This document shows positions 1 through 64,000 of a DNA stretch of 64,000 nt, in pieces. Location of the stretch: the NCBI GenBank assembly GCA_002989075.1, contig PSQN01000014.1, positions 1,178,001 to 1,242,000 on the forward strand, given 5' to 3'. The notes beneath the pieces were generated by a model that saw only the letters and a program-made list of their open reading frames with translations, was not told the DNA's origin and searched no databases. The position numbers were made by a program, and so were the translations under genes. Position 1 is the first letter of the stretch. Every line of letters starts with the position of its first letter. This DNA comes from Arthonia radiata (taxonomy: Eukaryota > Ascomycota > Arthoniomycetes > Arthoniales > Arthoniaceae).

Positions 1-2
1 CA

Positions 3-1559
3 TTTCAACACGTCCACACTGACGCGGCTTGTCTCGCTTACACAAGTCGTGGTAGGAGATGTACCCATCGACTAAGCCGAGAAAGATGCCTCATGGCAGC
101 GTACTGGCTACACCGACTGTCCTGCGTTGGCCCTCACTCGGACGAAGCTCTCGATCTACTACCGTACTTGGCCGAGAGCATGATATGCAATACGCATTTG
201 GGGCTTCAATACACACACGCAGAAGATTGGATCGAAGCATGGAAAGACCGAATTTGCGAGGAGGACGTTGGCTACTGGGACCCGTTGGCAACACTCGACT
301 TGCAGCACGTCACGACATACACATGCATTGGTTGGGCCACCAGCAAGCATCGTGAATGCGAGAATCGTATTGCGGTAAAGGATTGGGATCATGCTCTCCG
401 CATGCTCAACGGGCTCGCAGCAATCAGACCTCAATCTGCCCGGGCAAGAGATAGGCTTCCTCGCGTAGCAAGACTCATGCTGTGCAGCGGCGTTCATGGT
501 AAGGCGGGCGGGGCGCACGACCAGAGGGGAGATGCGGTAACCACATGGGAACGCTGCATGAACCAGGCAGCGACTGTCAGTATAGCTAACGAGCAGCTAC
601 TCACAATCATGCGTTTGGAAACCGAACGAAACCTCTTGATTGAACCGCGCTCAGCCATTGCGGCAGAGACAGCCGATCCCAACTCGGCCGAACAGTCAAG
701 CGCCTTAATCCAAGAAGATCCACGGCCTGCAACGCCTGTCAATACACACTTTACAAGCTCTGAGCTGCTCACATCACCACCCAGTCAATCTAGTATAGAT
801 ACCGACCGGACGACACCCCTCATCAGCTCTGTGCCACTTTCCATGAAATCTGGAGCTCATCGCGAGCGGCTCACCAGCTCCACCCCAATCCACGGCCCCA
901 GTCCCCAAGCCAGCATAAATGCACCTATTTTGCAAATGGACATGTCGACGCACAATCCTTTCGACGTTCTTGGGGACCGATATGTCGAAAATGAAGAACA
1001 ATTGAGCAGTAACGATGATGAAGCAGAGAACGAGGATACTGGCGAAGAATATGAGGAAAGAGAAGAGGGACAGCAGGATCATGCTGCTTATGAGGTAGAC
1101 GACAGTCACACCAGTAGCGAAGTCTTTGAGGATGCGGAAGAGTATATCTCGAGCGAAGAGCAAGTGCCCGGCACAAGAACGATAGGAGCTCACTCGCATC
1201 TGATTCGCACTAACTCGCCATTCGGCATCAACAACGCTACTTTGCACCGTCCACATGACATCTCACATCGGGAGATCGAGCAGGAAGAAGACCAACTCGA
1301 CCTGTTGCAGCTTCCTCCCATGCGTCCGGCCGTCGAAGGATCCAGCGTTGGACTCTTTGGAGCAGCATCGTCGATGAACCGTCATGAACCCGCGTTGCCA
1401 ACGACGACGTGTTTCTCAGCGATGGTCATGCGATCTCACCAGGTCGGACAGGCAGCACGGGCATTGAGAGCTTGGCTGACGCCCTCTCACGTTCCTTACA
1501 CGCTGTTCCTGCTCCACATCAACCTATTTCTGAGCATCACCACACTGGCACGAACCTGA
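3..1559 (+). CDS. Acidic protein with two copies of a cysteine module, 5' end outside the window
   Basis: The reading frame is open to the left edge; the first ATG in view is at 93, but codons 3-92 look coding, so the real start probably lies outside. Residues before and after that ATG form a module (CLAYTSRGRRC ... DLLPYLAESMICNTH) that recurs downstream as CIGWATSKHREC ... RLPRVARLMLCSGVHG (about 312-500). The pattern C-x-G/A-x-T-x4-R-C, a helical stretch, then L-x-L-C-x3-H resembles, from memory, the segment preceding T5orf172 (GIY-YIG-like, DUF1766) domains in fungal proteins; no T5orf172 domain is visible here. The rest is low-complexity Ser/Pro-rich and then Glu/Asp-rich (about 990-1160). 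The last ~50 residues are hydrophobic and unlike the rest. Another frame at 1409-1618 reads as a more plausible acidic/basic tail, so a frameshift or an unseen intron near 1405 is possible. The gene at 8162 is a paralogue. Function unknown. Confidence 0.55.
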   Translation, partial: FQHVHTDAACLAYTSRGRRCTHRLSRERCLMAAYWLHRLSCVGPHSDEALDLLPYLAESMICNTHLGLQYTHAEDWIEAWKDRICEEDVGYWDPLATLDLQHVTTYTCIGWATSKHRECENRIAVKDWDHALRMLNGLAAIRPQSARARDRLPRVARLMLCSGVHGKAGGAHDQRGDAVTTWERCMNQAATVSIANEQLLTIMRLETERNLLIEPRSAIAAETADPNSAEQSSALIQEDPRPATPVNTHFTSSELLTSPPSQSSIDTDRTTPLISSVPLSMKSGAHRERLTSSTPIHGPSPQASINAPILQMDMSTHNPFDVLGDRYVENEEQLSSNDDEAENEDTGEEYEEREEGQQDHAAYEVDDSHTSSEVFEDAEEYISSEEQVPGTRTIGAHSHLIRTNSPFGINNATLHRPHDISHREIEQEEDQLDLLQLPPMRPAVEGSSVGLFGAASSMNRHEPALPTTTCFSAMVMRSHQVGQAARALRAWLTPSHVPYTLFLLHINLFLSITTLART

Positions 1560-2796
1560 TTATGGAGAGTCGAAAGAGGTTACGGCGCTTGCTTGATATT
1601 TTCACCTGTATGATCTGATTTCATCGGATCGGCGCCTGCATGTTGAGCTACTGCAAAGATCGATCGTGTCAGCTTGAAGGAGCAGTGGGAGTACCTGCGA
1701 GGCGCAACGGCTGACCATTGCTCCGTAGTGTTCTGGCAATTGCCACATTGCGATGAATATATCCCAACAGCTGTCTAGTCTAAATCGGGCTTAGCACAAC
1801 TATTCAATCACGAACTTCCCAAAGTAAGTGAGTGCATATACTCAGCCCTATTAATCCTTTTTCTCCTCTCTCTTCCTGCATTAACATGTCACTCTCTCGC
1901 TGTGCCCACATGAACCCCGCAAACCATCGATTGAAATATTAGCGGTACTCCTAAGCATAGTTACAGCGACCGCCGCATGAGCCCGAATGGTGGACATGTG
2001 AGACGCAACACAGCACAGTCAGATCAATCATAGCTGCAGCAAGCTCGGTTGGCTCGGTTCTTAAGGCGTTGTCGGTCAGCTGATCCTTGTCTGGCTCTGT
2101 GGGAGGGAAGATGTTTGTGAGTGTCGCAGGCGCAAGTTGCTCGACGGAGTGATGCCGAAGCCTGGCACGCTGGACCTCCAGGGGAGCTTCCGGCATGTCC
2201 CGCAAGACGCATAAGATATGCTGTAGTCAGCCTTAAGTCTCAATTGTGTTCTTGTAGCTCTTATTAGCAACTACGCTGTTTCTGAGCCTATGCGACCGTC
2301 AGACAGCCTGCGTTTACGGCCACCTTCAGCCCCAGGACCAGAATAGCGGATAAGGATATCAACCCTTGATCTTCAACAATTCTCTTCACAGAAGGCAAGA
2401 GACGATAGCTGTCAGTATGACAACGCTGTCTTTCAGTGGAGATTGAAGTTGCACCGCGAATGAGACAGCTTCGGCCAAGCGTGAGGCTGGAATCGCCGAT
2501 TGAAAGGTAGTCATCTTTCTCCATCATCATCGTCAGGTCCGGATCAACCTGGTATAGTAAGCTTTGTGCTCATTGTGCGGTCATACTGCATACCACGTAC
2601 AGATTATCATACCCAAAAGGCCTTCAGCTCGATGAGTAGCGCTTTTGCGATGGAGTGCAGACCGCATACGCTTGGTAGTGCTCAGAAGTGAGCATCTAGA
2701 ATGCTCGAATTCCAAGCGGTCTCGGCAGTAGCATGAGCTTCCTCGAGGATACGCACCAGAAGGAAGTACAGCTGGTCCAGAGCGGCTGTCGTGAAA
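1560..2796. other. Intergenic region, no supported gene
   Basis: Short overlapping open frames occur on both strands, but none shows a domain, splice structure or strand-specific composition that I trust. The right end holds the promoter of the protease gene. Confidence 0.5.
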
Positions 2797-2803
2797 TATA
2801 AAG
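2797..2803 (+). promoter_or_regulatory. TATA-like box of the protease gene
   Basis: TATAAAG lies about 250 bp before the chosen ATG at 3046. It is followed by a C/T-rich stretch typical of a fungal 5' leader, which argues that the open frame between the box and 3046 is untranslated. Confidence 0.4.
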
Positions 2804-3045
2804 ATGCCCTTGGCCGTCCTATGGCTCTTCGAAGCATTCTTGTCCATCAACCTTCTGCAAAAGCTCTATCCGCATCTTTTACATTCAGTGTCAGATTAGC
2901 TCGTACATCATTGTGGTGCTTGCTTTTCTTCCCTTGTCTGACGTGGAACACATTCATCTTTGCAACACGACTACTGCTCACCCTCTCGCACCTTACGTGG
3001 CTAGAAACCGCTCGACCACAGACGAGACGAGCATCGACATCGAGC

Positions 3046-6000
3046 ATGGAGAGTGCTTTCGCTGCTGCCGAGGCGGCTGAGGCCACAATGCCGACCGTGG
3101 TCGCCCTGTGGGACCTTGAGAAGAAGGCTACCGAGTCACTCGTCGCCGAGTCTCAAGTGCCTGAGGCCGAATTCAAGGCCCGTACCGAGCTGAAGATTGA
3201 TGAGAGCGTCGTCGGTAGCGATGAGAGGACTTTGGTCAAGCCCCGCGACTATGCCGTGGGCGGCAAGTATCGATGTGAGTCCTGTTGATTCTTGACACAG
3301 CGGCCTTTGGCAAGATCAAGGCTCACACATGTTGCAGCGATCGTCAAGCTTTTCGGTCGCATGGAGGGACAAGCACCTGGTGCGCCATGGCTGATGGCAA
3401 CCGGTTGGCTGATCAGACCCAATCTCATTGTTACGGCTGGCCATGTTGCCTGTGATTGGGACCATAACTTTGGCTTGCTCAAGGAAATCAAGTGCTACAT
3501 CGGTTACCATGGACGCAACAAAGCCAAAGACCCCACCGTGCAATTCCGTCATGTAAGTTGTTATTGATGTGCACATTCAGACAGATCGCAGGCATCTCGA
3601 CTTGTAGTCTGCGCAGGTCGCTAATCAACTTGAGTAGGGCAAGACAGTCGCGGCGGCCCCTGAGTGGCTCAAGGGACCCAACGAACGCTATGACGTGTCC
3701 TTCATCACACTTGATAAGCCTTTCACTGGCATCAAGCCATTCAAATTTGTAAACACCCCTGCCAAAGGCAAGCTGACCATGGGTGTTGTTGGCTATCCCG
3801 GAGACCTGAAAAGCTCGGGTGAGATTCATACGGGCGAGCACATGTACGAGATGTTCTTGCAGGTCCCCTTCGACTTGAAGAAGTCCAAGGGAATGCTCCA
3901 GTACGCGATCGATACCTTTGGTGGAAACTCTGGCTCGGTATGTACCTCTGAAATTCCTCCAGTGTCTGACCTTCGTTCAGCTAATGATTGGTCATCACAC
4001 AGCCCGTTCTGGTTCAATCGAACCTCTCCTCCATCGGCGTTCATGTACTTGGCGGCAACATCAACAGTGCTTCATGCATCGGACCAGCCGGCAACAACTT
4101 CGATTCCTACATCCGTGCCTTCTCCCTGCCATCTAAGAAGGCAAAGCCCAAGGCGCCCAGTAAGACTGCTGTACGCATGGTCACTGTGCCGAAGGTAGCT
4201 ACCAAGCCGACTCTTCCGCGCAAGCCGGTCAAGCCAAGGATTGGCACCACTGTACGTCCCGGCGCTGCATCTGTCGAGGATGCGGATGCAGAAGGCAATG
4301 TCGACGGAGAAGCCGCGGCGGTCAATGATGTCGAAGGCGAGGGTGGCCTTGACGGCGAGGGCGCGGCTGATGGTGAAGCACTCACGAATGGCGTTAACGA
4401 CGAGGGCGCAGCTGATGGGGAAGCACTTACGAATGGCGTTGATGGCGAGGGCGCAGCTGATGGTGAAGGCGGCCTCGACGGCGGTGAAGGGGCAGAGGAT
4501 GGCGAAGGTGCCCTCGAAGGAGAAGGCGCAGAAGATGGCGAAGCTGTTGAAGGTGATGAAGGTCTTGAGGAAGGAGATCTTGATGCGGACGAAGCTGCGC
4601 TTGACGAAGGCACCTTTGATGAAGTAAGTTTGTCACCGACTCCATCCGACTACTACCTCTAAAACTCGCGATACTAGGATTTTGCACCTGCGGGCTCTGC
4701 TGAAGCTGCAGTTGATGATGCCTCTCAAGAAGCGGTCGTCGAGTTTGAGGAGGAGACTGCTGCCGCCGACCCAACTGAAGACGTTGAAGACGTTGAAGAC
4801 GTTGAAGACGTTGAAGACGTTGAAGACGTTGAAGACGTTGAAGACGTTGAAGACGTTGAAGACGTTGAAGAGTCTGGTGAAGCTGGTGAAGACGAAAGCT
4901 TCCTTAGTGGCATATTCAAAGCCGTTGGCAGCGTGGTCTCAGTCATTCCGTACGTCACTCTCACCTTCCGATTGCTAGCGTGTGGTAGATGCTTACTTCT
5001 ATTATAGAGGTCCATGGGGCGTCCTCGGTGGCACTGCCCTCAGCGCAGTTGGTCACGCTATCGATGGAGGTTCGCAACCGGCTCCAGCGCCGCAACCGGC
5101 TCCAGCGCATCCAAAACCAACGCCGCGGCCTCAAAAGCCACCTCCACACCGGCCTGCTCCTCGACCTGTCAAGAAGCCACCCGTCCAAAAGCCAGCCCCT
5201 CATCCCTCCAAGCCAGCCCCCCATCCCTCCAAGCCAGCTCCTCATCATTCCAAGCCAGCCCCACGTCCCTCCAAGCCTCAACCATCCAAGGGCAAACCGA
5301 AGCCAGCGCCTCAGCATCGTCCCACCAAAGCGCGCGGAAAGAAGGAGTCCATTGCCGAAGATGGTATCACCCACCGAGCCGTGCTCGCTGAAGGGGCCCT
5401 GCAGACTGTGATTCGCCTGCCCAAGACCGCCCTCGACAAGCTCGGCATCTTCACCGCGATGTCGCGCACGCTCAAAAAGACCGCACCGGCAGCCAAGCGA
5501 GCCAACCCGCTGATCTCGCAGATACTGCAGCCACTGCTTCTTCAGCTCTCGCTGCGCATGCTGCACAAACGCGCAGGCGGTCATCATGTCAAGAAGCGTG
5601 CTGCGAAGAAAGAAAGTGGTCTCGAAAGCGATTTCCGTGACGCTGCGTCTGAGGCCTTCGCCGAAGCTGTCACCACTACCAATGAATCCGAATCTGCGCT
5701 AGAATTGACGACTGAAGCCTACAGCGAGCTCGTCGAGTCTGCACTGCAGAGTGAAGTTGCTCCTCTCGAAGATCAGGTTGATGCTATCGAGTCGGCTTTG
5801 ACCGAGCTTGAATCAACCGGCGATGAAGCGACCGCTGACGGAAGCACCGAGGCTTTTCAAATCGAAGGCCTCGCCGAGCGCGCCGTCCTCGCTGATGCAG
5901 CCCTTCAAGCCCTCGTCGCTGTCCCACCTAGTCTCGCCAAGCAGTACAACATCCACGCGCTTTTGAAGCAGGAAGCGCAGACAGCTGCCGAAGGCACAAG

Positions 6001-6799
6001 CGAAGGCTGGGACCCTTCCACAATTACACAGACCGTCGTTGGTGGAGTCGGCACCGGTGCAGGCGTTGTCAGCGCTTGGGCTGCTGTGAAGATGCTGCTC
6101 GACAAGAGGCGCAAACAGGCGGCAAGACACGATATCGAGATGGGCAATCGGCCACCTTCCCGCCCCGTGACACCCCACCAGACACCACCCGCAGTGCCGC
6201 CGAAAGACAAGCCAGTTCCAGGTAAAGCAGCGCACAAGCCACCGACTCCCATTCGCAAGCCGACCGCCCCTTCTGGTCATAAGCCTGCCAGCAAGCCAAC
6301 CCCTCCTAAGAAATCGACTTCAATGCCTAATCTTCACAAGCCGGCCAAGAAGGAAGATGTACAGGACGCAGAGGCCTTTGATGAGGTTGCTGAGGATGTT
6401 GAGGACGTTGAAGCCACTGATGCCGAAGCTGTTGACGCGGAGGCTACTGACGCGGAGGCTACTGACGCGGAGGCTACTGACGCGGAGGCTACTGACGCGG
6501 AGGCTACTGATGCGGAGGCTGTCGATGCTGAGGCCGGTGCTGAGGATGCGGAGGCTGGCGCTGAGGATGCTGAGAACGCTGAAGCTGACGCTGACGCTGA
6601 AGCTGACGCTGAAGCTGGTGCTGAAGACACCGAAGCTATCGGCGCTGGTGACGACGAAGCTCAGCTGGAGAAATTCCTCAGCGCCTTCAATTACTGGGTG
6701 CACAAGCAAGCTCCCAAGAAGAGCGCCAGCCTTCCGAAGAAAAAGGTCGCGTTCAAGACCGCTGTGCAGATGCCTCGCGTGGGGACTGCTGCAGGCTGA
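3046..6799 (+). CDS. V8/trypsin-like serine protease with long repeat-rich tail
   Basis: Six exons with consistent phases: 3046-3274, 3338-3552, 3638-3937, 4003-4623, 4678-4949 and 5008-6799, giving 1142 residues. Residues ~77-285 form a chymotrypsin-fold peptidase with a full triad: His112 in VTAGH, Asp167 in RYDVSF, Ser246 in GGNSGS, closest in style to glutamyl endopeptidase/V8 proteases. The remainder is not a known protease part: Gly/Ala/Glu repeats, ten EDV triplets, a hydrophobic Gly-rich stretch (SGIFKAVGSVVSVIPGPWG...), Pro/Lys repeats, a module that occurs twice (RAVLAEGALQ and RAVLADAALQ, about 5371 and 5877), a likely membrane helix followed by DKRRK (about 6025-6110), DAEAT repeats and a basic C-terminus. 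No signal peptide is visible with the 3046 start; an ATG at 2821 is in frame but upstream residues look untranslated. The role is unknown; membrane anchoring is inference. Confidence 0.8.
4777..4866 (+). repeat. Ten copies of a 9-bp unit (EDV codons)
   Basis: GAAGACGTT is repeated ten times without interruption inside exon 5 of the protease gene. All ten copies are identical, so the tract is likely to vary in length between strains. Confidence 0.95.
5189..5272 (+). repeat. Four copies of a 21-bp unit (KPAPHPS)
   Basis: An AAGCCAGCCCC-led 21-bp unit is repeated four times in exon 6 of the protease gene. It encodes a Lys/Pro/His-rich linker within a longer Pro-rich tract. Confidence 0.85.
6419..6523 (+). 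repeat. Seven copies of a 15-bp unit (DAEAT/DAEAV)
   Basis: GACGCGGAGGCTACT and close variants are repeated seven times near the 3' end of the protease gene. The tract grades into Ala/Asp/Glu-rich sequence up to about 6660. Confidence 0.9.
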
Positions 6800-8161
6800 T
6801 CTGTATAGTACCGGCAGGACGGTAAGTATGTTCTCATGATTACGGAAAGATTCTGGAGTTAGTTTAACAAGGGGCAGTGATTTATGTATCTGGGTTACTA
6901 TGGTTTAGTCTGAGTCCCATGCTCGCATGGAAGCGTTCCAGAGTCCTCTTGAAGTCTTGATCGTGTAGTCAAATTGCGAGAGATCATGACCCTTTCCCCA
7001 TCGTCAATAGCCACAGGAACGAAGAAAAGGCGTATATATAGGGGTAGTAGCCAAGATTGAATTGCTTCTTCGGGAAGGTCCGGAGAGATTTTAGCGGTAT
7101 ATGAGCATCAATACGAGCATCACTTCGTCCAGACTCTCATTACTCTCCTTCTCACCTCTTCAAACTTCCAGTGCCCCCTCACAGGCCCGTCTGCACGCCA
7201 AAATCCCAACGGCAAGCCTGACACCTTCAAACGACGGCTCTTCAAGAAGCAGTGCAGATCCAGCGTAATCCACGAAACGTGACCAAAGCCGCTCGGCGTA
7301 CCTGGCGAGAATGAGACGCACGACTATATTTGTCTGATGCCGCATCCGCTCCTGTGATTGGACTTGAGCGACTGCAACAACCTCATTAGGAGTTTCAGAG
7401 GTGGTTTGACTCCTCTGGCCAATGAACTTTCGTCTCCATGCTCCTGATATGCGGCCATGAGGCACAGCAACCCCGCCCGGCCGGCCGTGCTCACCCTGGT
7501 GGCCGATCAGTCTCTAGATGAATGCATACTGAGATGGTTCTGCAAACAGAACTGAAGAGGAAAGACTCGCGTGCTCGGTGCTAACCAAGTGTGAATCTAC
7601 AGGAACCCACGGAAGGACGTCGTGGCAATCCCAGACATGAACAGTCCGACGAGGCTCTCGATATCTCCGGCACGCTGTGTCTCTCCATGATTCAGCGCGG
7701 CTTTCCGAGTTACCGCGCGCTGCAACAGGGTCTAATTAAAGGATTGTGGCTGCCAGATTCGGCCGCTCCTCTGCATATTGAGGTGGTTTGAGTTTCCCAT
7801 CGATATCGCGACCCATTGTCCAATGCTTTCTTTTGTCTTATCTAAGACAGACTGTTATCCCGTCAATCGTTCTTAGTCTCGTGGCATATGCGACAAATCT
7901 GCAGCGAGAGTCTCGTAGTAGCTATAAGAGGTAAAGTTGGCAAGGTACATGGAGATATCGTGGACGCGCCTCATGTGTCAATATCTCGTCAGCAGCTGAG
8001 CTCCACTCTTCTCGGTGCAAGATTTCGGACCATCACAAGACAGCGGCTTCTGAAGTTCAGTTGCGATCAACTCAATTCTCAACGTCGGCCCATTAGCAGG
8101 CCACGGAAGGATCATCGAAACACTCAACATTGCTTCTCATTCCGTTCAGTGCTAAGCAAAA
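6800..8161. other. Intergenic region between the protease gene and the second module gene
   Basis: No confident gene. A 101-codon frame on the minus strand (7160-7465) has no recognised feature. A short stretch around 7610-7710 resembles the first cysteine module of the gene at the left edge and is listed separately. Confidence 0.4.
7591..7791 (+). pseudogene. Possible remnant of a first cysteine module
   Basis: About 7635-7700 encodes SDEALD followed by SMIQRG, which lines up with SDEALD...ESMICN of the gene at the left edge. The DNA is nearly the same over the SDEALD codons. It lies upstream of the paralogue at 8162, as expected if that gene once also had two modules. The match is short and the spacing to the second module is larger than in the other gene, so an intron or decay would be needed. 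Confidence 0.3.
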
Positions 8162-9817
8162 ATGTCGCAGATCTACTGGCAGCCCATGAGTACATTTGGT
8201 CTTGATTGTATCGCACACTATCAATGCATTGGCGAAGCCAGGAGCTATCATCGAAGATGCAAATTTTCCGTCGTTGCGCCGGACTGGCACTACGCGGAAC
8301 GCAAGCTGGACGAACTCGGAACCATGCATCCTCAATCTTCCCAGGCCCGTGAGCAGCTACCTCACATTGCAAGGCTCATGCTCTGCAACAGGTGGCATGG
8401 ATCGTTGAAGTACCCAGCTACTGATCAAACGGAAGAAGTTGCGACATTGTGGAGATTGAAGATGGATCAAGTAGTCCCAGTGCGACAGAATGCCGGACAG
8501 GCATCAACTGAACTTTCTAGGGAGTTCTCAGAAGCTATTACAACATATGTGCACGCCCTGATGGCACAGGCTTCCCCAGCCAGACTACCACAAGCGCCCA
8601 CCACAAATTCAATTCCTCTTCAACGAATGTCTGCAGGACGACCTCCCCAAGCAAACCCTCAACAGCTCGACCGTTGGCCTTCGACCCCAGTTAGAAACGG
8701 GAATGCGAGTCTTATGGGGAGCCTGCCCACACCGCCATCGAGTGCATCACGAGACAATGTTTTTGATATGATGCGCATCAACGATCTCCCCACTCCGCCA
8801 ACAACTGAGCCGAGAGCTCGCATTCTGACACGATTGAGCCCGATGTTGGTGGATGATAGCAGTCCCTCCCGAGCACGCTCACGAACTTCAGAATCCTCAG
8901 ATACCCCTTTGAGACTGTCAAATCGTTACGAAGTCTTGCAAAATGCTGATCTAGGAACTAAAGGATCGTTAGAGTGGAGCGACGAAGATGAAAGTGATGC
9001 CGATGATGCGCAAGAGGATGAAATGGAAGACCGTCGTAAAGGTGATGAAGAAGACACAGAGGAAGACACAGAGGAAGACACAGAGGAAGACACAGAGGAA
9101 GACACAGAGGAAGATACAGAGGAAGATACAGAGGAAGATACAGAGGAAGACACAGAAGAAGACACCTCCAATCATGGCGTCGGCGACAACGATTCGCAGA
9201 CATATGAAGAAGACAATGACGACGATCTCACAAGCGAGGCTTCGATCACAGAGAGTGAAGCACATGCGGCGTCAGACACAGTTGGACACCAGTTGACCGT
9301 CATCGACGATCGCGCCTCTGTGTCAGTCACGAGACAGGATCATGAAAGCAACCTCAGAATAAGCGCCCCTGTCGATGATGCCACTATCACAGCTGTGCGC
9401 CAGACATTTTCAGGAACGCCTATTAACAGTGTTGAGGACCTACCGCTTGCACCCGATTCAGCACAATCGCACACAAGCTTCGAGAGCTATGGCTTCGTCG
9501 ATGTCGTGCTTTCAGATCGTCCACAAGCTGATCCTGCTGCACCTGAAGATCTTCATCACACTGACACCCGTTTCATTACGGAAAGCCTGGGTCAGACTAC
9601 ACCGCTCATTGACGATGAACTCCTACTGCACGATCTAAGAAAGCCGAACCGGCCCCAGCATGCTGCAAGCGGCTACATGCGGAGGGACGCCGCAGGAGGC
9701 GCTACTTCATGCAAGCCACGGAGCGGTAAAGGCTTTCGGTTCTTCAAACAAGCGTGGGACCGTGTTGTTGCAGGCATGCCATCCTGTTTCCCATGCTTTA
9801 CAGGCTCAACGGAATAG
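8162..9817 (+). CDS. Acidic protein with one cysteine module, paralogue of the left-edge gene
   Basis: A single open frame of 551 codons. Residues ~8-75 (IYWQPMSTFG ... CIGEARSYHRRC ... HIARLMLCNRWHG) align with the second module of the gene at 3-1559 (GYWDPLATLD ... CIGWATSKHREC ... RVARLMLCSGVHG). The module resembles the segment that precedes T5orf172 domains in fungal proteins, as I remember it; no nuclease domain follows. Then comes a Pro/Ser/Thr-rich region, NRYEVLQ (compare NPFDVLGDRY in the paralogue), a highly acidic region with ten EEDT repeats, and a C-terminus with GFRFFKQAWDRVVAG and CFPCF. The start at 8162 keeps the whole conserved module, but further N-terminal sequence could be spliced in. 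Likely an intracellular scaffold or DNA-associated protein; that is a guess. Confidence 0.65.
   Translation: MSQIYWQPMSTFGLDCIAHYQCIGEARSYHRRCKFSVVAPDWHYAERKLDELGTMHPQSSQAREQLPHIARLMLCNRWHGSLKYPATDQTEEVATLWRLKMDQVVPVRQNAGQASTELSREFSEAITTYVHALMAQASPARLPQAPTTNSIPLQRMSAGRPPQANPQQLDRWPSTPVRNGNASLMGSLPTPPSSASRDNVFDMMRINDLPTPPTTEPRARILTRLSPMLVDDSSPSRARSRTSESSDTPLRLSNRYEVLQNADLGTKGSLEWSDEDESDADDAQEDEMEDRRKGDEEDTEEDTEEDTEEDTEEDTEEDTEEDTEEDTEEDTEEDTSNHGVGDNDSQTYEEDNDDDLTSEASITESEAHAASDTVGHQLTVIDDRASVSVTRQDHESNLRISAPVDDATITAVRQTFSGTPINSVEDLPLAPDSAQSHTSFESYGFVDVVLSDRPQADPAAPEDLHHTDTRFITESLGQTTPLIDDELLLHDLRKPNRPQHAASGYMRRDAAGGATSCKPRSGKGFRFFKQAWDRVVAGMPSCFPCFTGSTE
9047..9166 (+). repeat. Ten copies of a 12-bp unit (EEDT codons)
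   Basis: GAGGAAGACACA and variants with one synonymous change (GATACA) are repeated ten times in frame. The differences are synonymous, so the encoded EEDT string is unbroken. Confidence 0.95.
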
Positions 9818-9834
9818 CAAGAACCGCGAGAGCC

Positions 9835-10053
9835 ATGGCCGTGAAAGGGCCGAACAATCACCTCGACAGTCTAGATGGGTCGCTGAGAGCATTCGAGCAT
9901 GTGCTTACGACGTGACCTACAGAGCTGTTGAAACACGGACCCTTCGACGACGTCCCTGTCCAACGTCTACGCATCTTGGAAAACGGCGAACTCTATCTTG
10001 CTTTGAACCACGGTGCGGATCGACATCCGTTCCAACTTTCGCTACTTTTGTGA
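9835..10053 (+). pseudogene. Possible small gene relic with one in-frame TGA
   Basis: From ATG 9835 the frame reads MAVKGPNNHLDSLDG..., meets a TGA at about 9913, and continues as ELLKHGPFDD ... LENGELYLALNHGAD until a stop at 10053. The part after the TGA looks protein-like but I do not recognise it. An unseen intron, a relic, or chance are all possible. Confidence 0.25.
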
Positions 10054-11317
10054 AAAGCTGGTGCCGGCAGGAACGTTTGTGGAAGCGGCGTTTTGTGGAG
10101 GTGGGGAGTCAAGCCAAGGTGCAGCATTAAGATGTACCTGTGTACCACGCTTCGGCGACGCTCCGCGCGACACCAGCGATAGCTGCAGGAAGGACCTTGA
10201 ACGCGTGGATGGCGGATCAAACGTGGGTCGGGAGGGGGCGCAATTGAAGGACCGTCCGATCCCTGCTAACAACTTATGCACGCACGCTGCAACAATTTCT
10301 GACTGGGTCATGAAGGGAAGCACCGGATTGGCTAAGCGAGACAGCTTGGCCAAGCAGCTGACAGCTTCCTGCAGGCGTTTCTGCGCATACGGTGCGAGAT
10401 CGGAGGAAATTCCAGATCGTTATGCAGCAGGCAGGCTTAAAGGCACGAACGGTGACGGCCGTGCGGATCGGATGTAGTTTTGCTCGTCCGCCCGTGCTGC
10501 AACCGGCGTCGCCGCTTCGACCGGGTTGGAGGTCGGTCAGGACTCAGGGTGCTGACGGTGATGCTGAGGACGAGCGTGGGACACGTGTGATGGGAGGTGC
10601 AGTGCATGGGGGTGGCGTGTTGATAGGTTGCCTTTCTTTTAGCGAGTAGCCATTGATAGTAACAAACGACTGTCGCCGCACGCTCCACCAGCACACACAC
10701 ACGCCGCACGCGCGCAAGCTCTGCGACGGACCCCCGTCCAACCTAACCAAGGTGTCGAGCAGGTGCAGTCGCTCCTCCCTCTTTAGGCTCGACGTCCGAC
10801 TACATGGCTTCCGGTGCTGGCTTAAACGGCAGGCGCGTGCTAAATCTCGAGGGTGCCAACTTTTAGTGTATCAGAAATCAGGAAATGGCTGCGGCCGTAT
10901 TTGATGCGCTGCTTCGCTCTTCGCTCTTCGTCTGCTGCCAACGTCGCCCTCATCTCTCTGCGTCGACCACGCGCGTCTCGAGCAGGTACCACGGCCTGGG
11001 TTGGAGGAACGAGATTGGGCGAATGCGAGAGGGTATCCTCCGTCACAGCGGGTTCAAGAGGTGGGATTGGTTGGTGCAAGGGCGCGTCCCGTCCGAGCTT
11101 CCACCTTAGCGTCTTGCCCTCCCAGATCTCACGGAACTGCTCTCTTCAGCGACCAACTCCCTTCTCTGCTTGTCCTCAGAGGATCATATGGATCGCGAAT
11201 ACCCGACGGCATCATTCACTCTACCGCTGGACTGATATTGAGGCTCTGTGGGAGACGAGGGATCGCCGACGACGACCGTGCGGGCAAGGGCGTTCTAGAT
11301 CGGGTTGAACATGTGCC
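10054..11317. other. Intergenic region and 5' region of the Rsr1-like gene
   Basis: No supported gene. A CA/CG-rich stretch (about 10685-10715) and pyrimidine-rich patches before 11317 fit a fungal promoter and leader. No clear TATA box. Confidence 0.4.
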
Positions 11318-12473
11318 ATGCAACAAAGGTACTTGCAGGCCCCGGCGATCAGCACGAGCGCGCGCATGGGTGTTGACACTTCTGGAATCTCTAGGGAATA
11401 TCACATTGTCGTCCTAGGCTCAGGTATGCTTCTATACCTCCGATCAACGCTTCGCCGTTTCGCTATTGCAGTGGCTAACGCGCGCGTCGCATACAGGCGG
11501 AGTTGGCAAGTCATGCCTCACTGGTACGCGCATCACTGTACATTCTGTCAAGAAAGAGCAGGCAAGAATTGGCGAGACACATGGCGCAATAGCAACGCTC
11601 TCAAGGACTCCACGCTGACTGCCGGGCACAGCGCAATTCGTGCAAAACGTCTGGATAGAGAGTTATGACCCGACTATTGAGGATTCGTATCGCAAGCAGA
11701 TCGAGGTTGACGTTAGTACATCGCATTTTGAGGTACACACAAGCAAGAGCAGCATTTGACAAATGAACAGGGCAGGCATGTCATCCTCGAGATCCTTGAC
11801 ACGGCGGGCACGGAACAGTTCAGTGAGTCGCACACGCCCCAATCTCCTGCATCTTCACAGACGACAGCTGACCATTCTTCGCAGCGGCCATGAGGTACAC
11901 ACCCACTCTTTCCTACCTTCCATTCCACCACCCTCACTTCGACCCGCTTCCTCACCGAGCTCCCACCACTCTCCTCCCTCCCTCCCACCACACCGCAGTA
12001 CACCCCACCCCACCCCACAGCCCCCGCTAACACCCTCAAGAGAACTCTACATGAAATCCGGCCAAGGCTTCCTCCTCGTCTTCTCCATAACCTCCCAGTC
12101 CTCCCTCCGCGAACTCACCGAACTCCGCGAACAACTCGTCCGCATCAAAGACGACGAGAAGATCCCCCTCGTCCTCGTGGGCAACAAATCCGACCTCGAG
12201 GACAGCCGGGTCGTCTCCCGGAGTCGGGCTTTCGGGGTCAGCCAGTCCTTTGGGAATAAGCCGTATTATGAGACTTCTGCACGGCGGCGGACGAACGTGG
12301 ATGAGGTGTTTAAGGATTTGTGTCGGCAGATTATTAGGCGAGAGGCGGAGGTGAGTAGGCGGGATGAGGAAGAGCATGTGCCCGGGTATGTGAGGGAGTA
12401 TGATGAGAGGAGGCGACGGAGGAGGAGGAGGCATCGAGGGCGGAATGAGGGGAGTAGGTGTGTTATTTTGTAG
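11318..12473 (+). CDS. Rsr1/Bud1 (Krev/Rap-type) small GTPase
   Basis: Six exons: 11318-11423, 11497-11523, 11632-11711, 11771-11822, 11885-11894 and 12041-12473, giving 235 residues. The product has the Ras-fold motifs in order: [19 protein letters not shown] (P-loop), the effector region [26 protein letters not shown] (switch II), FSITS, NKSD and ETSAR. It ends in a run of arginines and the CAAX box CVIL, whose final Leu predicts geranylgeranylation and plasma-membrane attachment. The family sets polarity and bud-site or hyphal growth axes through Cdc42 regulators. TIEDSYRKQ and [13 protein letters not shown] place it in the Rsr1/Rap branch rather than Ras. Exon 5 is only 10 nt, yet the phases require it to supply Thr-Ala-Met-Arg of switch II. 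An in-frame ATG at 11366 would give 219 residues, nearer the family's usual N-terminus. Confidence 0.92.
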
Positions 12474-12600
12474 GGGGTGGTGGTGGTGGGTGGGTGGTGG
12501 ACGGTGGAAAGGGAGGTGGTGTGCAGTGGAAGGGCTGAGAGCTGGAAAGGGTGGGCGGTGGAAAAGAAGGTGGTGGACGGTGGAAGGGGTGAGTGGTGGA
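12474..12600 (+). repeat. G-rich GGT/GGTGG simple repeat after the GTPase gene
   Basis: Directly after the stop codon, a run of GTGGTGGTGGGTGGGTGG and related GGTGGAAAGG units extends for about 120 bp on the plus strand. It could fold as a G-quadruplex in DNA or in the 3' UTR. Confidence 0.7.
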
Positions 12601-13504
12601 TGTGAAGAGGAGATTGTGCATACAACACGCAAGGCGCTCCCGGCGTTGTCATGAGATACGGCCGCGTTATACATATGAGCTGTGGATCGGCCTGGGCGGC
12701 TTTTTGCTTCTGGAAGCGAGGGGGCTTCGTTTGTACGTTGAGCTGCTGTGTGCAAAGGAAAAGTCTGTATGGTCTTGTTGCAATGCAGTGTTGTCAAGCT
12801 GAGACTGTACGGAGGCGTTCCCAAATGTGGCGAACATCTTTTTGAAGCTTGCCACTTCAGATATTTCTAGGATGCTTGAACTTGTGATAGGGAGTGAAGA
12901 CTGTCGAAGCTGTGCCGAGGAGCTCAGCTGCAGGGTTTGGAGCACGGAGTGTTCACGAGACTTCTTACAAGACATGATGCCTAGAACCACTCGGAAAGTC
13001 GTACAGCATCTACACATGCCTTTCTATTGCCTCAAAGCCACCGTTAGACAGCTGACGCGCCGGCGTGTCTTTGAACGCATTGTTCGAAACCGAAAAAAAC
13101 GTTCAGAAGGCGTTGTGCTGATATCTTGTTTTGGGGTCACATCTGCATCGCAACTCGTTTGGAACGCTGCTTCACCTTCAACTTCTGCTCATATGTTTTG
13201 CATACGTCAAAGCTCACGACAAAGCTTCCTGTACATGTCACCATAGGTTGCCGACCGCAACAAGCGCGCTCATAACCTGAGCATGCGAGTTGCTCGGCTG
13301 CGAGATGACTCGATATGCCAGATGTCGAGCGTATACGGAGGCACACTTTATGTCTATGATGGCCGCGAGAGTGCCGAAGAGCTGGCGCAACTGGTCTTTC
13401 TCAATAGTAGGTAATTACGGAATCTGCATGAATGCTCTGCTAAAGTTGTAGCAATGAATGGGCAATGGCACGCACGGTAGTCGGGGGGTGTAAGGACGCG
13501 GCTC
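12601..13504. other. Region with unresolved coding signals
   Basis: Around 13250-13413 both strands read as plausible protein: plus strand ...NLSMRVARLRDDS... up to a stop at 13413 after a TAG acceptor-like site, minus strand ...QLRQLFGTLAAIIDI.... I cannot decide between them. A ~45-bp piece near 13140-13190 (minus strand YEQKLKVKQRSKRVAMQ) is a diverged copy of part of the neighbouring minus-strand gene (HEQKLKQRSDLVAMQ), so this is probably a decayed duplicate. Confidence 0.3.
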
Positions 13505-13954
13505 TTACGAGGCTTTTAACAAGGCTTCGTTGCAAGGACGCTCCGAATAGGGTACATTGACATTCAATCGTGTTTTGAAATGCTTTGCCTTCTGCGATGA
13601 CATGGAGAACCTGTCAAAGCTGGCGATGGAGCTTGGTTGAAGAGAGTAAGAGCTCGGCTCTTCCAGGGCTTGTTGCAGGACACCGTTCCTCAAAGCGCTA
13701 AGAGCAGCGTACAGCTGCATCGCAACTAGGTCGGAACGCTGCTTGAGCTTCTGCTCGTGCAATCGTCTGTCGAAGCGGTTTGAAGAAGGTTGGCTGAAGT
13801 GCTTTGCGTCCGATGAAGGTCCACTGAAGTGTTGAGCGCCTGATGAGGGTCGACTGAAGTGTTTAGCGGCCGATCAAGGTCGACTGCGGTGTTCTGCGGG
13901 CGATGAAGGCCGACTGAAGTGTTTTGAGGAGGCGACCCTGGCTGGCCTGGACAT
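13505..13954 (-). pseudogene. Relic of a gene with 10-residue HFSRPSS repeats
   Basis: From ATG at 13954 the minus strand reads MSRPARVASSKHFSRPSS, then five degenerate copies of a 10-residue unit (HFSRPSSGAQ-like), then DRRLHEQKLKQRSDLVAMQL and a Ser/Leu-rich tail to a stop at 13505. The 150-codon frame is open except for one TGA (13876-13874) in the second repeat, where other copies have TCA. The unit keeps frame across five 30-bp copies, which argues it was once translated. No family recognised. Part of it is duplicated about 570 bp away, near 13140-13190. If the TGA is real the gene is dead or starts downstream. Confidence 0.4.
13782..13930 (-). repeat. Five degenerate copies of a 30-bp unit
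   Basis: Units begin at 13782, 13812, 13842, 13872 and 13902. The core GATGAAGGTCGACTGAAGTG is kept with scattered changes. On the minus strand each unit encodes ten residues, so the unit length preserves frame. Confidence 0.85.
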
Positions 13955-14015
13955 GGCGTGTCGTTCTGACACCAACTGCCGTCGATGTTTACTATTTCAG
14001 CGCGTTTTAGCTGCG

Positions 14016-15164
14016 TTAACTTATTGGGTCTGCTGTTTGCAACTCACTTTCATCGATCAACCAGATGCTACCACCGTCGGCTGTCCTGGGAGCCGTAAAG
14101 TTCGAGTTCTTGCCACTGGTGCGGACTGTCGCGCCAAACTTGGGCTCTGGGTGTTCAAGCACGATTAATACGTTGCGATATGTGTGCGACGGGATGTGGA
14201 CGTTTGCTGAACAGAGGCATTCTGTCTTGAGCCAGACTTGCCTAGGTGGATTCCAAACTCCTGAGCAGCCAGTCAGCTCCTATCACGTCAAGCCACCAAA
14301 GCGCTGGATGAGAAGAACGTCAGGGAACGTTCGGGAAGATTATAATACCGATCTTTTCGACTGTGTTGAGCACGAATGTCTCATTGCTCGTTGAATTCGC
14401 GTGGTATACGGCGGCACTCGCCGTAAACCATGAACCACTATACAATTCCCAGTCGGCTACACCATGATTAATATACATCGTAAAGTGAGACGATTGGGCT
14501 GCGTACCAAATAACCAGAGGTAGTCGCGGTCGGCTGGGGATGCCTTGGCCGCCTTATGTGTCTTTGAATTTAGAGAGCCCGACGTGCCATTGGTGAACCA
14601 TTCGAGACCTCCGGACTGTGACGTGCCATTGTTGAAGAAACTTGGGAACGCACACCACTCTTCTGACGATTGACCGCAACTGGGAAGGCGCTATCAGCAA
14701 ATCGTAGAATCTTGCAAGGACCACCTGCGTACATGTTCCAGGGGCTTGCAACGACGGGCATTTGCGCGAAAGGCAGCGCACTGGCATTTGCGCCTTGATT
14801 GATCAAATTCAGGACGTCCTTGACAGCTTAAGTTAGCCGTGCCTCTGTCTCGCCGGCTTGTGGGTTCTGGTACGACACGAACGGTATTTTCCAATGACGG
14901 GTTTATCACCGTGAGACCGGTTGAGTTTGTTGGCGCTGGCGGCATGTACAAAATTGCGTCCATCCTTACAACCGTCACGTTCAGACTTTTGTCTCCAATA
15001 GCCCACCAAGACGAACCGACTGGGGCAGGACCAGGAGGGAACGGAGTCGTACAGCCGTCGTCATTCACCCACGGACAAACTCCAGAAGGATCCTCAGCAA
15101 TTGCATAGCGAGAGAAAAGAGGAGTCAGCAAAAACACTCTAGCTAGCTTGCTCCTTGTGTGCAT
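14016..15164 (-). pseudogene. Secreted protein gene, decayed or with unresolved introns
   Basis: On the minus strand ATG 15164 starts a likely signal peptide (MHTRSKLARVFLLTPLFSRY) followed by a mature part rich in Cys, Trp and N-glycosylation sites (CPWVNDDGCTTPFPPG, SLNVTV, APTNSTG). Clear coding continues in changing frames: VKDVLNLINQGANASALPF ... NMYAGGPC, then EEWCAFPSFFNNGTSQSGG, then YINHGVADWELYSGSWFTAS ... SNETFVLNTVEKIG, then GVWNPPRQVWLKTE ... PSHTYRNVLIVLEHPEP up to a stop at 14016. The first junction can be an intron of ~50 nt (CTAAC branch site then AAG). At least two later junctions lack good splice sites, so frameshifts are likely. The fold and family are not recognised; an extracellular or wall protein is the most I would infer. 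Confidence 0.55.
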
Positions 15165-16808
15165 GATGGATCAGATATGCAGGCCTGTACGAAACGAACA
15201 AGAAGACGGAGGATACGGAAAGATATAGATCCTGGAATAAGCGAGTAGAGAGCCTATTTATGTTGGCACGGATACTGGACGTACAGGTCTATCCTACCTT
15301 TGCCTTTGCCGTGTAGTACCAGAGAAGCCGTCGTCCAGGCGTGGCTGACTTGGAGGGATATTACGGATGCCTGTTGAGAAGAGATTTGATGAACGGCATG
15401 TATCAAGGAGAGGTTACGGAGCTTTCATGTCAACCAAGCATTGAAGGACACGCCTGACCGAGCTATGAATGCGACGGCGGCGGCTATTCTCGGTGTGTGC
15501 GTGCCTGGCTACCTGCTCAAATTTGGATGTCGAAGCGATGGGTTACGGCACCGGCTTGATGCATGTTGCTGAAACATTGCCTGTGGGCAAGCGGTCAGAG
15601 CTGTGTGGATGCGCTGCTTTGTTTGGTGAACCAGAGCCGCAACATGCAGTCACACTCACCAATGCAGTGTTCGCGACAGCGTGGTTAAGGCAACCCACAT
15701 GGCTTGCGACGGTCCCAGATGATATTCTTTCGCTCTATACTTTCCTGACTGGGTACTCGGACGGACGCGCGTAAAAGTCAGGTTACAAAGATTGCGAGGA
15801 GTGGACGCTGCATGTGCGAGCGCATATCTCGTTTGAAAATATGCAGGAGAAATGCAGGCCAGATGTGTTGAAAATGAAAAGGTTGAATCGATGGACCCAG
15901 AGACACGACGGCGACGGTGACAACCAAATCGAGTCCGACAAAGCTCACGCTTGCACACACGCATATCATGTATTGACTGCTTCCAACGCATGTATTCCGA
16001 AAGCCATACGACAACTTTTCAGAATCTTCAACTTTTGGTGGTGGTGACTGTTCGGGAGGTTTGGGAATTCCAGAGAATTTCGAGATTTCGAGGCAAGCAT
16101 CGCGATTTTTCAACGGGTAGAGTTCCTAAAGATTTTGGTACCATTCGAAAGAGGATGCAAGACTGTACATGTTGTGGTATTATCAAGCTCATCTGGGTTT
16201 ATTTGCAGAATTGGGTTTTTGGTGCGAAGGAGTGGCCCCGTGGAAACCCCGCCAAGCCTTGAAGGCGGAGTATCCTCCGCTCGTGACGCTCTTTTCCAGC
16301 GATCAAAACCCCCAAGTTTTGCTGGAGGTCAAAGCCTTTGGGGGCTTCCCACCCCGCAATCCCCGCCAACCTGCCCTTTTACTCCATGGTTCGCTCAACT
16401 TCCCATTGAACCAAACGACAACCTGCGCGAAAGGCTATCAGTATTGGAACACATAGATGCAGCTCCCTGCATCTAATCTCCCAAGTTCTGCTGTTTGCAT
16501 CCATGCTCAGATGACTCTCCTCTTTGTGGAACGGCGTTTCAGTTGCCTGTCACCCACCCTCACTCCAGTTCCACGTAAGATGAAGGCGTAACCGCCTGCA
16601 TCAAACACTTCCGGGTAGAGCTCACTGTAACATTGCCTACACAAGCATGAGGACTCACAGCAACGTCACCTGCGATCGAATAACTCTGCGCCACTCGATT
16701 CTGCAACAATGCAGTCGTCCCCTGAGCTTCGCGTCCCTCCAAGAACGCCTTGTCGCGGGCTCGCAGCGGTACTTCGGCTGTGGGCGTTCACTGACCTATG
16801 TTGACCAG
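15165..16808. other. Intergenic region, no supported gene
   Basis: Several short frames occur (for example 15469-15774 and 16135-16476 on the plus strand), none with a recognisable domain or neighbouring exons. The right end carries the promoter of the membrane-protein gene. Confidence 0.4.
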
Positions 16809-16815
16809 TATAAAT
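16809..16815 (+). promoter_or_regulatory. TATA box of the rhodopsin-domain gene
   Basis: TATAAAT lies 105 bp before the ATG at 16920, a normal fungal distance. Confidence 0.5.
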
Positions 16816-16919
16816 GCCGTGCTGCTCTGCAGCTTTTGGCTTCCCTGAACTGTGAAATCAATTATTTTCTGCTTCCTCGCTTGAACTGATCTGGTGCAGA
16901 GCTCACGCAATAACCCAGC

Positions 16920-18241
16920 ATGGCTATAGAGACGCTTGAACAGATTCAAACGGCACTACAACAGCAATCAGACAGTATCGCAGCTCTCATTGGACTCACA
17001 ACATGCTTCATAATCCTGAAGTACGTCGCTGCGCTCCTCCGAAAGAACGTGCGAGCGGCTTTGGGCTGGGATGATGTCCTTGTGCTGGCTTCATACTGTG
17101 TCGTCCTCCCCATGTGTACCCTTGGCATTTGTAAGTGACCCGAGCAACTCAAGTGCTTCCTGCTGATCGTATCATCAAATCAGTGAACGCAAAAGCATAC
17201 ATGACCTTTTATGCTGCTCATGACAAAGCCTCGCAAGTCCCTCATTACGTTTGGATCCTCAAAACGTCATACGGCATCAGCCTCCTTTATCCATTGGCTT
17301 CAGCGCTCCCGAAGCTTGCAATCTGCATGCTGTATCTCCGCATCTTCAACGTCTATCCCCTGACCCGGCGTATCACCCTCGGCATGATGGCTCTCCTCAC
17401 GGCAAATGCTATTGCTTGGCTGGTTCCAACGATTGTAGTCTGTAACCCGATCTCCGCCTATTGGAGTGTGGAGGGACACAAGGGTCGGTGTCTGAACTAC
17501 AGTGTCTTCGGCACTTGGATCAGCCTACCCAACATTGTGACCGACATCGTTCTGCTGATTATCCCGATCCCTATTTTATGGAGGACTCATATCAGTCTAC
17601 CCAAGAAGGTAGGCTTGATCATAACTTTTGCGACCGGCAGCGTGGGTATCGTCTCTGCGTGCCTGAGGTTGGGCTTCTACATCCAACGCACGTACGTCGA
17701 CCGACCTGGGCCCAAAAACCAGACAATAAGTAAGTGCTGCATAATCATGGTTCTTCCGTTCATATGATAGTCTACCGGTCATGTGAATCAGGTCACGGGC
17801 GGCGGCAAAGAGATCTTTGATACTGACTTCGAACAAGAATCCGTCACACTCGACGTCATCGTCACCTTCCTAGAATGCGGCACATATCTAATTGCCGCCT
17901 GTCTACCGTCGCTTCGAATATTAGTCGTCCGAGTCCACAAGTTTCTATCAAGCAGCGTTGCATCATTACTGGATAGAAAGCGACCTCGTTGCTCCTGCGA
18001 ACAGAACAGTCCACCCTCAGATGAAGACAAACACTCGGACAAGATGCCGGTTGATAAAGTCTTTGTCAAATTGACTGGCATAGGCAACCTTGACACTCTC
18101 GCTAGGGAGGGTCAAGCGATTGGTGTCAGCGGTGTTCGAAGCGGGGATTGTGAGCGGGACAGTATGGTGAGAAACGAGGTGGAAGCACATGAGGAATCCG
18201 CTTCGATTTGTCATGTGTGTCGCTGCGTCAAGGCTTACTGA
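16920..18241 (+). CDS. Fungal rhodopsin-domain (SAT4/PTH11-like) integral membrane protein
   Basis: Exons 16920-17130, 17184-17729 and probably 17811-18241, about 395 residues. At least six and probably seven membrane segments follow the plan of the fungal rhodopsin-domain family: IAALIGLTTCFIILKYV, LGWDDVLVLASYCVVLP (the GWDD motif between TM1 and TM2), LPKLAICMLYLRIF, the ITLGMMALLTANAIAWLV stretch with a following VCNPISAYWS, LPNIVTDIVLLIIPIPILW, VGLIITFATGSVGIVSACLRL and, near the end, LECGTYLIAACLPSLRIL. The cytoplasmic tail (~100 residues) is hydrophilic. Members are common in plant-associated fungi and some act as surface sensors (Pth11); a ligand is not known here. The last acceptor is my choice because it restores the TM7 frame; the obvious TAG at 17770 would shift frame to an early stop. 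Confidence 0.82.
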
Positions 18242-18467
18242 GGTGAACACCGAAGGCTTACTGAAGTGAGATGGGGAGCGAGAGTCTTCATATATCCTCG
18301 ACTATTTGGGCAACAGAGCGCCGGTGCTTTTGTCTCGTGTTTCGATCGGCACATCGAGACACACCCTCCAGCGAACCCGCAGCCCCCTCCAACCCCATTT
18401 TCCACTCACCACTCCACTTCGACCTTCCCACTTCTCCTCTTTTCCTCCTTTTATTTCCCTTGTTTAT
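18242..18467. other. Short interval between convergent genes
   Basis: The rhodopsin-domain gene and the small minus-strand gene run toward each other. The interval is C/T-rich on the plus strand (about 18360-18470) and holds both 3' ends. Confidence 0.4.
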
Positions 18468-18647
18468 CTATCCGTCGAATCTGTCGCAGTAGACCTCGTC
18501 GGTCTTCCCAGTGATGATCGTGAACGGGCCAAACGTCTTGTCGCAGAGCTTGTTGTTTCGCTTAGCTTCCTCGCAGGGACAGACACGCGGGGAGGAAGCG
18601 CCTCCGAATAAGTAGCCGCAGCGAAGGCATTGGAGTTTGTGGCACAT
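18468..18647 (-). CDS. Small Met-Cys-His family protein, member 1
   Basis: A 59-residue frame on the minus strand starting MCHKLQCLRC, with Cys at 2, 7, 10, 23, 25, 35 and 54. The C2-x4-C7-x2-C10 start, a central Cys, Cys35 and a late aromatic-Cys (VYC) match the other small genes in the next 8 kb. This member ends soon after the late Cys and lacks the final C-x2-C pair. It is the only member on the minus strand and sits head to head with member 2. No signal peptide, so probably intracellular; metal binding is inferred from the Cys spacing. Confidence 0.7.
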   Translation of the reverse strand: MCHKLQCLRCGYLFGGASSPRVCPCEEAKRNNKLCDKTFGPFTIITGKTDEVYCDRFDG

Positions 18648-19589
18648 CGTTAGAGAGTTGTGGATGATCCGTATCGGGGATGGCGGTCAGGGAGATTGGT
18701 AGGTGATGAGGGCTTCAAGAACTGCGTCTCGGAAGCTGATTTGTGCGATCGTTTCGGCGTCTGATGTTGCAAAAGAGCTTGCGATGTCTGAATGTTTTTG
18801 TTTGTGAGATTTAGAAGAAGGCGGTGATTGGAGCAGTGTTTACAGGATACGCGTTGTAAGCGGCGTTGACGGGTGAGCAAGGCATAGACATGGATAAGGG
18901 CCTTGTTGAACACAGATGGCATTGAAGGCTTCTTGCGGGATTGATGGCTTCTCGCGGACTTGACGGCTGCTCGTAGCCTCGACGGTATCGCGGGGTCCGA
19001 CAGATGCCGAGCGCTTTGTCCGGTATTTTCCGTGAACATGAGGGCTTCAGACCACGATGCGCGTTTTATACCGTCATGGTGCGCCCATGGCTATGACAGG
19101 CGTTCGCTGGGATGCTCGCGGTTCCTTGTATGACACTCACGTCTACTCACGCGACCGACGAGCGCTTTGATCAATTACGGCTTCTTCGGGTCTGCCAGCT
19201 CATCGCGGCCATAACAGCCTCTCGTTGTTGACGGTATGAACGGCCGGCCATGGTATGGAAAGCTACCGGTGGGCGTGACGGTTGCGAGTGGCCTTGACAG
19301 CTTGACGCGTCCTTGAGGGTTGTTGATGATATGCGCGGCCGCTCGCGGTATTAAAGGTCATCCCTTGTAACAAACGTACTAATATGCAGTCGGTAACCGC
19401 AATGCGGTGATGCATATAAAGCTCGTCTTGCGCTCGTTGATTGATGAAGCAAGACACCATCACATCATCCAAGAGCACACACTTACCGACAGACATCGAA
19501 TACAACAGCCAACAAGACCAAATCAATCACCACGAAGAATTTTCAAGCACACCCTTTCTATCGAAGTGACAACCACACTCACATCGACT
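18648..19589. promoter_or_regulatory. Divergent promoter of family members 1 and 2
   Basis: The 942-bp interval carries outward-facing TATA-like boxes: TATAAAACGC on the minus strand (19070-19061) and TATAAA on the plus strand (19415-19420). Between them are many scattered TTGACGG/CTCGCGG-like words. A 129-codon minus-strand frame (18650-19039) overlaps the presumed leader and shows nothing recognisable. Confidence 0.4.
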
Positions 19590-19850
19590 ATGTGCAACCC
19601 CTTCAAGTGCGCCGGGTGCAAACGGGGTTTCGACACCACCATAGCGCCAAGCAAAGAGGCATTCGACAAGACCAACTTCAAGCTCTGCGACCCACTCGGC
19701 CCACCGGCTGATACGGTGTGGCATCCATCAGCAATGGATTATGCCAAGGCGAGATGCGCAAATTGCCTGGAGGAGGATGGGAGTATCTGTATCAGCGGTT
19801 ACGAAGCGGACGATGAGGACGATGAGGACGAGGGTAGAGTGAATAAGTGA
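19590..19850 (+). CDS. Small Met-Cys family protein, member 2 (acidic tail)
   Basis: 86 residues, MCNPFKCAGCKRGF..., with Cys at 2, 7, 10, 33, 56 and 59. It keeps the C-x4-C-x2-C start and the late C-x2-C pair (ARCANC) but lacks the central Cys near residue 20 and has Asn in place of His3. The C-terminus is a short acidic run (EADDEDDEDEG) not seen in the other members. A TATA-like box lies ~170 bp upstream. It is the most diverged member. No signal peptide. Confidence 0.7.
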   Translation: MCNPFKCAGCKRGFDTTIAPSKEAFDKTNFKLCDPLGPPADTVWHPSAMDYAKARCANCLEEDGSICISGYEADDEDDEDEGRVNK

Positions 19851-20510
19851 CGGTATGGGGAGAATGAGGTTGTTGCGCTGGTGTTGTACGGTGGAGGTGG
19901 GTTGTAGACGGCTGGCTGAGGCCACGTGTGTGGTTGCAGTAATGAATGGATGTCTTGCTGGCAAGGTACCAAACGGAAGTATGCCTATGTTTGTGTGCGC
20001 TCACATGACTGCTTCTTGACGGCGTGCGATGGTAGCGCTCATGATGATACCTGCATTCCTGCGGCAAATCCTCGTAGATCCCCTTTCAGACGGTAGCAAA
20101 TATCCATGATGTCGTGAGTGGACGTGTTGATCTCCGCGCTGCTGCGTTGTACACACGTAGCCAGTCAAGCGAGCTGTCTGGCCTCTTCACATGTTTTGCA
20201 AGCCACGTACTCATCTTTTCTCTTCCATGGGGAATATGGTTCGTATCATCCTCTACCCGGGACCTCCGCTAATCCTCGTAAGGTAATCCCGAGCCTCGGA
20301 CAAGATCTCCGATTGGTCGAGGGCCATCACCCGAAAGCTGTCGAGCGTGTCGGACGTCTCCGACTACCATGAAAATCCGTTTCCACGGGATTCTCATAGT
20401 AGATTCGTTGAATCCGTGGAACTCTTGGGCGATATCCATGGAAAATGTGTCCACAAGATTCCGTCGATGTGGCACTGTAGAGATATGATGTGACGTAGTC
20501 TAGACATCTC

Positions 20511-20520
20511 GACAGCTTGT
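20511..20520 (+). promoter_or_regulatory. Shared upstream element GACAGCTTGT (member 3)
   Basis: Lies 166 bp before the member 3 ATG in a longer conserved stretch, GTGACGTAGTC...GACATCTCGACAGCTTGTGCAACCTG. A TATAAA follows at about 20550. Confidence 0.6.
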
Positions 20521-20676
20521 GCAACCTGCTTCTGAATGCCGTATGGTATAAAGCACACTTCTCACAACTACGAACAATGTTAACATTGCATCTCATACAT
20601 TTTATCTCAGACTCGCTAAAGTTTCCATCATAGCCACCCTACATACAACAACCTCTAAAGGACAACAGGGAACAAG

Positions 20677-20910
20677 ATGTGCCACGAAGGTTTGTGCCAC
20701 TCCTGTCAAAAGCATATCTCCGTGATCGGGTGGTGCAAGAAAGCCACCAGCGAAAACAAACCATGCGAGACATTTGGTCCACGCGTCAGCCAACACCCTG
20801 AGAATCCACAGGCCATCTATAAGTGCGGCGATTGTGGGCGAGGGCGAACAGAACAGCCCGGTGTGACACGCATAGGCAGTTCTGGTATTGAACCGGGCAG
20901 GAAACGCTAA
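20677..20910 (+). CDS. Small Met-Cys-His family protein, member 3
   Basis: 77 residues, MCHEGLCHSCQKH..., Cys at 2, 7, 10, 20, 30, 50 and 53, with SQHPEN before the last pair. The tail GSSGIEPGRKR is nearly the same as in member 4, and the two also share sequence after the stop codon (AGATAGGCGATACTC...GACTGTCGAACTT), so they are the most recent pair. The seven cysteines and His3 could hold one or two Zn ions; no known zinc-finger class fits exactly. No signal peptide or membrane segment. Confidence 0.75.
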   Translation: MCHEGLCHSCQKHISVIGWCKKATSENKPCETFGPRVSQHPENPQAIYKCGDCGRGRTEQPGVTRIGSSGIEPGRKR

Positions 20911-21286
20911 GCGCGATAGCGATCGAGCATTAGATAGGCGATACTCAGACTGTCGAACTTATAAGCAAAGTTTTCTTCGCTGCCGTATCTTTACCTGGTG
21001 CTTTTTAAGTGGACTACTGATCATAGGGTTGATTTTCTCAGCGTTCGCATAATGATTATACCCTGAATGTTGTCTGCGACGCTATCTGCGACGCTGCGGT
21101 TAAGCTCGAAAGAGGTAGTCCTCCGATTGTGTTGCGACTCTACGCTGTCGCGTATTGCACCCGTTTAGGGGCCCTTTACAGCTCGTGCGAGCCACGTAGC
21201 CATCTGTCATGTTGCATAGCAGATCTGGCTTGTAGTGATCGCATGGTAGTCCGTAGAGCCGGTCCGTGACGTGGTCCGGACATCCT

Positions 21287-21296
21287 GACAGCTTGT
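21287..21296 (+). promoter_or_regulatory. Shared upstream element GACAGCTTGT (member 4)
   Basis: Lies 161 bp before the position of the family start codon, within GTGACGTGGTCCGGACATC then TGACAGCTTGTTCAACCTGC. Confidence 0.6.
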
Positions 21297-21447
21297 TCAA
21301 CCTGCCTCAGAATCTCACGTGGAACATAAGACCCTTCCACTCCCACGAATGTAAAGATTTCGTCTCCCACATCTTACCTCACACTCTCCATCTTGGCCAC
21401 CCTACAAACAACAATCTCCCGAGAACAACAGAAACCAAACGATCAAG

Positions 21448-21693
21448 ATATGCCACGCAGGAAAATGTCATCACTGCAGCAAATTGCTCCCCGGTTCCGT
21501 CTGGTGGTGCAAGAAAGCGCATGACGAACCATGCGAGACCCTCGAACCAGCCGTCAGCCAACACCCTGACCCTGGGGACGATGAACTTATGAAGACTGCT
21601 ACCATGAAATGCAACGATTGTGCGCGGGGACGAATAGAGCCTGACGTAACACGCGTGAACAGTTCTGGTATTAAATCGGGCAGGAAACGCTGA
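21448..21693 (+). pseudogene. Small Met-Cys-His family member 4, start codon reads ATA
   Basis: The frame is intact for 81 codons (xCHAGKCHHCSKL..., Cys at 2, 7, 10, 21, 29, 55 and 58; tail SSGIKSGRKR), but the codon at the family's fixed start is ATA instead of ATG. The next ATG nearby (21450) is in another frame. The change equals a G-to-A on this strand, the kind RIP makes at CA/TG sites. All other features, including the promoter element and the 3' flank, match member 3. Either this copy is silenced, or initiation uses a near-cognate codon or an upstream spliced start. Confidence 0.6.
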
Positions 21694-22057
21694 GAGGCGT
21701 GGCGACCGAGCATCAGATAGGCGATACTCGGACTGTCGAACTTGAATAGAATCAATATTCTTCCTCGCTCCCGTATCTTCGCCTATTGCTTTTAGTATGA
21801 ACTTCTGGTCATGACTTTGAGTCTCTTAGCATCCGCATGATTGTTACAACCAGGGGGTTGTGTGCGACGCTGCGACAAAGCTTGAGAGAGGTGGTTTTCC
21901 GGGCGTGTTGCGACCCCTCGCGATTGCGCATTGCACCCGTTTCGGGGCCTTCGTAATTCTTGCAAGCCATGTACTGCGAAGCGGATTTGCGGCGTAACGA
22001 CCATAACGATCGTGTAATAATCTGTAAAGCCGTTATGCGACGTGGGTCGGACAATCT

Positions 22058-22067
22058 GACAGCTTGT
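22058..22067 (+). promoter_or_regulatory. Shared upstream element GACAGCTTGT (member 5)
   Basis: Lies 176 bp before the member 5 ATG within GCGACGTGGGTCGGACAATC then TGACAGCTTGTTCAACCTGG. A TAAAAG follows about 45 bp later. Confidence 0.6.
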
Positions 22068-22233
22068 TCAACCTGGAGGCTAGATGTGAACCCTACCTAC
22101 AATAAAAGACGCTTCAGTTCCCACAGATCTCAAAAACTTATCTCACATATTCTTTTTCACACTTACCGAGCTCCCTATCCTAGCCACCTTACTCACAGCA
22201 ACCTCCGAATTACAACAAAAACTAAGGAACAAC

Positions 22234-22431
22234 ATGTGTCACTTCATCAAATGCTCCCGCTGCAAAAACGTCATCATCGATTCGATCGGGTGGTGCAGCA
22301 ACGCCTCCAGCACCCGCGAGCAATGCCAGAATATTGACCCTGCGGTTGACAGACACCCTGAAGACAAGAAAGTCATCTATGACTGCGTAGACTGCAGCCG
22401 AGGACGCTCGGAAGTGAAGTCACGAAGGTGA
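22234..22431 (+). CDS. Small Met-Cys-His family protein, member 5
   Basis: 65 residues, MCHFIKCSRCKNV..., Cys at 2, 7, 10, 21, 31, 51 and 54, with DRHPED and VIYDCVDC before a short basic tail (SRGRSEVKSRR). The tail starts like that of member 3 (GRGRTE) but is cut short. Confidence 0.75.
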   Translation: MCHFIKCSRCKNVIIDSIGWCSNASSTREQCQNIDPAVDRHPEDKKVIYDCVDCSRGRSEVKSRR

Positions 22432-22997
22432 AACATGTCTGAGCTGAAGTACAGAGCGCATGGTAGTGTGTCGGAGTGGCTGAGAGTGATCTTGACGAGA
22501 CTTAGATAGGTGGTGCTTTGATAGCTGAATTTGAAGAAGATCACCCTCTTCCTGAGCTCCTGCCTCTTCGCCGCGTATTTCCTTGAAAGGTGTTGCGGCC
22601 CCGGGCTCGAGTATGAGGCATTGTAGCGATCGCTTAGCGTCGCGCATTGGGCCTGTTTTGACGGTAAGGGGACCATCTCGCGCGCCCCCAATTTCTGCGA
22701 GCTACGCGTCGGGCCTTTCACTACGAAAGCGGATCGGGGCTCATAGTAGAGCCTTCAAGCGACGTCGGTCAGACATCTTGGTTCGTGACAGATTCTTGCC
22801 ATGTGTCCTTCAAACCCATGCTTCAAATGGAACGCTCTCTCCACCGCAACCAATAACAGCGTCTCGACTAGCTATCTTCTTTACCTACATCCAGCTGCAA
22901 TCTCAAGGAAAACTCGCTTCTCCACTCACAGCTCCCTTTGTCTACATTCAACCCCGTGTTTGAATATCGTCTTGAGAGCCCCGAGAAGCATCGAACG

Positions 22998-23234
22998 ATG
23001 TGCCACCTAGGAAAATGCTATCTGTGTGGCAAGCATGCCCTCGAAAACATCTTCCAGTGCAAGCACGCTGCCGATGATGGCAGGAAACCGGGCGGGGATC
23101 CAGATAAAACATGCGACGTCGTCGACGAGAAACACTACACGGGTGCCCCAGATAACGACGTACCGTACGCGTGCAAGGGTTGTGCTACAAAGCCACAGGA
23201 ACGGGCGACGACCAGGAGAGTAGAAATATTCTGA
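22998..23234 (+). CDS. Small Met-Cys-His family protein, member 6
   Basis: 78 residues, MCHLGKCYLCGKH..., Cys at 2, 7, 10, 21, 39, 59 and 62. It has a longer loop between the central and the fifth cysteine than the others, then VPYACKGC and a basic tail with TTRRVEIF, like SSRKVIEI of member 7. The upstream block is only partly conserved (GCGACGTCGGTCAGACATCT at about 22759). Confidence 0.75.
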   Translation: MCHLGKCYLCGKHALENIFQCKHAADDGRKPGGDPDKTCDVVDEKHYTGAPDNDVPYACKGCATKPQERATTRRVEIF

Positions 23235-23435
23235 TGTACATCGCCGTGTTGGAGGAGCGGAATCATCGAGAGACAGCCATCCGAGCAATTACCTAGCGTC
23301 GCGCCTTGTGCCGTTTTGATAGCAAGCGAGCCGAAGCGGCCGCCCCAAACTCCTGCAAGCTACGGAGATATTCATATTTTTTTTGCAAGTCGGATCCTGT
23401 CAGAGAGCTATTATGCGACACTAGTCGGACAGTTT

Positions 23436-23445
23436 GACAGCTTGT
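23436..23445 (+). promoter_or_regulatory. Shared upstream element GACAGCTTGT (member 7)
   Basis: Lies 156 bp before the member 7 ATG within GCGACACTAGTCGGACAGTT then TGACAGCTTGTCCAG; TTTATATTC follows. Confidence 0.6.
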
Positions 23446-23591
23446 CCAGATTAGTCCTTTATATTCTTCTCTCGTAAAGCCAGAGGCAATGTTAATCCTA
23501 CCAATTTATTCTCTCGCCCTCCACTGACCCTGAACTCAAAATCAGTCGTCCTTCCTGAACACCACAAAAGAACAAACATTTCAGCCAAAGA

Positions 23592-23801
23592 ATGTGTCAC
23601 AAAGGCATGTGTTACATTTGCAGCAAGGAGCTTGTCGACAGGATCTTCCACTGTAACAAAGCTGTCAAGGAGGACAGAATGTGCGACACCATCTCGGGAC
23701 CATACGGCAGTCATCCCGATCACGATATCATTTACTCATGCAAGGACTGCAGTGCAAAGCTGCCGGACCACTCATCGTCCCGGAAAGTTATCGAGATCTG
23801 A
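23592..23801 (+). CDS. Small Met-Cys-His family protein, member 7
   Basis: 69 residues, MCHKGMCYICSKE..., Cys at 2, 7, 10, 21, 31, 50 and 53, with SHPDHD and IIYSCKDC. The C-terminal RKVIEI matches the end of member 6, so these two form a second close pair. Confidence 0.75.
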   Translation: MCHKGMCYICSKELVDRIFHCNKAVKEDRMCDTISGPYGSHPDHDIIYSCKDCSAKLPDHSSSRKVIEI

Positions 23802-24529
23802 TGTACATGGTTGTAGAGGCAGGGCGGAATGGTAGAGACGAAGGTTATCTATGGGGAAGACGACTTAGTACTCATGTATAGGCAGTGTTTGCAGCTGGTA
23901 GTTGAACATTCGCTTGTCGCACCCAGACTTGTGACGCGCTGACGTGGAAATTGTGCAATAGTGACGGTATGCAGAGCCTGACGGTGTTTTGGACAGTCTT
24001 GTCACGACTCCGCGCCGTCGTCCATTGCGCGCATTTCGATACTAAGTGAGACATTTCGCCCCATCTCAGCCGCTGCAAGGTGTCAAGCGATATGTTTGTC
24101 GGTCTTCTTGAACAGCAGAGCTGAGATCCTGGGAGGAATACTCTGTAGCGCTAGTCGAACATCGTGAGTGGAATACGGGCTAGTTATTTGCAACATGAGC
24201 ATCCTAGCGATTACCGCCACAGCATCGGGAATTGCACCTTGTCCGGAAAGAGTCCTGACGTGTCCCTGCTCGTGAAGTGCCACAAGCGGCGTGCACAACC
24301 TTTTGAACAGCTGTGCTCGGTGAAAGCTCCCCTTTAGTTGACAAACATGTAAAGTCAACGTGTTGTCATCGACTGTACTTTCAAGTTAATATCTTGGCCC
24401 TAGAAACACTATCTTCGCTGTTTCCGAAGTGCACTGATAAGAATCTTCTGGCCAACACAGTTGTCACATTACAAACGCTAAAAGCCATTTTACCAGCCAT
24501 TGCTTTGTGTGAAGAAGTATCAACCAAAC

Positions 24530-24757
24530 ATGTGCCGCCACCTCAGATGCCCGCGGTGTTCTGATATCTGCGACTTTTTGCGCTGCGAAAAAGCGAAGAA
24601 AGAAAAGAAGGAATCGTGCTCCACCCTGAAAGAGCCCTTGGAAAAACATCCAGAAACGGGATTGCCTCTCGCTTGCGAAGACTGCCTGACTCCGGAGGAA
24701 AAAGCAAGGATAGTGCCGGAAGGAGAGCCATCTCGCGGACGACGCAAGGCGCGTTGA
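24530..24757 (+). CDS. Small Met-Cys family protein, member 8
   Basis: 75 residues, MCRHLRCPRCSDICDF..., Cys at 2, 7, 10, 14, 19, 30, 49 and 52, with EKHPETG and LACEDC, then a charged basic tail (SRGRRKAR). His3 is Arg here with His at 4. The upstream region lacks the GACAGCTTGT element in clear form. Confidence 0.72.
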   Translation: MCRHLRCPRCSDICDFLRCEKAKKEKKESCSTLKEPLEKHPETGLPLACEDCLTPEEKARIVPEGEPSRGRRKAR

Positions 24758-26210
24758 GTATCTGATACAGAGCCTTGCTCGGAGCTCGGGTTGCTATTGA
24801 CAGCACGATCGCGTGCGCAACCGACGGAAGTTTGAACGTGTTTGGAGGAAGACGTGTGTGGTCGAAAGAACGGAGACCCATGAGCGTGCGGGTTAAGAGA
24901 CCGCCACTGTTTTCTGATCTGGTACGAGCCGAGCCAAGCGTGACGTCCTGGTATGAGCTAGATATTAGACTTCACGCTGGAATGGTAGATTAAAACTATG
25001 TCTGAGCGCTGCATGCGATGTGTCTTCCTGCAAAGTTGCTGCTCTCCGTGTGCCCTCATCAAGATCCTTTTGGTCGACACAAAGGGCATGATACTGTCCT
25101 CTACTCCATCTGCTTGATGGTAAAAGTTTTGTCTAGCACGACCAAGCGACCTGGACTTTCCTCAGACTTCCACATGTCCTGCGCACGACCGTAGCTACAA
25201 CCCTGTAAAGCGGCGTTTTACATGTCCGCTGAAACAAGGCGGGCTACGCTTACCGTCTCCACGGCGTTAATCATTGAGATTTTATACGTCCAACCAAACG
25301 AAAGGTAAGACCGTGCGCGCTGAACGCATCGTGTGGGGTGTCTCAAGCTGCTTCAGCGACGTGTATATAGCACAGATGCCTAGACGGCCCGTGCACAATA
25401 ATCATGATGGACGTCACGTGAATAGTTCTCTTAATCGGCAACCGGCAAATATGTGCAAAACTATCAAGTTTGTTTCCCTTTATCTTCTGCCCTACCATGA
25501 TAAAATTTGGGGCAATGTCTCCCTAGTAAGAAGCCCTGAAACGCCCCTTGAACGCTCCTACGAACGCCTCTACGAAGACGTCTACGAATAGAGAAAAAGT
25601 AAGCGTCGCCACTTATAGAGATGCTCAAGAGACTGTCGTACAGCGCTTGAGGGCCGTTTGTAGAGGCGCTCGTTAGTCTCGCACAGTCTTTTGTAGGACC
25701 CATCTTGAAAGGGAGGCGGCGTGTCGATACCAAGGGGCGAGCCATAGATTTATCGCTAGTGGTATCCAAGGCAGAAAATTATTGTTAGTGGTAGCTCTGG
25801 TAGATTAGGTCGAACTTGGTGGTATCGCAGATATTTGCCGGTTGGCAATTCGCACTCTTAGAACCACAAGGCAATGTCGACTGCATTCGCGTTTGGGTCC
25901 CGTCCACTGGAGGCTCGCTTGCTGACTTGGCAGCTGCTGTTTGTATCGATGCACGTTTTATTTAACGTGCGCAATAGTCCTAGCGAGTTTGTGATACGCT
26001 TCCCATGGGAAACACCATGGACATCGTGGGAACTCTGTGGAACATCCTGTCCGCGGGCACATAATCGTGACAGCGTGTCGCAATGGCTGTTTGCCATTTA
26101 AAGGCCGCAACATCGTCGTGTTCTCCACCTTTCTTTCTGTAGAAGCAGACTTCGCAACACATCCATCGCACCGTCCACTCTTCCTTTCCATTACACCAAC
26201 CGCCGGCAGA
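24758..26210. other. Gap in the small-gene array
   Basis: A copy could have been lost here: the spacing to member 9 is about twice the usual. A frame at 25451-25591 begins ATGTGCAAAACT (MCKTIKFV) but has no further cysteines and is not convincing. Nothing else is supported. Confidence 0.35.
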
Positions 26211-26393
26211 ATGTGCCACAAACCACAATGCCACAAGTGTGGCGAGACATTCCACACCCTCATCGTAAGGTGCTTTGAGCACCAGGGCAAATCCACGACA
26301 TGCCAAAACGTCACTACCTCCACCACAGACACGAACGGTCAGAAGTACTATGGCGATACCTGTGTGCCGAAGGATGTACGGAAGAATGGCTAA
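26211..26393 (+). CDS. Small Met-Cys-His family protein, member 9
   Basis: 60 residues, MCHKPQCHKCGETFH..., Cys at 2, 7, 10, 21, 31 and 51; the last pair is reduced to a single Cys (GDTCVPKD). A longer in-frame ORF begins upstream at 26037, but the family start at 26211 is preferred because every other member starts at this Met-Cys. Confidence 0.7.
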   Translation: MCHKPQCHKCGETFHTLIVRCFEHQGKSTTCQNVTTSTTDTNGQKYYGDTCVPKDVRKNG

Positions 26394-27303
26394 GGGCACG
26401 TTCAGTGTTGGTCACGATTAGAGCTATGTCTAGGACGACACTGCCGACAATGCCTTCACGTTGAAGTGAGTGGCTGCTCGTGGCGGTTCGTGGCAACATT
26501 ATAGACTCATGTCCTCGCGTGCGCCTTCGAGCAGAACAACATTTGTCGACTGATATCGGCGAACTTTCCTCGTCTGGGGCCTTGGTAGCACACTTGAATA
26601 AATGACAGATCCCGAGCGTCGTATGTTCAAGCGGCATGAGTAGACCTGCTATGCGCGACTATTGTTTTTGAGTGATGCTTGCGCTCTGCTTTAGTGTGCA
26701 ATACTGCTTCTTTCAACTTGATGACCTTGTCACGTGGTTATACATGTTTTAGCAGCTGATGACCATCTTTTGTTCGAGGTAAGAAGCTGAGAGAGGGAAC
26801 GACAAAGAAAGAGCGAATTTCCATTGCGCCAAGGTACTTTCGTCACAGCGCTGTTGCTGGGGTGATAGCGTGCACATCAACAGTCTTCATTGCACCTAAA
26901 TTTTCGTAGGCACACTTCTGGACGTTTGATGGTCCCATCAGGGTTGTTTGGTCAGCCGCGTTGAAGTATACCCTTTGCTCGCTCGTCGTCTTGCGCTGCT
27001 CAACCTGAACTGGCTCGATGACCGCTCAAAGGCGCCACGAACATAGCGCTCCTCGTGTTGCGCCCTGGAAGTTCACATTGTACCTTACTTTCTATAGCAC
27101 TCTTAAAAGTACTGCTGAGTGGTCGTCGGCATCTTATTTCCCTATCACGTTAAAGTCGGCCTCCTTTACGGACCATACCTCATTTCCATCTCTCGATCAG
27201 CCAAGAGCGCTTCGAATACCTCCAAGCCTTTCTTGATCCACACTGCCATCTCTTCACGTAACTTATAAGTCACGCAATCGTAGCAGTAATGCAGCCCACA
27301 CGT
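26394..27303. other. Intergenic region, no supported gene
   Basis: Only short frames with no shared motif. No further copy of the small cysteine family was found here on either strand. Confidence 0.4.
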
Positions 27304-27681
27304 CTATCGAGGGTGATCACGCCACCTATAGGTGCACTCCGAGGCTCGGGTCTGTGCCTGTTCAACGTAACGATGAAGAATATGTCGGGCGCGAGCGCAC
27401 GAGTCAACGCTCACGTCTGCCATGTCCGCAACAGCTCGCGCATATGCCTCGAGCGCAGGCGTCGCTGGATCGGAAGCGCAGTGCTGTGTTATCGTACAGT
27501 ACCACAGTGGAGGTGGTCGGTTGGGTATGTTATCTTCAACTGGGTCGGGACTTCTGGCGCGGAATCTAGACCTGGTGGAATCGCTCATGTTGCGGGTAAT
27601 GTCCACATAAGCAATCAAGTAGTTGAACAAAGCGTCGAGAGACGCTTGATCAGGAGTTGCGGAAGAGGTCGTTGAGGCCAT
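27304..27681 (-). CDS. Hypothetical 125-residue protein
   Basis: An uninterrupted minus-strand frame, MASTTSSATPDQASLDALFN..., with helix-like acidic and polar segments (LDALFNYLIAYVDITRNMSD; ALEAYARAVADMADVSVD) and a basic Pro/Arg linker. No family recognised, no signal peptide. Codon choice is typical of the host genes around it. Could be a single exon of a larger gene. Confidence 0.4.
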   Translation of the reverse strand: MASTTSSATPDQASLDALFNYLIAYVDITRNMSDSTRSRFRARSPDPVEDNIPNRPPPLWYCTITQHCASDPATPALEAYARAVADMADVSVDSCARARHILHRYVEQAQTRASECTYRWRDHPR

Positions 27682-28313
27682 AGGGATTGGATATGTCGAA
27701 CCGAGTTTTGCAATGATCGAGAACAGGGTGGTGCAATATTCAGAACATCCAGGCCAGGTGAGGGCTTGTCAGTCTTGAAGGACTGTAGGTTCCGGCAAAC
27801 GCATCTCCAGGTCAAACGAGCGAATGCAAACCTCGCCACCTTGCACGAATATGCGCCTGACCAACAGGCACGCCCTCCTCTCGCCAACGACTCAAAACAC
27901 AATTGAGTAGGTTATAGCAGCTCCCTGCCTAATAGCTCCATAAATCCATCGCGACCCTCGACTTATGCTCGGATTCATGACGCAGCATTGCCATTGGACG
28001 TCCTTGGAGCTTCATGTCATGGAGTCTTCATCTTCAAAAGATCTTCGTAATGTAATAGCATGCAGCATCGAAGGTGCAGAAAGACTGAAGAGAAATGCAA
28101 GCGGTCTGCTGCAACTCATACACGAATGCTAAGGTTGTAGGCTGTTACGCTGCATGTCATGCTGCTGTGGCCCCAGAGCTGTGTCTGGGGCTGAATGTGC
28201 CAAGCTTTTTCTTGCGATGCGAGTCTGTTGCGCGAGACGGTAAGTGAGCATTCTGAGTTGCCGTGGCGGACACCCAGATGAAGCACCCAGTGACCGGAAA
28301 CACATAAACCAAA

Positions 28314-28820
28314 TCATCCAAGCGCAACTCCGCCATCGACTTCGCCATATGTTGGCAGTCGCTCTCCTCCCACAGCAATGCCGTCCTCACCACCGCCCCA
28401 ATTTGAGAACTCGGCTTCCAGTACGTCAGCTCTTCCAGCGGTCGCTCTTTGCCAGAGCAGAATCAGAACGGCAGTGTGGTTGTCGCTTGTCACGACAGTC
28501 ATCTCGGGCCAGCCGGGCGCATCTCGAGCGACATCACGAGCCCAGCGGACACGCAAAGCCTTGATCTTACCAGGGGGCAGAACAGGACCATCGGGTAGAT
28601 GTGAGATAGCGTAAGCGGTAGACTGATGAGATGAGTAGTTGGGTGAATGGGCGATTGCGTCGCAGATCTTCTTGCCCAGCTGTGAGAAAGGCCAGTGGGT
28701 CTGAACGAAGAGGAGCTCGTGACGCGCGGATCAAGGAGAGAGCTGTCGGTGGTTGGAACGAAAGATGCTTAGAACATCCGGTTGACCTCTTCCAGGTGCA
28801 ACTCCAGTACTGAATGACAT
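28314..28820 (-). pseudogene. Hypothetical gene relic with one in-frame TGA
   Basis: From ATG 28820 on the minus strand: MSFSTGVAPGRGQPDVLSIF..., a TGA at 28733-28731, then a strongly protein-like stretch HELLFVQTHWPFSQLGKKI ... GKIKALRVRWARDVARD, APGWPEMTVVTSDN ... ADVLEAEFSNW, to a stop at 28314. A second frame just downstream continues as LDDLVYVFPVTGCFIWVSA. I do not recognise the family. An intron covering the TGA is possible but I see no good pair of splice sites. It lies only ~120 bp from the left copia element. Confidence 0.4.
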
Positions 28821-28938
28821 CTGAGAAGCTTGATATAATGGTGGTAGCGTATGGATGCCTTCCGACCCAACCAGACTCCATCGAGCATTGCGGGAATGCT
28901 CGTATACATGTCAGATGTCAAGTGAGCATCACAGTAGG

Positions 28939-28943
28939 ATTCT
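28939..28943. repeat. Target-site duplication ATTCT, left copy
   Basis: ATTCT directly precedes the left LTR and recurs directly after the right LTR (34187-34191). Five bp is the usual length for Ty1/copia elements. Confidence 0.85.
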
Positions 28944-29128
28944 TAATAAGGTATATGGCTTTTATCACATTCCGACTAACATGGTACGAAGGTAGGTACA
29001 GGAGGATGAGACGGAAGATATGAGTGCGTCTATCACGTGATCCCGATACATGCCTATTCAGGCAATTCTTTACCAGGTATCTCGTATCTTGGCATAGCCA
29101 TCTAAACTAGGCGATCCTGCACACAATA
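28944..29128 (-). repeat. LTR of copia element 1, left copy (3' LTR)
   Basis: 185 bp, aligned end to end with 34002-34186. This copy is visibly less mutated than the right one. Confidence 0.9.
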
Positions 29129-32100
29129 TACCCCCTTAGGATCACTAATATAGGTGAATAACAAGCCAAATATTATTGTTTTGAACAAAAGAAACGGCCT
29201 GCCGAAGGCGGTAAGTAACAAAAGAAACAGCGTACGAAGTATAGCTAAGCGCGGAGCTCTAATTATCGAATAAAGCCTACCTATATTAGAAGCAGCAAAG
29301 GCTTAGTAAGACTATCTACAGCTTAATCTATAGTATCGATCTTTTAAATGCGAATAGAGCCGTTTTCGACTAATTGTTGGTAAATATAATTAGCTAGATT
29401 AACATACTTAGAGCGCTTATAATTAGTATAGTTAGTAGCTAGGTTAATAGCGCTATTGCTATTCTTATAGATTATAATCGGTAAGTTAGCTAATCTAGTA
29501 AAGTAAAGTTTCTTAAGTATATTGTTTAACTAGAGAATATCTCTAGTTAATTTAGATAAGATATAGTATTTAGCTTTAATAGTAAAGAAGACCGCCTTCT
29601 TCTAGAGTTTACTACGCTATACGATAGGGCTACCGCTAATTTTAATAATAAAGCCGCTTATCGACTTACAATTGTCTAGGTCGCTAGTATAGTTAGTATC
29701 GCTATAGGCGTCGATAATAAGATAGTTATGCTTAATAAAAAGTAAGCTCAACTAGCAAGTACCCTTTAGATATTAAAATAGTCGCTTAACTGTCTTCTAG
29801 TATATATATCTAGAGTTATAATTAAACCTAGCGTACATATTAGTTTAATGTAAGATATCTAGCCGAGTCTAGATAGCGAGATATTGCAATAATTTAGTAG
29901 CTAATATATATAGAATAACCTCGCCTTGAGACGCTGTACCAACGATACGAGCTTCGAGCTGAACGTTGCCGAGGGACTTTATTTTATTGCAGTCTTCTAT
30001 ACCAAAATTACGCAGTATTTTATTAATATATTGCGGTTGAGCTACAGTAAGTTCTTGTGGCGAATTCTTAATAACGAGCCCTAGAAAGGAGCTGGTCGTT
30101 TAATCTATTTCCTTGATTTTATATTTCTTTTCAAGGTCCCTTTTAAGCTGGTAAATAGCTTTAGAATTAGATCTAGTAATCTTAATATTATTAACGTAGA
30201 TAAGTACTAAGCAGGTACAGTCCTTATTAGCGTACAGACAGACTTTAGAAAAGAGGCTAGTGAAGCCCAATTTCTGTATTATTTCTTTGAAATTGTCTTG
30301 CTAAAGTATAGCGGACTGCTTGAGGCCATATAGCGAGTTCCAGACACGAAGGACTATACCTTCCTCTTCAAGTCCTTTTAAGAACTATATGTATAGCGGG
30401 TTTCTATAATTTAATACGCCGTTGAGGTAGGTACCGACGACGTCAACCTGTATAAAGGTTTATCTAAGCTGTACAGCAATGGTAAGGAGAATACGCACCG
30501 TGGGTGTACTTACGGTCGACGCCGCGGTATCCTAGTAGTCAATCCTGTACCTTTGTTTAAAGCCGCGGGCAATTAGACGTACCTTATATTTGTCGATCGT
30601 TCCGTTTAGGTGGCGTTTTAGCTTAAATATAAGCGTGCTTAATATCGGCTTTGTATCTTTTAGAAGGCTTGATATGGGGCAACGTGTAACGGTGTTAGTA
30701 TTATATAGCTGTTTTAGCTTAGCTTTGAACGTAGAGTCCTATTTATAAGCATTCGGCCGTCTTATAGCTTCTTTATATAACGTAGAATTAAGCAAAAGCT
30801 TATTGATAGTAGCTACAGAAAAGACGTACAAAGTGGATCTAGGAAGTCTGTTTCTATTAATATCATTATAATTTCGATAAATTGTGCTCCTGCCGAAACG
30901 ACGCTGAGACTGAACCGTTAAAGGTAGAGCTCTAGTTTCTTTACGAGCAGCTTCTCCGGCATCGATTTTATACCCAGAGGTATCGCTATTAACGCTACCG
31001 TCGATGGTTTAGTAGTTACCGCCCTCGGAGGGGTCGTCGTTATAGTGGTTAGAAGAATTTTTATGCGAAAAATTATTCCGTCCGATTTCTTCCGGAGTTG
31101 GTGTACGTGAACGGTCTTGGTCTAGAATACTGGTCTTAATTATTTATAGCTCTCCGGAGGCAGTATGAGGCATAATATAATCTTCCTAAAGGTAGCTATA
31201 TAGGATATCGACTGGAACATTGTTATCTAGCGTAACTTAGAAGGTATTGTTAGTGTTAGAGAACGACTATAAGCAGTTTTTAAACACTAAAGACTTATTA
31301 AAAGTAACGTACGGACTTTAATAGACTTTAAAGTCGATAGAATTAATAATTCGGTAGACGTAAGTAGTTTAGGCGACGAACCCTATAAAGATAAGCTTCT
31401 TTACTCTGGGTACGAACTTCTAGCTTGTTGTACGTGTCTATACAGGCAGATATAGATAGGCTACGCAACTAAACCGACGAAGGTGGCTTAGGTTAAGCGG
31501 CATTGGGGTTTTATCCTCGGGATTATTGAAAATCTGTAGGAAACATCTATTCTCCTTTTTAGAAGGTATTCTGTTCGAGATATAAGTTGCGTATACTAAC
31601 GTATTAGGCCAGAGACGACCTAGAACGCTACTCTCGATTATTATACTTCTAGCTTTAATAAGAACGACCTTATTGAACGATTCTACCAAGCCGTGTTTCT
31701 TAGGCGTATAAGGAGCAGATATCCTAATCTATATCCCTAGCTTAGGGGCCTTAGAGACAACAGCGTTAAATTCTGTACTACCGTCAATATAGAACTCCGC
31801 AATACGGTAGTCCGGGTAGCGATTGTAGAGGTAAGTAAATAGATAAATTATGCCCTCCGCGATACGATCTTTCGATAAGAACGTTATCGACTATCTGCGT
31901 CGGGTACAATCGTCTGTAACGATAACAGTATACTTGCTAGCTTCCTAGGGAACGTTGTCGTTGTTGGTAAACGTAATCTAGCCAATATTGTCTGCATAGA
32001 GACGCTACATAGGCCGTTCGGATCGTTCTACGGTACTAAATTGTGCTCTTTAGGATTTTAATATATAGCATGTCTCGCACTAAAAGACATTTAGTAAGCC

Positions 32101-34001
32101 TTTTAACTTATTATATTCCTTTATTATCTTTTTTATAATAGATATTCCTAGATGTCCTAGACGCTTGTAAATAAGCTCTGGTAAGAGCGGCGTTGCCGGC
32201 ACCGCTAGTGCTATAGTAGCGAACTGCCTCGGTGTCTCGATTCCGGTAGGAACAACGAATAGAAGGTCGTCGATAATAGTAAGTTTAGTGTATACTTTAG
32301 ATTTAACTATAAGGCGGTCGTTCTAGTAATTAAGATATATTCTATATCCTTTCTTTAATTTGTAAGCAGAAATAATGTTAATTGACCCCGATGGTACGTA
32401 AAGAACGTCGAGTAGACGCAGTACGCCCTCGCTGCCGTCAGCGAGCTCAATATTTAGGATTACCTTACTAAATTGGGTAGCAAAAGTAGAACCGTCCGCA
32501 ACCTTAATCTACCTTGGTTCTTCAAGCTTCTTAATAGCTACAAAGGCGTTAATATTCGTATAGATATAGATAGTAGCTCTAGTATCGTACATCTAGATGC
32601 TAGAGTAGGAAGGTTCACTAGACCGTATAGACAGTCCGCTAGACGTTATCGTCGACGGTATAGATATAGCGACGCCAGCTATATCAGAGAACTTGCTCTT
32701 ATCTGCCTTTTCCTTTCTTTTCTTAATAAGGAGGTTAGAGTACTATTTATAGTATTCTAAATTCTTATATATTGAATCGGGGTACAAGTTATATCGGCTA
32801 GAATGCTTATTAGAGTTTTTCTTGTTTAATCTGCTCTGAGTGGCTACAGCAGCTAGTAGGTCGTTAGTAGCGGTAAGGTTGTTATAAGACTTAGCTACGG
32901 ATAGCCCTAATCTCCTGCTCTTTGTTATAGAGATACCTTTATACTAGTATTTAGCACAGATCTAATTAATAATATTGTAAATAATTAGAACTAGGTCTGT
33001 AAAATAAAGGTCTCTTATTACCGCATTAAGTCTTGTTTCTAACCTTAGTTTCTGTAGGAATAAGGCACTGTTATAAAGTTCTAGGTATATTTAATTATTC
33101 GTTTCTAAGGTACAAATCTCTTCTCTGTATTTTAGAAAGCGGTTAATATAGTTCTCTAGGCTCTTTAAGTTGTTAAGGCTAATATCTGGGAGATAATCGA
33201 TGAGCTTAAATATCTTAAGAAGAGATAAGATTTAATATTGCTTGTAGGTATAATTCTATATGTCTTAAGCGGTAAGGTAGCTGTTAACGATAATAGCTAT
33301 ATTTATAGGTAGATGCTGTAGAATTATCTGCTTGGCCTTGCTGTTTAATTAATTCTATAATTAGTGTTGAGTCTTCTCTTCGTGGTATTCCTTTTCTTCC
33401 TCTTGTTCTGGCTCAGGAGTCTTGTATAGGACAAAGGCCCTAAGGCCTGCGGCGCCGAGGGCATTGTCGACTTCGATGCAGAAGCGTAAAAAGTTATTTA
33501 GAGACTTTATACGCTACTAAGGGGCTTTGTCGGAGTAGTAGGAAAAGGATAAATTGTTAGTGTTTATAGCGAAAATTACGTTTAATAAAAATAAAGATAA
33601 ATGTAGTTTAGTTTAATTTAAAGTAAGCGAGTGTCTGCAATAATATTTAATTCTGCTATCTATTGGTCTAGCTTATAAGGCCTTTGGCTCAATTAATACT
33701 CGAGCGTCGCTTCGACTGTCCGGAGGCGAGTTCAAACGACGTCGGTAAGGTGAATCTAAAGGTCTAATTCTTAAGGAGATTGTACTTTGGGGGTAAAGAG
33801 GTACGCTAATAATGTTAGGATAACGTTTGGGTCTTAATATCTTACCGTTGGGCTATGCTATTGATAGTAATAGTATCACCCTCTAAGCGGTAAAGGGTAA
33901 CTTCGGGTCGACGACGATAGTAACGCCGCTAATAGTTAGAATTCGATTAAAAGTTAATCGTAATAACTCCTTGCTACGTTAAAGCTACCAGGCTTATAAT
34001 C

Positions 34002-34186
34002 TAATAAGGTATATAGCTTTTATTATATTCCGACTAATATAGTAGGAAGGTAGGTACAGGAGAATAAGACGGAAGATATAAGTGCGTTCATTACGTAATC
34101 TCGATATATACCTATTCAGGCAATTCTCTACCAGGCATCCCGTGTCTTAGTATGGCCATCTGGACTAGGCGATCCTGCACACAACA
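34002..34186 (-). repeat. LTR of copia element 1, right copy (5' LTR)
   Basis: 185 bp, starting TAATAAGG and ending CACACAACA as read on the plus strand; followed by the ATTCT duplication (34187-34191). Confidence 0.9.
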
Positions 34187-34191
34187 ATTCT

Positions 34192-34442
34192 AGGCTGTAA
34201 GAGACAGAGTGTGAACGCATTAGTCTCGAGGTGGCTGTATCGAGCATGGTACGACGATTGTATGTCCGCTTGCGAAGAAGGTAGCCCGTCTGTTGGCTTT
34301 CCTATTCTGTTTGCAGTACTGACGTGGGAGAGTATGTTTTATATGTTCTCGCGGGATTATTATTATAAATACGTGTCAGCCTACAGCCTTAATATTATAC
34401 TCTCGCCGTCAAGGTAGATATAGCAGTGGCAGGCTTTCTTAC
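34192..34442. other. Stranded island of host DNA between two transposons
   Basis: 251 bp with ordinary host composition, unlike either side. It lies between the copia 1 target duplication and the LINE target duplication, so it is the original locus sequence. A 68-codon frame (34211-34417) crosses it but nothing is recognised. Confidence 0.7.
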
Positions 34443-34457
34443 TCCTACGAAAAGAGA
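34443..34457. repeat. LINE target-site duplication, left copy
   Basis: TCCTACGAAAAGAGA, identical to 52858-52872 on the far side of the LINE. Fifteen bp fits target-primed reverse transcription. Confidence 0.9.
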
Positions 34458-36308
34458 TTGATTAATTGATTTATTTAGGTGCCGTGTCGCTCTAGTGGGC
34501 ATAAGCATACGTAAATACTATATATAGCAATTCTGCTCAACAGCAGTTATAATTAATCCTCGTCTTACTAAAAGGAGCCCCCTAATTGCCTGAAAGCCGT
34601 CTATCTAGCTATCTGAGCACTTAGACGTGTGCGTAGGTCGATAGGTATAAGAGTAGGTAGGTGGCGGAGGAAAGAAGAGGGTAGTATAAATTAACGTAGA
34701 ACTCTCGCTAAGCTCTGCAATAAAGCCTGTTAATCTATAGGCTAATGCTTATAGGTATACTAGTCTTTAGCGGCGTAGTGCGAAGGTGCGGTAAGCCGGC
34801 GGAGAGGCGTACGCAGATAAGTACTATCCTTGATATAAGAGACGCTTTATAGTATAGACATACTTAATAGTAGCAGCAATCGCTACTAGATTTAGAGCTT
34901 ACTTCGATAATAGACTATCTCTTAGTTCTTTAGTAAAGAGTTTAGTCGCTGAGTATATACTAACAAAGGCCGCAATATTACTAAATCGAGGGTAACTAAG
35001 TAGCTTGCCGTAGTATTCTCTCTATTTTAGGTAATAAAAGAGAAAGTATCGTACTGTCTTTAGCTACCTATATTCGTATAAATTAGTATTAGCTGTCTTA
35101 ATCTTTAATAGATAATTATTAAGTCTAGCTTTCTCTATTCGTAACTAATATAGAATTGCTGCGCTCTATCGTAAAAGAGAGTTATACAGATTCTTAAGAT
35201 ACGGCCGTACTATTAGAGCCTTATTAATATACCTTATAATTTACTTACTACGTATATCTACTGTTAATCTCTCTATTAGTTATAATTTCTGTCTATAAAT
35301 CTCGCTCTTAACTGTTAAGTAATATCTTATTGCATCTCTAATTCCTTCTTTACGTAGCGTAGCTAGCTTAGCTAACCGATAGACGTACTTGTTGCTAGTT
35401 ATCTTAGAGTAACTAAAATACTAGTAAAAGCTTATCTACGTATATATTAATTTAAGTATTCTACGTAGAACTGCTTGCCCTAATTAATGCTTCGGTTGTT
35501 AAATTAACTAGATTGCTGCTAGATAGTCTAAATAGACTATAACTAGGCTAACTATCTAGCATAGTAGTACTACTATAATTGTAGCCTACTTAATAGCAAG
35601 TAGTTTATCTACGTATAATGCCTAGTAGTTAACGATCCGAATAGATATCTAATAGCCTTTAGAATGCTATATACCTAGGTCTAGACGCTCTTTTTAGATT
35701 AAGGTGTCTACAAATATATTACTAACCCGTTGTATACTAATTTTCTTTATAGCTTCCTCTCGTTAAAAAACCTCTACTTTTAGCAGCGGTCTCTATAGAG
35801 GTATATAGAATAGCTTAATTACCTCTAGGCGAGCGATATTTATATCGCTAAATTGTTCTTAAATACGTTGTAAAGGACTTAAAAATCGCCTACTTCGGCT
35901 AATACGTTGTCTCTGTAGGGGATATCGAGTTAATAGGGTATTTATTGCTATTTAGAAGGTTCGAGCTTACAATAAATAACGCTCTGAGAACGGCGCGATA
36001 GCCGCCTCGCACTCTAGAACTGTTAACGAGTTAGATCGAAACCCTCCCGTAATCGACGCTGCGGCGATACGTTAGCTCCTATAGAATTGACGTAGAAGCC
36101 CTAATACTACTTACTGTAACTAAACAGATAAAGCGTAGTCTTCTACCAGTGTAACCGTTGAAGTAAATAGTTGGTAAGCGACAACTGGGCGCAAGCCTCA
36201 AAGACGCTGTAGTGCGAGAGTCGCTTTAGTTGCTTTTACTGCTATATTAGTAATATACTTGTTAAAACGGAGCGCTGAGTCGAATATAACTTCTAAGAGC
36301 TTTGTATC
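34458..36308 (-). mobile_element. LINE (Tad-like), 3' portion
   Basis: The downstream part of a minus-strand LINE interrupted by copia element 2. At about 36.1-36.3 kb the minus strand encodes the post-palm region of a LINE reverse transcriptase (KLLEVIFDSALRFNKYI ... ATKATLALQRL); at about 35.3-35.4 kb it reads NKYVYRLAKLATLRKEG, matching the end of a LINE RNase H domain (GNE-x-AD-x-LAK). RNase H plus APE endonuclease suggests the Tad1/I group. The 3' end abuts the duplication with an AT-rich tail (AATCAATTAATCAA read on the minus strand). Heavy RIP-like mutation leaves stops throughout. Confidence 0.85.
36304..36308. repeat. Target-site duplication of copia element 2, left copy
   Basis: GTATC here and GCATC at 49074-49078; they differ at one position by a transition. 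The flanks on both sides are LINE sequence. Confidence 0.75.
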
Positions 36309-36815
36309 TATTAAGGAGGTACAGGGAAGAAGAAGAATACTACTACAAAGAGTAGAAAGACGAGACTAGCTTAAGACTGGTACAATACTTAGGCTTAGTA
36401 CAGGTACAATACTTAGTAGCAAGGAGAAGCTATTATTATATTGTCTGTCTTGTTAGCTAGAATTCTCTAGAGAGATCTTAGCTTATATATCTAAGTTTAG
36501 CGGCTTGTATAGAACTTATTAGATATCTGTTCTTTTAATAGAGGCTAGATAACCTGTAACTTACCGCACAAGATAGTAATTCTGTCTATTTAAAACTGTT
36601 AGTCTTTAAGTCTATTTTATATTGTCTTAGACTATAGGCTAGCTGTTTAGAACGGGTCGTACAATGCTCCTTTTTGTTCTAGACTCGAGCTACTAGGCTC
36701 GACTCTTTAGGTAAAAGGCTTGTTCTATTCTAGGCCGAGACAGCTAGTAGGACCTGTCCGATACTCTAGGCCCTTAGGGGTTCCAGCTAACCAGCTAGTT
36801 GATTAATTTCCAACA
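36309..36815 (-). repeat. LTR of copia element 2, left copy (3' LTR)
   Basis: About 507 bp, aligned with 48567-49073 along its whole length. Most differences are C/T or G/A. Confidence 0.9.
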
Positions 36816-39800
36816 CACTCTCTTAATCGACTAGTTGTTTTAGCCGGATTGTAAGCTAATTTGAGTTCTAAACGTTAGTATTTTAGCTAAGTCGATCGGT
36901 TTTGTTAAACTGTCTGCTAATTGTTCCTTTGTAAAAACGTATTTGAGCTCTATTTAACCTGCCTGAACGTTTTTTTTTACATAGTAATACTATATATCAA
37001 TATGCTTAGATTTAGCTTGGAAGGTAGGGTTTTTTGTAAGTTCTTTTACCGAATTGCTGTCGGTAAGTAACAGTTTTACTGGCAAAACCGGGGTCTCCGG
37101 TTTAATTTAACCGGCTTGCCCGGGTAAATATATGCTTGCCTAGTGCGTTAGAGCCCGCCGAGTCTTTTTATCCGCAGACTTTTTAAAAGTGCCCGCTAAA
37201 ACGGTAGTAATTAAAATTTCTTTAAAAATTCTGGACAGTTTGATAGCAATTAATCGGATAAATAACTGTTCCTTTATAGCTTCTTTAAGGGTTATATATT
37301 CGGCCTTACAAGAGCTTAAGGCGACCGTTTTTTGTAGCTTCGAATTCTAGCTAAGGGCTCTGTTCCTGAGTAGAAAGATATAGCCGGTAGTCGATCTCCT
37401 AGTACCGAGGTTCCCCCCTCCAATCTGCGTTACAATAGCCGGTTATACCGTCTATTAAGGGAGATTTGTAGTAAAGGCCAAGGTTAGGAGTTTTATCTAA
37501 GTAAGCCTAAAGGCTACTTAAAACTCTCTAGTGCTCCTCGCTAGGATTCGATATGTACCGGGCTAGTAGGCTAGTTATAAAGGCAATATCGGGTCTTGTC
37601 TTTGTTGTTAGATACAAAATCGACCCAATTTGTTGCTGATAATTAGAAATATCGGTACTGCTAGCTTAGTTAGAATTCGGTGTCAATTTTAAGCCGACGG
37701 GTTGCGGTATTTTTCCGGGCATTCGGCCGTTTTTCTTCGAGTATTTGGTTAAGATTTTAGCCAAATAAGTTGACTAATCTAGACGAATTGTTTTTGCTGG
37801 GCGATCTCGAGTAATTTTAATTCCTAGAAACTTACTAACGTCTCCTAAGTTCTTAACCGTAAGAGTCTTGTTTAGTTTCTAATAGATTTTAGAGATTGTT
37901 TCGGTAGAATCGGATACAGCTAATATATCGTCTACGTAGGCGATTAAAATTGCCTACTTTCTGGTTCTTTAAATATAAACCGACTAATCGGATACTAGGG
38001 GTTCGAAACCTATGCCTCTTAGTAATTCTCAAAGATAGGCTTCTTACTGTCGGTCGACCTGTTTTAGACTATAAAGGGCCTTCTTTATTCGATAAACTTT
38101 ATTAGTTCTGTTAGATAGGCCAGTTGGTTACTCGATATAGACAATCTTGTCTAACTTTACGTTAGAATAAGCTGATTTTACGTCCTATTGCTTTATTTTC
38201 TAGTCTTTCTCTGCTACTAAGGCTAGTATAAGCCGGTAGGTAATTAAATTTACTATATTTATAAAGGTCTCTGTAAAATCGAGGCCGGGTCTTTGCTAGT
38301 AGCCCTTGGCTATCCAGCAGGCTTTAAAAATCGGCTCGCCCTCCGGGAGGTACTTAATCTTCGGTACTCAGCGCCCTTTTAGCGCCTTTCTACCCGGCAG
38401 CAGCTCGGTTAATATCTAGGTTTCTTAGTTAGCTAGCTCTTTAAGCTCCGACTACATTACGTCTAGCTAAGAAGGCTAATCCTTAGATACCCTTATTTCT
38501 TTTAAGTTATTAGGCTCTTTAGTAACTACAACTAAGGCCTGCTCGGCGTATTGTTCTAGGTTATTGTAGAACTCGTCAAACTAATTTTTATTGGCGTTTT
38601 CGTATATAAAATCTATTTTCTGGGCGCAATCGGTGTCTATTCGGCCGGGTTCTTCGGTACTTCTATAATCTAACTCGGTAAGAAGGTTAGACTCGTTTAG
38701 AGCTCTAGTTTGGTATAATTCTTGTCTAGATTCGTCCGCTAGTTATTAAGATATAGAGGGGGTATACTGTTTCTTATATAGAGGACTTCCTTCTTCATCG
38801 GAAGGTACCTTACTATTATCTTAAGATTTAGCGGTCGAATTTAGCTCGTTTTTGAACTCAACTTTTAGTTATTCTTTAAGCTCTTTAGAAATACTCTTAG
38901 TTAATCGATTAACTGTAGATCTCCGTAGGTCCCAAACATATTTTTCTTTCTAAACGTAGACGTCTCTTCCTTAGTAAACCTTCCGGCTATTGGGGTCTAA
39001 GAGCTTATATTGGTTCGATCCGTAGCCTATTAGGATATAAATAGTTGCTCTGGCGTCTAGTTTTTTTAGTTTAAGTTCTTTAAGATAAGTAACTAAGCCC
39101 CAGATTTTAATAGTAGTAACATCCGGTTTTTTGCCGTATTTTGCTTCGTACGGGGTAATAAACCCTAGTAATCTAGTATAAAGGGTCCTATTGTAAATAT
39201 AGATAGCTGCTTTTAGCGCTTTACCTCAATATATCTGGGGTAGCCCGGCGGTATAAAGTATTGCTCGAACTTTACTAATAATTGTTCGGTTAAAGCGTTC
39301 GGCTCGTCCGTTTTGCTGGGGGGTATACGGTACGGATATCGTTAGAATAGCTTCTTTTTGTTCTAGAAGCTGTTTTACCCGGCCTTCTCGGTATTATTTT
39401 GCGTTGTTTAAGTATAATCTTTTAAAAGAATACTCGGACTACATTTCTTTCTGAGTAATATAAGTAGATAGTGCGTCAAAAATCTAGTCTTTAGACTATA
39501 GTACCTTGGTAGTCGTATACCGGGTTTTATTGTCTATAAAGTTAGTAAATAATCGACCTTTGGAAGGGGTTTGCGATACAATTGGCCTACAAATATCTAA
39601 GTAGACTTTTTCTAAATAATTGACCGATTTGTCCAGAGTTTCTCGGCTAACTTTAGCCGTTGCCTTTACTTTGAAGCAAATTTAACAATTATCTTTCGAT
39701 TTGTCTAAATAATCTGTTCCTAGGGCAACCTTTTTAAGCTGTTTTAAGGCGTTTTTGCCTATATATCCTATCCGTTGATGCTAAAGGTCAGTTTTTAAAG

Positions 39801-40751
39801 AAATAGTATAGAGAGATTAGACTGTATTAATAGTCTGAGCTTTTATTACTATTAGACCGTCAACATACCGCCCCTCGGTGGTTAGTTGTCCGGTTCAATC
39901 AACTTTTAGCTTGTTTTAACTAAGAGTTACATTACCTCCCCTCTTTCTAAGCTTGTCGAAGCTTAGAAGGTTAATTCTAAATTTCTTAACAAACAAAACT
40001 TCGTTTAGAACAATTGTTTTGTTCTTAAAGAACAGTTTTGCTTTGCCTGTCTATAAGGCTCGGATTAACTTCCCCCCTCTCCAACGAATAATCCGGTTAG
40101 TTGGCCGGATATCCGTTAGAAGGTTAATATTCGAGCAAATATAGCTTATTAAGCCTGTATCGAGGATCTAAGAATTAGTAGAGTGATTGACTCTGTCTAG
40201 TAATGCTGTAAAGCATTGTTCTTCTTGTAGATCGGAACTCTGTACAGAAAACATTGAAAAATCGGTATTTTCGGAGCTTTTGTTGGAATTTAGCCGGAGG
40301 TTTGGGTATTTTTTCCAACAAGTTGCCGGTTTATGCCCCTTTTTGTTGCAAAAGGGGCATTTTTCTTGGTTTTTACTTAGAGATTTTAATTTTTCTCCGG
40401 TCCTTTGCGTCGATTTATTGTCTATTGCAGTAAAAACCTTTTCTGCTGGAGTACTACCGCAGATTCGGCGAGACTCGTCTATAAGTTAACTAGATAAGTC
40501 CTATAGACTTATATCGCTAGTCGTTTGCCGGTAGCTTTAGCTAATAATAGCCACTATGTACTCGTATTCGGGGGTCAGATTGTAGAGGATGTAGGCAGCT
40601 ACTACCTTGTTAGGTAGTACTAGTCCTCGGGTTACTAAATCGTCCGTTAATTGTCTAATTTTAGCAAGGTAAAGCTTAAGGTTTTTTATCTTACTAAGTG
40701 TAGTGCTAAAGAGCTTCTTGCAAATTAGAAACTCGGAACTAAAACCTTTCG

Positions 40752-41223
40752 TGTTATAGATACCAGCCCCAGACGGCCTAGCGTACACCCAAGCATCAAC
40801 CACCGCTAGTTATCTCAGCCCTACCAACATTATTCTCGACTAAGCCTATAAACCCGCTGTAGGCATTATTGAACAAGACAGCTATAAAGGCCTATATTCC
40901 CTACAAACCCGATATAAATATTGTCGAGTTAGCGAATATAAAGGAACTCCCTCTATGTATCTTAGACTATATAGCTAGACTAATAACCGACCTTAGAATA
41001 GACTTTAGTCTGTTAACTTAATATCTAAATATAAGTTCCTTAACTATATTTAGGTAACATACTTTACCTTCTATCTACTCTAGTTAAGCCCCTCTTACCT
41101 TCTATAATCTATCTCGCCTCTTCTGCCTTTTAGTCTCTAGTATACAAGACACCTACCACTAAGGTTAATAAGTATATAAGGTAAGTAAGCCTTAGTTCAG
41201 TCCTTCTAGTAACCGGCGTTATA
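40752..41223 (+). repeat. LTR of the gypsy element, 5' copy
   Basis: 472 bp, begins TGTTA and aligns with 47626-48097 without length difference. Confidence 0.92.
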
Positions 41224-44200
41224 CTTTAATAGACTCGCTATAAAAGCAGAGAAAGTAGATTAGTTATATCTACTACTTTGGTACCCAACAGCCGCGACGC
41301 TATAGACAGATTAGCCAACAGAATGGCTAGCACAAGTAAGATATCGGACGTTAACATTAAAATAGAAAAAAGCTTCTTAGATAAACGTTTTAAAGTTACT
41401 TTATTTTTAACACGCCTAGCTATATACTTTAGAACTTATAAAGACTAGTTCCCGAACGACACTACTATAGTTTTATTCGTTACCTCTTATATAGACGGAG
41501 ATGCCTACAAGTAGGTCGAGTATTACTTTAACGACTTCTTATTTACTCTAATAAAGAGTAGGCGCGAGGACACCGATAAGTTTTTCGCTAGCTTCGCCTT
41601 CTTTTAGAAAAAGCTTTATAAAATCTTTAGACAGACCAACGCTAGACGCGTCGCTACTAGGAAGCTTTGGAACCTTAAGTAAATAGGACCAGCGAGCAGG
41701 TACGCCGCCAAATTTATACAGTATGCTAATTAAATAGGATAGAACAAGAAACTCCTTATTAAGACCTTTTATAAAAGACTTAAGAATTATATTAAGGAAA
41801 TAATCTATATTCGTAAAGAAAAGTTTAATAATCTCGACAACTTTATATAACGAGCAAAGAAGATCGACGACAGCAACTTTAAAAGATAAATAGAAAAGAA
41901 GGGTAATCCTACTAATAGGTTCTATAGAACAAAGAATCGAGCAAACTTACGATAAGACCGAGGCGATCCAATAGAGTTAGATTTTATAAAGCCTCGAGGA
42001 AAACTAAACAACTAGAAACGAGAATATAGAATAAAGAACAAGCTATGCTTGTATTACAGAAAACTAGGGCATTAAGTTAAAGAATGTCGTTCCAAGAAAT
42101 AACAGTTCAACAGCACCGGTAGAAACGGGCACAACAATCGATCTTAGAAACCCTGTCTCCTACGACAATAGTTTAATATAACTACTCAGACAAAAGAGAA
42201 CAATAGTTGTAATAAGGCAATAAAACTACTAGCAGCCTTCTCCGACCGCTGGCAGAAGGACCCAATCGAGGGTTATCTTCTCTAGAAATTAGATCTCTCA
42301 TAGAAGACTATCTAGAACTAGTATAAGTACGTTACTAGACTAATTAAGAAGCAGAAGGACATCTACTAGAATACCTTCTATAACCAGAAAAATACTCACT
42401 AAGTTTCGTCTAACGAGAAGCACAACGAGTAGAACTTATTTAACTTATATAAAAACTAAGACACAGACATTAAGTTATAGAAAGAAACAAAGGAACGACA
42501 AATAAAAAGGAAACAACAAAATCTATAGGACTGAAATAACATTAACCGCACTATTTTAAGGTAGTAGATACGAGATACCGTTGCACTACATAAAACACTA
42601 TTCTAGACTACGTGCTACGATAACAATTGTACAACCTATAAATCTAAAAAATTGGGATTAGAATGGTAGCCGAGAGAACCAATATCTCCGAAACAAGGTT
42701 CGATATAAGAACTAGGTCTTACCCAAGAATAACTTAGATTACCTTATCTAGAGATTTAAGAGGAATCTAAGAAAGAATAGATCGTAAAAGCTAAGCAAGA
42801 TAGCCGCTACGATGCGTTATAGGTAAGACAACGACTTAAAGACAAAAATATAGATTCTAATAATATAGAATTCTCTCTCGAGAACGATACTAACTAAAAA
42901 GAGTAAACCTTAATTCGTTGGGAAGGAATAATATAGAGACTTTGTTAGTTGGCCTTCTACGATAGAAAGTTAAGCGCTAATAAAGATATTAACAATATTC
43001 TAGAATATATTTACTTACACTTACGATAACTAGTAAACTACCTTATTAGAGATCTAGAATTATATAGTTAGTACTAATATCTTTAACTAACAATATACAA
43101 CCTATAGACACGACGAGTTTTAACTAATAATAGTTGTATAATTAAAGCAGAAATTATAAACAATAAACTAAACGTTATAATAAAAGTAGTACTAAAACAC
43201 CTTATATAGGAATTCTTATAGCAAATTAACTAACAATAGATTTTGGTACCTAAAATACTCTAGAACGTACGCGATTAACAGAGAAAAGACTAGGCCGACT
43301 ACTTTAGGGGCAGTAGTACCGGTCCGTTCAACGGTTAAACCCTTTAAAAGTCTAGCTCTATACGAGCTTAGCTACCTATAGAATATATCTATATACTCGA
43401 GCAACAATAAACTATAGGAACATTAAAATTATAATCGATTTAGACGTAATAGACAACTTTATCTCAATACGCTGCGTTAAAGAGTACCAGATATAAATAT
43501 AAAAGAAGAAATTACTCTACGTACTGTCTAAATTTTAAAGAGCAGAGGGAAGAGTCGACTACAAGACTTTACTAATAGATATAATAATTAGAAACTATTA
43601 GGAAGAAATTACTTATAATATTGTAAATATTAACTAGCATTACGCTGTACTAAGTATACCTTAGTTACAACAATATAATTTAGAAGTAAATTAAAGAACT
43701 AAGAAACTCCTCTTTACTAGGTACAAGCACTCTAAACAAGAGTCGTTCTACAGAAAAAATACTCTACAAGCTATTTTTAGTAGTAAGAATAAGGAGCGCG
43801 ATAAAGAACTTATACAGGTTAGTACTACTACACTCCGACACTTAGATATCCTATAAGAGGAGTCTAACGCAGTATCTTGTCTATAGCTAACTATACGCAA
43901 GTATAAATAAAAGACAACTGTACGTTAACAATTCTATACAACGACAAGTACTCAGTTAATTATTAAAATACCTAAGAAATACAATCAATTCCGATATCTA
44001 TTCAAGAAAGCTGAGCCGAACTTAGCTCTCCTAGAACATAAACCGTAGGATTACACAATATCTTTATAAGAAAGCAAAACACTAATATTCGGTTTAATAT
44101 ACTCTCTATTAGAAGCAGAAAATTAAGCACTCCGCGACTATCTTAACAAAAATCTTAAGAAAGGATTTATCTAAAAATTAACATTACTAGCCGGATACCC

Positions 44201-47200
44201 GATACTCTTCGTACTAAAGAAGAATAGTAAACTACGACTCTACGTAAATTATAGACAATTAAACGAAGTAACTATTAAAAACTAGTATTCTTTACTATGC
44301 ATCGACAAAATAACAGATTAATTGTATAACGTACAATAGTTTGCTAAGTTTAATCTACAAGAAGCCTACAACTTAATCTATATAAAGGAAGACAAAGAAT
44401 AAAAGACGGCCTTCTATACTAGACACAGACTTTTTGAGTATTGCGTTATACCTTTTAGGCTAATAAACGTACTAGTATTATTTTAGAAACTAATTAACAA
44501 TATACTCAGCAATTACCTAGATATATTTATAACTGCTTATCTAGACGATATTCTAGTATACAGCCGTATACTAAAAAAATATAAAAAATATATTAAAAAG
44601 GTATTAGAAAGATTAGCGCGTATCGATTTACGAATCGATATCGAGAAAACCCAGTTCTACCAACAATCCGTTAAATTTTTTAGATTTATAATTACCGAGT
44701 ACAGTCTTTAAATAGAAGATTCGAATATTTAATCCGTTCTAACCTAGCCTATACTAAAGAATGTAAAGCAGTTATAATAGTTTCTTAGTTTTGCTAACTA
44801 CTATAGACAATAGATATCTAACTTTAGTCGAATTATAGTACCGCTGTCTTAACAGACGAAACAATCGATAAGATTCTTCTAGACGTAGAAAGAATAATTA
44901 GTATTTAAAGAGCTTAAGAAAGCTTTTAAGATCGAACCCGTACTAGCAATATTTAACCTTAATCTGCCGATTATTATAGAAATAGACGCGTTAGACTATA
45001 CAATTGAAGCATACATAAGTTAAAACAATAAGGAAAGAAAGCTTAGACCAGTAGCTTTCTACTTAAGAAAGATATTACCTATAGAATAGAACTATAATAT
45101 TTACAACAAAGAGCTCTTAGCTATTATAGCAGCATTCAAAATATAGCGAGCTTACTTAAAAGAAGCAAACTATACAATTATAGTATATATAGACTATAAG
45201 AACCTAACTTACTTTATAACAACAAAGAAACTTAACCGCAGATAAGTTAAATAGTTAAAGACTATAGCTCTATACAACTTTATTATTACCTACAAAAAGG
45301 GTTCTAAGAACGATAGAGCCGACGCTCTAAGTCGACGTCTAGATTACCTTAATAACAAGGAACACGTCGAATACGCAATATTCTAAGAACACAATAATAA
45401 GATTAGATACAATTAATTAGCTATAACAACTGAGTTTGTTATTGAACTAGACAGCCGAATCCCAGACATCCTAAACGACTCTAAAATCTACCAGGAAAAC
45501 GAGAAACGACACCTAGAATTAACTAAGAACAATAAAGGCTATTACAAATTCTAAGGCAAAATCTATGTTCTAAGGAATCTAATCTAACATATTATTAGTA
45601 ACTTCTACAATAACCTAACGAAAGGACACAAAGGTATTAATAACACTATTAAAAAGATTATACAAATCTATTATATCCCGAGAATTAGATACTACGTTAA
45701 GAATTATATCTAGGAATACGATGTATATACAAGAATTAAGCACCTAAGATATTTATTATACGGTAAACTACAACTACTAGAGACACCCGAGAGACTATAG
45801 TATACAGTCTTACTAAACTTTATTACTAAGTTACTAACTTCTAAGAATCTACTTATAAAAGTAGCTTACAACGCTATTCTAGTTATATACAACAAACTAA
45901 TAAAGTACGCATACTTTGTACCTTACAAGGAAGCTAGCAACTTAGAATAATTAGTATATACCTTCCTTTAGATTATCTTAGCTAACTATAGTTAACCACA
46001 AAGAATTGTCTTAGACAGAGATTAAAAATTTGTCTTACGATTTTAAACATCGCTAATATAACAACTAGGAACAAAACAAAAAATATCTATGTTGTTTTAT
46101 CTACAAACAGACGAACAGACAGAACAAACAAATTAAATACTAAAACAGTATCTCTGGGCATACATTAACTACCAGTAAAACGACTAGGTACAATTACTAT
46201 TAGTAGCGTAAGTAGCGTACAACGATACAAAGAACGATATAATTAAGACAATACCGTTCTATACCTTATACGGCTATTACCCTCTTTAGAGTAGATAACT
46301 ACAGAACACTATAGAAAACGACACTACTACGCGAATAGCAATAAATATAAAAACTCTATACTAGCAGTTAAAAGCTAACAGCGAGTTTATTAACGAACGA
46401 ACAAGAAAATAGTATAACAAGTTAAGAACTACCCTAAATACAGGCTTAAAAGAGAAAGAAAGAGCTTACTTACTTATAAGAAACATAAAAACTATTAGAC
46501 TAAGCAAGAAACTTAACTATACTAAGACAAAACCGTTTAAAATCTTACAGCAATTAAGACCCTAATATTTAAACTTAAACTCTTAAAAACAATAAGAATA
46601 TATTCTGTATTCTACGTAGCGCTGTTAAAACTAGCCTACTTCCGGGAGGTAGAACGACCCAACCTAGAAATCCTTTCTAACAACTAAGAACCCGAGTATA
46701 AGGTTAAAATAATTTAAACCTACAGACAATATCGAGACAAACGACAGTATCTTATAAAATAGAAAGGATACTCCGAACACAAAAATTAATAGAAACCGGA
46801 ATAAAACCTAACTAACTATAAAGATACTATTTAACGATATTAAAACTAGAATATTTATTAGTTAGTTATAGTAGTACTAACACTCTAATCTACTATCTAG
46901 TGCGTCTCGCCGGTACCTAGATTACCTACAAACAAACCAGCCTACTACGTTATAGAACTACTATCTAACTTCGGGTAGGGGTTACTTTAAAAGTTAATAG
47001 ATAACCTACTTAAATATTTAAATATATCGCTACTAGCTATCGACGCAGCAAACTTCTCTTGCTTTAATAACTTATTTTAAGCTAACTTCGCTGCTACCCG
47101 CGTACAAGTCTTCTTAACCTTCTCTTTTAACTTTCGAACCTTAGATCGGTTACGCTATACAGCCGCAATTAACGCTGCTGTCTAGAACTTTAACGCGCAT

Positions 47201-47625
47201 AATTAACGTTTTGTACGCTAAAGGGCAGCCAACTAAGAGGAATATTAAGAATAAACTAAACGCGCTGCAACTAAGTTAGTTTTAGGTATTACAGAAAAAT
47301 AACAATAGGGCATACTATCTGCTATCGATACCCGTAAATTACAACTCTTCTTATTCTAAGTACATACTAAATACGTTGCCTTCCTAGACTAAACTACACA
47401 CCTTTCCTTAGTCGATATATATTTAAAACAAGGAGGCATTTTAATACCGCAGGCTTCAATTAATAGGTATTAGCTATACTTTTTGTTAGAACCCGCAGCA
47501 ATAAACTTTATGCGAGGTATAGCGACTTATAGATTAGTTACAAAAGAAGAAACAAAACGTAACTTATAGGTATTTAAAAGGCTAAGGGTTAATCGAGAAC
47601 AATTTAACTAAAAGAGGAGGAATTT

Positions 47626-48097
47626 TGTTACAGATACTAGTTCCAGACGGCTTAGCGTACATTTAAGTATTAACTACCGCCAGTTATCTCAGCCCTACCA
47701 GCATTATTCCCGACTAAGCCTATAAACTCGCTATAAGTATTATCGAACAAGACGGCTATAAAGGCCTACATTCTCTATAAACCCGATATAGATATTATTA
47801 GGTTAGCGAATATAAAGAAACTCTTTCTATGTACCTTAGACTATATAGCCAGACTAATAACCGACCTTAGAATAGACTTTAGTCTGTTAACTTAATATCT
47901 AAATACAAGTTTCTTAACTATATTTAGGTAACGTACTTTATCTTCTATCTACTCTAGTTAAGCCCCTCTTACCTTCTATAATCTATCTCGTCTCTCCTAT
48001 CTTTTAGTCTCTAGCACACAAGATACCTACTACCAAGGTCGATAAGCACACAAGGCAAGTGAGCCTTAGTTCGGTTCTCCTAGCGATTGGCGTTACA
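47626..48097 (+). repeat. LTR of the gypsy element, 3' copy
   Basis: 472 bp, begins TGTTACAG and ends GGCGTTACA; followed by the TTTCG duplication. Confidence 0.92.
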
Positions 48098-48566
48098 TTT
48101 CGATTCGTATAACCTTTTTAGGCTATCTTAAAGCTCTAGAGAGCTATAGATCCCCTTTATTTAAATAAGGGGACCGTTCTCTAGAGTTAGTCGAATAAGA
48201 ACTGCTGCTCTTGTTGACCGTTTCTAACGGCTAGCTTTAGTAATATCTTTAGCTAAATAGCCGGAAAAGGGGATTATAACATTACCGTAGCTCTTTTTAG
48301 TTAAAAGAGCCTCTATTCGAATCGATCAAATGTTTCAATTAGTCGAGCTCTTAAGTTTAGGAATCTTATAAGAGAAGTCTATAGCCGAATATATAGTCGG
48401 AGATTTCAAAAAAAAAAAGGAAATTCTATTCTAATAGTTAAATCGGGCTAAAAATTTAGAGTCGATTGGTAATAGGATCGTTTAGAGGTACCGATAAGTA
48501 TCGTAGAGGAAATATTTTCTAAAAAGGAAATTCGAAAGAAATTGGTGCTAACCCGGGCTTATAACC

Positions 48567-49073
48567 TGTTAAGGAGGTACAGGGAAGAAGAAGAATACTA
48601 CTATAAAGAGTAGGAAGACGAGACTAGCTTAAGACTAGTACAATACTTAGGCTTAGTATAGGTACAATACTTAGTAGCAAGGAGAAGCTGTTGTTATATT
48701 GTCTGTCTTGTTAGCTAGAATCCTCTAGAGGGATCTTAGCTTATATATCTAAGTCTAGCGGCCTGTATAGAACTTACTAAATAGCTGTTCTTTTGATAGG
48801 AGCTAGATAACCCGTAACTTACCGTATAAGATAGTAATTCCGTTTATCTAAAACTATTAGTCTTTAAGTCTATTTTATATTGTCTTAGACTACAGGCTAG
48901 CTGTCTAAAACGGATCGTACAATACTTCTTTTTGTTCTAAACTCGGGCTACTAGGCTCGACCCTTTAGGTAAAAGGCTTGTTCTATTCTAGATCGAGACA
49001 GCTGGTAGAATCTGTCCGATACTCCGGGCCTCTAGGGGTTCCAGCTAACTAGCTAGTTGGTTAATTTCTAATA
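48567..49073 (-). repeat. LTR of copia element 2, right copy (5' LTR)
   Basis: About 507 bp, begins TGTTAAGG as read on the plus strand; followed by GCATC and LINE sequence. Confidence 0.9.
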
Positions 49074-52000
49074 GCATCTCTAGTAGGTTAAATCTCTTAA
49101 TTCTTAAATGCAAGACACTAACTATCTGCTTTGTCGCGGTACCGCGTATAGTAGTAGAATTGCGTCTTCTCGGCCTTAAATATTGCGCTACTGTTTACTT
49201 TCTATTTATAGAGGATTAATAGTAGATTGGCTTTAATTTAGGCTCTATTGTTTACTGTAGAGTCTTCTACTACCCAAGCCGTATAATTATTAACGTAGGC
49301 AAAGAAGTCTCTTTCCCGTATGTTGTGTTGTACTAGATCGGTATTAAAGAATAAGAACAATATAGACGATAAAGGCGACCTCTGCGGCAGTCTAGCTTAA
49401 TATAGTAAGACCTTAGATAATTTATATTCGTTAATAAGTACAGATGCTTGCCTATTGGAGCAAAAGTTATTAATCTAGCGTATAAGCTACTCTAATATCT
49501 ATTAACTGCGTAGCTATACAAGAAGAATAGCTTTTAAGATCCTGTTAAAGGTACTCTTGTTATTAAATATAATTATTAGAAGTACTTTTTTCTGCCGCTA
49601 TACTGTATAGATACTTTCTTAAAAGTATGTTAATACTTAAACAGTAGAGCATTGTTTATAGCTACTAAAATGTATAGCGGGTAGCAACAAGTGCTTCTTA
49701 ACTAAGAAAGAGATACGTTTAGCAACTAAGTACTCTAGTGCTTTCTCTAGTATAGCGAGTAACGAAATTAGGCGATACGCTTTAAGCGCTGTATAGTTAG
49801 ACTTACCTTGCTTCTTAAGAGAGACAATTTTTACGGCTTTTTATAACTCTAGTAGCTTTACTTGAGCTAGACTATTCTTAAAGAGGCGGTAGACGTAAGA
49901 ACCGAGCAGCTTCTATATCTTTTACTATACCAACGCGGACAGCTTATTAAGACTTAAAGCTTTGTTAAAACTACAGGCAAAAACAGCCCTACAGATCTTA
50001 TTGTTACTAAGAGGAGTATCGGGGAGTTGCTAAAAAACTGGCTGTTGCTGTCTCTCCGCCGTATCTAATACTTGTAGAAAGAACGCTGAGACTAGTTTGT
50101 TGGCAATCGATATATTATTAGTATAGAGTATTTTATCTGCTTAAATTGCTGGTACTAATATAAACGCGCTCAACTTTGTTAAATTAAGATATTATAAGGC
50201 TCTTTAAATATTATTAGTATCGTTAAGAAAGAATAACTAGTAGTCTTTCTTCCTAGCCTTAACTGTTTTTAACTACTTACGTAGAGCCTCTCTTGCTACT
50301 AAGTTTAGATATTGGGACTTAGTACCCTAGCGGCGAGTAGAGCGTGCTACGTTCCGTTTGCGGCGATAATTATTTTGTAGTACTATAAGGTCGGTCGACT
50401 ATTAACGTTTTGTGTACGGTAAAGGCTTGTGTCTAAGGTAGTATAGATTTAAAGCTTTTTAAACTACCTCTACTAGTCTTGCTTCTTAAAAATCGATTGT
50501 TAGATTTATTGTACGCTCAACGCTCTAGTACTAAACTTCTTTTAAAACATAGACATTAATTTTAGTTTAGAGGGCCTATTTAAAGTTATATCTTTGAGCT
50601 TGTACCGTTACAGACGCTTTAATCGTAAAGACTATCTATACTGATAGATAATCTGATCTATAGTTGTTAAGGAGAGTTAAGCATTAAATAACTTCCTCGG
50701 CGAGCTAAGCTAACGCAAAAACAAGGTTAATTGTAGACGACCTGAGAGCCCCCTTAAAAGTAATAGTTCCTATTAAAAGCAAGGAACAGAGATTCTGCGA
50801 TCTAATAAGCTTATATAGTACGTTAGCTTCGTCTTAAAGGCCTTGTTCTATAGCTTTAGGGCTACCTTAAAGTAGATTGTATCGGTTAAAGTCTCTAGTA
50901 ACGAGTATATCGAGCGTAATATATTGTTTCTTGGTTTCTATAATTACATTAATAATTAGTTGTAGGAATTTCTCGAGAATTTCTTGTCCTTCCGCTTATA
51001 GCTTAATAGACGGGATATAAACTAAAAATAAGAGGATAACTTATATCAATAAGTATAACGTAGCAGCTACTATATCTATAGACTTAATTACTACTAGTAT
51101 TGTCTTAAGTAACTTGTTTATTTATAAGCCCGCCCGATAGCAAGTTAACTACAAATTAGCGGTAGATTGCGCTTAAAAGCAACCTATAGGAAGGAACTAT
51201 ATCTAATATAACGATACTGCTAATAAAGTTATTAGGCTCTAATCTACTGTATAAAACGAGTACAGCTTTTATACTATAATAGTACTAAAGTTACGTAATA
51301 TCTTATTATTAAATATACTATTGTAAGCAATCTCGCGTTTGTCTATATTATACTAAAGTATCAAGAAGGCTTCCGGTAGCTGTATTATCTTTATTAGCTG
51401 GTACTCTATAGTTTAAGCTTAATATATACTTATTTAAATCGTATATTATAGCGTTAATTCTTAAATTCTATACAGTAAGCAATTTAAGCTAGATAGACCT
51501 AACTATAGTTAATACACCGTAGTTTATTAGAGCAGTCTTTGTGTATATAATCTCTCTAGCTATATCGGCCGTAGCGTTCTTCGTTACTACATTAGACTAC
51601 TTTGTAGCTAAATCGGTAGTACTTTATATATTATACTAGTACCGAACGACGCTTAAAATAATTAGCGTATACTATATACCCGCTAATGCTTATCTCGGTC
51701 TTCTAAAATATTAAGTTGTACTGCTTAATATCGTTGAACTATACTAAAACAGAGCAATACTGCTTATAGTCCTTTTACTACTCGATTTGCTAGATCGCTA
51801 CTAGATAATACCTGTTCTCTTTATAAAAGTCCTCTCTAAGGCTGTTTCTTATCTCTCTGTTATATAGTATAAAGTATTTTAAAACTCGGTTAAGCTTTAT
51901 TAAATACTATTAGCGGCCGGATATATAGCTCTTCTCTAAATATCGACGTATTTATATATTTATATTATCTCTAAACTGTTTTTTATTCTTCTTAAGCAGC

Positions 52001-52857
52001 TTAATTATAATTATATTGTTGTTCTACAATTTCGTAAATTTCTAAATTTAAGTTGTATAAAGCAGCTTAAAGCTTTTAAAGCTAGTTTAAATTTTTTAGT
52101 GTACTACAATAGAGTCTGTTAGATTAACGTCTTACTACGCCGATTTGCTTATATCTTATAGATTAAGTAAAATTTTATATATCTAGAGTCTTTATTATTA
52201 AGGTATTGTTAGTTATACTAGGTCGGAGCTATACGCTATACTAGTAGTACTAACTTTAATATATAAAGCTTGCTTTAAAATAGAATCTTTTATAATTACG
52301 ATAGTAGAACTGCTATATATATTCTATTTAGTCTGTAAAAATATATTACCTATAGAGCCTTTATTTTTTATAATAGAAGCCTTAAGCTTCTTATTCTCTT
52401 TTACTAGTATTGCTATAAATACCTTTATTAACGCTATTTAACCTATTATCCTATTAACCTGCTTAACTAAAGAGCTAAGCGTAGCTAACATTGTTTCTTC
52501 TACAATCTTTATTACAGTGTATTTATTATTTTTCTGCTTCTTTGCTAACGGCTTACGGATCCTTTTGCTGCTAGCAACTTTCTAAAGGGCACTTAAACCC
52601 TTCTACTCTTATTCTTACTCTTGCTCTAGCCTATCTTAAGTTATTTCTGTGTCTGCTAATAGCTCGACGCCGTTATTAAGAACTTTAAGGGGGTTTGGTA
52701 GCTGGTAGCGCGTTCTTGGCGCCATTGTAGGTGCGGATTGGCGCCGAATTGGGGTGGGAAGGCCTGCAAACAGGCCCAACGGGCTGCTTGAGGAGTAGAG
52801 TGTATATCTTAACAAAGACTACGCGTTCAACCACTCAAAATTAATCAAAATCTTCCT
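49074..52857 (-). mobile_element. LINE (Tad-like), 5' portion with ORF1, endonuclease and reverse transcriptase
   Basis: The minus strand starts at 52857. A well-preserved start of ORF1 lies at 52725 (MAPRTRYQLPNPLKVLNNGV). Near 50.9 kb an APE-type endonuclease motif is visible (DILVTRDFNRYN, compare GDFN-x-H). Near 49.38 kb is the non-LTR reverse transcriptase signature LPQRSPLSSILF (compare GLPQGSPLSPxLF), followed near 49.28 kb by the catalytic-site region (FFAYVNNY, compare YADD). The RT continues beyond the copia 2 insertion at 36308. The two parts together give ~5.6 kb, a complete-length LINE. Stops are frequent; the first ~130 bp from the 5' end keep near-host composition. Dead. Confidence 0.88.
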
Positions 52858-52872
52858 TCCTACGAAAAGAGA
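52858..52872. repeat. LINE target-site duplication, right copy
   Basis: TCCTACGAAAAGAGA, identical to 34443-34457. Host-like DNA resumes immediately after it. Confidence 0.9.
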
Positions 52873-53118
52873 GGGCCACAGGGCGTGGCCAATGAAGCGG
52901 GAGAGGCTTGGCGAAATGGAGGCATACCGAGGAACATTGTGGCACAGCATTGTAAGCCTCTGAGGGTATACCTCAGTCATGTTTCCTATCATCTGCAGCT
53001 CTCGCCTAATCTCCGAATCAAAAGTCGGCCAGCATCCTCATTTCCTGATCATCTTCACCTGGTCTTTGAACACCATAGCAAGTGTTGGCATAACGCTGAC
53101 TGAGCGTGGTCCACACTG

Positions 53119-54161
53119 CTAATGGCCCGGATAACGAGCTCCAGCAACGCTTGTCGAAATCGACATCAGTAACTCATCCATGTCCTTCATCTCCGCGTCG
53201 CTCAGTTTCACCACCTTCGCATTCTCTTCGGTTCGCGAGACCGCGGTAGCGCCTGGAATGGGAATGATTGTTGGCATATCATCTCTGTCCGACAAAGAGC
53301 TGACCCAACCGATGGCGACTTGAGGGAGAGTGTAACCGTGCTTTTTCGCGACTTGCTCGATCTTCTCGACAAGCTCCAGGTTTTTCGGAAAGTTCTCTTT
53401 CGAGTATCGCGGGTAGTTGCGACGGTAGTCGCTCTCGTCCATGTCTTCGTATTCGCGTAACTGACCGGTCAGAAAGCCTCGCGACAGCGGTGAGTAGGCG
53501 ACGAGCGGGATATTGTGTTGCCTGCAGGCAGCCGCAGTCCCATTCTCTATTACATGCGTGGAGAACAGTGATAGTTCGACCTCAACTGCGGCGATTGGGT
53601 GAACCTTGACAGCTCTGTTGATCGTCTCTGCATCGACCTCGGACAGCCCAATCCCACCGATCTTACCCGCTTGAACATAAGGCACGATCGCACCGATGGT
53701 CTCCTCGACCTGTGCGAGATCCGGCACAATGCGTGCGGGCTCGAAAATGTCGATGAAGAACTTGCCGTCAGCTACTTCCAAGGAATACTCGACGCACTTT
53801 CGAACGCTCTCGGCGTCCACGAAGACGGCGTGCCCACCAACAATCTTGGCGCAAGACTTGACGCTGATAACGACTTTGTTCCTGTCTTCGGGGTACTTTG
53901 TGAAGTAGGCCTTGAGCAACTCGAGCGATGTTGCGCCCTTGGGTCCGTAGATCTCGCCGGCATTCCAGAAATTTGCCCCTTCCTCAAGCGCTTTCTTCAG
54001 GACGGCAAAAGAATCTTCGTAAGGCGTGGGTGGTGATCTCAAGGTCAAGTCTTGATCATTGTCAGCTTGCACCAGGGGGCATACTGTTCATTGAAGCACT
54101 ACTCACTCATCATGCCGAACCCCAACGGGCCGACTTTCTTTCCTGTAATTTCGAGAACCAT
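53119..54161 (-). CDS. Aldo-keto reductase, pyridoxal reductase type (AKR8-like)
   Basis: Two exons on the minus strand, 54161-54107 and 54050-53119 (intron 56 nt), 328 residues. The start GKKVGPLGFGMM, the block ALEEGANFWNAGEIYGPKG, YFTKYPEDRNKVVISVKS and FIDIFEPARIVP match fungal pyridoxal reductases related to S. pombe Plr1, NADPH enzymes that reduce pyridoxal to pyridoxine in vitamin B6 salvage. The Tyr of EIYG and Lys of SVKS correspond to the catalytic Tyr and Lys of the AKR fold; GKIGGIGLSEVDAETI, VAYSPLSRGFLTG and IPIPGATAVSRTEENA (NADPH site) complete the barrel. Length is normal for the family (about 330). A TATA-like TATAAAG lies upstream (minus strand, about 54297-54290). Confidence 0.9.
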
Positions 54162-54836
54162 GGTGTAGGTGTTGCTCGGGTACCTTCGATGGTGGCTTGG
54201 AAATATATGTATCTTGCTGTCGAGTGGAAGTTTAGGATTTGTGTGACTCTCTTAATCCTTCCATAATGCCCTGCAATGGGACTTGAGAGGTCTTTATATC
54301 ATCTGGTTGTGGATTGAAAGTGAGAGCCTTGAACTGAACCTGACATAGTATAGGCGTTTTTGCCAATTAGACCCGCGGAGGTAAATCCGCTTGCTGAGGC
54401 AGAGTCGGATCTAACGCTCGGAGTTTCGGTTTTTATCGATCAAAGCCGTAGGTAGCTTAGGACTTAGCAGGAAAGGTGCGGCGGACATGGCACAAATGGT
54501 CACGCTGTACTCAGGGCGTTGGTCTGGACTTTGTACCGGTACGGCATAGATTGCAGCTTTCAAAGAACGATATCGCTGACTGAATGGTCGGATCCGACAC
54601 TGCAGCACAAACTGTTAAACTGGTCGCGAGTCTACAATGCTGTGGTGGTGGGCTTAAGGAAGATGACGTCAGAAAACGTTCCGAGGGCGAGGGCGGCGGG
54701 GGTCTGATGAGGGGCAGTCATCTTCAAAATTCCTCGCAGCACGATCTTTGCTTCGTCTCTTTCGCGAACACCAAAGAGACAACTTTCAAGCACGAAGTAT
54801 TCAAAGATCAGACAAAAGTTTACATAATCAGCCAAC
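54162..54836. promoter_or_regulatory. Divergent promoter of the reductase and superoxide dismutase genes
   Basis: 675 bp separate the two start codons. A TATA-like box serves the reductase. Near the SOD side a TTTCAAGCACGAAG stretch and GACGTCA at about 54665 are possible regulatory sites; GACGTCA is a CRE/ATF-like word. No other gene is supported here. Confidence 0.4.
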
Positions 54837-55595
54837 ATGGTCAAAGCTGGTAAATGTTCTCCGCAGTCATTGGTCCATCAGCGAGCACCGTGATGGTCAC
54901 GAAACTTGCTCAAACTTGCTCACCTTTTAACAAGTGGCTCGTTCTCAACTCCACTGTAAACCATCGACGGACTGATGCTAATGATTTCACCAATCAGTTG
55001 CCGCCGTCCGTGGTGACGCCTCCAAGGTCGCTGGCAGCGTCACTTTCGAGCAAGAAGCCGAGTCCAGCCCCACCACCATCTCATGGAACATTCAGGGCCA
55101 TGACGCCAACGCGGAGCGTGGCATGCACGTTCACGTCTATGGCGACAACACCAACGGCTGCACTAGCGCTGGTCCACACTGTATGTTCACAGCCCATGCA
55201 CCCCTTCAAGCAACCTCATCAGCCTCCACTACACTATCCCCTTCCCTCTAAAGAACAGACACCAATACACTATTTCATCCCATCCCACATCCGATTCGAA
55301 TCTAACGAAACATCTGCGCATAGTCAACCCCGCAGGCAAAGGCCACGGCGCCCCCACAGACGACGACCGCCACGTCGGCGACCTCGGCAACTTCAAGACG
55401 GACGGCCAGGGCAACGCCACTGGCTCGGTGCAGGACAACCAGATCAAGCTGATCGGCCAACACAGCGTCATCGGCCGCACGATCGTCGTGCACGCGGGCA
55501 CAGACGACCTGGGCAAGGGCGGCAACGAGGAGTCGAAGAAGACTGGCAACGCCGGCGGCCGTCCGGCATGCGGCGTCATTGGCATTGCTCAGTAG
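54837..55595 (+). CDS. sod1: Cu/Zn superoxide dismutase
   Basis: Three exons: 54837-54849, 54998-55180 and 55324-55595, giving 155 residues, the usual length. The product disproportionates superoxide to oxygen and hydrogen peroxide in the cytosol (and mitochondrial intermembrane space). Visible signatures: [31 protein letters not shown] (copper and zinc histidines), [20 protein letters not shown] (zinc ligands), [13 protein letters not shown] (copper His and electrostatic loop), and [16 protein letters not shown] with the disulfide Cys. The 13-nt first exon encodes MVKA plus one base, as in many fungal SOD1 genes. No targeting peptide. Confidence 0.97.
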
Positions 55596-55980
55596 GCCAG
55601 CATATTAAAAGCTACAACCGAGAGCAGCGTGGTTTTCGCGATACGCCTTTAGCCATCTTGATGATGTATACTAGATGAAATGATCTAAGATGGCCCTCAG
55701 TCGCTCGTCTATACCCTGTAGTTGGGTGAAGCAAGGTGAACAAAAGCGCGTGTCTTACTTGTAGTTGAGCAAAGTCAGGTAATGTACGAAGCAACGTAGC
55801 CTAACTTCTTGAAAGTATCTCCGCTGTGATGGACATGCAGATGGACATGCAACAGTGAGGCGTTCCGTTACTTTGAAACACCGATGCCTGCCAATCCGGT
55901 CAGCATCCGGTCAGCATCTGCTGAATCACTTCCTCCAGAGCAGAACCGCTTCTTCCTCAATACATGAATCTGAGCGCAGG
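55596..55980. other. Intergenic region before the methyltransferase gene
   Basis: Holds the SOD 3' end and the methyltransferase promoter. The frame of the next gene is open upstream to 55855, but that stretch does not resemble the family and is probably leader. Confidence 0.4.
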
Positions 55981-57505
55981 ATGAGTTCCCAAAGCCGAAT
56001 CGTGCAGCTCGCTCACATCATATCCAGCAATACGACAAAGCTAGAGGAGTTCCGCCAAAGCAGCGGACAACCTGATGTCTCATTCGACGTGAACGCCGCG
56101 CCCTCGCTCGCCATTCCACCAAGCGAGACATCAGTTCTTGAGGCCCGCAACGATGTTCTCGCAGCTTCTCGAGAGCTTACGCGGCTTATGCAGAGCCCGT
56201 CAAGCACATTGCAAGAGTGCAGTGTAAGTGCAAGACTTGGTGTGACCTACGGATATTAACACCATGGACAGGTCAAGGACGCCTTCGCTCTGCATATGAT
56301 ATGCCGCTTCAACATCGCAGAGTTGGTCCCTGTCTCGGGTGAAACTACCTTCCCTGAGATTGCTAGAGAGATCAAGCTGCCACAGAGTGATGTGGAGAGG
56401 ATCTTGCGATATGCGATGACATCTCAGTTCTTCGAAGAGCCAAGTCCTGGCAAGGTCCGCCATACATCTGCTTCGCGCCTCATTCGAGAGGATAAGTTGT
56501 TTCACGCTGCCATGGGGATTACATTCGAAGAAACGTTTCCGGCGGCTGCTAAGGTCAGTAGAGACTTCCTTCGCGAAATCCATGTGGATGTTGTGGGTGT
56601 CTTGCTAACCACCTACAGGCCGTTGATGCGTTAGAGAAACACCCTGGTTCGCAAGAGCCGATACACTCAGTGAGACATCCCCCTAGACATCATGCAAGGC
56701 AAGCATGGAGCTAACAAAGAGCACTCGCAACAGGGCTGGGGCGTCGCCAATCAAGCTACCTCACCATTCTTCGAAGAACTCGCAAAGAACCACAAACAGC
56801 GTCACCGCGTGGTCTCGGGCGCAATGGATGCATGGAACCGTATGATCCCTTCCGGCCCGCTGATCGAGAACTATCCGTGGGGATCCTTTCAAGAGGGCAA
56901 AGTCGTCGACGTCGGCGGCGGCCATGGCGGACTCAGCGTAGCAATTGCATCTCGCTTCCCGGGCCTCAAGCTTGTTGTCCAAGACCTCCCCGCCGTCGTG
57001 GAAGAAGGTACCACTTATGTTCCTGCAGAGCTTCAAGGACGCATCGAGTTTATGGCACACGATTTCTTCGCAGAGCAGCCCATTGCAGGAGCTGACGTCT
57101 ACCTCTTGCGCTCGATATTTCACGACTGGCCAGACAAATATTGCGTCAAGATCCTGAAGGCTTTGGTCCCGGCGCTGAAGCCTGGCGCGCGGGTTATCAT
57201 CAACGACAACAGTATGCCTCCGCCAGGAACGCTGCCTCCGACGGCTAATAGGGAGAAGCTGTAAGTCGCAGCCCTGGAGTCAAGAAAGGTTTATTCGGTT
57301 CTTGCTAACTACTGGTAGGGGATGGGACATCGCTATGGTGCTTCTATGCAACGCCAGAGACAGAGCAGATGCGGATTGGGCGAAGCTGTTCGAGGAGGCT
57401 GATCCTCGGTTTGAGTTTCAAGGAGTGCGACTGCCGACGAAAGGCGTCCAGGGATTGCCTCCGCAGGCCGTGTTGAGTATCATTGAGGCGGTTTGGAAGG
57501 GTTGA
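55981..57505 (+). CDS. SAM-dependent O-methyltransferase (fungal secondary-metabolite type)
   Basis: Five exons with consistent phases: 55981-56223, 56272-56553, 56619-56669, 56734-57260 and 57319-57505, giving 429 residues. Residues ~80-190 form the winged-helix dimerisation part (FPEIAREIKLPQSDVERILRY). The catalytic domain has VVDVGGGHGGLSVAIA (SAM-binding motif I), VVQDLPAVVEEG, HDFFAEQPIAGADVYLLRSI and FHDWPDKYCVKIL, in which the His-Asp pair includes the likely base of plant COMT-like enzymes, then NDNSMPPPGTLPP. Relatives methylate hydroxyl groups of polyketides and aromatics (AflP/OmtA-like family). It is 576 bp upstream of a CoA-ligase-like gene on the same strand. The substrate is unknown. 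The third intron is my best fit: its acceptor at 56733 restores the frame before GWGVANQ. Confidence 0.9.
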
Positions 57506-58080
57506 TGCGAGTTTGGCATCACCTTCCTCGGTAAGGCCCGTGCGTTGTCCCCATCGTGCCAGGCCTGGTCTGCTCAATGACCGGCGGATGATGAGCCATT
57601 GTAATTACTCGTGAAGAGCGCATTCGAGACGAAGCTTCCTCATTCATCCGGGCTCCAAATTGCTGCGCATATCATCATTGCATCACAAGGCGAGGACCAA
57701 TCACTGAGTAGGTCCGTGTTGGCGTGTGTTCCGCCTCTGCGAGTGCCCTCTGCCGGCTTCACCACCTGTACTCCGTATAAATTTCTTTCTTATCAATCTG
57801 ATGTCGGTAATAATGAATACGAAGCATCTAAGACGCAACCCATTGAGCTCATTAGCAATTAAATGCCGAGCGCCAGCCCACTCTCAGTTAGCCTCGGCCC
57901 AATCAGGCTCGGCAACAAGGATGCGGAGACGCCCTTGTCTTGTGAGATGCGCGCTCTCACGCAGTCAGCATGCTCCCCAGCTGCTCTGCAGGAGCATTGC
58001 CACCACTCGATCCCCTCGCGTCACATAGAACTGTGCGTTCCACGGCTTCCTGCAGCAATATCCTTGTCCTGTAGGCCATC
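57506..58080 (+). promoter_or_regulatory. Promoter region of the ligase gene, TATA box at 57776-57782
   Basis: TATAAAT at 57776, 305 bp before the ATG. The interval contains two short plus-strand frames with no recognised content. Confidence 0.45.
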
Positions 58081-59902
58081 ATGCCCTTCTACCCGCCAGC
58101 ATGGGTCCCCCAGATGCCAATGGATCCGCCGGACACGGTGTCGATCGCAGACTTTGTACTTAACGATGAGCACCGTACAATACCTCTAGCGAAAGCTAAG
58201 AACTTCTTTACCTGTGGACTGAGCGGGAAGACGTACACCAACCCTCAAGTCAAAGAGCGCGTGGAACTGCTTGCGCGGGGCCTGCTGAAAGAGCTGGGAT
58301 GGAAGACCAACGAGGGCACGGAGTGGGACAAGGTCGTCGGTGTTTTCGCTGTGAATACGGTATGTCTGGCGGCTGGGTCGAGAATCCTGTGCCATTGTCA
58401 AGTTGGCAGTGCTGAGCATTACTGACGCGAGCGCTGCGCGCATACAGATCGATACCGCAACTGTCGCATGGGCCTGCCACAAGATCAATGCTATCGACAC
58501 GCCCGCCAATGCCTCATACGCGCCCTACGAGCTTGAACACCAAATGCGCGACTCCGGCGCAAAGTGCCTTTTCACATGCGCGCCGCTTATGGAGACCGCT
58601 CTCACGGTGGCGCGCAAGATCGGCATCCCGGATAAGCATGTGTTCATTATGGATCTGCCTGGCGCGCCAGCAGTACCGAAGCACAAGACGGTAGACGACT
58701 TGATCAATCAGGGCAAGAGCGCACCAGCACTGGAACGGCTACAATGGACCAAAGGCCAGGGCGCAAGACAGACGGCGTTCCTCTGCTATTCCTCCGGTAC
58801 CTCAGGCCTTCCCAAGGGTGTCATGATATCGCACCGCAACGTCATTAGCAACACCCTCCAAATCACGACCTTCGACCGCCCAGGTCGAGAGACTCGCTAC
58901 GGCCCTGGCTACACGCAAAACGTTCTAGGCCTTCTTCCATTCTCACACATCTACGGCTTGGTAGTGACGGTCCACGCCTCAGTATACATGGGCGACGGCA
59001 TCGTGGTGCTCCCAAAATTCGAAATGCAATCCTTCCTCAACGCCATCCAGATGCAGAAGATCGCATGCCTCTACCTCGTCCCGCCCATCATCATTCAAAT
59101 GGTGAACGCCAAGCAAACCCTCCAAAAGTACGACCTCAGCGCCGTTAGGGAGATCTTCACTGGCGCAGCACCTTTAGGCGCAGAAACAGCAGAAGCGCTC
59201 AACGCGCTGTACCCGTCCTGGGCCATCCGGCAAGGCTATGGCCTCACAGAGACATGCACGGTCGTGTGCTCCACGCCCAGCACGGACATCTGGCCTGGAT
59301 CCTGTGGCTCGCTGCTCCCTGGCTACGAAGGCCGGCTCGTCACGGTCGAAGGTAACGAGATCACGGGGTACGATCAGCCCGGCGAGCTGTGGGCGAGGAG
59401 CCCCAGTGTCGTCCTCGGGTATCTGCACAACGACAAAGCCAACATCGAGACCTTCGTCGACGGGTACATGCGCACAGGCGACGAAGCCGTCGTGCGGAAG
59501 AATCCGAAGAGCGGGCACGAGCACATTTTCATCGTCGATCGCATCAAGGAGCTCATCAAAGTCAAAGGCCTGCAAGTAGCGCCTGCGGAGCTGGAAGCGC
59601 ATCTGCTGAGCCATCCGGCGGTCGCTGATTGTGCTGTTATTCCTACTGCTGATGCCGCGGCAGGGGAGCGGCCGAAGGCGTACGTGGTGAAGAGTAGTAA
59701 CTCCGGCGGTATTGAAGATAGTGAGAGATTGCTTAAGCGGGATATTCAGAAGCATGTGGAGAAAGAGAAGGCGAGGCATAAGTGGATTAAGGAGATTGAG
59801 TTTATTGATGTTATTCCGAAGAGCCCCAGTGGGAAGATTTTGAGGAGGTTGTTGAGGGATAAGGATAGGGCGCAGAAGCGGAAGGAGGGGCCGAAGTTGT
59901 AG
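58081..59902 (+). CDS. 4-coumarate:CoA ligase-like adenylate-forming enzyme
   Basis: Two exons, 58081-58359 and 58448-59902 (intron 88 nt), 577 residues. The ANL-superfamily motifs are all present: CYSSGTSGLPKGVMISHRNV (ATP P-loop, A3), LLPFSHIYGLV, FTGAAPLGAETAEALN, GYGLTETC (A5), GYMRTGDEAV (A7), DRIKELIKVKGLQVAPAELE (A8) and PKSPSGKILRR with the catalytic Lys (A10). The reaction is carboxylate + ATP + CoA to acyl-CoA, usually on aromatic or medium-chain acids. The protein ends PKL, a weak match to a peroxisomal PTS1 signal. The protein begins MPFYPPAWVPQMPMDPPDTV, as fungal 4CL-like enzymes do. Same-strand placement after the methyltransferase gene suggests a shared pathway but does not prove it. 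Confidence 0.92.
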
Positions 59903-60044
59903 ATACGCTGGGCATGGTAAGGGTTGCTGGTTGTATAGAGATGGTGTTGGTGCGTGTATTTACTTGCGAGGCGTACGCTGACGATGTTGTTGTATAGAAC
60001 GAATGTTACACATACCCTACGAGCCGTGTTTTGCTGAGCAAGAA

Positions 60045-60960
60045 GGTACGGTTCTACCGGTTACCATGCTGATGCGCCCGTCCGTATCGCGGTTTACCAG
60101 AGAAGAGTGAGCGCTTGTATCGTCTACCATTGCGATGCACCCGTCCCTACCGCGGTTTACCAGAGAGGAGCGAGCACTTGTATCGTTCATCATGCCGACG
60201 CACTCGTTCATATCGCGGTTCACCAGAAAGGAGCGAGCACTTATGTCGTTTACCATGGCGACGCGCCCGCCACTACCGCCGATTACCGCAGTCGGAGTCT
60301 ACCAAAAATGGACGAGCACTTGTGTCGTTTACCGTGGCGATACGGCCCGCGCGTGCCGCGGTTTACAACAGTACGCAGTCTACCAAAAAAGTATTAGCAC
60401 TTGCATCGTTTACTATAGCGATACGGTCTACGAGTACCGCGACTTACTACAGTACCGCAGTTTACTAGAAAGGGGTGACCACTTGTATGGTTTACTATGG
60501 CGACGCAACCGTCCATACCACGGTTCAGTAGTCCCGTAGTTTACCAGAAATGGCCGACCACTTGTATCATTTACTATGAAGATGCGCCCCATTAGTACCG
60601 TGGTTTACTACAGTAGGCAGTTTTGAGAGAAAAGAAAAAGACGAGCACTTATATCGCTTGCAATGGCGATACGGCCAGCGAGTACCGCGGTTTACCACAG
60701 CACCGTAGGTTACCAAAACAAGATGACCAGTTGTATCAGTTACTGTGGCGATACACCCCGTGGGCACCGCGGTTATCAGAAAGGACAAGCACTTGTATCG
60801 TTTACTATACCGATGTGCCCCATCATTAATGTGGTTTACTACCAAAAGGACGAGCACTTCAATCATTTACTATGCCGATACGCTCTATCAGCAGCGTGGT
60901 TTACTGACAAAATGACGAGCACTTGTATAGGTTACTATCGCGACGTGGCCGGCAGGGACG
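60045..60960. repeat. Degenerate minisatellite, about 12-13 copies of a 61-85 bp unit
   Basis: The word GAGCACTTGTATCGTTTACC and variants recurs at about 60110, 60172, 60235, 60315, 60393, 60477, 60556, 60643, 60723, 60786, 60853 and 60915, each followed by a GCGAT-x-C-GCCCG stretch and a TACCGCGGTTTACCAGAAA stretch. Unit length varies, partly from an optional ~20-bp insert (ACTACAGTAC...). Some frames stay open across units on both strands, but unit lengths are not multiples of three, so I do not call a gene. Confidence 0.85.
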
Positions 60961-61775
60961 ATGGGCGAACGAGACTCTGATCTGCTCAAGTCTCAGCTCA
61001 TCCAAGCTCAGTAAAAGGGACGAACGAACATTACTTCCGAATCGACTGTAATTGTCAAGTGACTGATGGAGCCTCATAACAGCGCCAGGCTTCATTATAT
61101 TGATCTATTCCCCACTCTTCTTCTCTTCTCTCGTCTGTCTTCATCTCTTCCTCTCTTTCTCCTTCCCAATATTTGAATACTCCTCTGAACCTACCACTGC
61201 ATCATCTTAAACTTGTAATTCAGATGTTAGGTTCCAGATGGTCCAGCAGATCTCGAGGATCAGAATGAACACATGCTTGGGCGATTTGCATCGCGCGCGT
61301 TAATTGCTTTCTGTATCAAACGACACACCGACAGCACCGCTGCATAATCTGCTACACGGTAACGTCACTGATTGCTGCTATTATAGCTTCACGCGTTAGT
61401 AAACAGATAAGATAGTCGGGGGTAGGCGTGGGTGGTAAGAACATAGCACCCATGTCTTGGCGCCAAGCGGTTGACATCTGCTTCAAAGTCGACTTCGAAC
61501 ACCTCTCCCATGCATATAGCTCATCTCTTCCCCGCCTGTCCACTTGCAAACTACCGGCTATGGTGCACGTAGCTCAAGGGCTATCTATCTAGTGCTCAAG
61601 CATTTGCTTGTTGATGCTCTCAAAACGGCAGGTCGGTCTTTCCATCGATGACATAGATGAATAGTCGTCTCCTGCCCAATGTCTGAACGGGAGGGCGGCA
61701 GCGCTGGCCATAGTATAAGGTACAGCAGGGCGCTCACTAAGATGGACTACTCGAAGTTGATCGGTCAGTATCATA
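60961..61775. other. Promoter region of the sedolisin gene
   Basis: A strong C/T-rich tract (about 61105-61190) and a TATA-like TATAAGG at about 61709, roughly 66 bp before the ATG. No gene is supported; a 103-codon minus-strand frame overlaps the start of the sedolisin gene and is a shadow. Confidence 0.4.
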
Positions 61776-63969
61776 ATGCGCGTATCGTACTTGATATCTT
61801 TGGTTGCAGCGCTGTTCACAGCGTCCACTGCCGCTGCTCCAGCGTCAACGAACCATGTCCTCCACGAGAAGCGCAACGCCGCACCGCACCAATGGACCAA
61901 ACGAGCTAGAGCTCACAAAGACGATGTCTTGCCAGTCCGCATAGGCCTTGCGCAACAAAATCTACATAATGCTGAACATTACCTCATGGACGTGGCCGAC
62001 CCACGCTCTCCAAATTTTGGCAAACGCTGGAGCGCCGATGAGGTTGCCAGTACATTTGCGCCTACTGCCAAGGCCCATGACAAGGTCACTGAATGGTTGA
62101 CCGAATCTGGCATTGGAGCACACAGAATGTCACACTCGAAAGGCCGAAACTGGCTTGAGTTTGACGCCTCGATCTCTGAGGCCGAGGGCTTGTTCAGTAC
62201 CGAGTACTTTGTCTATGAGCATAAGCGTGATGGTGGGTATCGCATTGCTTGTGATGAGTATCACCTGCCGCGAGATGTGAGAGAGCACGTCGACTTTGCT
62301 ATGCCGACGGTGCAGTTGGATGGACTGAAACCTGTGGCGCAGGCGCATCCCAGTAAGTCTTTTTCTTGTATCATGACTGCTGAATGCAGCATAAGATGAG
62401 AAGATTGCTATCAGAAAGCATGCGCAAAGATCATACTACTACCATCAAACCATTAAAGCGACCCTTTGGGCTGACTGGACATAGAGCGCATGTTCGATAC
62501 GCCCATGGCAGGCCTGACAGGCCTCTCCAATTGTTCCCAGCTGATAACGATTGAATGCCTCCGAGCCATCTACAAGTTCCAAGCGCTGAACACCAGCAAT
62601 CCCTCCAATAAGATGGGCATCGTTGAATTCGCTGACTATCTCTACCTGCCGGACTTGGTGCCGTTTTTCGCGAACTTGACCGATCCACAGATACCAGCCG
62701 ATACTGTCCCGGACTTCATCAGTATCGACGGAGGTAAGCCTTCAAATCTAACCGTGGCACAAGCCCAAGAAGTCGTCGAGTCAGCGCTAGACTTCCAAAC
62801 CGCATACTCGATCATCTATCCACAAGGCCTCCGACTCTATCAAATGGGCGACAGTGTCAACGTCGACTCTGTCGGAACTTTCAACATCTTCCTTGATGCG
62901 CTGGATGCATCATACTGCACCTACGAGGGTGGTGATGCACCGTATGTGGACCCACAATATCCTGATCCCAACGAAGGGGGATATACGGGACCTCTACAGT
63001 GTGGTGGTGCTCCCATCTCTAGTGTCTTTTCTTTCTCCTACAACCAAATCGAAGGCGCCCTCCCAGAGTTCTATCAGCGTCGCCAATGTAACGAGTGGAT
63101 GAAGCTGGGATTGCAGGGTGTGAGTGTGCTTTTCGCCTCGGGGGACTCTGGCGTTGCCAATCGGTATAATGCGGGGGTAAGTCTTACAGCGTCCACACAT
63201 TCCTCTCTGTTGCCTCAAAGCCACCTTTCGGCAGCCAGCGCGCCGGCATTGTCTCAAAACACTTTGTCTGAAACCAAAACAAACTTCAGCCGGGGCTGTG
63301 CTGACATAATGTTTCCAGTACGAGAACAGCTGTCTCAATGCTAATGATCTATACGTCGACGACAACGGCACGAGATTCAGCCCTTCGTTCCCAACGAATT
63401 GCCCGTACATTACCGCCGTCGGTGCCACGGACCTACTCAACTCCTCCATCCTCGGTGGCGAACGAGCAGTTGCGGACCCGAATAGGAACAACTCGAAGCT
63501 CGATTACTACTCAGGAGGCGGCTTCAGCAACATCTTCGAGCTACCTGACTACCAGCGGGACGCCGTGACGAACTACCTAACATCGTATCCTCCGCCGTAT
63601 GATGGCAACGTCTTCAACAACAGCGGAACCTCGCGCGCGTACCCCGACGTCTCAGCACTTGGCTTGAAGATCGCGACGGTGTATCTCAACCGCACCATTG
63701 GCGTCGGCGGGACCTCAGCGTCCACACCAATCGTCGCTTCATTGGTCACGCTGCTCAACGAGTTGCGTCTAGAGGCGGGCAAAGGCCCAATCGGCTTTCT
63801 CAACCCCACATTCTATGCTAACGCTGACGCCTTCAACGATATCACTGTCGGCAGCAATCCCGGATGTGGCACAGATGGCTTCGCAGCGCAACCTGGCTGG
63901 GATCCGGTGACTGGTCTAGGAACGCCTGACTTCGGAAAGCTGAGGGACATTTTCTTGGCACTGCCGTAG
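61776..63969 (+). CDS. Secreted sedolisin-type serine-carboxyl peptidase (S53, tripeptidyl peptidase-like)
   Basis: Three exons: 61776-62352, 62485-63176 and 63319-63969, giving 639 residues. A signal peptide (MRVSYLISLVAALFTASTAA) precedes an activation prodomain (about residues 30-190; QNLHNAEHYLMDVADPRSPNFG and KWLT/WLEFDASISEAEGLFSTEY are typical). The catalytic set is visible: Glu291 and Asp295 in VVESALDFQTAY, Asp413 in FASGDSGVAN (oxyanion hole) and Ser556 in GVGGTSASTP, with the calcium-site end DAFNDITVGSNPGC ... PGWDPVTGLGTPDFGKL. These acid peptidases degrade external protein at low pH. N-glycosylation sites are frequent. Promoter words were not assignable. The gene is complete; the stop is 31 bp before the window edge. 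Confidence 0.93.
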
Positions 63970-64000
63970 GCTTTGGCTGGGTCTGATGCAAGGCAGGCTC

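Follow-up and report, generated by a model that had tools for sequence, protein, structure and literature searches.

The 64,000-nucleotide stretch of Arthonia radiata DNA analysed in this study (the window) contains an array of nine short frames whose products share a cysteine scaffold, and arrays built on the same scaffold, newly found here, are present elsewhere in the same genome. The nine frames are not a product of chance, because eight ATG frames of the type MC-x4-C-x2-C (at least 55 residues and at least six cysteines) lie within 8.1 kb (18400–26500), as compared to none in 1000 dinucleotide shuffles of this segment; the remainder of the window holds no further frame of this type. We give about an even chance to the reading, derived from sequence analysis, that the array consists of real genes for intracellular, zinc-ribbon-like metal-binding mini-proteins, which were duplicated in tandem together with upstream DNA and are probable adaptors or regulators.

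Composition of the array

The nine frames of 59–86 residues reported in the preliminary description were all located, except that one of them (member 4) lacks a standard start. Member 1 (18468–18647) is encoded on the minus strand and all others on the plus strand. A complete seven-cysteine scaffold is present in members 3 (20677–20910; 77 residues), 5 (22234–22431; 65 residues), 6 (22998–23234; 78 residues, without HP) and 7 (23592–23801; 69 residues), all starting with Met-Cys-His, and in member 8 (24530–24757; 75 residues), which starts with MCR and has a basic tail. Member 4 (21448–21693), translated from the codon after its ATA, is an open frame with all seven cysteines and ATA in place of ATG as the first codon. 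Member 2 (19590–19850; 86 residues) starts with MCN, has Ser instead of the central Cys and carries an acidic tail. The MCH proteins encoded by members 1 (59 residues) and 9 (26211–26393; 60 residues) are devoid of the late CxxC pair. In BLAST searches of the genome members 1, 2 and 9 returned only themselves, member 3 recovered members 4, 5 and 7, and member 7 recovered members 3–6 and 8 (the last at E 0.0099).

The described cysteine pattern was largely borne out. The C2-x4-C7-x2-C10 group is present in all nine members (member 4 being counted from its ATA codon), the central Cys (at about 19–25) in eight, a Cys at about 29–39 in all nine, the HP motif in six (2, 3, 4, 5, 7 and 8) and the late C-x2-C, and thus both CxxC pairs, in seven. 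A Met-Cys-His start, previously ascribed to seven members, is actually found in six when read from ATG, and Met-Cys from ATG in eight. The absence of the late pair from members 1 and 9 and of the central Cys from member 2 was counted against the proposed explanation. Two coding signs are independent of the cysteine motif. Adenine occupies position −3 at 9/9 array starts versus 100/325 of all ATGs in 18000–27000 (array included), and GC3 of the eight ATG members (0.56–0.75) compares with 0.71 and 0.64 in two adjoining long frames.

Similar arrays elsewhere in the genome

The MC-x4-C-x2-C pattern occurs at 91 places in the genome versus 27 for the reversed control, and eight of the 91 are copies of one repeat. 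Translations cover a subset of the 91, with loci obtained for 30 and a chosen part of the remainder taken from 20 stretches; most of the translated single places have short frames. Outside the window, contig C12 carries 23 Met-Cys frames grouped into two blocks, C14 carries two such frames as a pair and C2 one alone. Frames on C12, C14 and C13 were picked by the same pattern or by Met-Cys combined with Cys count, and their likeness to the window array is partly by construction. The C12 arrays share with the window array the Met-Cys start, a CxxC after x4 or x6, the central Cys, the late Cys pair, the tandem order and a similar length; they differ in loop lengths and in having two members that end in a basic stretch followed by a CaaX-like GCC[QR]IM. 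No other CCxxX-stop occurs in any of the six reading frames of the 30 kb of C12, and no window member has an end of this kind. Such C-terminal ends, by the CaaX rule, mean prenylation in the cytosol.

A common ancestry of the window and C12 arrays, considered on the basis of a profile match (E 1.3e-4, probability 54), was dropped after a column-shuffle control since cysteines alone can give such profile scores: the real score was reached by 9/150 and 35/150 column shuffles, showing no significant likeness beyond the cysteine columns. Hence, on the matter of homologues raised in the preliminary description, same-scaffold arrays do exist in this genome, but their resemblance outside the cysteines is not significant. 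The missing hydrophobic N-terminus of the window members and the CaaX-like ends in the C12 set were both counted in support of an intracellular location, and the fact that the CaaX hint comes from an array whose common ancestry with that in the window is not supported was counted against it.

Three members in the two arrays (member 4 and two on C12) have an open frame that starts with ATA, ATA or ACG. The scan for such cases used a threshold of 36 open codons and six cysteines, at which early-stopped members would be missed.

Tandem duplication and sequence constraint

Members 3–5 are DNA-level tandem repeats, and so, more weakly, are members 6–7. The direct-repeat stretch with members 3–5 covers 20490–22572 of the plus strand (20490–21783 versus 21266–22572, 63.7% over 1360 columns), and the starts of members 3–8 are spaced by 594–938 bp. 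A shared upstream element on the plus strand precedes member 3 by 184 bp (20493–20528), member 4 by 179 bp (21269–21304), member 5 by 194 bp (22040–22075) and member 7 by 174 bp (23418–23453). Member 6 has no such element at the tolerance used, and the same tolerance revealed no further copy in the window, in 30 kb of C12 or in 10 kb of C14. The copies probably arose by tandem duplication of units that included the upstream region, and a new copy, because its upstream region was duplicated with it, would begin with the same regulation and then diverge everywhere but in its cysteines and its Met-Cys start.

The AT-rich, RIP-like block at 30001–52000, outside the family, has a composite RIP index of 1.04–1.48 in 11 steps of 2 kb. 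The position of the adjoining transposon block proposed in the preliminary description is therefore correct as far as an AT-rich RIP-like stretch is concerned. A causal role in the expansion has become less credible, as no RIP-like stretch accompanies the larger C12 set within the 30 kb of C12 analysed (index −0.32 to −0.81).

The fast evolution suggested for the members is supported: protein identity to member 3 ranges from 22 to 60% across the window members, with the seven scaffold cysteines fixed in all six core members (3–8). Both TGC and TGT are used at five of the seven scaffold cysteine positions in this core. An excess of synonymous over non-synonymous change, the lack of which had been expected to speak against the family, was found in all 15 pairs of members 3–8 (pS > pN), and codon position 2 was the best kept and position 3 the least in 4/4 pairs (aligned as DNA only). 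In members 3–5, however, the upstream DNA has been conserved to roughly the same degree as the coding DNA, and with member 5 as outgroup the changes amount to 6 synonymous and 15 nonsynonymous on member 3 and to 9 and 17, respectively, on member 4. This points to weak constraint on positions other than the cysteines and was counted against the proposed explanation.

These nearly unconstrained recent changes, together with the lack of an ATG in member 4 and two C12 members (the frame being otherwise open) and of some scaffold cysteines in members 1, 2 and 9, would fit an old family that is mostly losing function while its frames are still open. We regard such decay as unlikely, though it is the best of the alternatives: the cysteines are fixed and the frames open even in members with 22–44% identity to member 3, and both the uniform pS > pN and the invariant −3 adenine argue against it.

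Comparison with known families and systems

In agreement with the preliminary description, no named domain was recognized. Pfam gave no match above the curated cut-off for the nine window members and seven further proteins, nor for 11 C12 minus-strand members and five more proteins, and NCBIfam gave none for five proteins (two from the window); the best PHROGs match for four proteins had E 0.048, with none below E 0.001. Sub-threshold Pfam matches, counted in favour of the proposed explanation, mostly involved zinc domains or families without an assigned function, the best being RUBY_RBDX (PF21349) for member 1 (18.5 bits, cut-off 26.5) and Zn_ribbon_19 (PF14369) for member 3 (14.6 bits, cut-off 30.8). 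The lack of a Pfam zinc family at cut-off among window members was counted against the zinc-binding reading. PDB was searched with profiles of four alignments; the nine-member window profile yielded E values of 0.82 and 1 (microsporidian protein, 3q87_A). A match of the C12 minus block to the RNF4 RING (E 0.00055, plus 22 weaker matches) covers profile positions 13–48, without the N-terminal Cys group, and was set aside as a cysteine-spacing match. No match was obtained in Rfam for 17000–28000, in viral contigs with member 3 or in plasmids with member 7, and among the papers listed in literature searches none describes the family in its title or abstract opening.

The array members resemble zinc-ribbon and rubredoxin-like knuckle domains in having two CxxC pairs apart in sequence, and differ from them by three additional cysteines (Cys2, the central one and that near position 30), by starting exactly with Met-Cys and by the absence of a curated zinc-ribbon model match in all nine. 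An actinobacterial protein that lacks annotation (MC-x4-C-x2-C-GKxTWxGCGxH), and of which C13 of this genome carries one relative, is similar in its Met-Cys, C7, C10, a further Cys about eight residues on and its length of about 40–55 residues. Unlike the array members it has C35-x2-H38 and the TWxGCGxH core, which is found in all 80 of the bacterial loci retained (in part a consequence of the search pattern) and in none of the nine window members; the window profile is no closer to it than shuffles (21/150 reach the score).

The fixed Cys2 right after Met could itself be the point of the family if, as for plant Met-Cys proteins, Met is removed and the exposed N-terminal Cys is oxidised, so that the protein is destroyed or kept depending on oxygen or nitric oxide. 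Cys occupies position 2 in 9/9 window members and likewise in the frames on C12 and C14 (which had been selected for Met-Cys), and according to one report (PMC11773813) certain proteins that begin with Met-Cys are under the control of the Cys/Arg branch. We nevertheless consider a sensing tag improbable. An exon-by-exon genome search left the thiol oxidase family PCO_ADO and the arginyltransferase family ATE_C unmatched, which is a weak negative given this type of search and controls that were positive in 0/14 and 1/14 genomes. The role of Cys2 may also be no more than that of a metal ligand.

Fungal proteins that are small and rich in cysteine are commonly interpreted as secreted effectors, whose families are often tandem, fast-changing and located near RIP-like DNA. 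The window array has all of these traits, and its products could be effectors that are directed at a host and leave the cell without a signal peptide. This alternative also has little probability in our view: unlike secreted effectors, all nine members have no N-terminal signal peptide, as originally described (the highest N-terminal 11-residue Kyte-Doolittle mean is 0.19–0.94, by simple hydropathy and not SignalP), and the CaaX-like ends of the C12 set suggest the cytosol, although common descent of that set and the window array is unproven. Least probable of all is a metal store of the metallothionein type, since the members, while small, cysteine-rich (6–8 Cys in 59–86 residues) and presumably intracellular like fungal metallothioneins, lack the dense CxC of the latter (one CPC in member 1, no repeated CxC), have a lower Cys content (about 8–12%) with CxxC spacing and share a single conserved scaffold instead.

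Proposed function and implications

Metal binding by the array proteins is plausible because the CxxC pairs are fixed, and it probably takes place inside the cell. We propose that C7/C10 and the late pair near position 50 would form one zinc-ribbon-like site, and that Cys2 together with the central Cys and the one near 30, in some cases joined by the HP histidine, may provide another site or act as a redox-active group. The most likely job of such a protein would be that of a small intracellular adaptor or regulator, with a fixed scaffold and loops free to change partners.

The similar rows elsewhere in this genome are a hint of a broader protein class that has no name. A tentative extension, which we hold to be considerably less probable than the reading of the window array itself, is that the genome holds an unrecognised superfamily of very small Met-Cys metal proteins of the cytosol, with several tandem arrays copying their upstream regions, the cysteine frame fixed, the loops, tails and cell address (plain, basic or CaaX-lipidated) turning over, and some copies using weak near-cognate starts (ATA, ACG) instead of being dead.

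As the array proteins have neither a secretion signal nor a family model, a profile built from them would let others find and name a class that may be overlooked in annotation. With the three members whose starts are altered, near-cognate initiation in a fungus can be tested directly. The proteins would represent a simple natural case of a fixed mini-scaffold under diversification if they bind zinc and their partners change by loop divergence. Should the superfamily reading be true, the fungus would possess a fast-diversifying repertoire of intracellular mini-proteins, evolving at the tempo of effector families and acting inside the fungus itself; self/non-self signalling and conflict signalling would be examples of such action.

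Nine Met-Cys frames and the growth of the array

Translation placed all nine small frames of the array (18468..26393 of the window) where the preliminary description had them: 18468-18647 on the minus strand (member 1) and, on the plus strand, 19590-19850, 20677-20910, 21448-21693, 22234-22431, 22998-23234, 23592-23801, 24530-24757 and 26211-26393 (members 2 to 9). Its count of seven Met-Cys-His starts needs correction: ATG-Cys-His is present in six of the nine, the others being one Met-Cys-Asn, one Met-Cys-Arg and one frame (member 4, 21448) with ATA at the place of the ATG of other members. Frames like the eight found did not occur in 1000 dinucleotide shuffles of the 8.1 kb of the array. 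All nine start positions have A at -3, compared with 100 of the 325 ATGs of the region (array included), and TATA-like words lie 114-175 bp upstream in five of the nine, a weak sign. The GC3 of the eight ATG members is 0.56-0.75 (0.71 and 0.64 for two long frames nearby).

Direct repeats contain members 3, 4 and 5 (20490-21783 vs 21266-22572, 63.7% over 1360 columns), and members 6 and 7 have shorter common blocks (63-69%). An upstream element of ∼36 bp lies 174-194 bp before members 3, 4, 5 and 7, with a weaker trace, visible in the alignment only, at member 6; at the same tolerance the rest of the window, 30 kb of the C12 contig and 10 kb of the C14 contig contain no other copy. Given this recurring element and the repeats, the gene and its upstream region were thus duplicated as one unit. 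Member 8 is joined to the array by protein likeness (E 0.0099), while members 1, 2 and 9 match only themselves in BLAST across the genome, their assignment to the family being suggested by the cysteine plan alone.

The expansion had been placed next to a transposon block, and an AT-rich, RIP-like block (composite index 1.04-1.48) lies near the array at 30-52 kb of the window; the index of steps across the array itself is -0.18 to -0.60. However, no such block was found in 30 kb around the second set of frames on C12 (see below), and nearness to one is therefore unnecessary for such arrays. Elsewhere in the window, a long open frame (4979-6799) contains proline/lysine-rich and (DAEAT)n-like low-complexity stretches, and in the frame at 11760-12473 a long low-complexity stretch, perhaps an intron, precedes NKSDL, a basic tail and a C-terminal CVIL, which together resemble the end of a Ras-type GTPase.

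The same cysteine plan elsewhere in the genome

The window is 1178001-1242000 of contig C5 in a genome of 33.5 Mb and 16 contigs, whose size, RIP-like block and gene content suggest a fungus. Across this genome, MC-x4-C-x2-C occurs at 91 places and the reversed pattern at 27. Eight near-identical 30-base matches (C2:1553362, C5:1050317, C9:815525, C9:1482760, C10:553043, C10:2090680, C14:1596408 and C15:33430) are apparently copies of one dispersed repeat. The second set comprises 23 cysteine-rich Met-Cys frames in all (C12:1708688-1730766). Its minus-strand block has 16 frames with ATG (starts 1719278 to 1730766) and a further one with ACG (1727243); eleven have the exact MC-x4-C-x2-C, with M1, C2, C7, C10, C19 and C35 invariant. 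In the plus-strand block (six frames, starts 1708688 to 1712644, one with ATA) x6 replaces x4. Among the minus-strand C12 starts examined, 12 of 15 have A at -3 (two of the others have G and one has C), as does one of two on C14, where a pair of related Met-Cys frames of 68-70 aa with 8-9 cysteines lies at 1011718 and 1012325. The first of these gave a below-threshold RING match (E 0.0043, 17.5 of 50 bits). With a C12 member as query, a single frame at C2:1978270 was also matched (E 0.001).

In two members of the C12 set the C-terminus is GCCQIM or GCCRIM, preceded by a basic stretch; with all six frames of the 30 kb read, CCxxX-stop occurs nowhere else. A third contains GCCNVM, but its frame continues past it. 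As a CaaX-type C-terminus directs prenylation in the cytosol, the two would be prenylated there.

In the three start-altered members (window 21448 ATA, C12:1709185 ATA and C12:1727243 ACG) a single transition separates the first codon from ATG, while the frame stays open and nearly all cysteines are kept. Recent start loss and near-cognate initiation would both fit.

Constraint on the core members

In the core members (3-8), pS exceeded pN in 15 of 15 pairs, which are not independent and come from a protein-guided alignment; dN/dS was 0.27-0.54 in the nine pairs with finite dS and dS was saturated in the other six. In a DNA-only alignment codon position 2 was the most conserved and position 3 the least in all four pairs tested. 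None of the 6 core members lacks any of the seven scaffold cysteines, although at five of the seven positions TGC and TGT are both in use. Against strong constraint, however, upstream DNA in members 3-5 is about as conserved as coding DNA, and when member 5 serves as outgroup, member 3 shows 6 synonymous and 15 nonsynonymous changes and member 4 shows 9 and 17. The picture suggests a protein fairly free to vary outside its cysteines.

One family or several

The window array and the C12 set have in common the cysteine plan and the Met-Cys start. A 44-aa frame within C13:1938211-1940240 is a relative of an actinobacterial protein of 40-55 aa (MCxxxxCxxCGKxTWxGCGQHV). In all 80 of the loci kept, the latter has C2, C7, C10, C18, H21, C35 and H38; two of these residues, C18 and H21, belong to the search pattern. 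It had no Pfam match (one tested) and is unlisted as a gene in five plasmid stretches with gene tables, PLSDB tables being incomplete; the stretch in a sixth record had no listed genes. Two of the six plasmid copies adjoin thioredoxin, MBL-fold and TauE/SafE genes.

Common ancestry of these sets was assessed by shuffling the non-cysteine columns of the target profile 150 times. The real score was reached by 9 shuffles for the window vs the C12 plus block, 35 vs the minus block and 21 vs the bacterial protein; by 134 between the two C12 blocks; and by 43 and 11 for the bacterial protein vs the two C12 blocks. Because shuffled columns can reach the real score, common ancestry finds no support beyond the cysteines. 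Cys-x2-Ala, present in seven of nine window members (an eighth has Ser-x2-Ala) and 4/6 of the C12 plus block, may offer a lead only, having been picked after viewing the sequences.

Possible function and novelty

The array, the cysteine constraint and, as previously claimed and borne out by hydropathy, the absence of a signal peptide are supported directly; metal binding, fold and an adaptor role are inferred. The reading of the members as small intracellular metal-binding proteins, most likely for zinc, in which the two CxxC pairs of one member would together form a single site, has as a whole about an even chance. An oxygen-sensing N-degron, though an attractive reading of the Met-Cys starts, appears unlikely; searches of the genome for the oxidase and arginyltransferase families gave no match (a weak negative).

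The view that no known named domain has this exact cysteine spacing was supported by the searches, with no curated family matched above its cut-off in Pfam or, for two window members, in NCBIfam. The window profile found no solved relative by sequence, and literature searches turned up no description of the family. Hypothetical proteins of this small Met-Cys type appear to be common among Ascomycota, in which case the array would be an expanded lineage within an unnamed class rather than one genome's novelty.
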